From Kiloniellaceae bacterium (GTDB lineage: Bacteria > Pseudomonadota > Alphaproteobacteria > Kiloniellales > J153): DNA of 43,729 nt. A program made the translations under genes and the position numbers. Below, one piece after another: positions 1 through 43,729 of the stretch (position 1 is the first letter of the stretch; every line of letters starts with the position of its first letter). The stretch covers positions 1-43,729 of the forward strand of contig JAJFGL010000042.1 in the NCBI GenBank assembly GCA_021776135.1, in the 5' to 3' direction. Under the pieces are notes generated by a model. The model was given only the letters and a program-made list of their open reading frames with translations, was not told the DNA's origin and did no database searches.

Positions 1-151
1 CGAGCAGGCCCTTGTTGCGCAGGCTTTCGAGCGTCTTGTCGACCGCGGCGCCCCTGATTTTAAGCGACTTCGGGAGTGGCAGGGCCGCGCCGTCCTCGCG
101 CTGGGCGGCGGCGGACAGGATAACGAGCTGGGTATCGGTGAATTTGGGCAT
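1..151 (-). CDS. DUF3489 domain protein (cut by window edge)
   Basis: The window begins inside a leftward gene of which about 50 N-terminal residues are visible. They start MPKFTDTQLVILSAAAQR and continue with LPLPKSLKI, the signature start of small DUF3489 proteins found in alphaproteobacterial mobile regions. The family has no established function that I know of. The ATG at 151 is preceded, on the minus strand, by GGAGG with a 5-base gap, a good ribosome binding site. The C-terminus lies outside the window, so full length cannot be judged. It is the last visible gene of the minus-strand recombinase/methyltransferase module. The family call comes from memory of the N-terminal motif only. Confidence 0.7.
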   Translation of the reverse strand, partial: MPKFTDTQLVILSAAAQREDGAALPLPKSLKIRGAAVDKTLESLRNKGLL

Positions 152-273
152 GGGAGCCTCCGTGACGTTGTGGCGCCGCGGCAATCGCGGCTCTCCCACT
201 GCCGGAGGTCCCGCCGACGGCACCGGTCGGGGCAGGGGCCCCAAACCGGCGTTGGGGGCCCTCCATAAGTCCC

Positions 274-290
274 AGCAAGCAACGCTTGCT
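274..290. repeat. Perfect 7-bp stem hairpin, AGCAAGC-aac-GCTTGCT
   Basis: AGCAAGC (274-280) and GCTTGCT (284-290) are perfect inverted repeats around a 3-base loop. The element sits in the gap between the small hypothetical gene and the DUF3489 gene, about 125 bases before the latter's start on the minus strand. No T-tract follows on either side, so it is not a classical terminator. It may be an RNA structure in the leader of the DUF3489 gene; its function is unknown. Confidence 0.4.
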
Positions 291-307
291 TGGCCGGGCA
301 AGTCCAG
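290..307. repeat. Short direct repeat copy 1 (partner at 594-610)
   Basis: TTGGCCGGGCAAGTCCAG here recurs at 594-610 with one G missing from the GGG run. Each copy lies in the leader of a minus-strand gene: this one before the DUF3489 gene, the other before the 80-residue hypothetical protein. A shared regulatory or recombination sequence is possible. At 17-18 bases a chance match within 300 bp is unlikely, but nothing identifies the role. Confidence 0.45.
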
Positions 308-312
308 TTCTT

Positions 313-555
313 TCAGCGCGGGCGTTTTCGTCGGTTCGGACGTTGATTAACGCCCATTTTGGCAACGATCATGGCCGTCTCGGCGAAAACTGCCACATCC
401 CGCGCACTCGCCTGAAGCCTGCGCGCATGGACTGCAAGCTGTGATGGCGGAATCCGGGGCGACTGGCCGGCAACCGCCGCCTCTATGGCGTCCTCCAGCA
501 TCGCCGTGGCGGTCGCAAACAGCTGGTTTGTCAGCTCTCGATAATCGTCATCCAT
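313..555 (-). CDS. Small hypothetical protein (80 aa)
   Basis: An 80-residue protein starting MDDDYRELTNQLF, acidic and mostly helical at first, with a strongly basic end (NQRPNRRKRPR). The first 65 residues look like one or two amphipathic helices with many alanines; no signal peptide, membrane segment or named domain is recognised. AGGGA lies 6 bases before the ATG on the minus strand. It is in line with the DUF5681, methyltransferase and recombinase genes, all leftward, so it is probably a cargo gene of the same mobile module. Function unknown. The basic tail might bind nucleic acid, which is only a guess. Confidence 0.5.
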   Translation of the reverse strand: MDDDYRELTNQLFATATAMLEDAIEAAVAGQSPRIPPSQLAVHARRLQASARDVAVFAETAMIVAKMGVNQRPNRRKRPR

Positions 556-593
556 GGCCCGTCCCTCGTCGATATGGGCAAGGGACGCTTCCT

Positions 594-610
594 TTGGCCG
601 GCAAGTCCAG
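594..610. repeat. Short direct repeat copy 2 (partner at 290-307)
   Basis: TTGGCCGGCAAGTCCAG matches the copy at 290-307 except for one missing G. It lies about 40 bases upstream, on the minus strand, of the ATG of the 80-residue hypothetical gene. The surrounding gap (556-681) shows no other convincing gene. Confidence 0.45.
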
Positions 611-681
611 GAGTACGAGACCGGAGTCCAGGCATGATCGGCCCGTCGCGATCACAGAATTTCCCGGCCTGCCGTCAGGGC

Positions 682-1119
682 TTACTCCCGGGACTCTGCC
701 GCGTGCCGCGCGTCCGCCACTATATTCGCCTTTTCGGCCTCCGCCGCGAATTCTTCGGGGGTTAGCACCGCCGGAACAACGAGACAGCCGAGACGGTTGT
801 CGGCTTCTTGTGGCTGGTAGGTCTTGATCAACCTGTGAAGCTCATCGAACGCTCGGGGGTTCTTGTCCACCAGCGCCATGTTGCGAAGGCGGAGTAACAC
901 GAACTCGAGCGTAGATAGCCGCCGACGCTTGCCGCTTTCGGTCACGGAATGCATCTCATCGGCGACCGACTTGACGATCGTCTTCCGGTTCTTCGCGCCT
1001 TTCGGCCGGCCCTTCGGATTCCCGGATTTTTTGAATCGCAGACGCGTGGTCGGCCCGGGGTGGCTGACCTCTTCATGGGCTAGGGGATGTTCCGGCCCGT
1101 CGCTCTCTCGATTTGACAT
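682..1119 (-). CDS. DUF5681 domain protein (145 aa)
   Basis: The N-terminal third carries RLRFKKSGNPKGRPKGAKN, the hallmark of DUF5681, a short basic motif found in small proteins of alphaproteobacterial islands and prophage-like regions. The remainder is charged and helical (TLEFVLLRLRNMALVDKNPRAFDELHRLI), resembling other members that continue with a helical tail after the motif. No catalytic residues are recognised. The basic motif could contact DNA, but the family function is not established. A second DUF5681 gene lies 26 bases upstream (1146-1556), and both follow the ParB/methyltransferase gene, suggesting one transcription unit. Start chosen at the first ATG giving MSNRESDGPEH. Confidence 0.75.
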   Translation of the reverse strand: MSNRESDGPEHPLAHEEVSHPGPTTRLRFKKSGNPKGRPKGAKNRKTIVKSVADEMHSVTESGKRRRLSTLEFVLLRLRNMALVDKNPRAFDELHRLIKTYQPQEADNRLGCLVVPAVLTPEEFAAEAEKANIVADARHAAESRE

Positions 1120-1145
1120 CGTGGTTTAGTCCTTCTTGTCGCGGT

Positions 1146-1556
1146 CTACGCCTCGTCAACCGGCACTTCTTCCGTGACGCTGTTCAACCATTCCTGAAAA
1201 TTGACGCCCTTGGGCGCAACGACGACACCGCCGCCCCTTATGGCCGGGGGCGGAGCGATGACTCCGTATTCCTCGCAGATCTTCACGAACTTGATGATCG
1301 AGGGGAGATGCCCTGCTAGGGCCCTTTGGGCCCGCTGTCGTAGGCCGGCTTCGAAGGGCGACATTTCGCACGCCTTTCCGTGGGCCGTGACCTTGACGGG
1401 CTCGTCGAGCAGGGCGGAGATGTTCGTCGAGCCAGACGTTCCGGATTTTGGCCGCCCCTTTGGATTCCCCGATTGCCCCTTCTTGAACCGCGTGTGTGTC
1501 GGCGGCTTGCCGTGCCCGACCTCATAATCGCCGGTAGGTTGTTTCTTGTCGGCCAT
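1146..1556 (-). CDS. DUF5681 domain protein (136 aa), coupled to the methyltransferase
   Basis: Starts MADKKQPTGDYEVGHGKPP and then carries TRFKKGQSGNPKGRPKSG, a canonical DUF5681 motif at about residues 22-40. The C-terminal part contains CEMSPFEAGLRQRAQRALAGH and a segment predicted helical. A longer in-frame reading to 1718 exists but overlaps the methyltransferase and is arginine-rich nonsense, so the ATG at 1556 is preferred. That ATG shares its A with the TGA stop of the upstream methyltransferase gene (TGATG), which implies translational coupling. The pairing hints that the small protein works with the methyltransferase, which is inference. Paralogue of the 682-1119 product. Confidence 0.75.
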   Translation of the reverse strand: MADKKQPTGDYEVGHGKPPTHTRFKKGQSGNPKGRPKSGTSGSTNISALLDEPVKVTAHGKACEMSPFEAGLRQRAQRALAGHLPSIIKFVKICEEYGVIAPPPAIRGGGVVVAPKGVNFQEWLNSVTEEVPVDEA

Positions 1557-2917
1557 CACGCAACCTCCGCACCTGCGTCGCCGTCCGGGTCGGGCGCGCG
1601 GTTGACCGCCGCTTCCGCGGCGCGCTCGCGTTCGATCTCGGCAAAGGGCTTGCCCGTCGCCACGTGGATCGCCTCGATCTTGGCGGCGGCCGCCACGCGC
1701 TTGACGATCACGTCGCAATAGCGCGAATCCAGCTCGATACCGTAGCCGCGCCGGCCGGTCTTCTCGGCGGCGATGAGCGTGGTGCCGCTACCGGCGAAGG
1801 CGTCGAGCACGATGCCGCCGCGCTTCGAACAATCGAGAATGGCGTCGGCGACCAACTTGACCGGCTTCACGGTGGGGTGCAGGGCAAGCTCGGCATCGCG
1901 GGTCCGCCCGAAGGCGTTGATGCCCGGGTAGGACCAGAGGTTGGTCCGGTAGCGGCCGTGCTTGCCGAGCTCGACGTTGTTGATGTGCGGCCCGGTGCCA
2001 GCCTTGAAGACGAACACCAGCTCGTGCTGGGACCGGTAGAGCGAGCCCATGCCGCCGTTGGTCTTGCCCCAGACGCAGAGATTCTTGAGTTCGCTATAGG
2101 CGTTACCGCCGGCGGCGATGACCTCGCCGATATGCCTCCAGTCCATGCAGATAAATTGGATGGCCCCGCTGGCGCTGTGGTCGGCCAGATTTCGGAAAAC
2201 GGTCGCGAGGAAAGCGGTAAACTCGGCCTCGCTCATCTCGCCCGAGGCCATGGCGAATTCGCGATGCTTCACCTTGCCAAGGCCGGAAACGTGACCGTCT
2301 ATGGAAACATTGTAGGGGGGATCCGTAAACACCATCTGCGCGTCAGCGCCGTTGAGCAGCCGGGCGTAGGTGCCCGGATTCGTGGAATCGCCGCAGATAA
2401 GGCGGTGCTTACCGAGACACCAGATATCGCCCGACCGGGTGACCGGTGGACCGTCGCTAAGCTCAGGCGACTCGTCGGCGGGGTCATCTTCCTCGACCTC
2501 GTCAAGCTCGCCGATCAGGATATCGATCTCGGGCATTTCAAAGCCGGTTAGAGTCACCTCGAAATCAAGATCAAGGTCGAGAAGTCCTTGAAGCTTGATG
2601 GCGAGAAGCTCGCGATCCCAGCCCGCGTTTTCGGCAAGCCGGTTATCGGCGATGACATAGGCACGGATCTCGGCGTCGGTCAGATCCTCGATGCGAATGG
2701 TCGGGACCTTTTCCATGCCGAGCAGCTTCGCGGCCTCGACGCGGCCGTGGCCGGCAACGATTCGGCTGACCTCGTCGATCAGGACCGGGTTGGTGAACCC
2801 GAATCGCTGGATGCTGTCGGCGATCTGGCGGATCTGCTTCTTAGAATGCGTCCGCGGGTTGCTCGCCCGCGGCTGCAACGCAGCGGGGCTTTGGTAGGCG
2901 ATCTTGAGTCTGTCCAT
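1556..2917 (-). CDS. ParB N-domain / beta-class DNA methyltransferase (453 aa)
   Basis: Residues about 8-100 form a ParB/Srx-like domain (NPRTHSKKQ, GHGRVEAAKLLG at 56-67, VIADNRLAENAGW). An acidic linker (DELDEVEEDDPADE region) leads into an N4-cytosine or N6-adenine DNA methyltransferase. DPPYN (199-203, motif IV, catalytic) precedes FAGSGTT (374-380, motif I, SAM binding), the order of beta-class enzymes. HPTVKPV (347-353) is the usual conserved segment just before motif I. ParB-methylase fusions of this kind are common orphan methyltransferases of islands and phages, and no restriction gene is visible nearby. The start at 2917 has AGGAG 10 bases upstream; the longer reading to 3298 runs through non-coding-looking sequence and was rejected. 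Recognition site unknown. Confidence 0.9.
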   Translation of the reverse strand: MDRLKIAYQSPAALQPRASNPRTHSKKQIRQIADSIQRFGFTNPVLIDEVSRIVAGHGRVEAAKLLGMEKVPTIRIEDLTDAEIRAYVIADNRLAENAGWDRELLAIKLQGLLDLDLDFEVTLTGFEMPEIDILIGELDEVEEDDPADESPELSDGPPVTRSGDIWCLGKHRLICGDSTNPGTYARLLNGADAQMVFTDPPYNVSIDGHVSGLGKVKHREFAMASGEMSEAEFTAFLATVFRNLADHSASGAIQFICMDWRHIGEVIAAGGNAYSELKNLCVWGKTNGGMGSLYRSQHELVFVFKAGTGPHINNVELGKHGRYRTNLWSYPGINAFGRTRDAELALHPTVKPVKLVADAILDCSKRGGIVLDAFAGSGTTLIAAEKTGRRGYGIELDSRYCDVIVKRVAAAAKIEAIHVATGKPFAEIERERAAEAAVNRAPDPDGDAGAEVA

Positions 2918-3373
2918 GGCGCCAGGGCTCCTGTTCTGGAGGGAGCCGTGCAAACAAAAAAGCGCGGCTCCGGGAATTTCCGAAGACCACGCTCTCGCCA
3001 TGGATCGCTGTGGGCCCTTCAGCTCGGTGCGGAGCCCCATGGCCCGCGACTCGAACAACGATGAAGTCTCCTCAACGGACCATGCCGCGATTCGACCGCT
3101 CATCATTGGGCAGGGGGAATATAGTGAAATTGGCTCGAATGAGCAAGCAAAAATTCTATATAACCTCATGAGAACAAAAGATAATATGGTTAATATGCGG
3201 CACAAGGAGCGAAGGTCGGCCGCTCCCTTCGGCCAGCCGCCTGATGGCTGTCTATTTGTGCCTTCGCGGGCGACAACGCCGGCGCGATCACATGACATTA
3301 CGGCCGGCTCCGCGACCCGCTCAGGACTAGCAAATGCGGCGGCCGAGTTCGGAAAGTTCCGCGGGCACGACGC
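2918..3373. other. Non-coding gap with AT-rich promoter-like core
   Basis: No convincing gene lies between the recombinase 3' end and the methyltransferase start. The stretch 3120-3195 is strikingly AT-rich for this genome (ATTCTATATAACC, AAAAGATAATATGG, GTTAATATG). Read on the minus strand it offers TATATT with TTGCTC 17 bases upstream, a weak sigma70-like promoter that would drive the methyltransferase and DUF5681 genes. An attachment site might also be expected near a recombinase gene, but I could not recognise a tRNA end or flanking direct repeat here. Confidence 0.35.
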
Positions 3374-4621
3374 TTAGTGCGCGTCCAAGGTGACTTGGCC
3401 TGGAACACTATCCTCGCGAATCGGGCACAAATTTTGCCGCGGGCGCGGGCCCTCTGTCACGCCGAGATCGGCGAAATAGGCGTCGATGGCGCGAACCGCC
3501 GCGCCTAAGTGGTCCGGGCCATATTTTGCATAGCGTTCGGTTGTCCGGTAGCCGGTTGAATGGCCAAGGAAACCCGCGACCTCCCAAACTGGCACGCCGC
3601 GCTTGCGCATCTCGCAGGCGACCGTGTGGCGGATCGCGTAGGGCGTCAGCTCCAGCAGGGCATCGCCGCGCGCCTTCGCCTGGGCGATGACCGACCAAGC
3701 GTCGCTTCTTGCCTTCGCGCGGCGCAGGTCCCGGACGGCTCGGGCTGCTTCGTCGCGAATCTCGGTCCGGGCGCGTGCCTTGAGGCGGTCGAACGTCGAC
3801 TTGATGGTCTTGAGGGCTTTGCCGTTGTAGCGGACGACGGGGCCTTCCGGCAGATCTTGCAGGTAATATAAAAGCGCCCGGCACATGGGGATGATCGGCC
3901 GGCGCTTCTTGGTCTGGGCGCGGCCGGGCGGGTTTAGCCGGATGAGACGCGCCTCGCAGTCCACTTGGCTGCTTGTGAGCTGTAGGATCGCCTCAGGCCG
4001 CGCCGCCGTTCCGAAGGCGAGCAGGAGATATGCCCGCTCGTGATCGTGCCTGGAGGCCGCGAAGAGCCGCCGTGCTTCGTCCGGCGTCAAGATTCGTTCG
4101 CGCGGCTCGGGCTCCGGGGCCAGGCTCAGATCCACGTAGGGAACCGTGGTGAACTCACCCAGCCGATGCGCGCGGTTGAGGGCCGCCCGGCCGATTGCCA
4201 AGGTGCGCCGGATGGAGCCATTCGAAAGCCCCTCGTGGCGCATATCTTCAACGAACGCGCGCAGGCGGATGGGTGTGATCTCCGCGACCACCGCGGCGGG
4301 GAAGAAGTCGCTCCATCGGCGTAGCGCGTAGCGCGCTTGTTTGCCGCTCCGCCGCGCGCAGGCGTGTTGCAGGTAATAGCGGATCAGCACGGCTTCCAGG
4401 GGCACGCTGTCGGGGCGGCATTCGGGCAAGGTTCCATGGCCGACGGCCCAGACCGCGAGTTTCAGCTTCGCTTGTTGAATATCCGCTGTGCCAAGCGATG
4501 CGCGCCGTGTTTGTCGAGAAGATCGGTCGAACCAGGTTCGGCACCAGGCAGGGCTGTTTTGCCGCTTGCTGAGCCAGCATCCGCCGATCTCTCCAAGCCG
4601 TTCTCCCTGTCGCCTCGGCAT
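3374..4621 (-). CDS. Tyrosine-type site-specific recombinase (415 aa)
   Basis: An integrase with a SAM-like core-binding region (about residues 70-160) and a C-terminal catalytic domain. Visible catalytic positions are Arg208 (TAARPEAI), Arg331 in YAIRHT, His354 (LGHS) and nucleophile Tyr364 (TTERYAKY). The first position of the H-x-x-R box is Tyr328 rather than His, a tolerated substitution in some families. A charged helical insert of about 35 residues (about 285-322) precedes that box. The ATG at 4621 is chosen because MPRRQGERLGEIGG is a recurrent start in this integrase group; the reading extends upstream in frame but overlaps the excisionase gene. It probably drives integration and excision of the minus-strand module. 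Confidence 0.9.
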   Translation of the reverse strand: MPRRQGERLGEIGGCWLSKRQNSPAWCRTWFDRSSRQTRRASLGTADIQQAKLKLAVWAVGHGTLPECRPDSVPLEAVLIRYYLQHACARRSGKQARYALRRWSDFFPAAVVAEITPIRLRAFVEDMRHEGLSNGSIRRTLAIGRAALNRAHRLGEFTTVPYVDLSLAPEPEPRERILTPDEARRLFAASRHDHERAYLLLAFGTAARPEAILQLTSSQVDCEARLIRLNPPGRAQTKKRRPIIPMCRALLYYLQDLPEGPVVRYNGKALKTIKSTFDRLKARARTEIRDEAARAVRDLRRAKARSDAWSVIAQAKARGDALLELTPYAIRHTVACEMRKRGVPVWEVAGFLGHSTGYRTTERYAKYGPDHLGAAVRAIDAYFADLGVTEGPRPRQNLCPIREDSVPGQVTLDAH

Positions 4622-4809
4622 GGTCGAGTCTCCCGTTCGAGATAGGCCGCCAAGTGCCGTTCGGTGTAGCGGATCCGGCCGCCGACGTGCGTATGCGCGA
4701 TTCTGCCCGCCCGGCGCAGACGCCGGATGGTATCGACCGAGACGCCAAAGACCTCCGCCGCCTCGCGCTCGGTCAGAAGCTTGGGAATTTGGGGCGGGGG
4801 GGTGGTCAT
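4462..4809 (-). CDS. Excisionase-type helix-turn-helix protein (115 aa)
   Basis: Residues about 10-60 (KLLTEREAAEVFGVSVDTI, RRLRRAGRIAHTHVGGRI, RYTERHLAAYLE) form a MerR-like winged HTH of the excisionase/HTH_17 class, normally a directionality factor for the neighbouring recombinase. GGAAG lies 9 bases before the ATG at 4809. The last 50 or so residues are low in recognisable structure and are encoded over the recombinase start, so the genes overlap by 160 bases in different frames. The functional part may therefore be only the first 65 residues. The longer reading to 4893 has no supported start. Confidence 0.75.
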   Translation of the reverse strand: MTTPPPQIPKLLTEREAAEVFGVSVDTIRRLRRAGRIAHTHVGGRIRYTERHLAAYLERETRPCRGDRENGLERSADAGSASGKTALPGAEPGSTDLLDKHGAHRLAQRIFNKRS

Positions 4810-4990
4810 GGCGTGTCGCTTCCAGGTGCAAGGGTCCGGGCACCTCTGGAGTACGCGACCTTGGGCGCGAGGTTGTCCAGGCCCTCGAAGCATCGCCGGG
4901 TGTGGTGGTAGGGGACTGAGGCGGTGGGGTTATGGCGCAGGATGCCTAGAATGGTCCATTTTGCCCTGCTGGAACTTGGCTTACTCGTGC

Positions 4991-5039
4991 GTTCGCGCCA
5001 TGAACATACTTGACGTTCACGGCGCGAACAAGGTATAGA
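4991..5039 (+). promoter_or_regulatory. Probable promoter and paired dyad operator of the polysaccharide regulator
   Basis: GTTCGCGCCATGAAC (4991-5005) and GTTCACGGCGCGAAC (5015-5029) form a 15-bp inverted repeat with 14 of 15 positions matching, 9 bases apart. Each half is itself a dyad, GTTC-N7-GAAC, and the centres are 24 bp apart, so two dimers could bind one DNA face. TTGACG (5010-5015) and TATAGA (5034-5039), separated by 18 bp, make a plausible sigma70 promoter under the dyad. A repressor or activator bound here would control the polysaccharide locus, most simply the adjacent regulator itself. Caution: GAAGGA (5038-5043) followed by a 12-codon ORF (5052-5090) would be a good ribosome site but would lie upstream of the start point predicted by this promoter. 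Confidence 0.55.
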
Positions 5040-5094
5040 AGGATCGAATTCATGGCTGGGGGACGCCCGGTCAATCCTATGGTGTATTGAGCCC

Positions 5095-5769
5095 ATGGCG
5101 AGCCAACCTAGCCGCGAGGATCCGGCAATTCTCTTGGGAGTTCTGTCCGCTGTCGAGCAAGACAGCGACGTGACCCAACGCTCGATTTCCAGTGAGCTGG
5201 GCATCGCACTGGGGTTGGCGAACGCCTATGTCGGGCGCTGCGTTCGCAAGGGGCTGATTAAGGTCAGCCAAGCGCCGCTGAACCGCTATGCCTATTACCT
5301 AACCCCCCATGGTTTCGCCGAGAAAAGCCGTCTAACGGCGGAATATCTCGCCACTTCATTGAATTTTTTCCGCGATGCGCGCCATGAGTGCACATTTCTG
5401 CTTTCGGAGTGTGCGAAGGCCGGCCATCGGCGGCTGGCGCTGGCCGGCGTTGGGGAGCTGGCCGAGATTGCGACCTTAAGCGCTTCGGAGACTGCGGTTG
5501 AGGTCGTTTGCGTCCTTGGGCCGGGTCCTTCTGACCGGCAATGCGCGGACCGGCCGGTATTCGCCGATCTGGCGCGGGCCATGGACTGGGTTAGGCCGGC
5601 CGGGGGGATCGATGCGATCATTATCACCGACGTGCAGGCGCCCCAGGCAACCTATGAATCGATCATGGCCGAGGCGGAGAATCTGGGGCTGAGCCCGGGT
5701 CGAATCCTGGCTCCCTCATTCCTCCGGATCACTCGGAACCGGGCGCCTTCCATGGGTACCCGGCCATGA
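5095..5769 (+). CDS. MarR/EPS-type winged-helix regulator with Rossmann-like C-terminal domain (224 aa)
   Basis: Residues about 8-95 read as a winged helix: DPAILLGVLSAVEQDSDVTQ, then SISSELGIALGLANAYVGRC (recognition helix) and a wing ending YYLTPHGFAEK. This resembles the MarR-type regulators at the head of exopolysaccharide loci, which are usually only about 110 residues. Here a second domain follows (about 110-215): RRLALAGVGELAEIATLSA, VEVVCVLGP, GGIDAIIITDVQAPQA. This has the beta-alpha-beta look of a Rossmann nucleotide-binding fold, possibly a sensor of a nucleotide sugar or cofactor (inference). The ATG at 5095 has only a weak ribosome site. Its stop overlaps the next start (ATGA), tying it to the RfaH-like gene. 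Confidence 0.7.
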   Translation: MASQPSREDPAILLGVLSAVEQDSDVTQRSISSELGIALGLANAYVGRCVRKGLIKVSQAPLNRYAYYLTPHGFAEKSRLTAEYLATSLNFFRDARHECTFLLSECAKAGHRRLALAGVGELAEIATLSASETAVEVVCVLGPGPSDRQCADRPVFADLARAMDWVRPAGGIDAIIITDVQAPQATYESIMAEAENLGLSPGRILAPSFLRITRNRAPSMGTRP

Positions 5770-6263
5770 CCTCTTGGTATGTGGTCCACACCCACGCCCT
5801 GTCGGAAAACCGCGCCGAGGCACATCTGTGCCGGCAGGGCTATGACGTGTATCTGCCGCAATGCCGGAAATGGCGGCGTCACGCGCGGCGCCGGGAGTTG
5901 GTGCAACGTCCGCTGTTCCCCCGGTATCTGTTCGTTTTGCTCGATGTTATGAAGGCATCGTGGCGTCCGATCCTATCGACTGTCGGGGTGAGTACGCTCC
6001 TGATGCGCGAAAGCGGTCCGATCCCGGTGCCGCCCGGTGTCGTCGAGCAAATTCAAAAGAGCGAAGCGGGCGGGCTTTTCGACCGCGCCCTGGAACGCCG
6101 TTTCAGTCCCGGCGATCAGGTTCGGATCGTCGAAGGGCCCTTCGCGGACCTGATTGGCCGGTTCCAGGGATTGGCCGATCGGGAACGTGTATTCGTTTTG
6201 CTGAACCTGATGGAACGGCAGGTGAAGGTCAGCCTGCCGGCCGAGGCTCTTGCCACCGCCTGA
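5766..6263 (+). CDS. RfaH/NusG-like transcription elongation factor (165 aa)
   Basis: The N-terminal NGN domain begins MTSWYVVHTHALSENRAEAH and includes YDVYLPQCRKW and PLFPRYLFV, typical of specialised NusG paralogues such as RfaH. A linker follows and then a C-terminal KOW domain (about 115-160: FSPGDQVRIVEGPFADLIG). Such factors join RNA polymerase at a DNA signal in an operon leader and suppress pausing and termination across long surface-polysaccharide operons. The gene is coupled to the regulator (ATGA at 5766). The next 117 bases hold two hairpins and an ops-like sequence, and a chain of about 25 co-directional genes follows. Whether the KOW domain is all-beta or fold-switching cannot be told from sequence alone. 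Confidence 0.9.
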   Translation: MTSWYVVHTHALSENRAEAHLCRQGYDVYLPQCRKWRRHARRRELVQRPLFPRYLFVLLDVMKASWRPILSTVGVSTLLMRESGPIPVPPGVVEQIQKSEAGGLFDRALERRFSPGDQVRIVEGPFADLIGRFQGLADRERVFVLLNLMERQVKVSLPAEALATA

Positions 6264-6278
6264 ATAGCGGGGGTATTT

Positions 6279-6357
6279 GGATAAGCCGCCGGCTGTATCC
6301 GGTGGATGTTGGATGCGCGGTCTGGGGGTTATTTCACCCGGACTGCGGTAGCAATTG
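6279..6357 (+). promoter_or_regulatory. Operon leader: two hairpins and an ops-like element
   Basis: Hairpin 1: GGATA (6279-6283) pairs with TATCC (6296-6300), and inside it AGCC (6284-6287) with GGCT (6291-6294). Hairpin 2: GGGT (6326-6329) pairs with ACCC (6336-6339). Then TGCGGTAGCAAT (6344-6355) matches the E. coli ops core GGCGGTAGnnT at every position of GCGGTAG, and has the C after it that lets GC..GC pair around a GGTA loop. The final conserved T is an A here. The site is 30 bases upstream of the first sugar gene and follows the RfaH-like gene. The 8-mer GCGGTAGC also occurs at 14572 and 35024 inside genes, so position rather than sequence alone carries the argument. Confidence 0.45.
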
Positions 6358-6380
6358 CACAAGGTAATATTTGAGGCCTC

Positions 6381-7358
6381 ATGATGGCAGACAACAAGGA
6401 TTTCGCTTTGATCGGCGCCGCCGGCTACGTGGCGCCGCGGCATTTGCGGGCCATTAAAGAGGTGGGCGGCAATCTTAAGGCGGCGTTCGACCCCGCAGAT
6501 TCGGTCGGGGTGCTCGATAGCTATTTTCCCTCTACCCGTTTCTTCGTCGAGTACGAGCGCTTTGACCGCCACCTCGACAAGCTGCGCCGGCGGGGCGAGG
6601 CCATCGACTATGTCAGCATCTGCTCGCCCAACTATCTGCACGACGCCCATGTCCGTTTCGCGTTACGCTCGGACGCCGATGCCATTTGCGAAAAACCCCT
6701 GGCGCTCAACCCCCGAAATATCGACGGGCTGGCCGAAATCGAAGCGTCCACGGGACGGCGCGTGAACACCATCCTGCAGCTTAGATTGCATCCAGCCATC
6801 ATCGCCCTGCGCGACAAGATCAACAGCGGCACCGGCAAGCGTGTACATGACGTGGACCTGAGCTACATAACTTCCCGCGGGCGGTGGTTTCAGGTGTCCT
6901 GGAAAGGCGACGAGCAAAAATCGGGTGGCATCGCGACTAATATCGGGGTGCATTTCTACGACATGCTTTCCTTCGTCTTCGGCAAGTTGCGGCGGAATGT
7001 CGTTCATCACCGCGCGGCCGACCGCGCCGCCGGCTATCTCGAATACGATAAGGCGCAGGTACGCTGGTTTCTGTCCGTCAACCGCAGTGACCTTCCCGCC
7101 AACACGCCGGACGGTCAAACCACCTTCCGCTCCATCACCGTGGACGGCGAGGAGATCGAGTTCTCGGGCGGCTTCACCGATCTGCATACGCTGAGCTACC
7201 AAGAGATTCTGAAAGGCAACGGTTTTCCGCTAGAGGAGGTTCGCCCCTCCATCGAAACGGTGGCCCACATACGAACGGCGCCGATCGAGATCGAGAAAGG
7301 CGAGGTGCATCCTTTCCTGGCGGGCGCGATCAGGGAAGCGCGAGACTCCCATGGCTGA
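6381..7358 (+). CDS. wbpB: Gfo/Idh/MocA oxidoreductase, UDP-GlcNAcA 3-dehydrogenase type
   Basis: The N-terminal Rossmann domain starts with [25 protein letters not shown] and the dinucleotide/catalytic EKPLALN (104-110) follow. The substrate domain shows QLRLHP and [16 protein letters not shown] with a conserved His-Asp pair. These are the features of WlbA/WbpB, which oxidises C3 of UDP-N-acetyl-D-glucosaminuronate using NAD and 2-oxoglutarate recycling. The 325-residue length is normal. The next two genes are the partner acetyltransferase and aminotransferase, which supports the specific assignment. TGAGG lies just before the first of two adjacent ATGs. It overlaps the next gene by 8 bases. 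The dehydrogenase making the uronic acid (WbpA type) is not in the window. Confidence 0.88.
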
Positions 7359-7947
7359 ATTGCCACAGGATGTTTTCATTCATGAAAGCGCCTATGTGGA
7401 CGAACCCGCGCGGATAGGCGCCGGTACGAAGATCTGGCACTTCTCCCACATCCTGCCCAATTGCACGATCGGCGAAAACTGTGTCCTGGGCCAAAACGTT
7501 ATGGTCGGCCCCGAAGTGAGCATCGGAAACAACTGCAAGATTCAGAATAACGTTAGCGTTTATAAAGGGGTCACGCTTGAGGACGATGTGTTCTGCGGGC
7601 CAAGCTGCGTATTCACCAATGTCAACAATCCGCGTTCCGAGATTGTCCGCAAGGATGAGTTCAAGCAAACGCTCGTGAAACGCGGCGCGACCATTGGCGC
7701 CAATGCCACGATTGTTTGCGGCCAAGCCTTGGGCCGTTATTGTTTCATCGCGGCTGGGGCCGTTGTGACCTCGGAGGTGCCCGACTATGCCTTGATGGCG
7801 GGTGTACCTGCAAAGCGAATCGGCTGGATGAGCCGCGCCGGCAACCGGCTTGGCCCCGACCTCATCTGCCCCTTCGACGGCGCCCGTTACCGCGAAGCCG
7901 GACCGGACAGCTTGGAAGAAATATCGAATGGCGCGAGGAGCGATTAA
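7351..7947 (+). CDS. wbpD: UDP-GlcNAc3NA N-acetyltransferase (left-handed beta-helix)
   Basis: A 198-residue hexapeptide-repeat protein: [31 protein letters not shown] and [16 protein letters not shown] are successive turns of a left-handed beta-helix, followed by [13 protein letters not shown] and a closing [11 protein letters not shown]. This is the WbpD/WlbB pattern, acetylating the 3-amino group of UDP-2-acetamido-3-amino-2,3-dideoxyglucuronate with acetyl-CoA. The C-terminal extension of about 40 residues ([13 protein letters not shown]) is typical of this subgroup. It is sandwiched between the 3-dehydrogenase and aminotransferase genes, completing UDP-GlcNAc(3NAc)A synthesis. The start overlaps the upstream gene by 8 bases. 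Confidence 0.9.
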
Positions 7948-7951
7948 GGCC

Positions 7952-9112
7952 ATGTCGCCGGCGCCAATTGAATTTATCGACCTCCAGGCCCAGCGCCGGC
8001 GCCTCGGCGATCGTATTGACCAAGCCATCGCCAGGGTATTGGCCCATGGCCGCTTCATCATGGGCCCCGAGGTCCTGGAGCTTGAAAGCCGGCTCGCCGA
8101 ATCCTGCGGGGCGCGGCACGCGATCGGTTGCAGCAGCGGAACTGATGCCCTTGTGCTCGGGCTGATGGCGTTGGGCGTGGGTCGGGGTGATGCCGTTTTC
8201 GTACCGTCCTTTACCTTCGCAGCAACCGCCGAGGCCGTGGCGCTGCTTGGGGCGGTGCCCGTTTTTGTCGATGTCCTGCCAAACACTTTCAACATCGACC
8301 CCGCGAGTCTCGCCGAGGCAATCGGCATGGTTGCGCGGGGTGAGGCTTTGCGCCCGGCCGGGGTCATTCCGGTCGATATGTTCGGACAACCGGCCGATTA
8401 CGAAGCCATAGAGCCGCTTGCCGAGAAACATGGCCTGTGGGTCATAGCGGATGCGGCGCAAAGCTTTGGGGCCACGCTAAATGGCCGGCGCGTTGGCACG
8501 ATTGGCCGACTCACGACCACCAGCTTTTTTCCAGCTAAACCGCTGGGGTGCTACGGCGATGGCGGCGCGATTTTTACCGACGATGACGACCTGGCGGCAA
8601 TCCTACGCTCGCTATTGTTCCACGGTAAGGGCAAAGAAAAGTACGACAACGTCCGGATCGGCATGAACGGCCGGCTGGATACGATCCAAGCGGCGATCCT
8701 CCTGGAGAAGCTTTCGATTTTCGAAGACGAGATGGAGCGCCGACAGGCCGTGGCCAGGCGGTACAATTCCGCCCTTGGAAACCTTGTGCAGACACCTCGT
8801 GTTATAAAAGGCGCGACCTCGGCATGGGCGCAATATACGATCGTATTGAACGACCGCGACGACATTGCCGCGGCACTTAAGCAAAAGGGCATTCCGACAG
8901 CGGTCTATTACCCGCGCCCATTACACCAGCAAACAGCGTATCGAGAGTATCCGATCATGCCCAGTGGTCTATCGGTGTCAGAAGACCTATCGGGAAAAGT
9001 CCTAAGCCTGCCCATGCACCCCTATTTGGCCGCCGCCGACCAAGACCGTGTAATCACCGCAGTGCAGACTGCCGCCAAAACATTTTCAGGGGGAGACGTG
9101 AAGTGCAAATGA
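7952..9112 (+). CDS. wbpE: PLP sugar aminotransferase, UDP-3-keto-GlcNAcA type (386 aa)
   Basis: DegT/DnrJ/EryC1 family: GCSSGTDALVLGL (phosphate-binding), FVPSFTFAATAEA, VIADAAQSFGA (PLP-ring Asp) and Lys196 in FFPAKPLGCYGDGG as the Schiff-base lysine. MSPAPIEFIDLQAQ is the usual beginning of WbpE/WlbC, which aminates the 3-keto sugar with glutamate as donor and works with the WbpB-type enzyme. The reading extends upstream to 7850, but that part overlaps wbpD. The ATG at 7952, with GAGGAG 11 bases ahead and 4 bases after the upstream stop, is preferred; the ATG at 7928 is the alternative. It overlaps the next gene by 10 bases. Confidence 0.87.
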   Translation: MSPAPIEFIDLQAQRRRLGDRIDQAIARVLAHGRFIMGPEVLELESRLAESCGARHAIGCSSGTDALVLGLMALGVGRGDAVFVPSFTFAATAEAVALLGAVPVFVDVLPNTFNIDPASLAEAIGMVARGEALRPAGVIPVDMFGQPADYEAIEPLAEKHGLWVIADAAQSFGATLNGRRVGTIGRLTTTSFFPAKPLGCYGDGGAIFTDDDDLAAILRSLLFHGKGKEKYDNVRIGMNGRLDTIQAAILLEKLSIFEDEMERRQAVARRYNSALGNLVQTPRVIKGATSAWAQYTIVLNDRDDIAAALKQKGIPTAVYYPRPLHQQTAYREYPIMPSGLSVSEDLSGKVLSLPMHPYLAAADQDRVITAVQTAAKTFSGGDVKCK

Positions 9113-10401
9113 CCGCCAAGAAAGTGGTTGAGGCCATTGTTGACGAGCCTGCCATGAGTGATGTTGCGCCGCCCCTCGGCATCGCCATGCTGAGCAACCT
9201 CTTTCATCCTATCGCATCTGGCTCGGCAACGCAGACTCTTGGGCTTTCACGGGCGCTGGTGACGCTGGGCCACCGTGTCGTGGTGATTACCGCGCATGTC
9301 GATCCCTCGTCGCCTGAACACGAGATTATCGATGGCGTCGACGTCTACCGCCTACCATCGATCCATCTGCCGAAAATGTCGATCTCTCTTCATTTTCCAT
9401 GGTTGAACTGGACATTCTGGCCGGCTAACCTGCGGCGTATCGAGGAGATTTTGCGGCGTCACGACATTAACTTGCTGCACGTTCACAACCACATGTTCGA
9501 CATGGCTTTTGTTGGCATGGCTATGAAACGACGGTTGGGTCTGCCGATTGTTCTTACGCTGCACACGATCATCAAGCATAGCGTCCGGCTGTTCAACTTG
9601 CTGCTTTATCCCGCTGATCGCGGCTTTCTTAAGCACGCCGTGGTCCGACGCGCCGATGCGGTGATCTGCCCCGACGTCAACATACAGGCCTACTTGGCCG
9701 AAGCCTTTGATCGACATGACGGCAGGCTTATCCCTTATGGAATCAGTTTGCCGCCGCATCCGGGACGGCAGGTTGAAGAGGACATTATCTCAAGGTTCGG
9801 CTTAAACGGCCGCCGGGTTATCCTATCGCTCGGTCACGTCCATGCCTTACGTAACCGGCTTGACCTCATTCGCGCCATGCCCAAGGTGCGCGAGCGATTC
9901 CCAGAAGTGCTGCTGCTCATCGTCGGTGACGTCGCCGACCAACGGCCGGTCGAGTTGGTGGCGGAGCTTGGGTTGAAAGAGACAGTCATCTTTGCCGGGG
10001 CCCAGCCGTACGCGCATATTCCCGTGTATCACGAACTGGCAGAGTTTGAGGCGATGTGGTTGGACCAAGCTGAGGCGGGGCTCAACTCGTTGGGCGTAGC
10101 GTGCATGGAGGCGATGCTCGCTGGCAAGCCGGTCTTGAGCGTATCCAATGTCGATACGTTCGGACCGGGTGTGCTGAGGAGTGGCCGCGATGTCGTGATC
10201 GTGAAAGCAGGCGATGCGGCCGGGCTAACTCAAACTATTGTAAATTTGCTCGACGATCCGCAAGCTACCGCACGAATCGGCTATACTGCCCGAACCTTGG
10301 CTGAGGAGCGGTTCGCATGGCCGGAGGTGGCTGCACAAACCGAGGGTGTCTACAGGTCGCTGGTTCCGGCCGAAAAGTTGGCGGACGTAGCGACAGGCTG
10401 A
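9103..10401 (+). CDS. Glycosyltransferase family 4 (432 aa)
   Basis: GT-B fold. The N-terminal domain has GIAMLSNLFHPIASGSATQT and ALVTLGHRVVVIT, and the C-terminal domain has VILSLGHVHALRNRLDLIRA. The usual nucleotide-sugar region is EAGLNSLGVACMEAMLAGKP, in which the second Glu of E-x7-E is retained (CMEAM). It should transfer a sugar from a nucleotide donor to the lipid-linked glycan on the cytoplasmic face; donor and linkage cannot be read from sequence. GTG at 9103 with GGGGGAG 8 bases upstream is the better start; an in-frame ATG two codons later overlaps the previous stop as ATGA. It belongs to the polysaccharide operon. Confidence 0.85.
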   Translation: MQMTAKKVVEAIVDEPAMSDVAPPLGIAMLSNLFHPIASGSATQTLGLSRALVTLGHRVVVITAHVDPSSPEHEIIDGVDVYRLPSIHLPKMSISLHFPWLNWTFWPANLRRIEEILRRHDINLLHVHNHMFDMAFVGMAMKRRLGLPIVLTLHTIIKHSVRLFNLLLYPADRGFLKHAVVRRADAVICPDVNIQAYLAEAFDRHDGRLIPYGISLPPHPGRQVEEDIISRFGLNGRRVILSLGHVHALRNRLDLIRAMPKVRERFPEVLLLIVGDVADQRPVELVAELGLKETVIFAGAQPYAHIPVYHELAEFEAMWLDQAEAGLNSLGVACMEAMLAGKPVLSVSNVDTFGPGVLRSGRDVVIVKAGDAAGLTQTIVNLLDDPQATARIGYTARTLAEERFAWPEVAAQTEGVYRSLVPAEKLADVATG

Positions 10402-10426
10402 CGCGGAGCGCGGCGGGATATCATTT

Positions 10427-11089
10427 TTGACTAAGCCCCTCGTCATCCTCGGCGCGGTCGGCAACTGCCTCGATATTTTCGATGCTGTTTTGGCTGCGAA
10501 TGCAGCGGGCGTGTCGAAAACGCACGATATTCAGGGTTTTCTCGACGACGATGCCCGTCGGGGCAGTACGGTTCGTGGCCTGCCAGTGCTCGGAGGCCTG
10601 TCGATGGTGAGGGAGATGCCCGGCGCCGTCTTTGTCAACGGAATTGGCAGTCCGCGCAGTTATCGCGACAAGCGCGATCTTATCGGCCGTCTCGGCCTTG
10701 ACCTTGAACGCTTCACGACGGTGATCCATCCGAGCGCCGTAGTATCGCCCTCGGCGACGGTCGGCCAGGGGACGGTCGTGCTCGCCAATTGTACGATCTG
10801 CGCCGATGTCCGCATTGGCAATCAAGTGATGATTCTGCCGAACTGCGTTCTTGGTCATGATACCAGCGTCGGCGACTATTCGATATTGGCCGCTGGGGTA
10901 GCCGTGTCTGGATCGGTTACCATCGGGCGCTCCTGCTATCTTGGTGCTGGCGCGAGCGTCCGCGACGGCGTTTCGCTTGGCGATGAGACGCTGCTTGGTA
11001 TGGGCGCGGTGCTGGTCGGCGACGCATCTACTGGGTCGGTGATGGCCGGCAACCCGGCGCGACCTCGGCGGCGGCAAGGAGGACAATGA
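10427..11089 (+). CDS. NeuD/PglD-like sugar O/N-acetyltransferase (220 aa)
   Basis: The N-terminal nucleotide-binding subdomain starts LVILGAVGNCLDIFDAV and includes IQGFLDDD; a left-handed beta-helix follows from about residue 95 (VIHPSAVVSPSATVGQGTVV). NCVLGHD carries the conserved catalytic histidine of the PglD/NeuD family, which acetylates UDP-4-amino sugars or sialic-type sugars. It ends with the usual MAGNPAR. The start is TTG at 10427; no ATG or GTG is available in frame nearby. With the SDR and aminotransferase genes downstream (14355 and 15323) it could complete an acetamido sugar, which is inference. It overlaps the next gene as ATGA. Confidence 0.82.
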   Translation: MTKPLVILGAVGNCLDIFDAVLAANAAGVSKTHDIQGFLDDDARRGSTVRGLPVLGGLSMVREMPGAVFVNGIGSPRSYRDKRDLIGRLGLDLERFTTVIHPSAVVSPSATVGQGTVVLANCTICADVRIGNQVMILPNCVLGHDTSVGDYSILAAGVAVSGSVTIGRSCYLGAGASVRDGVSLGDETLLGMGAVLVGDASTGSVMAGNPARPRRRQGGQ

Positions 11090-12123
11090 CTAAAGCCACC
11101 ATGGCTGTGAGTAACGCTACGGCGCCCCGGCGACGGATTCCGTGTAAGCGGCTGCTAGGGAGCGGGCTCGGCATCGCTATTCTGGTTTGGCTCCTATCGG
11201 ACCAACAGCTGGACGCGATGTGGCGAGCGGTTCGCGAGGCCGATCCCCTGATACTGGCTGCTGTGTTTCCGCTGATAGTGGCGAACATGATGTTGCGCGC
11301 GGTGCGCTGGCGGCCTCTCCTCGGCTCGCGCCACGAGACCCGCTATTGGCCGGTCTTTTCCGCCCTCATGATCGGTTATCTGGCAAATACAGTCCTGCCG
11401 GCCCGTGCCGGCGACCTAGTTCGCATTTACGTCTTGGGCAACGAGGGCACGTTGTCGCGAAGCCGGATCTTGGCCACGGTATTCATCGAACGGGTGCTCG
11501 ACCTGGCCGCCATCGTCCTCGTGCTTTCTCTTGTCGCGATCGCAAGCCCCTTGCCGGATTGGCTGCGCCAGGGCGCCATGGTTCTGGCGGCGGCGGCGGT
11601 GTGCGGAATCGTGTCGTTGGTGGTAATTGGGTTGCGCGGCGAACGCTTGATATCGCTCTTACTGCGCCCGCTCGCGGTGCGGGCGCCCGGCGCTGCGCGG
11701 CGAATCCAGATCTGGGCCGGAGAGTTCGCCGTCGGCGTCCAGCGTTTCCGCCGGCCTACGGTTAGTATCGTCTTCTTTTCGGCGACGGCTGCCATTTGGC
11801 TGCTAGAAATCGCCCTCGTCTTGTTGGTCGCGCATGCTTTTGCGTTACCGCTGACCGCGTTGGACGGCGCGGTGCTGATGCTGTTTTCCCTTTTCTCCAG
11901 CCTAATTCCGGCCCTACCCGGTCAAATCGGCACCTTCGAGTTGGCCATGGCCGCCGGGTTGGAATTTCTGAATTTGAGCGGGCCAAATGTCTTGCCGTTC
12001 GCCTTTACATTGCATTTCCTGCTTCTGGCCGGAACGGCCCTGATGGGTTTGTACTGTTTGGCCCGTGGCGGCCTGCCCCTCCTACCCCGGAAACTTATGA
12101 AGCGGCTTGAGCAAGGCCGATGA
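11086..12123 (+). CDS. LPG-synthase-TM / UPF0104 family membrane protein (345 aa)
   Basis: About eight hydrophobic segments (for example GSGLGIAILVWLLSD, LILAAVFPLIVANMM, VFSALMIGYLANTVLP) plus the family marks LRAVRWRPLLG, ANTVLPARAGDLVR, ERVLDLAAIV and PALPGQIGTFE. This is the lysylphosphatidylglycerol-synthase transmembrane family (PF03706). Stand-alone members in glycan loci are suspected flippases or helpers for polyprenyl-phosphate sugars. The neighbour downstream looks like a GT-C enzyme that would use such a donor, so the two may act together (inference). ATGA overlap with the acetyltransferase gene. Substrate unknown. Confidence 0.83.
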   Translation: MTKATMAVSNATAPRRRIPCKRLLGSGLGIAILVWLLSDQQLDAMWRAVREADPLILAAVFPLIVANMMLRAVRWRPLLGSRHETRYWPVFSALMIGYLANTVLPARAGDLVRIYVLGNEGTLSRSRILATVFIERVLDLAAIVLVLSLVAIASPLPDWLRQGAMVLAAAAVCGIVSLVVIGLRGERLISLLLRPLAVRAPGAARRIQIWAGEFAVGVQRFRRPTVSIVFFSATAAIWLLEIALVLLVAHAFALPLTALDGAVLMLFSLFSSLIPALPGQIGTFELAMAAGLEFLNLSGPNVLPFAFTLHFLLLAGTALMGLYCLARGGLPLLPRKLMKRLEQGR

Positions 12124-12160
12124 CGAAGGCGGTTGTGTTTCGGCCCCAAAGGCGCGCCCG

Positions 12161-14098
12161 ATGATGCTGCAGTTTATGCTCGTCGCCGTGCCCGCCACTA
12201 TGGTCGCCTTGCTCTACAATGTCGTGACCGGCGGAGCTGGTTACCTCATGTGCCGGGCTGTGCTGGGCCGAGAGTGGGTGACGCATTTCGCATCGGCAAT
12301 TACGCCCATCGTTCTTTGTCTTGCGCTAGGGCAAGCGGTCCTGGGGGCGGCTTGGCAAATTTTAGCGGCCCATGGACTTTTCAATCCCCTTCCCGTGGGG
12401 GCCGTTCTAGTGTCCGTTGGCCTGGGCGCCCTGATATCCTGGCGTGCCGCCGGCTGGTGGCGCCCTCAAGTGAAGACTCTCCTGGTGGCAGCCGGAAAGG
12501 TACCGGCTTATGGCTGGGTCTTGCTGCTGGGGCTTGCTTTTATTCTTGCCATCACCTGGGCTCAGTCTTTCGGCTTTCCGGACGGTGACGCCATGGCTTT
12601 TTACTTGGCGCAGCCCAAGCTGATCGCCTACACCGGCTTTTTCACACTGCTCGCTGACTACGAGAGTTTCGCCGAGATCGGCCTTTTTGCCGAGATGCAT
12701 ACCGCCGCCATGTTCTTGGCTGGCGGGGAGATGGCGGCGCGTGCTTGGCTTTGGCAGGCTGGGGTCTTGCTGACGTTCGGGGTCGCCGCGTTGTGCGCCG
12801 AAGCGGGTCTGCCTTCCGGGGCCCGGATATTGGGGGCACTGATCGTTCTTACTTCCTCGGCCATCCTATTCGTCATGACGGATGGCAAGAGCGATCATGT
12901 AGCTGCAGCCTGGGCCGTGGCCGCACTCTTGGTAGCGCTAACGGTTGACTGGCGGACGCCCTGGCGGCCGGTTTTTCTGGCGGCGTTACTGGGCGGGCTT
13001 GCCGCGCTGGCTAAGTTGTCATTTTTGGTCGGGCTGCCACTTATCCTGGCGATCATAGTAACCGACCGGCTTGCGACCACGCGACCGCATCGGGGGATCA
13101 AGATTCTACTGACCCGGCTGGCCGCCGTAGGCGGGGTCGCCGCCAGCGCGGCCCTGCTGGCTTTCGCTGCCCTCGCATGGAAAAACTACATCGTCTATAG
13201 CGAGCCGCTCGCGCCCTTCCTGTACTTGAATGGCGACAGCAGCGGTATTCTTAGTCAGGTTTGGTTTACACCGGAAAATACTAATTGGATAATCCAGACC
13301 TATCCGATCGCATTGACCATCGGCAAATATCCCATGCAGCATGGCAACATGTCTGCACTGATGCTGGCCTTCCTGCCGATCCTCTTTCTGACATGGTGGG
13401 GTGGAGCGCGATTCCCTCGGCCTTCGGTAGTGCTGACCCTGGCAGCCCTGGTGGGAGTCGCGGCATGGCTTATCCTTCGACCATCGGTTCTGGCGCCACG
13501 CTACATCTTGCCGCAACTTTTGTGTCTCGTTCCACTGCTGGCGGGGGCGGCCGACGCCTGGCTGCGCAGTGGTACGAAACCTTTTGCTCTTACACTGGTG
13601 ATTGTTGGCTTAACTGGACACATTGCACTGATCGGTGCCCAAGCAGGTAATGACTGGCTGCGAACTCAGTTATACGCCACAGGCCAGAATCCCGATGGTC
13701 TGCTTCTTGCAGGCGTCAACCTTGGTGAGGAGGCCGCACCACATGGTCGTTTCCTGGTCGCATCCTACTATAAATCTTTCATGACGCCGGAGGTCTTGCT
13801 ATGCACCTTAGGGGCCGATGAAAAGAGACGCTTGGCAGAGACGCCTCCGACCACATCAGCCGAGATGTGGGAGCGTCTGTATCGGAATGGTGTGACGGAT
13901 GTCTTGCTATATCGTCCCACGCATCCGCTTATTCTGGGCCAGAAGCCAAAAACACATGAGGCGCCATCATGGTTGGCGGTTACCGAGGAAGTATTTTCCC
14001 CCGTGGTGTCGGTGTTTCACTTGCGGCCACGGAATGGCGCGCCTCCACCAGGCCCAAAATGTGAAGTCAGTGTGGCAAAGGGCGCCACTAAAAGCTAG
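12161..14098 (+). CDS. Polytopic membrane glycosyltransferase-like protein, GT-C type (645 aa)
   Basis: About a dozen hydrophobic segments are followed by a soluble C-terminal part of about 130 residues. After the early helices comes FGFPDGDAMAFYLAQPKLI, resembling the first outer loop of GT-C/PMT-like enzymes, where acidic residues and a YHL-P-K-like motif bind polyprenyl-phosphate sugar and acceptor. It probably adds a sugar in the periplasm or at the membrane using a lipid-linked donor; the function is inferred from topology only. The reading can be extended to a TTG at 12107, but the ATG at 12161 has AAAGG 8 bases upstream and begins MMLQFMLVAV, so it is preferred. A second ATG follows at once. 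Confidence 0.65.
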   Translation: MMLQFMLVAVPATMVALLYNVVTGGAGYLMCRAVLGREWVTHFASAITPIVLCLALGQAVLGAAWQILAAHGLFNPLPVGAVLVSVGLGALISWRAAGWWRPQVKTLLVAAGKVPAYGWVLLLGLAFILAITWAQSFGFPDGDAMAFYLAQPKLIAYTGFFTLLADYESFAEIGLFAEMHTAAMFLAGGEMAARAWLWQAGVLLTFGVAALCAEAGLPSGARILGALIVLTSSAILFVMTDGKSDHVAAAWAVAALLVALTVDWRTPWRPVFLAALLGGLAALAKLSFLVGLPLILAIIVTDRLATTRPHRGIKILLTRLAAVGGVAASAALLAFAALAWKNYIVYSEPLAPFLYLNGDSSGILSQVWFTPENTNWIIQTYPIALTIGKYPMQHGNMSALMLAFLPILFLTWWGGARFPRPSVVLTLAALVGVAAWLILRPSVLAPRYILPQLLCLVPLLAGAADAWLRSGTKPFALTLVIVGLTGHIALIGAQAGNDWLRTQLYATGQNPDGLLLAGVNLGEEAAPHGRFLVASYYKSFMTPEVLLCTLGADEKRRLAETPPTTSAEMWERLYRNGVTDVLLYRPTHPLILGQKPKTHEAPSWLAVTEEVFSPVVSVFHLRPRNGAPPPGPKCEVSVAKGATKS

Positions 14099-14109
14099 GT
14101 TATGGTTGG

Positions 14110-14283
14110 ATGATGTTTCGGAAATCGATAACGTTCCTTGTCGTGGTCTGGATCTATTTCGCATTTACTGTCAGTTGGTTGGTTGAGCCGGGTTTCATCG
14201 CGAAGTTGGCAGCTGACCTTCCCGTCTTGAAGACGATCCACGAGGCACTATGGCCTTTCGTTCATCGCCCATATGTGTTCTGA
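14110..14283 (+). CDS. Small single-pass membrane protein (57 aa)
   Basis: A short reading frame between two operon genes: MMFRKSITFLVVVWIYFA, then FTVSWLVEPGFIAKLAADLP and a C-terminal LKTIHEALWPFVHRPYVF. One clear transmembrane helix sits at residues 6-24, with a positive N-terminus (inside) and a short outer tail ending in aromatic residues. Codon use looks like its neighbours (GTC, ATC and TTC rich). The ribosome site is modest: AGG at 14097-14099, 10 bases before the ATG. It follows the GT-C-like gene by 11 bases and could be its accessory subunit. No family is recognised. Confidence 0.5.
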   Translation: MMFRKSITFLVVVWIYFAFTVSWLVEPGFIAKLAADLPVLKTIHEALWPFVHRPYVF

Positions 14284-14354
14284 AACATTCAAGGGCCTTT
14301 GCCGCGACTAGAGCATCGCTGCTTGTCCACGAAATTCGTTATTAAAGGAACAAA

Positions 14355-15326
14355 ATGTTTGAAGCCATCCAAAATCAACGTGTCTTTATCACCGGCGGCG
14401 CCGGGTTTATCGGCTCTACCCTGGTCGCTTGCCTAGCCGACAAAAACGAGATCGTCGTCTTTGATAACATGACCCGCGACGCCCTCTCGGCCAGCGCATA
14501 CGCGAAGCATTCTAATGTGCGTATTGTCGTGGGTTCGGTTCTGGATCCGGAAAGCCTGGGCGTGGCGATGCGCGGTAGCAACATTGTAATCCACTGCGCC
14601 GGCATCGCCGGGATCGATACGGTGATAAAGAGCCCTGTCAATACCATGCACGTCAACATGATCGGTTCCGCGAACGTTCTGGCCGAAGCCGAAAAGCTGG
14701 ATGCTTGTAAGCGGGTAGTGTGTTTTTCTACCTCCGAGGTGTTTGGCCAGCACGCCATCGGCGTCTCCGAAACCCACAACACGGTGGTGGGCGCGGTTGG
14801 CGAAGCTCGCTGGACCTATGCTGTCAGCAAGCTCGCTGAGGAGCACTTGGCGATCGCTCACTACAAGGAGACCGGCCTACCCACTGTCGTTGTTAGGCCC
14901 TTTAACATATACGGCCCCGGTCAGGTAGGAGAGGGGGCGTTAAAGATTTTTATCCAGCGCGCCATCCAGAATTTGCCACTGCAAATACATGGCGAAGGTA
15001 CGCAAATCAGGGCTTGGTGCTTCGTCGACGACATGGTGAACGGAGTGATGCTTGCCTTGCACCACGAAAACGCCATTGGCGAGTCCTTTAACATCGGTAA
15101 TGTTCGCAGCGTCGAAACGATATATGGGCTAGCAAATACGGTGATCCGGGTTCTGAAATCGAAATCGGCCGTCGAATTTACCCGCCGCGACTACGCAGAC
15201 GTTGAGCTTCGCATTCCCTCGGTGGCCAAGGCTCGGAAATTTCTTAATTTCGAGGCCAGGGTCGACCTCGAGGAGGGCATCCACCGCTCTGCCGAGTTTT
15301 ACCGCAAGCAGATGTCCCAGGCATGA
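14355..15326 (+). CDS. NAD-dependent sugar epimerase/dehydratase/decarboxylase, extended SDR (323 aa)
   Basis: Extended short-chain dehydrogenase: GGAGFIGSTLV (NAD binding), VVFDNMTRD, CFSTSEVFG and the catalytic YAVSK, then RPFNIYGPGQVGEGA for the nucleotide sugar. Catalytic-loop sequence TSEV is shared with UDP-glucuronate decarboxylases (UXS, ArnA C-domain), whereas many epimerases carry SSS or SSAT there. A UDP-uronate decarboxylase or 4-keto-pentose former is therefore possible, but a 4-epimerase cannot be excluded. The next gene, overlapping as ATGA, is a sugar aminotransferase, so the product may be a keto sugar that is then aminated. AAAGGA precedes the ATG. Confidence 0.75.
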   Translation: MFEAIQNQRVFITGGAGFIGSTLVACLADKNEIVVFDNMTRDALSASAYAKHSNVRIVVGSVLDPESLGVAMRGSNIVIHCAGIAGIDTVIKSPVNTMHVNMIGSANVLAEAEKLDACKRVVCFSTSEVFGQHAIGVSETHNTVVGAVGEARWTYAVSKLAEEHLAIAHYKETGLPTVVVRPFNIYGPGQVGEGALKIFIQRAIQNLPLQIHGEGTQIRAWCFVDDMVNGVMLALHHENAIGESFNIGNVRSVETIYGLANTVIRVLKSKSAVEFTRRDYADVELRIPSVAKARKFLNFEARVDLEEGIHRSAEFYRKQMSQA

Positions 15327-16468
15327 TTCGACTCGGCGGCCCGCTTCTGGGTGAAGAGGAACTGCATGCCATTCGGGCGGTGCTGGCTTCGGGTCAGTTA
15401 GTTCAGGCTGGCGAGGTCGCGGCTTTCGAAGCTGCCCTATCCGAGTATCTGGGCGCGCCCGCTGTGGCCGTCAGCAGCGGCACCGCAGCCTTGCATCTAG
15501 CTCTCTTGAGTATGGGTATTGGGCCTGGTGATCTCGTTGTCGTCCCGGCCTTTTCGTGGCCGGCGACAGCCAATGTCGTGGAGACGGTCGGCGCGCAGCC
15601 TGTCTTCGTCGACATAGATAAGAATGCTTTCAACCTCGATCCGGGTGCCCTTGCCGCAACGTTGGAGCGTCTATGTGGAACGGCGGAGACCCGCCGCCGA
15701 CTGCGCGCCGTGATTGTGGTCCACGCCTTCGGGGCCATTGGCGACATGGCGGCAGTCGCGGCGTTGTGTAAGGGGTATGGCGTGCCCCTGATCGAGGACG
15801 CCGCATGTGCTCTCGGCTCGACCCAGGCCGGACGCAAGCCGGGAAGCTGGGGTGAGATGGCCTGTTTCAGTTTCCATCCGCGCAAGCTCATGACGACTGC
15901 CGAGGGCGGCGCCGTGGTATGTTCCGATCCAGCTCAGATCGCCCGCGTGAAGTCTTTGCGGAACCACGGGCTGGATTCATTGGCCGACATGCCGGATTTT
16001 ATCTTGCCAGGCTTGAACTACCGGATGAGCGAGGTCCACGCTGCCATTGGCCGCTGCCAGCTCGCGCGGCTTGAGGCGTTAGTGGTCCAGCGGAGGCGTC
16101 AGGCCGAAGCGTACAGTGCGCTGATTTTGCCACAGGGTGTGCTGGCGCAAGCAGTGCGGGAGGATTGCCGGCACAATGTGCAGTCCTATGTCGTCCGCCT
16201 CCCGGTCAGTGATGCCGGACAGCGCGATAAAGTAATCGCCAAAATGCGCCAGCGCGATATAGAGACGACGATCGGCACCTGGCATATTCCACTGACCAGC
16301 TATTACCGACGGCGTTATAACTATGGCGTTGGCGACTTCTCCGCTACAGACCGGGTATTCTCGACCGCGCTAACCCTGCCGCTGTCGGCGGCAATCACCG
16401 AGACCGAGCAGCAAATGGTCATCGCTGCATTGTCCGAGACGCTGCAAGCTATTTTAGGCGTGGCGTGA
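15323..16468 (+). CDS. DegT/DnrJ/EryC1 PLP sugar aminotransferase (381 aa)
   Basis: Family features in order: MIRLGGPLLGEEEL, VSSGTAALHLALL (PLP phosphate), VPAFSWPATANVV, LIEDAACALGS (ring-stacking Asp159) and Schiff-base Lys188 in FHPRKLMTTAEGG. It transfers the amino group of glutamate to a keto sugar nucleotide. It is coupled by ATGA to the upstream SDR and by GTGA to the downstream methyltransferase, so the three probably make or decorate one unusual amino sugar. It is clearly different from the wbpE-type paralogue at 7952. The sugar position aminated cannot be told. Confidence 0.85.
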   Translation: MIRLGGPLLGEEELHAIRAVLASGQLVQAGEVAAFEAALSEYLGAPAVAVSSGTAALHLALLSMGIGPGDLVVVPAFSWPATANVVETVGAQPVFVDIDKNAFNLDPGALAATLERLCGTAETRRRLRAVIVVHAFGAIGDMAAVAALCKGYGVPLIEDAACALGSTQAGRKPGSWGEMACFSFHPRKLMTTAEGGAVVCSDPAQIARVKSLRNHGLDSLADMPDFILPGLNYRMSEVHAAIGRCQLARLEALVVQRRRQAEAYSALILPQGVLAQAVREDCRHNVQSYVVRLPVSDAGQRDKVIAKMRQRDIETTIGTWHIPLTSYYRRRYNYGVGDFSATDRVFSTALTLPLSAAITETEQQMVIAALSETLQAILGVA

Positions 16469-17412
16469 CTTTGGTAGGCTTGCGTACCAGATTCCTCCGA
16501 CCGATCAAGTCGATGGGAGTTCGCGCTTTGCCCACGCTCGCGCGCGTGTTGGAGACGAAGTTCGGATTTCATCTAATCCGGCGCCATTACTACTCGCCGG
16601 TGCCCGACGCCGCCGACCTTGGTCCCGGCTATTGGGATGAGATTTCGAGCATGCCCGGCGTGGACTTGGGTCTCGATCGCGGGATGACCTTTCTCAAGGA
16701 CGTCGTGCCTAAGCATATCGCCGGTTTCCGGAACCGGTTTCCTCTACATCGGACTGCGGCAGAGGATTTCTTTCTGATCAACGGCACCTATATGGCGGTC
16801 GATGCCCATATCTATTGGTGCTTGATTCACCACCACAAGCCGCGGCGGATCATAGAGATCGGCGCCCATGCATCGACGATGGTGTCGACTGCCGCCACCG
16901 CATCCATGAAGGCGCAAACTGGCCGAGACTGCCTGATCCGGGCCATCGAGCCCTATCCGAGCGATTTTTTGCGGCGCGAAGATGGTCGCTCGATTTCGTT
17001 GATAGTTAAGAAAGTGCAAGAAGTGCCGCTTGACTTGTTTCAGGATCTCGATGCTGGGGACATTCTGTTCATCGATAGCACCCACGTTCTGCGCGAAGGC
17101 TCCGACGTGCAGTACGAATATCTTGAGGTTCTGCCCCGGCTGAAGCCGGGCGTTCTGGTTCATGTTCACGATATTTCTTTGCCGCGGCGCTATCCGAAAG
17201 TGTACTTCGACAATCAGCTATTCTGGAATGAGCAGTACTTGCTACAGGCGTTCTTAGCGTTTAATAGCCGGTTCGATGTCGTGTGGGCAGGCAACGCCAT
17301 GATGCTGGCGCATCCCGGGCCGATGCTACAGGGCTTCCCGGAAATCGAAGACATGAGAGCGGTCTATCTCTCTTCGGAACCTACCGCGTTTTGGATGCAG
17401 GTGAAGCAGTGA
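16465..17412 (+). CDS. Class I SAM-dependent methyltransferase (315 aa)
   Basis: The core lies at about residues 125-260: PRRIIEIGAHASTMVSTAA is motif I, AIEPYPSDFLRR the SAM ribose region, and DILFIDSTHVLREGSDVQYE the motif III/IV region. This resembles the Methyltransf_24/cephalosporin-hydroxylase-like group often seen in glycan loci. The first 120 residues are a family-specific cap with FLKDVVPKHIAGFRNRFP. The likely role is O-methylation of a sugar hydroxyl, possibly on the growing or terminal glycan. GTG start overlaps the previous stop (GTGA). Exact acceptor unknown. Confidence 0.75.
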   Translation: MTLVGLRTRFLRPIKSMGVRALPTLARVLETKFGFHLIRRHYYSPVPDAADLGPGYWDEISSMPGVDLGLDRGMTFLKDVVPKHIAGFRNRFPLHRTAAEDFFLINGTYMAVDAHIYWCLIHHHKPRRIIEIGAHASTMVSTAATASMKAQTGRDCLIRAIEPYPSDFLRREDGRSISLIVKKVQEVPLDLFQDLDAGDILFIDSTHVLREGSDVQYEYLEVLPRLKPGVLVHVHDISLPRRYPKVYFDNQLFWNEQYLLQAFLAFNSRFDVVWAGNAMMLAHPGPMLQGFPEIEDMRAVYLSSEPTAFWMQVKQ

Positions 17413-17439
17413 TGAACAGCCAGTTAAAATGAGACGGCA

Positions 17440-18318
17440 ATGAAAATCGTTATACTCGGTGCAGGCGGGATGCTGGGCCATCGCTTGCTGCAGGCGCTGC
17501 CGGAACACGGGCATGAGGTCGTCGGCACGATTCGCGGAGTTGCCGAGGAGTCGGCCGGCTTGAAGGGGCCGGCCGGGCCCCGGCTGATCGGTGGCATCTC
17601 GGCCGAGCCGGAAGGACTCGTTGAGCGGGTGTTGGATAGCGAGCGTCCGGATGTCGTGGTGAACTGCATCGGTGTGGTCAAGCAACTGGCCACGGCTAAC
17701 GACCCGCTAGTTGCCATACCGGTCAATACTCTGTTCCCTCACCGGCTGGCCCGCGCTTGCGCCCAACGCGGCGCGCGGATTATTCATTTCTCGACCGACT
17801 GCGTCTTCTCGGGCAGCGCCGGTCCGTATTCAGAGGCCTCCCCGCCGGATCCCCAGGACCTGTATGGCCGTAGCAAGCTGTTGGGCGAGATCAATGCGCC
17901 CAATGCCCTGACCCTGCGCACCTCGATTATTGGACACGAGATAGGCGACGGCGCGGGTTTGGTGTCATGGATCCTTCGTAACCGGGGTAACCGGGTATCC
18001 GGGTTCGCGCGCGCGCTCTACACCGGCATCACCACCGATTTCATGGCGCAGGTGCTGATTCGCTTGATTGCCGATTTTCCGGAACTCTGCGGAGTCTGGC
18101 ACCTTTCGGCCGGTCCGATCAGCAAATACGATCTAATATGCTTGATCAACGAGATCTACGACTTGGACCTGACGATAAACCGGGACGAAGCGTATGTCTG
18201 TGATCGTCGGCTTGACAGCGGCATGTTTCGCCGCAGGACAGGGGTGATGCCTCCATCTTGGCGGAAAATGTTGGAAGAAATGAACGAAAATTACCAACGA
18301 TTTAAACTGGATAACTAA
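17440..18318 (+). CDS. RmlD-like NDP-4-keto-sugar reductase (292 aa)
   Basis: GAGGMLGHRLLQAL binds NAD(P)H; VNCIGVVKQL, HFSTDCVFSG and the catalytic YGRSK (Tyr142, Lys146) mark the dTDP-4-dehydrorhamnose reductase family. The length of 292 lacks the C-terminal cupin domain of FnlB/CapF (about 370 residues), so it is closer in architecture to WbvR of the UDP-L-QuiNAc pathway. Beside it are a CapE/WbvB-type dehydratase-epimerase and a 2-epimerase, the remaining two steps. Together they would convert UDP-GlcNAc to UDP-L-RhaNAc and then UDP-L-QuiNAc. The start is the ATG at 17440, after a 27-base gap. Confidence 0.78.
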   Translation: MKIVILGAGGMLGHRLLQALPEHGHEVVGTIRGVAEESAGLKGPAGPRLIGGISAEPEGLVERVLDSERPDVVVNCIGVVKQLATANDPLVAIPVNTLFPHRLARACAQRGARIIHFSTDCVFSGSAGPYSEASPPDPQDLYGRSKLLGEINAPNALTLRTSIIGHEIGDGAGLVSWILRNRGNRVSGFARALYTGITTDFMAQVLIRLIADFPELCGVWHLSAGPISKYDLICLINEIYDLDLTINRDEAYVCDRRLDSGMFRRRTGVMPPSWRKMLEEMNENYQRFKLDN

Positions 18319-18321
18319 ATA

Positions 18322-19392
18322 ATGATAGCCGATCTCACGGGCAAGCGTGTTCTTATCACCGGTGGAACAGGTTCCCTCGGCAAGGTGCTATTGCGCCGGC
18401 TTCTGAGCGGACAGGCCGGCGAGGTAGAGCGCGTCGCTATTCTATCTCGGGACGAAGCGAAGCAGCACCAACTCCGCCTGGAGTACCTGCACCGCAATAA
18501 CCCAACAGACGACATCGTTTATCACAATGTTCGAGAGCGGTTGTCCTTTCACATCGGTGATGTGCGTGACCCAGCCAGCTTGTCTGGACCATTGCGAAAC
18601 GCCGACATCGTGTTCAACGCCGCCGCCCTCAAGCAGGTGCCCACGTGTGAGTATTTCCCGTCCGAGGCGGTGATGACCAACATTATCGGCGCCAACAATA
18701 TTGTTCGGGTGATCCGCGAGCAGAACCTCCCGGTCGAGACTGTCGTCGGCGTTTCGACTGACAAGGCCGTGCAGCCCGTGAACGTCATGGGCATGACCAA
18801 GGCGCTGCAGGAACGAATCTTTATGGCCGCCAATCTGGATGCGCCCAATACGCGATTCGTCCTGGTCCGTTATGGCAATGTGCTTGCCTCGCGTGGTTCG
18901 GTCATCCCCTATTTTCACGAGCGAATTCGCGCCGGTCAGCCGATCACGATCACTGACGAGCGGATGACGCGCTTCCTGCTGAGCCTCGAAGACGCCGTGG
19001 ATGTCGTCCTGGCTGCCGTCGCGCACGGCCAACGAAGTGAAACTTATATCCCTCGTGTGCCGGCTGCCCGCATCACCGACGTGGCGCGCGCACTGATTGG
19101 TGACCGACAAATCCCGACAGAAATTACAGGTATTCGGCCGGGCGAGAAATTGCATGAATGCCTTGTGTCGGGCGAGGAATCGATCAGGACCCACGTCCGC
19201 GGCAACTACTATGTGATAGCCCCCATACTACCTGAGTTGATGGACGGCCGGAACTACGAGGGCGAACCGCTTGATCATCCCTATATGTCCAATGACGATT
19301 TGCTAGACTTCGACGGTACCCAGGCGCTGCTAGAGCGCCACCGCCTTATGGTCGACGACGAGCTTCAACTGGAGGGTGAAATCCTGCGATGA
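18322..19392 (+). CDS. UDP-GlcNAc 4,6-dehydratase/5-epimerase, CapE/WbvB type (356 aa)
   Basis: Extended SDR: ITGGTGSLGKVLLRRLL, FNAAALKQVPTCEY, VSTDKAVQPVNVMGMTKALQ. The usual catalytic tyrosine of YxxxK is Met here (MGMTK), which is exactly what CapE/WbjB-type enzymes of the L-FucNAc and L-QuiNAc pathways show, and separates this from FlaA1/PseB (Y retained). FLLSLEDAVDVVLAA and RPGEKLHECLVSGEE are also typical. It dehydrates C4/C6 and epimerises C5 (and C3) of UDP-GlcNAc. Three bases separate it from the reductase gene and it overlaps the 2-epimerase gene as ATGA. Confidence 0.85.
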   Translation: MIADLTGKRVLITGGTGSLGKVLLRRLLSGQAGEVERVAILSRDEAKQHQLRLEYLHRNNPTDDIVYHNVRERLSFHIGDVRDPASLSGPLRNADIVFNAAALKQVPTCEYFPSEAVMTNIIGANNIVRVIREQNLPVETVVGVSTDKAVQPVNVMGMTKALQERIFMAANLDAPNTRFVLVRYGNVLASRGSVIPYFHERIRAGQPITITDERMTRFLLSLEDAVDVVLAAVAHGQRSETYIPRVPAARITDVARALIGDRQIPTEITGIRPGEKLHECLVSGEESIRTHVRGNYYVIAPILPELMDGRNYEGEPLDHPYMSNDDLLDFDGTQALLERHRLMVDDELQLEGEILR

Positions 19393-20483
19393 AGATCGCG
19401 ACCATCCTCGGCACCCGGCCGGAGATCATCCGGCTGTCGCTTTTGATCGGCAAGCTGGACAAAGTCGTCGACCACGTTTTGGCCCATACCGGTCAAAACT
19501 ACGATCCCAAGCTGTCCGACGAATTTTTCAGCCAGCTAAAAGTGCGCCGGCCTGACATCCATTTCGGCGTCGATACCAGCCGCGCGGGTCGGCAAATTGG
19601 CCAGATCTTGGAACATGCCGAAGATATGTTCCGCCGTGAGCGGCCTGACAGATTGCTTCTGCTGGGTGACACCAACTCGGCCCTGTCGGCCATCATGGCG
19701 AAACGTCTTGGCATACCTGTCTTTCACATGGAGGCGGGTAACCGTTGCTACGACGACCGGGTGCCCGAGGAGGTCAATCGGCGGATCGTCGACCACTGCT
19801 CCGACATTCTTATGCCTTACACTCAGCGTAGCCGCGAAAATCTGCTGAGAGAAGGCATTCCCGGCCACCGAATCTTCGTCACCGGAAACCCGATCGGCGA
19901 GGTGATTGCCGCCCATGATCCGCAGATCCGGGCGTCGGACGTGCTAAGACGGTTGAGGCTGACTGAGAAGAAATACTTTCTCGTGACCATGCATCGCGCC
20001 GAGAACGTCGACGTAGAGGAACGTCTGCGAGTCTTTGTTGACGCCTTCTCGCGTCTGGCTGCCGATTATGCCATGCCGGTGATTGTCAGCACGCACCCGC
20101 GCACCCGTGACCGAATGAAACGATCTGCGAACCTTATAGTGGGTGACGGTGTGGAATTCGCGGAGCCCTTCGGCTTCTTCGATTTCGTTAACCTGGAGCG
20201 TAATGCTTTTTGCGTCCTATCCGACAGCGGCACAGTGCAGGAGGAATGCGCCCTATTCGGAGTCCCCAATGTCACGATACGTGACGTGACCGAACGGCCG
20301 GAGACTCTGGATTGCGGCTCTAACTATATCAGCGGTGCCGACATGCGGAGTATCTTACGTGGTGTTGCCCTGGTGACTGGTGATACGGCGAAATGGACCC
20401 CGCCACCAGAATATATGGCCACAAATGTCGGCGATACCGTACTGCGGATCGTCACTAGTCACATCCACGGCCTCTCCGGTTAA
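19389..20483 (+). CDS. UDP-N-acetyl-L-sugar 2-epimerase, WbvD/FnlC/WbpI family (364 aa)
   Basis: Non-hydrolysing UDP-GlcNAc 2-epimerase fold: TILGTRPEIIRLS, HTGQNYDPKLSDEFF, GDTNSALSA, HMEAGNRCYDDRVPEEVNRR, MHRAENV, STHPRTRDR and SDSGTVQEEC. The AGNRCYDDRVPEE form is that of the subgroup acting on modified sugars (FnlC, WbjD, WbvD, WbpI) rather than housekeeping WecB. Position after the dehydratase and reductase genes suggests the last step to UDP-L-QuiNAc; action on UDP-GlcNAc(3NAc)A to give the ManNAc(3NAc)A form (WbpI reaction) is the alternative, because wbpB/D/E types are also in the locus. Confidence 0.83.
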   Translation: MKIATILGTRPEIIRLSLLIGKLDKVVDHVLAHTGQNYDPKLSDEFFSQLKVRRPDIHFGVDTSRAGRQIGQILEHAEDMFRRERPDRLLLLGDTNSALSAIMAKRLGIPVFHMEAGNRCYDDRVPEEVNRRIVDHCSDILMPYTQRSRENLLREGIPGHRIFVTGNPIGEVIAAHDPQIRASDVLRRLRLTEKKYFLVTMHRAENVDVEERLRVFVDAFSRLAADYAMPVIVSTHPRTRDRMKRSANLIVGDGVEFAEPFGFFDFVNLERNAFCVLSDSGTVQEECALFGVPNVTIRDVTERPETLDCGSNYISGADMRSILRGVALVTGDTAKWTPPPEYMATNVGDTVLRIVTSHIHGLSG

Positions 20484-20492
20484 TTCAGGCGC

Positions 20493-21473
20493 ATGTCGGC
20501 ACAGGAGAAAGCGCGCGTCGCTGTGGTGACACCCGTCTACAACGGGCGGGCCTATATATCTGAGACGGTCGATAGCGTGCTCGCACAGATGGACGAGCCC
20601 GAGTCGATCTCTCCCTGTGAATATGTTGTTGTTGACGATGGCTCGACCGACGGTACTGGCGATTTCCTAGCCAACCGCTACGGGAACCGGATCCGGCTCA
20701 TCCGTCAGCAAAATGGGGGCGAGGTAGATGCCGTTAATCGCGGGGTGGCCGAGGCGTCATCGGACATCGTTGGGATAGTCAATGCCGACGATCCGGTGCG
20801 TCCCGGCTTGCTTCGAGCCGCCGTCACGATGTTGGAAGCGGACGCGGGCCTTGTCGCCGTTTATCCGGATTGGGAAATGATCAACGAAAATAGTGTTCCC
20901 GTTCGTACTGTCACGACGCACGATTTCGACCTGCGTGTCCATCTTGAGCAGCACCTATGCCTACCCGGACCGGGTGCCTTCTTCCGCCTTTCCGCTCTCA
21001 ACGGCGACCCGGTCCGCAATCCTCGTTTCCCTTTTACCAGCGACTACGAGATGTGGCTGCGTCTTGCCTTGAGGGGGCGCATTGCCCGTATTCCGCAGGT
21101 GCTCGCGACATGGCGGCTGCACCGGGACGGTACCAGTCAGTCGGGCCGCAATCGGCAAATGGCGGCAAACAAGGTCGATATGGCCACGGCATTTTTCAGT
21201 CGGCATGATCTACCGGCGTCAGTGCGCCCCTGGCGGCGGCAGGCGCTGGCCTCGGCACTCTATTGCGCCGGCTTATTAGCGATTCACGACCCGGCGGTAC
21301 CCGGCCGGCGGTACCTGTTACGCAGCCTCGCCTTCAGCCCTTTTTGGCCGAGACATTTCACCGCGGAACGCCAGCGGTCGTGGACGCATATTCTCTACGT
21401 GATGTGCCAGCCGCTCAGCCGCTGGCTTTATCGCGCCGCAGTGGGGCGCGGCTTGGCCCGGGACCGGCTGTGA
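20493..21473 (+). CDS. Glycosyltransferase family 2 (326 aa)
   Basis: GT-A fold: VAVVTPVYNGRAYISETVDS, VVDDGSTDGTGDF (UDP binding), NRGVAEASSDIVGIVNADD with the metal-binding DxD-like NADD, and TSDYEMWLRLAL carrying the general-base ED-like region. It inverts configuration on transfer from a nucleotide sugar to the glycan at the cytoplasmic membrane. The C-terminal 80 residues are basic and partly amphipathic (YLLRSLAFSPFWPRHF), probably membrane-associating. Nine bases after the 2-epimerase gene; overlaps the next gene as GTGA. Confidence 0.87.
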   Translation: MSAQEKARVAVVTPVYNGRAYISETVDSVLAQMDEPESISPCEYVVVDDGSTDGTGDFLANRYGNRIRLIRQQNGGEVDAVNRGVAEASSDIVGIVNADDPVRPGLLRAAVTMLEADAGLVAVYPDWEMINENSVPVRTVTTHDFDLRVHLEQHLCLPGPGAFFRLSALNGDPVRNPRFPFTSDYEMWLRLALRGRIARIPQVLATWRLHRDGTSQSGRNRQMAANKVDMATAFFSRHDLPASVRPWRRQALASALYCAGLLAIHDPAVPGRRYLLRSLAFSPFWPRHFTAERQRSWTHILYVMCQPLSRWLYRAAVGRGLARDRL

Positions 21474-22645
21474 GATCTATCGTGCTCGTGATCCCGTCAC
21501 TGACCATGGGCGGTGCCGAACGGGTGATCGTCACTTTGGCCAATGGTTTGGCGCAACGTGACTGGCGAGTATTTCTTGCCAGCCCATCCGGTTCAGGCGC
21601 GCTGCACGCCGAGTTATCGCCGGCGGTGGAGGTAGCGGACCTCGGCGTGGGACGTGTCGGCCGCTCGCTTGTGCCGCTTATAAGGTTTCTGGCGCGCCAC
21701 CCCCAGGCACTGGTTTTCTCAGCGATGACCCACATGAACGTCGTTACCCTGTTGGCCACCCGGCTAATCCGGCGTCACCCGGCCCCCGTTTGCGTGCAGG
21801 AAGTCGCCTTGTTCTCGCGCGGGCGTGAGGCCGATCCACCTGTGCGGGGCCGCTTGGCGCGCGCGCTGATGCGGGCCTTGTACCGCCGCGCCGACGCGGT
21901 GTTCTGCATCTCCCAGTGTGTCGCGGCAGAGGTCGCCGACCGACTAGGAAATGCTTCGCCACCTACAATGACGATCCCCAATCCTGTTGACCTCGCCGCG
22001 GTCCGGCGTGGCGCTGCCGCGCCATTGCCGCATCCCTGGCTGGCAGAATATTCTCGGGCGCAGGCGCCAATCCTGCTTGGGGTAGGGCGACTGGCCCCGG
22101 AGAAGGGATTCGAAGTTCTGCTGCGCGCCTTGGACAAGCTGCGTAGCGAGGGCGGGACACACCGGCTGTTGTTGATCGGTGACGGACTGCAGCGGCCTAG
22201 GTTGGAGGCGCTGGCAAGGCGACTAAGCCTCGATGACGAAGCGTTACAATTTGTAGGCGCTCAAACTAATCCCTGGGCCTACATGGCCCATGCCGATGCA
22301 GTGGTGGTGCCATCCCACGCGGAGGGCTTTGGGCTCGTACTCGTCGAAGCGATGGCCTGCGGATCCCAAGTCGTCAGCACCCGTTGTGGCGCGCCTGAAG
22401 AGATCCTCGAAGGCGGGCGGTGGGGCGAAATGGCGGTTCCCGGCGACTCCGACGAGCTGGCGTTGGCGGTGCGGCGCGCGCTTGCTGCTCCCCGCGATCC
22501 CTCGGATCTTAGGGCCGTGGCCGCCCGCTACGACGCCGAGACCGTGCTCGACCGCTACGCGGCCAGCCTGGCCTCGCTCGCCGGAGACCCCCAAGTTGGC
22601 CCGGCGGCCGGCGATACCGGGTTGCCGCGGCGCAACCTGCAATAA
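21470..22645 (+). CDS. Glycosyltransferase family 4 (391 aa)
   Basis: GT-B: IVLVIPSLTMGGAERVIVTL at the N-terminus contains the acceptor-side GGAER loop of GT4 enzymes. LLGVGRLAPEKGFEVLLRAL starts the donor domain, and SHAEGFGLVLVEAMACG is the E-x7-E motif. The alternative reading from 21263 runs through the preceding gene; GTG at 21470 overlapping its stop as GTGA gives a normal 391-residue enzyme and is preferred. The donor is probably one of the sugars made by this locus. It is the last transferase before the exporter genes. Confidence 0.87.
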   Translation: MRSIVLVIPSLTMGGAERVIVTLANGLAQRDWRVFLASPSGSGALHAELSPAVEVADLGVGRVGRSLVPLIRFLARHPQALVFSAMTHMNVVTLLATRLIRRHPAPVCVQEVALFSRGREADPPVRGRLARALMRALYRRADAVFCISQCVAAEVADRLGNASPPTMTIPNPVDLAAVRRGAAAPLPHPWLAEYSRAQAPILLGVGRLAPEKGFEVLLRALDKLRSEGGTHRLLLIGDGLQRPRLEALARRLSLDDEALQFVGAQTNPWAYMAHADAVVVPSHAEGFGLVLVEAMACGSQVVSTRCGAPEEILEGGRWGEMAVPGDSDELALAVRRALAAPRDPSDLRAVAARYDAETVLDRYAASLASLAGDPQVGPAAGDTGLPRRNLQ

Positions 22646-22678
22646 TATTGCTCCAAAATCACTGCGGATGATCGCGAC

Positions 22679-23491
22679 GTGCTGAACCCCCTCTGGTCCA
22701 TTCTAAGAACTCTAGCGAAGAATCGGCGTCTCCTAATGGAGATGGCCAAGCGCGACCTGTCCGACCGGTATTCGGGCCAGATCCTTGGCATGGCCTGGAG
22801 TTTCATACATCCAGTGGCTACGATCGGTGTGTTCCTGTTCATCTTCGGCGCCGTCTTCCAGGCCAAGGCGGCGAATGTCGGAGTGGATTTCCCGGCGGAT
22901 CACGCCGTCTACATGGTCAGTGGATTGATCCCTTGGCTGGTGGTGGCGGAAGTGATGTCGCGGGCAACGGCCTCCATCTCCGGTCAAGCCGCCTTGGTCA
23001 AGCAGGTGGTCTTCCCCTTGGAGATTCTTCCGGTGAAGATGGTTATGGCCACCCTGCCGACCATGATTATCGGTTTCGCCGGGCTGACCGCCTATGCGGC
23101 GATACGTTTCGGGACGCTGCCCGCGAGTTACCTGATGTTGCCGGCGGCAGCGGCCATCCTCTATGTCTTCCTGATCGGCGTAGCCTTCATGATTTCCGCG
23201 ATCGCGGTATTCTTTCGCGACCTAAAGGACATCGTCCAGCTTTACACGCTGCTGGGCCTGTATCTGGCGCCCATTTTCTATTTCATCGATTGGATACCGG
23301 AGAGTTTGCGGATCGTCGTGTACCTCAATCCGATCGCCTATTTCATTATGATCTTCCACGACTTGGCCTATTATGGGACGATCCAGTCGCCGTCGGCCTG
23401 GGGCGCCGCCACGGCGCTGTCCCTCCTCTCGGCCGTCCTGGGCGCGCTCCTCTTCAGCCGCCTCAAGCCGCATTTCGGGAGCTATCTGTGA
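22679..23491 (+). CDS. wzm: O-antigen/polysaccharide ABC exporter permease, Wzm
   Basis: Six hydrophobic segments in an ABC2-membrane protein of 270 residues. It begins with a cytoplasmic amphipathic stretch (MAKRDLSDRYSGQILGMAWS) typical of Wzm/KpsM/TagG-type exporters, and has FFRDLKDIVQLYTLLGLYLAPIFY-like features and the closing RLKPHFGSYL. With Wzt it forms the channel that moves the complete undecaprenyl-linked polysaccharide across the inner membrane. The start is GTG at 22679, since no ATG lies upstream in frame with a ribosome site. GTGA overlap couples it to wzt. No Wzy polymerase or Wzx flippase was seen, which agrees with ABC-dependent assembly. Confidence 0.92.
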   Translation: MLNPLWSILRTLAKNRRLLMEMAKRDLSDRYSGQILGMAWSFIHPVATIGVFLFIFGAVFQAKAANVGVDFPADHAVYMVSGLIPWLVVAEVMSRATASISGQAALVKQVVFPLEILPVKMVMATLPTMIIGFAGLTAYAAIRFGTLPASYLMLPAAAAILYVFLIGVAFMISAIAVFFRDLKDIVQLYTLLGLYLAPIFYFIDWIPESLRIVVYLNPIAYFIMIFHDLAYYGTIQSPSAWGAATALSLLSAVLGALLFSRLKPHFGSYL

Positions 23492-24777
23492 GCGGCGGCA
23501 GCGACGGAAAGGATGTCGCGATCCGGGTGCGCGACCTGGGCAAGATGTACCGGCTCTACCACCGGCCGTCCGACATCCTGCGCGAGCTGGTGACGCGCCG
23601 CGCCCGGCACGTCGAGCATTGGGCCTTGAAGGACGTCTCGTTCGACGTGTACCGGGGCGAAGTCGTTGGTATCATCGGGCGCAATGGCGCCGGCAAGACC
23701 ACTCTCCTCAGGATCATCGCCGATACCCTGGACAAGACTTGCGGCACGGTCGATGTCAACGGCCGCGTCTCGGCGATCATGGTCCTGGGCACGGGCTTCA
23801 ACATGGACTTGGCGGGCCGCGAGAACATCCTGCTGGGCGGCCTGTGCCTGGGCATGACGCACGAGGAAATTGAACGCAAGACCGATGCCATCGTCGCCTT
23901 CAGCGGCCTCAAGGATTTCATCGACGCCCCATGCAAGACGTACTCCAGCGGGATGCTCGCGCGTCTCGCCTTTAGCATCGCCGCCAGCGTCGATCCCGAC
24001 ATCCTGATCGTCGACGAGGCCCTGTCGACCGGCGACATGATCTTCGCGGCCAAGAGCTTCAGCCGGATGCGCGAAATCGCCAAAAGCGGCGCCACCGTTC
24101 TTTTGGTCACGCATAGTTTGCAGCAGATTTACGAGATGTGCGACCGGGCGATCTTGCTGGAAAATGGATGCGTATCGGCCATCGGAAACCCGCGTGAGGT
24201 TGGCTACCTCTACGAGCAGAATGTGCATGAGGAAATGGCGAGGCTCAACCAGGCCGCAGCGCCGATTCTCCAAACCGGCGACAAGGAAGCCACCGGAGTC
24301 TCCAAAGCACATATAATTGCGGCTGAAATTGTCGACGCGAACGGAAAACCGATGCGGCGGCTAAGAGATGGAGAAAATTGTGTTATCAACATATTTGTCC
24401 ATTCTTTTGAGGACATCCCAAATATTTCCGTTGGGTACGATATAAGAACTCAGACGGGGTACCAAGTATACGGATGCTCTACCACGGTAATCGGCATTAA
24501 CGCTTCAATAAGAAAAGGCGAAAAACGGAAATATTCATTCTCGCTTACGCCTAGGCTGAATACCGGAAGCTACGTTTTCAATTTCGGAATTGCCGAAAAC
24601 CACGGATCTGTGAAAGGCGACTATTCGATGATTCGTTTCTGGGCAGATGGCCTAATCGTTGAGGCAGAGACGGAGGATCTATTCCCAGGTTTAGTCAATA
24701 TGAAAAGCCTTCTGATATCCGATACTCTTATCGAAAGCGACGAAGAGAACCAGATTGATGTATCGGCGCACCTTTAG
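23488..24777 (+). CDS. wzt: Polysaccharide ABC exporter ATPase with carbohydrate-binding domain, Wzt
   Basis: The N-terminal ATPase has Walker A GRNGAGKTT (about 64-72), signature YSSGMLARLAFS, Walker B ILIVDEALSTGD and the switch His in LLVTHS. From about residue 270 a beta-rich Wzt C-terminal domain follows (ENCVINIFVHSF, SVGYDIRTQTGYQVYG, GSYVFNFGIAEN). Family knowledge: such domains recognise the capped non-reducing end of the glycan. The 429-residue length matches the two-domain type. Oddity: codon use changes sharply; by hand count 24361-24480 is 39% GC against 63% in 23701-23820, so the binding domain may have been exchanged. The start is GTG at 23488 (GTGA overlap); the longer reading to 22933 is antisense-frame noise over wzm. 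Confidence 0.93.
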   Translation: MSGGSDGKDVAIRVRDLGKMYRLYHRPSDILRELVTRRARHVEHWALKDVSFDVYRGEVVGIIGRNGAGKTTLLRIIADTLDKTCGTVDVNGRVSAIMVLGTGFNMDLAGRENILLGGLCLGMTHEEIERKTDAIVAFSGLKDFIDAPCKTYSSGMLARLAFSIAASVDPDILIVDEALSTGDMIFAAKSFSRMREIAKSGATVLLVTHSLQQIYEMCDRAILLENGCVSAIGNPREVGYLYEQNVHEEMARLNQAAAPILQTGDKEATGVSKAHIIAAEIVDANGKPMRRLRDGENCVINIFVHSFEDIPNISVGYDIRTQTGYQVYGCSTTVIGINASIRKGEKRKYSFSLTPRLNTGSYVFNFGIAENHGSVKGDYSMIRFWADGLIVEAETEDLFPGLVNMKSLLISDTLIESDEENQIDVSAHL

Positions 24778-24807
24778 TTGGGCCGGGCGTCAAGGGGAAC
24801 GAATTTG

Positions 24808-25554
24808 ATGGGCAGATTCCTACACCGTCTGTTCGGGAATGATTTGGCCCAAGCGGTCGCCAATCAACAGGAATGGAACAACGCGCTGCAAGCGCGCGTC
24901 GCCTTTTTGGAGGAACGGCTGGTCAGCTACTACAAGAACCGATGGGACATGATCGACAAGTTGGCCGATTACCTGGTTGGTGCGGAATTGGGCGGAGACT
25001 ATCTGGAGTTCGGCGTCTTCGAGGGCCGGACCTTCGGTTATGCCTATAAGGTAATGGCTCCGTTGTTCTCCGACATGCGTTTCGTGGCGTTCGACTCTTT
25101 CGAGGGACTGCCCGAACCGCGGGGCTTGGACGCAAACGACAAGTATTCGAGCAGCTTCCACCGGGGGCAGTTCGCCTGTAGCCACGAGATATTCCTGCGG
25201 AACCTTGAGGCGAAGTGGCAGGTCGATCTCAGCCGGGTCCGAACGGTCCCCGGCTGGTTCGATCGAACATTGCGCGACGACAGCCCCGACGTCGCCGACC
25301 TCACCACCGTGGCGGCGGCGTGGATCGACTGCGACCTCTACGAATCCACCGTGCCTGTATTGGACTTCCTGACCTCGCGGCTCAGGGTCGGCTCGGTCAT
25401 CCTGTTCGACGACTGGCGCTGTTTCCGAAACCTCGCCAGCCAAGGTGAGCAGCGGGCCTGCGCGGAATGGTTAGGGCGCAATCCGCAAATTGAGCTTAAT
25501 CCATTCGTGGATTTTGGCTTTCATGGCATGTCCTTCACGGTGGCGGCGTGCTGA
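24808..25554 (+). CDS. TylF/MycF-like SAM-dependent O-methyltransferase (248 aa)
   Basis: The N-terminal helix region (NQQEWNNALQARVAFLEERL) may be a coiled coil. The catalytic domain runs from about residue 50: GDYLEFGVFEGRTFGYAYK (motif I), RFVAFDSFEGLPEP, WIDCDLYESTVPVL and SVILFDDWRCF. The Asp residues of IDCDLYES and LFDDW correspond to the metal site of macrocin O-methyltransferase relatives, which methylate sugar hydroxyls. ATG at 24808 with AAGGGGA 10 bases upstream is preferred over TTG at 24778. Placed right after wzt, it is a good candidate for the enzyme that caps the glycan for recognition by Wzt (inference). Confidence 0.78.
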   Translation: MGRFLHRLFGNDLAQAVANQQEWNNALQARVAFLEERLVSYYKNRWDMIDKLADYLVGAELGGDYLEFGVFEGRTFGYAYKVMAPLFSDMRFVAFDSFEGLPEPRGLDANDKYSSSFHRGQFACSHEIFLRNLEAKWQVDLSRVRTVPGWFDRTLRDDSPDVADLTTVAAAWIDCDLYESTVPVLDFLTSRLRVGSVILFDDWRCFRNLASQGEQRACAEWLGRNPQIELNPFVDFGFHGMSFTVAAC

Positions 25555-25594
25555 GGCCTTCGGGATGTCGCGCCGAAAGGTCGATTAGCTCATA

Positions 25595-27493
25595 ATGTGC
25601 GGAATCGGTGGCTATTTTAAGATCAAGGATCCTGGCGGCGCGCCGGCTCTCGATGTGGCGTTGCGCCATCGCGGGCCCGACGGGGCAGGGCGCTTCGTCG
25701 ATCGCGCCGCCGCCCTGTATCACACCCGGCTCAGCATCATCGACCTTAGCGACGCCGCGACGCAGCCCATGACCGACGAGACCGGACAGGTGGTCATCGT
25801 CTACAACGGTGAAATCTACAATTTTCAGGAGCTGCGCGAACGGCTGATCGCCCGTGGCCACCGCTTCCAGTCCCACTCCGACACCGAGGTCGTGCTGCGC
25901 CTCTACATCGAGCACGGCGAGGGTTTTGTCCGCCACCTCCGGGGCATGTTCGCTTTCGCCATCTACGACAAACGCGGAGGTCCCGGCCGCGAGGCGCTGA
26001 TCTTGGCGCGCGACCCCTTCGGAATCAAACCGCTGCTGTATGCGGAGACGGCCGAGGGCGGCGTCGTGTTCGCTTCGGAACTCAAGACGATGCTGGCAAG
26101 CGGCAAGGTCGCGCGCGAGGTCGATCCGGTTGCCCTGCGCGATCTGCTAACGGTTGGTTCGGTCTACCAGCCGAGGACATTGCTGCGTGGTGTGCGCGCT
26201 CTGCTTCCTGGGCGGATCGCCGTTTATCAAGGCCGACGACGCCGGGAGACCGTGTACTGGAAATTCGGCGCCGGCCGTGTGTCCGGCCTCGCCGATGCCA
26301 CTGACGCCGAAGCGGCGGCGGCGGTGGACGGCGCACTCAGCGATTCGGTGCGCCGGCAGCTCGTTGCCGACGTGCCGATTTGTTGTTTTCTTAGCGGCGG
26401 GATCGATTCCGCCCTTACAACTGCCATCATGGCTAGGCACCACAATTCCCAGGTCTGCACCTATTCGGTGGGATTCGACGGGCCGCGCTCACCGCTTGAT
26501 GAAACGGCGGACGCCGCCGTCGTTGCCCAGCACCTGGAAACGGACCATCATGAAGTTCTGATCCGCGACCGGGACGTTGCAGAGCTGATGGGGCGGCTTG
26601 GGAGCACCCTCGATCAGCCGAGCATCGACGGCGTTAACTCCTACTTCGTCTCCCGCGCGGTGGCACGGGATTACAAGGTGGCGCTGTCCGGCACCGGCGG
26701 CGATGAACTATTCGCCGGCTATCCCTGGTTCAATGCCGCCTCGGCCTATCAGCCGCCCACAGGTAGCGCGCTAGCCTGGTTGGGCCGGCGGTTGCTGCCT
26801 TGGCCGCAGGAGGATAACAGTCTAGCGGCTAAATGGGCATTTTCCGACGTCGCCGGTTATTTCAACCGCCAGCATCAGATTTTCGGCCTCGGCGGCGCCG
26901 CTCGAGCCATGGCCCCGCACCTGCGCGCCGATGCGAGGGGATGGCGCGACAGCTATCTCGACATCGACTCACGCGACACGGTGCGCGACAACGGCATACT
27001 GAACCGTTGCTCGGCGCTTTGCTTGGCTGGCTATACCAGCAACCAGTTGCTGCGCGACATCGACGCCACCTCAATGAGCTGCGGCATCGAGGTGCGGGTA
27101 CCCTTTCTTGATCCCGTCGTCGCCGATGTCGCCATGTCCCTGCCCGAGCGCCATAAGGCCGGTGCAGCGGACCGGGCGGCCCCGGCGGGAAGCTATGCCG
27201 CTTCGGGAATCAAAAAGGTTCTTCTCGATGTCGGGCAGCGCTATTTGCCGGCCGATTTCGCCACCCGGCCAAAACGCGGGTTCAACATGCCGGTGGCCGA
27301 CTGGTTGCGCGGCCCCTTGCGGGAATTGGCGGCTGAAACGCTGGACGAGGCGAGGGTCGAGCGCGCGGGCCTCCTTGACCCAAAATTCGCCGGAGACGTC
27401 CGAGCGGACTTCGAGGCCGGCCGGGCGACGGGATCAAACCTTTGGTTGCTGCTGGTGACTTCTTTGTGGAAGGAGCAGGTCCTCGATGGATGA
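25595..27493 (+). CDS. AsnB-like glutamine-dependent amidotransferase (632 aa)
   Basis: N-terminal class II glutaminase: MCGIGGYFKI with nucleophile Cys2 (after Met removal), RHRGPDGAG, TRLSIIDLSD and YNGEIYNFQELR. The synthetase domain has FLSGGIDSALTTAI (ATP pyrophosphatase loop, about 265-278), GTGGDELFAGY, CGIEVRVPFLDP and KRGFNMPVADWLRG. Asparagine synthetase homologues in glycan loci, such as WbpS of Pseudomonas aeruginosa O6, are thought to amidate the carboxyl group of uronic acids. The wbpB/D/E-type genes here make a uronic acid, an obvious substrate (inference). True asparagine synthesis is the alternative. Overlaps the next gene by 8 bases. Confidence 0.88.
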   Translation: MCGIGGYFKIKDPGGAPALDVALRHRGPDGAGRFVDRAAALYHTRLSIIDLSDAATQPMTDETGQVVIVYNGEIYNFQELRERLIARGHRFQSHSDTEVVLRLYIEHGEGFVRHLRGMFAFAIYDKRGGPGREALILARDPFGIKPLLYAETAEGGVVFASELKTMLASGKVAREVDPVALRDLLTVGSVYQPRTLLRGVRALLPGRIAVYQGRRRRETVYWKFGAGRVSGLADATDAEAAAAVDGALSDSVRRQLVADVPICCFLSGGIDSALTTAIMARHHNSQVCTYSVGFDGPRSPLDETADAAVVAQHLETDHHEVLIRDRDVAELMGRLGSTLDQPSIDGVNSYFVSRAVARDYKVALSGTGGDELFAGYPWFNAASAYQPPTGSALAWLGRRLLPWPQEDNSLAAKWAFSDVAGYFNRQHQIFGLGGAARAMAPHLRADARGWRDSYLDIDSRDTVRDNGILNRCSALCLAGYTSNQLLRDIDATSMSCGIEVRVPFLDPVVADVAMSLPERHKAGAADRAAPAGSYAASGIKKVLLDVGQRYLPADFATRPKRGFNMPVADWLRGPLRELAAETLDEARVERAGLLDPKFAGDVRADFEAGRATGSNLWLLLVTSLWKEQVLDG

Positions 27494-28499
27494 CACCGCG
27501 CGCGTTGCGCACTCGAAACCGATGGCGACGGTGTCTTGCCCGGCCTGCGTAGAGGGCCGCCTGGCACCGAGCGATCAGATTGTTGACTTAGGAGAGGCGG
27601 TACGCCGATGGGGTGAGGTCGTTGGGACAGCGCCCCCCCGGGGGTTGGTGACTCGTTACCGGCGTAAAGGGCCCTGCCAACTGCACGAATGCGAGTGCTG
27701 CGGCCTCGGCGTGTTCCTGCCGTTGGTTCCCGGCGACGAAGAATTTTATCGTTTCGTGAGCGCGGCTAACTACTACCTGGACGACCGATGGGACTTTCGC
27801 GAATCTCTGCGCATCATCGGCCGGCACCGACCCTGTTCAGTGCTCGATATCGGATGCGGGACCGGTAGATTTCTGAGCCATATCAAGGCCCGCTTTCCCG
27901 GTATCAACACACTTGGCCAAGATATCAACGAGGGTGTTTCGGCAACGCTGGAAGCAAGCGGCCACCAATATGCGGGGTGCGATCTGTCGGCCCTAGATAG
28001 TGGCACTGTGGATTGCGTCTCGACCTTGCAGGTGCTTGAGCACGTACCCGACCCCGAGGCGTACCTGCGGCAAGTGGTGCGCGTGACGAAGCCGTTAGGC
28101 CTCGTGCTCGTGAGCGTTCCCGATTGTGAAAGCTTGGTGGGTAAACTTCCAGACGCGCTGACGGAATTGCCGCCGCATCACGTTACCCGCTGGAATGAAC
28201 GTGCGTTGCGGGCACTCATGGACCGCTGCGGGCTGACCGTCCTATCAGCGATCCGCCAGCCGCTGGAGCGGTATCTTTGGGATTCCTATATAGAAGTGGC
28301 CCTCGCGACCAAGCCCTGGTTCATGGGCTTCGTGTCGCCCTTCATCGAAACCATGGGAGGCCCAGCAGAAGTTGCGATGATGGTTCGCAGGGAATGTGAA
28401 ACGCGGGGTATTAACTGTCTTTGGGGTATCGACAGCCATACGCTTCTGATAGAGGCGAAAGTCGCATCGAGCGACCCAGGTGGCAATGCTAAGAGGTGA
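27486..28499 (+). CDS. SAM-dependent methyltransferase with N-terminal zinc-ribbon-like segment (337 aa)
   Basis: VSCPACVEGRL and LHECECCGLGVF supply two CxxC-like pairs that probably bind zinc, as in many sugar and C-methyltransferases. The class I core follows: CSVLDIGCGTGRFLSHIKA (motif I), LGQDINEG, DCVSTLQVLEHVPDPEAYLR (motif IV) and LVLVSVPDCESL. It probably modifies a sugar or the finished glycan. The start overlaps the amidotransferase gene by 8 bases. A small coiled-coil gene follows directly. The acceptor is unknown; the third methyltransferase of the locus suggests a heavily methylated or capped polymer. Confidence 0.82.
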   Translation: MDDTARVAHSKPMATVSCPACVEGRLAPSDQIVDLGEAVRRWGEVVGTAPPRGLVTRYRRKGPCQLHECECCGLGVFLPLVPGDEEFYRFVSAANYYLDDRWDFRESLRIIGRHRPCSVLDIGCGTGRFLSHIKARFPGINTLGQDINEGVSATLEASGHQYAGCDLSALDSGTVDCVSTLQVLEHVPDPEAYLRQVVRVTKPLGLVLVSVPDCESLVGKLPDALTELPPHHVTRWNERALRALMDRCGLTVLSAIRQPLERYLWDSYIEVALATKPWFMGFVSPFIETMGGPAEVAMMVRRECETRGINCLWGIDSHTLLIEAKVASSDPGGNAKR

Positions 28500-28504
28500 G
28501 AGAA

Positions 28505-28765
28505 ATGTCTGAAGGGTTGAGTACCGCACCTAAGGGATGGTTTCAGAGCATAGGTGCCGTCCTGGTCAGGAGTATACGTCATGTCACCGGCACGTATTTT
28601 CTCAAGGAACACATCGACAAGCGGCTCAACGAAAACGGACTCCAACTGTCTGCAAATGACATGGCAATCATGAACAAATTGATAGAACTCGATCGGAAAA
28701 TGAACAGTATCGAGCGCGACATCTCAAGTCTCAGGGACGTCATCGAAAAGCGTTCCGCACGCTGA
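28505..28765 (+). CDS. Small coiled-coil protein of unknown function (86 aa)
   Basis: Starts MSEGLSTAPKGWFQSIGAVL. The first half has a weakly hydrophobic amphipathic helix (FQSIGAVLVRSIRHV), and the second (MAIMNKLIELDRKMNSIERD, SSLRDVIEKR) has clear heptads, so a short coiled coil or dimerisation helix is likely. No family is recognised. GAGGTGAG precedes the ATG at 28505; an in-frame GTG at 28496 overlapping the previous stop is an alternative start. Located between a methyltransferase and a glycosyltransferase. The neighbouring O-methyltransferase at 24808 also starts with a coiled-coil-like helix, so a docking role is conceivable but unproven. Confidence 0.6.
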   Translation: MSEGLSTAPKGWFQSIGAVLVRSIRHVTGTYFLKEHIDKRLNENGLQLSANDMAIMNKLIELDRKMNSIERDISSLRDVIEKRSAR

Positions 28766-28785
28766 TCCCTGACGAAGTATTTTCC

Positions 28786-30114
28786 GTGAACCCAAAAATA
28801 CTTTTCATAGGATACGCCGATTCGTCGCACACGGCGTCATGGATCGAGTTGCTGGACGGGGCGGGCTTTGATGTTCGTCTTTTTGCTCTGCCGTCGCTTG
28901 CCCCGCCAGTGGCCCTTGCCTATCCTATCTATCTTACCGACATCGATGCCCGCCCAAGGAAGGTTACCGGACCGCGCATTCAGGCATTTGATCCCCGGCC
29001 GACACCGGGATCGAAGGCAAGCCGTGCCTTTCGTCATATTGCCGCGCGGGCGCCCGGCCCCTCCCGGCGGCTGTTCGTCGAGATGGCCGATCGTTTGGGT
29101 CGGCAATGGCCGGCGACTCTCGAAGAAGCGCTGGCCAACGTCTTCCGGACATGGCGGCCCGATATCGTGCACACATTGGGTTTCGATCCCGCCGCATATC
29201 TCTTTCTCCGCGCGGCGCGCGCCTATGGCTTCCTTGGTGGGGCGCGGTGGGTCGCTCAGGCGCGTGGCGGGCCGGACCTTGATCTCTTTCAGCACCTGCC
29301 CGAACGTCTCGCGCTGATCGAGGAGGTGTTCCGCGCCTGCGATCATTTTATCTGCGACAACGAACGCAATTACGCATTCGCTTTGGAGCACGGCCTCGAC
29401 AGTTCGAAAATCGAGAACCCCGGTGTCGGCGTGGTATCGGGGGCCGGAGGGTTAGACGTGGACGCCCTCGCCGCTCTATCGGCCGATCCACCTTCACGCC
29501 GCGAGCGGATCATCGTCTGGCCGAAGACCTATGAGACGATGTCGTCCAAGGCGCTGCCGGTCTTCGAAGCGCTGAATACAATCTGGGACCGCATCCAGCC
29601 GGCCCGCATCGAGTGTCTGTGGCTGGTTCAGGACGAGGTCCGCATCTGGTTCAACAAGATGCTGCGTGAGGACGTGAAGCGAAGCTGCCGCATCCATCAA
29701 CGCCTTGATCGTGCGCCGGTCCTACAAATGATGGCTGAGTCGCGTATCATGCTGGCACCCTCGCTGACCGACGGAATACCGAACGCCATGTTGGAGGCGA
29801 TGGCGACCGGCGCCTTTCCCATCGTATCGCCCCTCGCGACGATTACGCCAATTGTCGAGAACGAGCGCAACGTACTGTTCGCGCGCAATCTGTATCCGGA
29901 CGAAATCGCGGAGGCTTTGATACGGGCCATGAGCGACGATGCGCTTGTAGACACGGCGGCGCGAACCAATCTAGCCCGCGTCCGCGAGCTGACCGACCGG
30001 GGACGGGTGAGGAGCCGTGTTGTCGAATTCTACCATGCCCTGGCGGCGTCGGACCGGGCGCGCCGCGGCGAGTCGGCATTGGCCGGATCCTGCATCGGGT
30101 CGATGGCACAATGA
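28786..30114 (+). CDS. Glycosyltransferase family 4-like (442 aa), paralogue of 33080
   Basis: GT-B layout: ILFIGYADSSHTASWIELLD at the N-terminus, then DIVHTLGFDPAAYLFLRAAR and VAQARGGPDLDLF. IIVWPKTYETMSSKALPVFE opens the donor domain and APSLTDGIPNAMLEAMATG carries the C-terminal conserved Glu region. The same blocks occur in the 33080-34282 product (SSHTASWIELLD versus STHAQSWIRLLD; ENERNVLFARNLYPDE versus ENERHLLYARNLFPDE), so the two are paralogues flanking the large fusion. The start is GTG at 28786. ATGA overlap with the next gene. Donor sugar unknown. Confidence 0.8.
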   Translation: MNPKILFIGYADSSHTASWIELLDGAGFDVRLFALPSLAPPVALAYPIYLTDIDARPRKVTGPRIQAFDPRPTPGSKASRAFRHIAARAPGPSRRLFVEMADRLGRQWPATLEEALANVFRTWRPDIVHTLGFDPAAYLFLRAARAYGFLGGARWVAQARGGPDLDLFQHLPERLALIEEVFRACDHFICDNERNYAFALEHGLDSSKIENPGVGVVSGAGGLDVDALAALSADPPSRRERIIVWPKTYETMSSKALPVFEALNTIWDRIQPARIECLWLVQDEVRIWFNKMLREDVKRSCRIHQRLDRAPVLQMMAESRIMLAPSLTDGIPNAMLEAMATGAFPIVSPLATITPIVENERNVLFARNLYPDEIAEALIRAMSDDALVDTAARTNLARVRELTDRGRVRSRVVEFYHALAASDRARRGESALAGSCIGSMAQ

Positions 30115-33083
30115 CACCGACTTTCAGCATCATTGTTCCCACCTACAATCAGGAGGAGTACCTTCCGGCCGCGTTGGACAGCATCCTGGCTCAAACCTGC
30201 TCCGACTGGGAGGCGGTGGTTGTCAACGATGGCTCCACCGATGGCACCCGGCAGATCCTTGATGCCTACACCGCACGCGATAGCCGGATCAGTGTGGTCC
30301 ATAAAGCTAACGGAGGCGTTGCCTCGGCGTTAAACCGCGGGCTCGCTGAGGCGCAGGGAGAGTGGATCAACTGGCTTAGTTCCGATGATCTGTTCGAGCC
30401 GCACAAGCTGGAATGTAACTTGAGGTACATCGCTGAGAATCCGGGCGCCGACTTTTTCTATAGTTATTTCCGGCTTCTGCGCGAACACACCGGTCAGATC
30501 GAGGAGCATGGCCTTTGGGGACCGCGTCCGAGGGCCAACCACGAGGTCATCGGCCTGTTTCTCCGAAATTACATCAGTGGCATTACCGTCTGCGTCCGGC
30601 GGGCGCTTTGGGAACAGGTCGGATATTTTGACGAGGAACTGCGGTTCGGCCAGGATTACGGCATGTGGCTCCGGCTGTTGAAACGGGCAAAGCCGAAATT
30701 TATTGGACAGTCGACGGTCATCAGCCGCAATCACGATGCGCAGGGTTCCGAAGTATTCCCTGCCGCCTGCTATTACGATAGTGCGCGGGCCGCGCTCCAG
30801 GTGCTTAACAAGTCGGATTTACACGCACTAGCACCATTTGTCGACCTCTCGGACGCCGAGGCGCTGAAGTCGCTGATGGACTCCGTCATGACGGTGGCCG
30901 CCGATCCCACATCCTTCGTCTACCGGCTGGGCAGCACTCCACTACTGGCCGCGCGGCTGGCGGAATTCCTGTGGGCGCCCGACGCGCCTCCGGCGGCGGC
31001 GGAACTGCGCCCGCGCTTTCTGGCGGAGGCGGGGCGCTTGGCGTTGAGCCACCAGGACGATGATTTTGGCCTCATGTGGTCTGTGCTACGCGCCACATTT
31101 ATTACGTCTGCCCAGGTAGCCGAGCCTCTGGTGGTGGATCCGGTTGAATTGGCCCTGTCAACCTATGCTCGATATGCCGCAGGTGGCCATGACCAAGCCC
31201 TCGAGCTGGAACGCTATATCACTTCATTGATGCAAGTTGCAGTCCTGCCCGTCGGCCAATCCCGACCAGGGGGACGGGTGCTTCTTTTGGCGCACTCAGA
31301 TCATGCGGACCTGAACCGTTGCGCGGCGGAGCTTGCCCAGGACGGTGTCCTAACCGTGCGTTCGGGCCAATACCTAGGCCAGGATCGCCTGGGCTACACG
31401 GTGCCCCTCGCGGGCGGAGCGGAGACCTCTGAGACACTGCCGCTTCTGGGTTGTTTTGACGTTGCTGCGTCACGCAAGGCGGCCGACCTGCCCTGGACAT
31501 GCGGCGCCCAGCGGTTGATGTTGGAAGGACCGGCGGACGAATGGGCCGGATACATTCGCGAGCGGCTACCTCTGGCAGCCGGTGGCGAGGCAGTAGCCGA
31601 ACCGGGTAAGGTGCAGGTGCTCATGCTCGGCCTGTCGTCCTGGGGCGGCGGCGCCGAAAGAGTGATGGCGGAGCTTTGTTCGGGCATCGACCGCGAACGC
31701 TTCTCTGTTGAGATAGCCTGCCTCTATCTGTCGCAGACAGGCGGCGATTATCCGCGGGACAGCATCATTCACATCCTGAGTGACGGCAGTAATGAATCCT
31801 ATTCCATCCTGAAGCATTCGACTGGAATCCAATCGCCGCCACCACTTCCAGCCAGCCGCCTGGATCGTTTTATACTAGCGATGTCACCGGAATTGCGCGC
31901 CATGCTCAAGGGCTTGGGTGGCCGGCAACTGCTCTTGGGCATTCGCTTGGCCGCCCGTCTGGCCCGGCGGTCCTACCATATGGGCCACCGTGCGGCTTTA
32001 CGTCTGGCCTTCAACGCACGCCCATATCTATTGGGTCTGAGCAAATTCACCAATCCGGAATCGTACCACGCCGCGTTATGGCGGATGCGCTACCGGCCGA
32101 TGCTCACCCGGTTGGCAGATATCCTTGACCGCACAAAGGGCGCCGTCGTGATCTCCTTCATGGAACACGCGACAATTCTTACTCGGCTTGCTTCACTTCC
32201 CGGTGGCACACCTCAGATAGTTTCGCTTCACACCCGGGAAAGTAGCTATTTGCCCATTATTTTCCCAGAGGAAAAGGAGCGCGATTTCGCTGAGGCGATG
32301 CTACGGCGGGCCGTTATTGAAAGTGGGGGGGCCTATCTCCCCGGACCGGGTTGCGCGCGGGATCTGGAAAATTATTTCGACCTTACACCGGAATTCGTCG
32401 GCGTCTTGCCAAATCCGACGAACGTTGCCCGGATTCGGTTTTTAGCCTCCGCTGAGAGTGACCAGCAGGAGTTGGACCGTTGGATTGCGAGCCGCAAACT
32501 TTTCGTGTCGATGGCGCGCCTTAACCCGGAGAAAAACCACACACTGCTAGTCGACGCCGTGGAGCGCCTGGGTGAGCGAGAAGACATAGCCGTCGTCTGC
32601 ATCGGCGATGGCATCCTGCGCCGAGACCTGGAGTCTGACGTACGCCGCCGTACCCTCGATGGTAGAATTCGGTTTGTGGGCACCATGGCGAACCCCTTTC
32701 CGTTGTTGAAGCGGGCTCATGGCCTGATTTTAACATCGCACTTCGAGGCATTCGGGTTGGTACTTGTCGAAGCCATGGCGCTCGACGTGCCGACGATCGC
32801 GGTCGATTGCCCATTTGGGCCGAGCGAAGTGCTCGACAATGGCCATTTCGGCATCCTTGTTCCTCCGGGCGATGCCGATAGCCTCGCCGATGCTATCCGA
32901 AGGTTGGCCGAGGACGCCGCGCTGGCGGATGAACTTATTCGGTTGGGACGTGAGAGGGCGCTTGAGTACGACGTAACGCGAGTTTTGCCGTTGTGGGAGG
33001 CGGCCATACTGGATTGCGCTGCTCGTGCCACGGTCTCTGTCGATACTGCGATGGCTTCCGTCTCGGTGGTCGAAGCCACGTGA
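30111..33083 (+). CDS. Bifunctional GT2-GT4 glycosyltransferase fusion (990 aa)
   Basis: Residues 1-230 are a GT2 enzyme: FSIIVPTYNQEEYLPAALDS, VVNDGSTDGTRQI, INWLSSDDLFEP with the SDD metal motif (91-93) and FGQDYGMWLRLL. Residues about 230-500 form an unassigned linker domain. From about 503 a GT4 enzyme follows: VLMLGLSSWGGGAERVMAEL with the GGAER loop, FVSMARLNPEKNHTLLVDAV, and SHFEAFGLVLVEAMALDVP as the E-x7-E region. Inside the GT4 N-domain an extra stretch of about 110 residues (roughly 565-680) rich in Arg/Leu helices is present, probably membrane-binding. Such fusions make repeats by alternating two linkages. ATGA start and GTGA end overlaps. Confidence 0.88.
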   Translation: MTPTFSIIVPTYNQEEYLPAALDSILAQTCSDWEAVVVNDGSTDGTRQILDAYTARDSRISVVHKANGGVASALNRGLAEAQGEWINWLSSDDLFEPHKLECNLRYIAENPGADFFYSYFRLLREHTGQIEEHGLWGPRPRANHEVIGLFLRNYISGITVCVRRALWEQVGYFDEELRFGQDYGMWLRLLKRAKPKFIGQSTVISRNHDAQGSEVFPAACYYDSARAALQVLNKSDLHALAPFVDLSDAEALKSLMDSVMTVAADPTSFVYRLGSTPLLAARLAEFLWAPDAPPAAAELRPRFLAEAGRLALSHQDDDFGLMWSVLRATFITSAQVAEPLVVDPVELALSTYARYAAGGHDQALELERYITSLMQVAVLPVGQSRPGGRVLLLAHSDHADLNRCAAELAQDGVLTVRSGQYLGQDRLGYTVPLAGGAETSETLPLLGCFDVAASRKAADLPWTCGAQRLMLEGPADEWAGYIRERLPLAAGGEAVAEPGKVQVLMLGLSSWGGGAERVMAELCSGIDRERFSVEIACLYLSQTGGDYPRDSIIHILSDGSNESYSILKHSTGIQSPPPLPASRLDRFILAMSPELRAMLKGLGGRQLLLGIRLAARLARRSYHMGHRAALRLAFNARPYLLGLSKFTNPESYHAALWRMRYRPMLTRLADILDRTKGAVVISFMEHATILTRLASLPGGTPQIVSLHTRESSYLPIIFPEEKERDFAEAMLRRAVIESGGAYLPGPGCARDLENYFDLTPEFVGVLPNPTNVARIRFLASAESDQQELDRWIASRKLFVSMARLNPEKNHTLLVDAVERLGEREDIAVVCIGDGILRRDLESDVRRRTLDGRIRFVGTMANPFPLLKRAHGLILTSHFEAFGLVLVEAMALDVPTIAVDCPFGPSEVLDNGHFGILVPPGDADSLADAIRRLAEDAALADELIRLGRERALEYDVTRVLPLWEAAILDCAARATVSVDTAMASVSVVEAT

Positions 33084-34282
33084 TACCGGCCAATCCTATT
33101 CGCATCCTATTCGTCGGGGAGATTCAGAGCACCCATGCACAGTCGTGGATTCGGCTGCTCGACGGTCACGGTTTCGATATCCGCTGTTTCGCCATCAGCC
33201 GCGGCGCCATCGCGCCCGACTTTGAGCACTCCGTGATCTACACGGGGAAGACGCGGTTGCGCGACTGGCCGCGCCGGCGCGGCTTGCCGGCACCTTTGGT
33301 CGATCTACTTTCGGCTCTGTCGATCAAGGCTGGGCGCGATTTGCACGCCGTGTTAGGTAAGCGGCTTTTAGGCCGTCTCATACGCAGCTTCCGGCCACAC
33401 ATTTTACATTGCTTCGGCGCCAGTTACGGTGGGCTGTTCGCCTTGTCTGCTCTGGAGAAGGCGGATCTGATTGGGGCCACGCGGTTGGTGGTTCAGGTCC
33501 GCGGTGGCCCCGACCTTCTGGACGGCTTGACTCATCCCCGAACGCGGAATCGGCTCGATAGGCTGTTTCGGCTATGCGATTTGCTCATATGCGACAATCC
33601 TGCGAACTACCGAATCGCGACGGACCATGGTTGCGCGCCGGACCGCCAGTTTGAGCGCTCGGTGCCAGGCACCGGCGGTTTCAACATTCCCGACATACCT
33701 CCTACACCACCATCGGGCCGCTCCAGGCTTTTGTTTATTCCGAAAGCTTATGAGGGGTATCAGAGCAAGGTGCTGCCGATGCTTGAGGGGCTCCATTCGG
33801 TCTGGGATCAGCTTCAGCCAATAACAATTCTGATGACAGCCGTAAATCCCGAAGCCGAGAACGCTATTCGCCGTTTGCCTGCCGAAATCCAGGCGGCAAT
33901 CCAATGGCATGATCGTGTGGACAGGGGGGTTGTGATGGAGGCTATGCGCCGGGCACGGGTCATGCTGGCCCCTTCCGTGATGGACGGAATTCCAAACGTG
34001 CTTTACGAGGCCATGCTGGGTGGGGCCGCGCCCGTCGTTTCCCCGCTTTCTGGATTGACGCCATTGTTTGAAAATGAACGCCACCTGCTCTATGCCCGAA
34101 ATCTCTTCCCTGACGAGATTGGTGCCGCCGTTGTCCGCCTGATGGTTGACGACGCGCTCGCTGACCGAATCGCACTAGCCAATCGATCGCTTTTATCGCA
34201 GCTGGCCGACCGGATGGCAATTCGCGGCGATGTTGTAACGGCCTACCGCCGACTTGCTTTAGGGGAGGCCTCTGGGTCGTAG
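33080..34282 (+). CDS. Glycosyltransferase family 4-like (400 aa), paralogue of 28786
   Basis: IRILFVGEIQSTHAQSWIRL, ILHCFGASYGGLFALSALEK, VVQVRGGPDLLDGL, LLFIPKAYEGYQSKVLPMLE and APSVMDGIPNVLYEAMLGG follow the same order as the 28786 product. It is shorter, mainly in the segment after the first 50 residues. GTG at 33080 overlaps the previous stop (GTGA); the longer reading to 32993 lies inside the fusion gene. Together with its paralogue it brackets the GT2-GT4 fusion, which suggests duplication within the locus followed by divergence of acceptor or donor choice. No close downstream gene: a gap of 148 bases to the next candidate frame. Confidence 0.8.
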   Translation: MIPANPIRILFVGEIQSTHAQSWIRLLDGHGFDIRCFAISRGAIAPDFEHSVIYTGKTRLRDWPRRRGLPAPLVDLLSALSIKAGRDLHAVLGKRLLGRLIRSFRPHILHCFGASYGGLFALSALEKADLIGATRLVVQVRGGPDLLDGLTHPRTRNRLDRLFRLCDLLICDNPANYRIATDHGCAPDRQFERSVPGTGGFNIPDIPPTPPSGRSRLLFIPKAYEGYQSKVLPMLEGLHSVWDQLQPITILMTAVNPEAENAIRRLPAEIQAAIQWHDRVDRGVVMEAMRRARVMLAPSVMDGIPNVLYEAMLGGAAPVVSPLSGLTPLFENERHLLYARNLFPDEIGAAVVRLMVDDALADRIALANRSLLSQLADRMAIRGDVVTAYRRLALGEASGS

Positions 34283-34430
34283 GCGTGGACGGGAAACGCA
34301 GGTGGCACGACATTATCACTTTTAAACGACCGGCAACGTCGGCAATGCAGCGCGTGTAGTCCGCATGCAAAAGAACTATTACTGCTTCCACAGGCGCAGA
34401 TAGTCAATTCCGCGAATAGCCTTTAGAAAT
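34283..34430. other. Intergenic gap before the last glycosyltransferase
   Basis: This is one of the few real gaps in the plus-strand locus. It holds AT-rich tracts (TTATCACTTTTAAACGACC; GAATAGCCTTTAGAAATATG) that could include a promoter or processing site, but no clear -35/-10 pair or T-tailed hairpin was found. Base composition falls compared with upstream genes, which suggests that the last transferase was added separately. Confidence 0.3.
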
Positions 34431-34589
34431 ATGCTATTTACCGTGCCTTATATCTTCGGCCATGAAATTGGCGCGGGAGGAATTCTCGAATTTCGTGGAC
34501 ACATGAGCGACTGGCTGTACAGGGAGACACCGTTGCGGGAATTTCTAGAAACTCGGGTACCGCTCGAACGGCGCACGATGATCGCATGA
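34431..34589 (+). CDS. Small ORF coupled to the last glycosyltransferase (52 aa), possible remnant
   Basis: An uninterrupted frame MLFTVPYIFGHEIGAGG to a TGA that overlaps the next ATG as ATGA. The second half, MSDWLYRETPLREFLETRV, faintly resembles the C-terminal K-GF-P--WLRGPLR segment of AsnB-like proteins (compare VADWLRGPLRELAAE at the end of the 25595 gene), so it may be a decayed tail of such a gene. It could equally be a short leader peptide that couples translation. No good ribosome site precedes the ATG. Treat as uncertain. Confidence 0.3.
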   Translation: MLFTVPYIFGHEIGAGGILEFRGHMSDWLYRETPLREFLETRVPLERRTMIA

Positions 34590-35713
34590 CACCGACTGTT
34601 CTGCACGTCATCACAGGGCTGGGCGCTGGCGGGGCCGAGCGAATGCTCACTCGTGTCGCCTTCGCTAACTGCGGTCCGGATGCGCCCAGACAAGTCGTAG
34701 TTTCGCTGATGGACGAAGGCGTGCACGGTGCGAGTTTAAGGGCCAACGGTGTCGAACTTCACTGCCTAGGTATGCGACGCAGGCTTTCGTTCCTTGCGCT
34801 ACTCCCTCGCTTGATTGCCGTTATGCGCAAAGTTCAACCTGATGTGATAATGACGTGGCTCTATCATGCCGACCTTGTCGGCATATTGGGCGCCTCTTTG
34901 GCTGGCTTAGGCGTGCGGCGTGTGGTTTGGAACTTGAGATGTTCGGATATTGACTTCTCACACCATGCTCGATCTACCCGGTGGGCCGTGTCACTGCTGG
35001 CTTGGCTATCGCCTTTGCCGTGGGCGGTAGCAACGAATTCCCAAGCCGGCCGGCGAGCTCATGAAGCGTTGGGCTATCGCCCTCGTCGTTGGATTTACCT
35101 CCCCAACGGCTTCGATACCGAAGAATGGCGTCCCGATGCAACAGACCGCGCCATGGTGAGGAATGATTTAGATCTCGCAGATTCTGCGCTGGTGGTTGGC
35201 ATGGTAGCTCGCGCAGATCCACAAAAGGACTATGCTACCTTTCTTGCCGCCGCCGAGCTTGTAGCGGCGCAGCATCCCCAAGCATGCTTCGTGCTGATCG
35301 GCCGTAACACCGGCCAACTGAGAATCCCACCTATTTTGCTGGGCCGACTGACGGCTCTTGGAGAGCGGCGTGATGTGGCACGTCTCTTGCGCGGCCTCGA
35401 CATAGCCGTTCTCAGCTCAGCTTACGGCGAGGGATTTCCAAACACACTTGGTGAAGCCATGGCGACCGAATTGCCATGCGTGGCAACCGATGTCGGTGAT
35501 GTCGCGGATCTGATAGGCGATGCAGAGTTGGTTGTTGCGCCCAGAAATCCAATGGCACTTGCAAATGCGATCGATGTCGTTATCTCGGAAAGTAGAGAAA
35601 ACAGGGCCCTTAGAGGTCAACGGGGTAGGGAAAAAATTAAACACCAATATGGCATCGAAAGAGTGGCAAGGATCTATCGAGATCTTTGGTTCTCCGTGTG
35701 GAAAAACGGCTAG
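34586..35713 (+). CDS. Glycosyltransferase family 4 (375 aa)
   Basis: GT-B: TVLHVITGLGAGGAERMLTR with the GGAER acceptor loop, VIMTWLYHADLVGILGA, RWIYLPNGFDTEEWRPD, VVGMVARADPQKDYATFLAA and SSAYGEGFPNTLGEAMATELP. The donor-binding acidic position is within GEGFPNTLGEAMA. It closes the plus-strand polysaccharide run. The 3' third (after about 35500) is more AT-rich than the upstream transferases. No obvious terminator follows; IS fragments begin about 320 bases downstream. The start at 34586 overlaps the small ORF (ATGA). Confidence 0.86.
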   Translation: MTPTVLHVITGLGAGGAERMLTRVAFANCGPDAPRQVVVSLMDEGVHGASLRANGVELHCLGMRRRLSFLALLPRLIAVMRKVQPDVIMTWLYHADLVGILGASLAGLGVRRVVWNLRCSDIDFSHHARSTRWAVSLLAWLSPLPWAVATNSQAGRRAHEALGYRPRRWIYLPNGFDTEEWRPDATDRAMVRNDLDLADSALVVGMVARADPQKDYATFLAAAELVAAQHPQACFVLIGRNTGQLRIPPILLGRLTALGERRDVARLLRGLDIAVLSSAYGEGFPNTLGEAMATELPCVATDVGDVADLIGDAELVVAPRNPMALANAIDVVISESRENRALRGQRGREKIKHQYGIERVARIYRDLWFSVWKNG

Positions 35714-36033
35714 CCATGCGTGGAAAAATGGATACCGAAAGGTCATTGGTATGTATAAACTCTGTCCAATCCCAGGAACTTTGATCGGGTGATGTGAGCG
35801 CAGATTCGTGTTTGTCTATCAGGCCGACGGCGGCGATCACTGCGACCGAGGTCCTTGGGCTTGACCCACAGATGCGCTCGGCTTGGCGTACCTTCAGAAT
35901 AGGTGGCGTCGGACTAGAAATTAGGTGTATTCGTTCCGATCTGATCTGACACCGAGCCTTTGAATAGGTTAAGGATTGCCAATTTTGATGAAGGTGCAAA
36001 CCACAACATCAAAACACTATTGGGGCAACCCTC
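35714..36033. other. Non-coding gap, probable IS481 left flank
   Basis: No gene is convincing here. The frames crossing it are short or antisense, including a 120-residue minus frame that reaches into the glycosyltransferase gene. ATTAGGTGTATTCGTTCC and GATCTGATCTGACACCG, just before the IS481-type fragment, look like end sequence of an insertion element, but no terminal repeat pair could be matched because the right end is lost. Composition is mixed, consistent with several past insertions. Confidence 0.3.
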
Positions 36034-36170
36034 ATGCCACAGAGTACCCCAAAAGTCATCCGGCATAAAATCGGACTTCTCAATCTGGTAGAAGAACTCG
36101 GCAAGGTGTCGAAGGCGTGTCAGATGATGGGCCTGTCGCGCGATACGTTTTATTGCGACAGGGAAGTGGT
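36034..36170 (+). pseudogene. IS481-type transposase, N-terminal remnant
   Basis: MPQSTPKVIRHKIGLLNLVE and LGKVSKACQMMGLSRDTFY are the start and helix-turn-helix of IS481-family transposases (normally about 350 residues, with a DDE domain after the HTH). The match ends near 36170, where the sequence continues as the reverse complement of an IS256-type transposase; the open frame that runs on to 36462 is antisense to that fragment and meaningless. Only about 13% of the element's protein remains. It cannot transpose by itself. Confidence 0.8.
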
Positions 36171-36450
36171 CGAGGAAGCCGGGGAAGTAGGATCCCTTCT
36201 TCTACTTGGGGATCTTCAGCTCGACGGTGCCGGCGCGGGTCTCCCAGACCCGGTCGCCGTTGCACTGGTTGATCCGATCAGGCGAGCGCTCGCCGCAGCC
36301 CGTGCCAGTCAGGCCTTGCACCTGCAGTTCCATCAAACGCTGGGCGGTGAAGCCGATCATCTCGCGCAACAGATCGGCGTCAGATCGCTTTTCCAGCAAA
36401 GTACGAAGCGTCATCATGTCATCGACAATCGAGGCATTCCCTGGCTCCAA
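36171..36450 (-). pseudogene. IS256-type (mutator) transposase, N-terminal remnant
   Basis: Minus strand from 36450: TLRTLLEKRSDADLLREMIG, FTAQRLMELQVQGLTG, GERSPDRINQCNGD, WETRAGTVELKIPK, then a TAG stop where the family normally has a coding residue, then KKGSYFPGFL. This is the N-terminal 90 or so of about 400 residues. Besides the nonsense codon, a short deletion is suggested in the NG-DR-WETR stretch. The fragment is fused tail to tail with the IS481-type remnant at about 36170, so one element inserted into or recombined with the other and both then decayed. Confidence 0.82.
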
Positions 36451-36901
36451 GTTGCGTCGTGATGAGCAAGCCTTATTCCGGAAACCGCGATGACCGCCCG
36501 CTGTGGGTAACCGGCTTGCCTAGCCCTGACCCTCGGCGGTCGCCACGCCAAGCTGGTTGCCCACGGCGCCTACGCCGTGTTGAGGGATACAACCCGGTCA
36601 ATTGCCGACAGAAATCTTTAAAACCTCACATCTAGCACGCAACTAGCACGCAATCTGTGCCTAGCCCTCGCGGCATCTTGCCCACCTTTGCCCACCCCCG
36701 CCCCCAGGTGCCCACTGTTTTCCGGCCCGCGTGGTATTTGATTAGAAGGCTTGCATCATTTGTGGCTTCTGGCACATCTTCTGCCTTCACGGTCAAGCTG
36801 GTGGAGGGGGCCGGGAGTGGCCCAATCCATAGTAGCAGGGGTCGACCTTGGTGCTTTTGCCTCCATAGCCTAATTCTTCTTTGTATTTAGGTGTTCCTTG
36901 A
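36451..36901. other. Non-coding gap between IS remnants and the first pseudogene
   Basis: No gene can be supported. A 57-codon frame starting at the ATG at 36462 has no recognisable features and odd codon use. The segment contains an 11-bp tandem repeat (CTAGCACGCAA twice, 36632-36653) and a C-rich stretch with TTGCCCACC/TTTGCCCACC repeats (about 36679-36720). It may hold an old element end or integration scar. Upstream of the pseudogene, TTTAGGTGTTCCTTGA lies just before its ATG, without a strong ribosome site. Confidence 0.35.
36632..36653. repeat. 11-bp tandem repeat, CTAGCACGCAA x2
   Basis: CTAGCACGCAA occurs twice back to back, followed by TCTGTGCCTAGCC, which partly echoes it. It is in the non-coding boundary next to the IS remnants. 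It could be a recombination scar, a protein-binding site or a chance duplication; two copies are too few to decide. Confidence 0.5.
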
Positions 36902-37649
36902 ATGGCAGAGGCGGTTGATTGGGTTGTTGTGGGGGCTGGCGTCGTGGGCTTGGCGGTTGCCCGCCAGCTGGCGTGCGATGGCCGCGATGTCCTGGTTGTC
37001 GAGGCCGTGAGCAGCATCGGCACGCAGATCAGATCGCGCAATTCCGAGGTCATTCACACTGGGATTTACTATCAGCCGGGCTCGCTAAAAGCGCGGCTTT
37101 GCCGGCGTGGCCGGGATCTGCTTTACGCCTTCTGCGATGATTATCATGTCGGATATCGCTGCTGCGAAAAGCTGATTGTCATCACGGCGCCGGAGCAGGC
37201 CGGCACTTTGAAGGATCTCATGGCGCGCGGTGCAGCCAAATGGGGTCGAGGGCCTTGCATACATCCCGCGCGAAGACGCCGAGGCATTGGAACCGGAAAT
37301 TAAGTGCTTGGCCGCGCTCCACTCACCCTCCACCGGAATCATCGATAGCCATGGCTTTATGGCCGCCCTGCAGGACGATGCGGAAACTCATGGCGCGATG
37401 ATCGCGTTCTCCAGCCAAGTCCTTCCCGCGGCAAGTATCCCCCGGGGGCTAGCCCAACAGATTGGCGGTACCGAAGAAATTGAGATCGTCGCGCTTTGCG
37501 TTGTCAATTGTGCCGGGCTCCGCGCGGTAGACTTGACGAACAAGGTCGAGGGGCTGGCCAAAGCGCATATCCTCAAACAACGGCTGACCAGCCAAGCAGC
37601 CGTGCGCCGCGTAAAATTAGATCACTGCAACCGTAATTCGTCACCGTAA
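36902..37649 (+). pseudogene. L-2-hydroxyglutarate oxidase-like flavoprotein, frameshifted and truncated
   Basis: The first frame gives VVVGAGVVGLAVARQLA (FAD Rossmann), RNSEVIHTGIYYQPGSLKA and KLIVITAPEQ, the typical start of LhgO-type oxidases. At the A-run 37238-37240 one extra A shifts the frame: removing it restores GVEGLAYIPREDAEALEPEI continuing into the 37230-37649 frame (HSPSTGIIDSHGFMAALQ). Similarity fades after KVEGLAKAHI near 37570, so roughly the last 40% of the normal 370-400 residues is missing. The gene is therefore dead. It would have oxidised L-2-hydroxyglutarate or a similar hydroxy acid. Confidence 0.85.
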
Positions 37650-37673
37650 TTCCAAAACGCAAGGAATGCAGGC

Positions 37674-38535
37674 ATGACGAATATCGTACTGCTAGGCGCC
37701 GGGGGCAAGATGGGCGTTCGCCTGGCCGCGAATCTTAAGGCCTCGCGATTTCACGTCGATCATGTGGAGATATCCGAAGCGGGCCGCGCAAGGCTTGAAA
37801 AAACGTAGGCGTCGAAGCCGTCGGCCGGGACAGAGTATTGCCGGATGCCGATATCGTTCTCATGGCTGTTCCCGACCGCCTGATCGGGCAAATCGCCCAT
37901 TCCATAATTGACAAGGTGAAACCGGGCGCCGCTCTGATTGTGTTGGATGCCGCGGCTCCCTTCGCCGGCGAAATGCCCGAGCGCGCCGATGTCACCTATT
38001 TTTGCACCCATCCTTGCCATCCGCCACTCTTCGATTTTACCCCCGATGTGGAAGCACAGAAGGATTTTTTCGGGGGCGTCTCGGGGCCGCAGGGTATTGT
38101 ATGCGCCCTAATCCAGGGCCCGGACGCGCACTATGCGCTGTGCCAAGAAGTGGCGAAGATTATCTATGGGCCGGTGGCCCACTCGAACCGCTGCACCCTT
38201 GAGCATCTTGCAATCCTTGAGCCGGCCCTTTCCGAAACCGTGGGCGCGACACTGGCGCTGGCGCTACGCGAAGCAACCGATAGGGCCGTCAGCATGGGCG
38301 TGCCGCGCGGCGGCGTCATGGACTTTATCTCGGCCACCTGAAAATTGAGCTTGGAATCGCTTTTCAGGCGTTTCCAGAGGGTAATTTTTCCGATGGCGCC
38401 CTGCACGCGATCGAATAGGCCCGCCCTTTGATTTTCAGGGAGGGATGGCTGGAACGCATATTCAACAAGGACGCCATTAAGCAGTCCGTCAAGGACATCT
38501 GCGGCGCGATGCCGCCGCGCGCCAGCGCTAAGTAA
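37674..38535 (+). pseudogene. Phosphogluconate dehydrogenase-like (PGDH_C) oxidoreductase, three lesions
   Basis: The protein can be reassembled from three frames. IVLLGAGGKMGVRLAANL (NAD binding) runs to the A-run 37798-37803, where a frameshift gives a premature TAG. It continues as DRVLPDADIVLMAVPDRLIG, THPCHPPLFDF and TEQ-type helices to 38323. There a T-run (38324-38326) has lost one base, after which YLGHLKIELGIAFQAFP and FSDGALHAIE follow. An in-frame TAG at 38416-38418 then interrupts ARPLIFREGWLERIF, which runs to TAA at 38533-38535. Relatives with a PGDH_C domain include D-apionate oxidoisomerase; the true substrate is unknown. Several independent lesions argue for real decay rather than sequencing error. 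Confidence 0.85.
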
Positions 38536-38551
38536 GCTTATCGGCATGTGG

Positions 38552-38580
38552 AAATAAATACCGGGACCGGTTTCAGGTCC
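38552..38580 (-). terminator. Possible intrinsic-type terminator of serB
   Basis: On the minus strand GGACC-tgaaacc-GGTCC forms a 5-bp stem at the end of serB, overlapping its stop, and is followed by CGGTATTTATTT, a fairly T-rich stretch. The stem is short and the T-tract interrupted, so termination may be weak. It also separates serB from the convergent pseudogene. Confidence 0.35.
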
Positions 38581-39469
38581 GCACGAATTCCGATTTGCGG
38601 AAGCCCTGGATGTACAAAAGGGCCGTTAAGTCGCCGTGATCGATACAGGCGTTGGCGCGACTTCTGAGGCTTTCGGAGCCGTGGAAGGCGACGCCAAGCC
38701 CGGCCGCTTCTATCATTTTGATATCGTTGGCCCCGTCGCCGACCGCGATCGCGTCGCGGGGCGTCAAGCCTTGTTCGCCGCACAGCCGGGTCAAGGTGTT
38801 CAACTTCGCGGATCGCCCGAGTATCGGTTCCGTCACCTCTCCCGTCAGCTTTCCATCCTTGAAAGCTAAGTTGTTTCCTTGATGGTCATGAAATCCGATA
38901 CGTTCGGCGATGCGCTGGGTGAAGAAGCTGAAACCGCCGGAAACGAGGATGCAAAACGCCCCGTGACGGCGCATGGTTTGAACCAGTGTCCGGGCGCCCG
39001 ATTTAAGAGAAATCCTTTCTTCATAGACGCTTTCAAGCAGGCCGTGTTCCATTCCCTTCATCAAACCCAGGCGGGTGCGTAGCGCATCGGAGAAACTTAT
39101 TTCGCCATCTATGACGGCGGCCGTTATCGCCCTGATTTGCGTTCCGAGGCCCAATGCGTCGCCTAGTTCGTCGATGCATTCTTGATCGATGACCGTGGAG
39201 TCCATGTCGGAAATAAGTAGTTTCTTCCGCCGCCCCAAGGCGGGGGTGCATACCGCGTCAATGGCTGTGCCGCTTAAAGCGTCGCGGGCCTGCCGGGCTA
39301 TATCGCGGGTGGAAAGGGGGGAGTCGATGAAAAGATCGCAAGCCTCTCCTTGCGCTAGCCAGTCGGAATTGCCGGCCGCCGTCAGCCGCCGGCAAACCCT
39401 TTCAAGGTGAGCGGGTTCAAGGGGCGCCGACTTGGCGTTGCCGATCAGGGTGAGCGCATAGGAGGTCAT
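38573..39469 (-). CDS. serB: Phosphoserine phosphatase SerB (298 aa)
   Basis: HAD-family phosphatase: DMDST (88-92) supplies the nucleophile and acid Asp, QECIDELGDALGLG the cap helix, LVSGGFSFFTQRIAERIGF motif II with its Ser, and AVGDGANDIKMIEAAGLGVAF the metal-binding Asp pair. The first 80 residues are the usual alphaproteobacterial N-terminal domain. It dephosphorylates phosphoserine to L-serine in the cytoplasm, the last step of serine synthesis. Length and motifs are intact. It is divergent from the GntR gene and convergent with the decayed dehydrogenase-like gene. Confidence 0.96.
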   Translation of the reverse strand: MTSYALTLIGNAKSAPLEPAHLERVCRRLTAAGNSDWLAQGEACDLFIDSPLSTRDIARQARDALSGTAIDAVCTPALGRRKKLLISDMDSTVIDQECIDELGDALGLGTQIRAITAAVIDGEISFSDALRTRLGLMKGMEHGLLESVYEERISLKSGARTLVQTMRRHGAFCILVSGGFSFFTQRIAERIGFHDHQGNNLAFKDGKLTGEVTEPILGRSAKLNTLTRLCGEQGLTPRDAIAVGDGANDIKMIEAAGLGVAFHGSESLRSRANACIDHGDLTALLYIQGFRKSEFVRT

Positions 39470-39513
39470 TCAGATCGCCGCCATGTGTTTGGCTGTGCTG
39501 CCCGCCCAAATTA

Positions 39514-39542
39514 TTGACATGCGCGGCCGTGGAACCTAGTGT
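39514..39542 (+). promoter_or_regulatory. Sigma70-type promoter of the GntR gene
   Basis: TTGACA (39514-39519), a perfect -35, is followed after 17 bases by TAGTGT (39537-39542), matching the -10 consensus at four of six positions. Transcription should start near 39548-39551, which is at the ATG at 39549 itself. That implies either a leaderless mRNA or use of a start codon further down. Confidence 0.6.
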
Positions 39543-39548
39543 TCGAGC

Positions 39549-40352
39549 ATGAATAATATTTGGACTATACCACAAACAATTCATTGGTCGATACCAAATG
39601 AAACACGAAAATCCTGGGACCGCAGGATTCCTTACTACATGCGTTTTAGAGACCATTTCACGGCCATGATCGAGGCGGGGACGCTGGCTCCCGGGGCCAA
39701 GCTCGCGCCGGAACGGGCGCTGGCTGAAGAATTTTCCATCACCAGAGTCACGGTACGCCAAGCGCTGACGCAGATGGAGGCCGAGGGTCTGATCTTTCGC
39801 GAGGAACGGCGCGGGTGGTTCGTTTCCCCGCCCAGGGTCCGTTACGATCCGACCGCGAATACCAGTTTCACCGAAAGCATCACCGAGCAGGGCCGGGTGG
39901 CCGGCACGACGGTTCTGTCCAAGCATCAAATTTCCGCGTCCCCGTGGGAGAGTGCGAACCTTGGGTGTGCCGTCGGCGATCCCGTTTTCGCCATCAGCCG
40001 CTTGCGGACAGTCGATGGCCGCGCGGTTCTGGTCGAGCAAATACATGTTAAGGCGGAACGATGTCCCGGCTTGCTGGATCTCCCGCTCGACCGCTCGATG
40101 ACCGATCTGATGGCGGAGGAATTCGGTATCGTCGAACACCGGGCGCAGATCAATATGCGGCCAACGGCCTTATCGGAGATTCCAGCCAAATCCCTGGGGG
40201 TGGCGGTTGGAACGCCTAGCCTCTACCTATCGCGGGCGATTCTCGATCAATTCAACGAAGTCGTTGAATTCGATCAGGAATTCTGGCGTCACGACGCCAT
40301 CGATATTTGCGTCTCGGCGACCGGAAGCCAAACGGAGGCGGCGCAGGCTTAA
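39549..40352 (+). CDS. GntR-family regulator with UTRA ligand domain (HutC type)
   Basis: Winged helix at about residues 28-98 (YYMRFRDHFTAMIEAGTLAP, ALAEEFSITRVTVRQALTQM, EEGL-like turn and RRGWFVSPP), then a UTRA domain (FTESITEQGR, FAISRLRTVDGRAVLVEQ, SLYLSRAILDQFNEVVEFDQ). UTRA proteins sense small metabolites and usually repress adjacent transport or catabolic genes. It is followed 21 bases on by an amino-acid ABC ATPase gene. The start is uncertain: ATG at 39549 has no ribosome site and coincides with the predicted transcript start, while ATG at 39639 (residue 31) has AGGA 11 bases upstream but would trim the first helix. Two operator-like sites lie between the two. Confidence 0.88.
   Translation: MNNIWTIPQTIHWSIPNETRKSWDRRIPYYMRFRDHFTAMIEAGTLAPGAKLAPERALAEEFSITRVTVRQALTQMEAEGLIFREERRGWFVSPPRVRYDPTANTSFTESITEQGRVAGTTVLSKHQISASPWESANLGCAVGDPVFAISRLRTVDGRAVLVEQIHVKAERCPGLLDLPLDRSMTDLMAEEFGIVEHRAQINMRPTALSEIPAKSLGVAVGTPSLYLSRAILDQFNEVVEFDQEFWRHDAIDICVSATGSQTEAAQA
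39561..39596. promoter_or_regulatory. Operator-like pair at the 5' end of the GntR gene
   Basis: TGGACTATACCA (39561-39572) and TGGTCGATACCA (39585-39596) each differ at one position from the reverse complement of TGGTATAGACCA found before the binding-protein gene. The starts are 24 bp apart, on one face of the helix. They lie about 12-48 bases downstream of the predicted transcript start, a position where a bound repressor would block its own gene. GntR/UTRA proteins typically bind GGTATAGACC-like palindromes. Confidence 0.6.
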
Positions 40353-40373
40353 GGACAAACAAGAGGGAATACC

Positions 40374-41129
40374 ATGCCGGATCCAACGCCGATCATCGCG
40401 GTCAAGGACATCTGCAAAACTTTTGAAATACCAGGGCGGCCGCCCGTGCATGCGCTGCGTCACGTCTCCAACCATGTCGACAAGGGCGAGGTTCTGGTCG
40501 TTATCGGGCCCAGCGGCTCAGGCAAATCTACATTTCTGCGGGCGCTGAATGGATTGCAGCCGATCGACAGCGGCTCCATCGTTATCGACGGCGTTGAACT
40601 GACCGATGCCAAGACCGATCACAACAAGCTGCGTCAGGGCGTCGGCATGGTGTTCCAGCACTTCAACCTGTTCCAGCATAAAACCGCGTTGGAAAACATC
40701 ACCATGCCGCAAATGGTCGTGCTCAAGCGAACCAAGGCCGAAGCCGGGGAAATCGGCAACCGCTTGCTCGCGCGGGTGGGGATCGCCGACAAGGGCGATA
40801 GCTATCCGAGCGAGCTCTCAGGCGGTCAGCAGCAGCGCGTCGCCATCGCCCGCTCCTTGGCCATGACGCCCAAGGTCATGCTGTTCGACGAGGCGACCTC
40901 GGCGCTCGACCCGGAAACGGTCGGCGGGGTGCTCGAACTGATGAAGGATCTGGCCGCCGAGGGCACGACCATGGTCGTCGTGACCCATGAGATGGGCTTC
41001 GCCCGCGAGGCCGGCGACCGGGTGACCTTCATGGATGACGGCGCCATCGTCGAGGAAGGCACGCCCGAGGCGATCTTCGACAACCCCCAGCACGAGCGCA
41101 CCCAGTTATTCCTTAGCCAGATCATCTAA
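40374..41129 (+). CDS. Polar amino-acid ABC transporter ATP-binding protein (251 aa)
   Basis: Walker [10 protein letters not shown] (45-53), Q-loop [19 protein letters not shown], signature [18 protein letters not shown], Walker [15 protein letters not shown] and switch His in [12 protein letters not shown] are all intact. The HFNLFQH-T-LENI form and [11 protein letters not shown]-like end ([18 protein letters not shown]) are typical of the GlnQ/HisP/polar amino-acid class. It powers uptake with the two permeases and binding protein downstream. GAGGGAA precedes the ATG. It is probably co-transcribed with the GntR gene, while the binding-protein gene seems to have its own control region. Confidence 0.95.
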
Positions 41130-41144
41130 CGCTGTGGATGCTAT

Positions 41145-41179
41145 TGGTATAGACCACTATAGATTATTGGTATATACCA
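41145..41179. promoter_or_regulatory. Operator-like pair upstream of the binding-protein gene
   Basis: TGGTATAGACCA (41145-41156) and the perfect palindrome TGGTATATACCA (41168-41179) start 23 bp apart, the same arrangement as the pair at the GntR gene. ATAAGC and other AT-rich sequence follow, so a promoter is likely at or just after the second site. The GntR/UTRA protein encoded at 39549 is the obvious binder. This would place the binding-protein and permease genes under its control. The gap 41130-41278 holds nothing else that I recognise. Confidence 0.65.
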
Positions 41180-41278
41180 TATAAGCTGGATATCGGGCAT
41201 AGCCTGGCGAAGGCCGACAAAGTGCCATCGGCCGGGGGAGCGAATAATCAAACAAGCAACCGAAGGGAGACCGAAGAG

Positions 41279-42073
41279 ATGAGGAAAATCACGAGATTGT
41301 TTGTATTGGGTCTGTGCGTTCTAGGCTTGAGCGCCTATGCCCAATCGGCCTCGGCAGACGTATTGAAGGACATCGTCAAGCGCGGTGAACTGCGTGTCGC
41401 CGTTCAAACCCAGGGACCGCCCGTTAGTTTTGTCGATAAGAACGGCGACCGAACCGGTTTCGCCATCGAAGTCGTCAAGATGATGGCCGAGGACATGGGG
41501 GTTGAGCTCAAGCTGCTCGATTACGACTGGAAAGGACTGATCCCGGCGGTCAATTCGGGCAAGGCCGATTTCCTGGCCGCCGACATGACGCCCAACGCCA
41601 AGCGTACCCTGGTCTTGAGCTTCACCGAGCCCTATCTCTACAGCGATGTGGTTCTGTATTCCAAGAAGAGCCAGCCGTTCATGAAATGGCAGGATGCGTG
41701 CAAGAAAGGCGTGTCCATCGGTGTTGTTCAGGGTAGCAGCAACGTCGGCTTATTGAAGAAGAAGTGCCCGGATACGACCATCAAGGAGTTCGCCGGCGGT
41801 GGCGCCGCGGTGGCCCAGGCCGTCGCCGCCGATCGTGCCGATGCGGGAATCAACGATATCGCTTCGGCCGCCGGTTACATGGTCGAATATAATGAATTCA
41901 AGATTCTCGACGGGGCGCCGAAGCGCTGGCCCTTGAGTTTCGCCACCCGCCCGGATGAGAATCACCTGCTGCGCTGGATGGATAATTATTTCATGTTGAT
42001 CCGCAACGACGGCCGCCTGGAGCAGCTGGCGGACTATTGGATGCGCGGTCCGACTTGGAAGAAGGATCACTAA
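41279..42073 (+). CDS. Periplasmic amino-acid-binding protein of ABC transporter (264 aa)
   Basis: A signal peptide, MRKITRLFVLGLCVLGL to about residue 26 with ASA before the probable cut, is followed by an SBP_bac_3 domain: DIVKRGELRVAVQTQGPP, DKNGDRTGFAIEVVKMMAED, GLIPAVNSGKADFLAADMT, IGVVQGSSN and RADAGINDI. The fold binds polar amino acids or related small acids in the periplasm and delivers them to the two permeases. AAGGGAG and GAAGAG precede the ATG at 41279, which also starts the signal peptide; the GTG-initiated reading from 41222 was rejected. The ligand cannot be deduced. Operators of the adjacent GntR protein probably control it. Confidence 0.93.
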   Translation: MRKITRLFVLGLCVLGLSAYAQSASADVLKDIVKRGELRVAVQTQGPPVSFVDKNGDRTGFAIEVVKMMAEDMGVELKLLDYDWKGLIPAVNSGKADFLAADMTPNAKRTLVLSFTEPYLYSDVVLYSKKSQPFMKWQDACKKGVSIGVVQGSSNVGLLKKKCPDTTIKEFAGGGAAVAQAVAADRADAGINDIASAAGYMVEYNEFKILDGAPKRWPLSFATRPDENHLLRWMDNYFMLIRNDGRLEQLADYWMRGPTWKKDH

Positions 42074-42074
42074 A

Positions 42075-42124
42075 CCCGCGTTGTCATGAGTGAGGAACCT
42101 CGGGGGTTCCGCCAAGGACGCGGG
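42075..42124 (+). repeat. Two-tier hairpin between binding-protein and permease genes
   Basis: The outer arms CCCGCGT (42075-42081) and ACGCGGG (42118-42124) pair perfectly. Inside, GGAACC (42094-42099) pairs with GGTTCC (42105-42110) around TCGGG. There is no T-tract. Hairpins after binding-protein genes often protect the upstream mRNA from 3' decay or cause partial termination, giving more binding protein than permease; that role is inferred here. It resembles a REP-like element and may recur in the genome. Confidence 0.6.
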
Positions 42125-42185
42125 ATCCCCAAATTTTCTTCGCTGAGTATTTGCGGCGCGAAATGACCGTCGGCGGGCGAAGAAA

Positions 42186-42872
42186 ATGGATTGGATTCTC
42201 GATTTCTACAATTACCGGGTCGTCGCCCAGTATCTGCCGGACTTCGCCCGCGGCCTCGGCGCGACAGCGTGGATTTCCCTGGTCGCTTTGGCGATTTCTC
42301 TCAGTGTCGGCACGCTCGTCGCCATCATGCGGATGTCCACCCGCCAGCTCTTGTGGCGGCCCGCCGCCGCCTACGTTCAGGCGATCCGTTCGACACCGCT
42401 ACTCATTCAGATATATTTGATCTATTTCACCGTTCCGGCCTTGCCCCTGCTTGGCCGCCGTCTCGATGAGCTTGAGGGCGGTATCATCGCGCTCGGTCTC
42501 AACGCCGGCGCTTACATGAGCGAGATTATCCGCGCCGGTATCGAATCGATTTCCCGCGGCCAGGTCGAGGGCGCCCAATCAGTCGGCATGACCTATCTGC
42601 AACGCATGCGCTATGTGGTCATGCCGCAAGCCATCGCCCGCGTCGCGCCGACCTTGCTCGGGCAGACGGCGGTTCTCATTAAAGATAGTTCCCTGGTCAG
42701 CTTTATCGGCGTGTTCGAACTCTTCGGCGCCGGACTGCTGGTTTATAACGAACGATTGATGCCAAACGAAGGTTATCTGACCGTCGCCACCTGCTACCTG
42801 GCGATCTATGCCTTCATGCTGTGGGTCACCGGAATCGCGCAACGCCGCCTTGGCGGCACGGCAACGGCTTGA
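42186..42872 (+). CDS. Polar amino-acid ABC transporter permease 1 (228 aa)
   Basis: About five hydrophobic segments and the cytoplasmic EAA loop EGAQSVGMTYLQRMRYVVMPQA, in which EGA-SVGM-----YV-MPQA contacts the ATPase. The family signature RSTPLLIQIYLIYF is also present. The HisM/GlnP-like membrane subunit makes half of the channel. It begins 112 bases after the binding-protein stop, beyond the hairpin, with a modest ribosome site (GGCGAAGAAA) before the ATG. The second permease follows after 10 bases. Confidence 0.94.
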   Translation: MDWILDFYNYRVVAQYLPDFARGLGATAWISLVALAISLSVGTLVAIMRMSTRQLLWRPAAAYVQAIRSTPLLIQIYLIYFTVPALPLLGRRLDELEGGIIALGLNAGAYMSEIIRAGIESISRGQVEGAQSVGMTYLQRMRYVVMPQAIARVAPTLLGQTAVLIKDSSLVSFIGVFELFGAGLLVYNERLMPNEGYLTVATCYLAIYAFMLWVTGIAQRRLGGTATA

Positions 42873-42882
42873 GTAGGGACCG

Positions 42883-43551
42883 ATGTTAGAAGTCATCGTA
42901 TCGACCATGCCGTTCCTGCTTGAAGGTTTGTGGGTAACCTTCGAGATTTCCATGATTACCATATTTTTCGGCAGTCTGATCGGCGTTCTGGTTGGCATGT
43001 TGCGGACGCTTAATTATGCCGTGATCAATGTCCCTCTGGGGGCATATATCCATGCCTTGCGCGGGACCCCGTTCCTGATCCATCTCTACTTCGTCTACTT
43101 CATGCTGCCGGCGACGGGAATTTCGTGGCTGCAGTTGGAAGCCTTTCCGGCGGCCGTCATCGCCCTCAGTCTCTATACCTCGACTTATGTCGCGGAAATC
43201 GTGCGTGGCGCCATACAGGCCGTTCCGCGTGGCCAAGGCGAAGCGGCCCGTTCGACCGGAATGACGGCGCTGCAAAGCATGTGGTATGTGGTGCTGCCCC
43301 AAGCCCTGAAGCTGATGATTCCGCCCATGGGCGGTGTTTACGTCATCATCATCAAGGGCACGTCCATCGTCTCGGTTATCGGCATCGCGGAATTGGTCCG
43401 GGCCGGGGAGCACGCCACCCAGCGCCATCCCAGGGAACTGATGTTGATTTACGGCATGACAGCGCTGATGTACTTCGCTTACTGCTATCCGGTTTTACGC
43501 TTAGCGCGCTGGGCGGAGACCAAGTACGGCGGCGTTCGCCTGCCTTCGTAA
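42883..43551 (+). CDS. Polar amino-acid ABC transporter permease 2 (222 aa)
   Basis: Hydrophobic segments with RGTPFLIHLYFVYFML and the EAA loop GEAARSTGMTALQSMWYVVLPQA. It pairs with permease 1 as a heterodimer over the ATPase encoded at 40374. The protein ends RLARWAETKYGGVRLPS, a normal cytoplasmic end. Together with the binding protein this makes a complete importer. A weak inverted repeat (GCGC-tgta-GCGC, about 43567-43578) lies between it and the convergent dehydrogenase gene; it has no T-tract. Confidence 0.94.
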   Translation: MLEVIVSTMPFLLEGLWVTFEISMITIFFGSLIGVLVGMLRTLNYAVINVPLGAYIHALRGTPFLIHLYFVYFMLPATGISWLQLEAFPAAVIALSLYTSTYVAEIVRGAIQAVPRGQGEAARSTGMTALQSMWYVVLPQALKLMIPPMGGVYVIIIKGTSIVSVIGIAELVRAGEHATQRHPRELMLIYGMTALMYFAYCYPVLRLARWAETKYGGVRLPS

Positions 43552-43586
43552 AATCTGTGCCGCCCGCGCTGTAGCGCTCCTACCCC

Positions 43587-43729
43587 CTAGTAGACGACCA
43601 CGCTGCGGATTGATTTGCCCTCGTGCATGAGGTCGAAGGCGTCGTTGATTTTCTCCAGGGGCAGGGTGTGGGTGATGAGATCGTCGATATTGATCTTGCC
43701 GTCCATGTACCAATCGACGATCTGGGGCA
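43587..43729 (-). CDS. frmA: Class III alcohol / S-(hydroxymethyl)glutathione dehydrogenase, C-terminal end
   Basis: Only the last 47 residues are visible: QIVDWYMDGKINIDDLITHT, LPLEKINDAFDLMHEGKSIR and the terminal SVVVY. This is the usual end of zinc-dependent class III alcohol dehydrogenases, which oxidise S-hydroxymethylglutathione in formaldehyde detoxification. The catalytic and zinc-binding parts lie outside the window, so intactness cannot be checked. The gene converges on the transporter operon. Confidence 0.85.
   Translation of the reverse strand, partial: PQIVDWYMDGKINIDDLITHTLPLEKINDAFDLMHEGKSIRSVVVY

Follow-up and report, generated by a model that had tools for sequence, protein, structure and literature searches.

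The operators of the repressors lambda cI and tetR of Tn1721 are located in the promoter region, outside the repressor coding sequence. The mRNAs of these two repressors are leaderless (PMC3017554), and in Sinorhizobium meliloti 171 leaderless starts have been mapped (PMC3616915). For the acuR-acuI-dddL operon of Rhodobacter sphaeroides it has been reported that the mRNA starts at the AUG, and the same is predicted in relatives (PMC3017554). As the gntR gene analyzed in this work would be, acuR is an operon-leading, self-repressing regulator of an alphaproteobacterium, with the promoter directly before the ATG; unlike gntR, it belongs to the TetR family, and its operator overlaps the promoter, outside the coding sequence (PMC3017554). 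A different arrangement was described for C.Kpn2I, whose site in its own coding region, ~20 bp past the start point, is an elongation roadblock, a location termed unique among the known C-proteins (PMC6237814). The sites predicted here for gntR are also placed within the regulator's own gene; in contrast to the gntR product, C.Kpn2I is a restriction-modification C-protein that also represses a divergent gene, and the main text of that report does not contain the word leaderless (PMC6237814). In the literature covered, with subscription papers mostly outside its scope, acuR and C.Kpn2I each provide one feature of a leaderless repressor with operators in its own coding region. Regarding the protein family, the published operator consensus of HutC is GTMTAKAC (PMC4494728), and in NagR two arginines read the operator guanines (PMC4918961).

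The window analyzed here is a stretch of 43,729 nucleotides from a Kiloniellaceae bacterium (Alphaproteobacteria), and the features of the gntR locus are collected in Table 1. Downstream of gntR the order is the ABC ATPase gene, sites 3 and 4, the binding-protein gene and the two permease genes. Between the divergent serB gene and the gntR promoter, a scan allowing up to three mismatches found no operator match. Elsewhere in the window, the list of open reading frames suggests that one gene at 36902-37649 is broken into two frames, 36902-37303 and 37230-37649, which may reflect a frameshift; we take it to be FAD-dependent oxidoreductase-like.

Table 1. Genes, promoter boxes and operator-like sites of the gntR locus, in positions of the window.
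Feature	Position	Strand	Remarks
serB (phosphoserine phosphatase)	38573..39469	-	divergent neighbour upstream of gntR; TIGR00338 over cut-off
-35 box TTGACA of the gntR promoter	39514..39519	+	TTGACA in 9/10 and TTGACG in 1/10 leaderless-type loci; constant distance to ATG
-10 box TAGTGT of gntR	39537..39542	+	TARNNT at -12..-7 in 10/10 leaderless-type loci
gntR, HutC-subfamily regulator (GntR wHTH + UTRA)	39549..40352	+	PF00392, PF07702; start assigned by comparison
Operator 1	39561..39572	+	codes W5-T-I-P8; predicted +13 to +24; <=1 mismatch in 10/11 loci
Operator 2	39585..39596	+	codes W13-S-I-P16; predicted +37 to +48; <=1 mismatch in 11/11 loci
ABC transporter ATPase, polar amino acid type (GlnQ-like)	40374..41129	+	PF00005; best NCBIfam model GlnQ, below cut-off
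Operator 3	41145..41156	+	upstream of binding-protein gene; <=1 mismatch in 9/11 loci
Operator 4	41168..41179	+	perfect palindrome TGGTATATACCA; <=1 mismatch in 9/11 loci
Periplasmic binding protein, SBP_bac_3 family	41279..42073	+	PF00497 1.1e-29
ABC permease 1	42186..42872	+	PF00528; TIGR01726 over cut-off
ABC permease 2	42883..43551	+	PF00528; TIGR01726 over cut-off

The product of gntR carries the two domains that define the HutC subfamily, PF00392 (61 bits) and PF07702 (98.1 bits), both over cut-off, and its top Foldseek matches are DasR, YvoA/NagR and PhnF. The best NCBIfam model is PhnR (TIGR03337), with 242.8 bits for a curated cut-off of 296.75. By its domains the regulator is thus classified as HutC-type (GntR/UTRA), PhnR-like yet differing from PhnR in scoring under the cut-off of that model. 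With PhnR, PhnF, NagR (YvoA) and DasR, all of them GntR-HutC repressors, it has in common the domains and the fold, as well as the operator consensus and the DNA-reading arginines; the latter were equated with R56 and R66 through their alignment positions, and both residues are invariant in an alignment of 30 rows.

A preliminary description of this DNA had proposed a four-site GntR/UTRA operator system. The four 12-mers are present, with starts 24 and 23 bp apart within the two pairs, and the proposal is backed by the conservation of the sites, their match to the HutC consensus and the conserved arginines. Conservation was counted as one mismatch at most to TGGTNTANACCA in 11 orthologous loci (the window, L051, L052, L053, L054, L055, L024, L056, L057, L058 and L059), leaving out the duplicate records L022 (identical to L051) and L023 (identical to L054), and scoring the single site of L056 as site 4, following the alignment. 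In the window, TGGTNTANACCA is matched perfectly by sites 3 and 4 and with a single mismatch by sites 1 and 2, and the four predicted sites have the HutC operator form N-GT-MTAK-AC-N. Operator 1 of L054 is degenerate (GGGAATATACCA), and L055, L056, L057 and L058 have each only one site of the second pair at this threshold. When the window was scanned for TGGTATATACCA with up to three mismatches, 15 matches were obtained, against 5.71 +/- 2.38 in 100 shuffled sequences, none of which reached this number (maximum, 13). The four operator-like sites are therefore real, above chance and conserved.

The promoter layout is as previously described, i.e. TTGACA, 17 bp, TAGTGT, 6 bp and the ATG at 39549. 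The -10 box of the window is weak by consensus (three of six positions of TATAAT), and the promoter is absent from the output of the consensus promoter scan of the window. Among the orthologous loci, TTGACR-17-TARNNT is found exactly 6 nt before the ATG in 10 of the 11, L059 being the exception, so that the support for this promoter, from the comparison of loci, is conservation and not the consensus score. The genome scan that gave these loci was partly seeded with the peptide MNNIWTIP, which favours loci with that N-terminus; L059 and the more distant homologues, however, do not have it.

Two start codons in the same frame, 39549 and 39639, had been put forward for gntR, the first with a leaderless mRNA and coding operators, the second with the operators in an untranslated leader. 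A start further upstream is ruled out by an in-frame stop, since the first three bases of the -10 box are a stop codon (at -12) in the ten leaderless-type loci; in all ten, the ATG at +1 is the sole ATG, GTG or TTG between this stop and codon 31. Translation from 39639, which would leave operators 1 and 2 in a leader of ~90 nt, has in its favour an AGGA stretch upstream (anti-SD energy of -4.1) and the fact that distant homologues align without most of the N-terminal extension. However, codon 31 (39639) is ATG in just three of ten rows, being TTG, ACG, GTG, CTG (three rows) or ATC in the others, and a start there would remove the I-P-Y-Y that opens the first helix of the winged-helix domain. 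In addition, codons 17-30 are conserved at the protein level, with synonymous changes that fall mainly on third positions as in the gene body; for codons 17-26 the differences at positions 1, 2 and 3 are 0.207, 0.091 and 0.478, and for the gene body 0.161, 0.076 and 0.395. We consider this second start extremely improbable: because codon 31 is not kept as a start and the preceding codons show the substitution pattern of coding sequence, the comparison of the 11 loci places the beginning of translation at 39549, and of the two options only the one with coding operators stands.

In an alignment of nine promoter rows, identity was 0.963 for the -35 box, 0.856 for the -10 box and 1.0 for the ATG, 0.613 for the spacer, 0.579 for positions -6 to -1 and 0.302 for -60 to -36. 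The distances of 17 and 6 are constant in ten rows. Operator 1 of the two SAR324 rows lies 15, not 12, nt past the A of the ATG, but the -10 box and the ATG are still 6 nt apart. Pairing with the anti-SD before the ATG at 39549 is weak, ranging from 0.2 to -3.3 in eight of nine rows (the value for L057 was computed one base off), with -5.1 in L054; for five other genes of the window the values are -5.2 to -8.4. Ten of the 11 loci present the spacing expected for a leaderless gene, with a conserved -10 box 6 nt before the ATG, and eight of the nine rows have no strong Shine-Dalgarno pairing. Given the conservation of the boxes and the ATG, the fixed spacing and the weak anti-SD pairing, transcription is predicted to start at the A of the ATG, and the gntR mRNA is very probably leaderless, with its 5' end at this position.

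It could also be that the ATG at 39549 is used in a transcript with a short or longer 5' leader, in which case the operators would still be coding. The weak -10 box, missed by the promoter scan, is compatible with such a transcript, and the real 5' end may differ from +1 by a few bases; nonetheless, the 6-nt distance is fixed in the ten rows, the anti-SD pairing is weak and conservation is low upstream of the -35 box, hence we regard a leader as unlikely. Folding of the mRNA start in five of the 11 loci gave z-scores of -2.15, -0.81, -0.02, -1.83 and 0.37, and no consistent RNA-structure signal was found among these five. An inverted repeat early in gntR (39608-39631), scored as terminator-like for the minus strand, forms in the folded RNA of the window and of L052; it does not form in the three remaining rows of this set.

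Read from 39549 on the presumably leaderless message, the predicted operators 1 and 2 are located downstream of the predicted start point and inside the coding region of their own regulator, as the site of C.Kpn2I is; they correspond to codons 5-8 and 13-16. They encode W-T-I-P and W-S-I-P, with largely frozen and rare codons. In operator 1, codons for the same residue differ in none of 119 pairs, in operator 2 in 32 of 135, and in the gene body in 3234 of 7817. The isoleucine of both operators is encoded by ATA in the ten rows; in the gene bodies, ATA represents nine of 144 Ile codons. Columns with an invariant residue use a single codon in three of five cases within the sites, versus five of the 103 such columns of the body (Fisher p 0.0026), although these codon statistics come from related rows and are indicative only. 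Variation is much greater in codons 2-4 and 9-12, where it extends to the first and second positions. In the structure model, residues 1-12 have a pLDDT below 50, and the winged-helix domain is confident from around residue 29. Since the codons are largely frozen within the sites, their neighbours vary and residues 1-12 have a low pLDDT, selection seems to hold the DNA more than the peptide at operators 1 and 2.

The opposite reading, in which the W-x-I-P words are conserved because of the protein and resemble operators only as a secondary effect, could be drawn from the invariance of W13, I7, I15, P8 and P16 in the ten rows. We find it very unlikely, given that the codons are largely frozen, including the rare ATA, that residues 1-12 are predicted to be disordered and that sites 3 and 4 repeat these palindromes outside coding sequence; furthermore, L059 keeps operator 1 even though there it lies upstream of the first start codon. 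The sequence around the W-x-I-P words is variable and residues 1-12 are predicted to be disordered, which indicates that the N-terminal peptide encoded by the operators is, most probably, an incidental product of these DNA sites.

Taken as a whole, we judge it likely that gntR encodes an autoregulated HutC-type repressor of an amino-acid-type ABC importer, translated from a leaderless mRNA in which operators 1 and 2 are coding. According to this proposal, the repressor would bind operators 1 and 2 (around +13 to +24 and +37 to +48) within its own first 16 codons, and once bound it would block promoter escape or elongation of the RNA polymerase at its own gene; the location of these sites fits a block of this kind, as in C.Kpn2I (PMC6237814). 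Bound to operators 3 and 4, in front of the gene for the binding protein, the repressor would shut down the importer, and a ligand imported by this transporter, or derived via it, would release the repressor, as can be expected from the UTRA family. Cooperativity within the operator pairs, with their spacing of 24 and 23 bp, is plausible. The preliminary description had also suggested looping over ~1.6 kb, an idea that derives from the presence of two site pairs at this distance from each other and that did not find support. Between sites 2 and 3 the distance is not constant: it ranges from 1557 to 1604 bp among the nine loci in which each of these sites has one mismatch at most, and L055, L056, L057 and L058 carry a single site of the second pair at this threshold. 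HutC proteins, besides, are dimers. Moreover, because each pair sits at its own gene start, local repression suffices to explain the layout, and a DNA loop bridging both pairs appears quite unlikely.

Close pairs of sites were found only at this locus in the genome of this bacterium. In the same genome there are 42 strand-counted matches to TGGTNNANACCA, with four for a reversed-pattern control (palindromes count twice), and 15 strand-counted matches at one mismatch to TGGTATAGACCA, of which five are in the gntR locus, with a control of eight; single sites elsewhere in the genome are near the control count. A palindrome at C51:27396 was discarded as a target, given that it lies inside a hydrolase gene and is probably due to chance. 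Another palindrome, TGGTATAAACCA (G000 C58:6069-6080; position 3070 of L103), lies close to the end of its contig and overlaps the start ATG of a gene for a peptide-transporter ATPase; it may be either chance or a further target.

A gene of the endonuclease/exonuclease/phosphatase fold is found 3' of the permeases in L051 and L053, as identified with Pfam, and in L058, from the reading of its ORFs. The last 178 bases of the window, where the contig ends, showed no such gene in the three forward frames. In L056 (6801-8039), a single operator (6938) followed by a gene of this fold comes directly after the gntR orthologue, and a scan of six neighbouring ORFs at this locus gave no transporter match. 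Since the operator of L056 directly precedes it, the gene of this fold can be assigned to the regulon.

The earlier suggestion of a phosphonate ligand is not favoured by these data. The regulator misses the PhnR cut-off, and phnW and pbfA of the same genome are located on another contig (G000 C51:77698-80180). In five stretches around aminoethylphosphonate genes of this genome and three relatives (L104-L108), no pair of sites was found within 30 bp at up to two mismatches. One of them, L108, a second pbfA locus of G007, has one single site at one mismatch, and the other four have none; at up to two mismatches the counts are 2, 7, 2, 6 and 5, against controls of 5, 2, 0, 2 and 1, i.e. above the control in four of the five. 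In these stretches, neither linkage of the regulator to the aminoethylphosphonate genes nor operator pairs at them were found. Within the family, phnW is over cut-off in the four genomes that have the regulator and in the five that do not, and pbfA in four of four and three of five, respectively; with phnW in all nine family genomes searched and pbfA in seven of them, the breakdown of aminoethylphosphonate appears to be common across the family. The relatives of the binding protein are too general to give a substrate, and from the family of the importer our best guess is that the ligand is an amino-acid-like compound.

The exception to the leaderless architecture, L059 (66% identity), carries both operators and the boxes TTGACA and TAGTGT, separated by 18 bases, but its start point does not coincide with an ATG; the first ATG in frame falls between operators 1 and 2. 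In a tree of 29 rows, from which the long branches L092 and L065 were removed and in which L024 was included, the leaderless clade is supported with 100/99, and L059 joins at 100/98 as sister to all ten. An earlier tree that contained L092 and L065, and was built without L024, likewise placed L059 as sister to nine of the ten leaderless rows. Among more distant relatives (38 to 51% identity), two Amphritea, one Marinobacter and one Chromatiales (L060, L061, L062 and L092) have an upstream, noncoding operator that is split from the gene by in-frame stops; in Pseudomonas, 32 of 34 rows had no site at one mismatch or less in the scanned region, which ran from 250 bases upstream of the position of residue 1 to 150 bases downstream of it. 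This distribution suggests that L059, a single metagenome-assembled locus, keeps an earlier state with the start codon between the operators. We would give an even chance to a history in which an AUG arose at the transcription start of the repressor gene, so that the mRNA became leaderless and a leader with two operators became the first 16 codons; the alternative is a loss in L059 instead of the capture of operators by a new AUG.

Searched at an E value of 1e-45, orthologues were present in four of 61 genomes of the order, including the one studied here, which was also the only one among 385 genomes of the class. No match was found in viral contigs, and the matches in plasmids were all below 60% identity. 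Two assemblies of SAR324/Lambdaproteobacteria (L057 and L058) carry the same locus with 79% protein identity, which points to a transfer between phyla or to a binning error.

The combination of a leaderless start with operators in the regulator's own coding sequence appears to be uncommon, conserved in relatives and assembled from known parts. If true, a single stretch of DNA would act at the same time as a promoter-proximal operator, as the start of a leaderless message and as protein code, and a plausible intermediate state would be preserved in the relative L059. Sites of this kind would be missed or misplaced by gene finders that prefer a start with a Shine-Dalgarno sequence, or by regulon searches restricted to intergenic regions. 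If true, this locus would also illustrate a route for the origin of leaderless genes and of N-terminal extensions.
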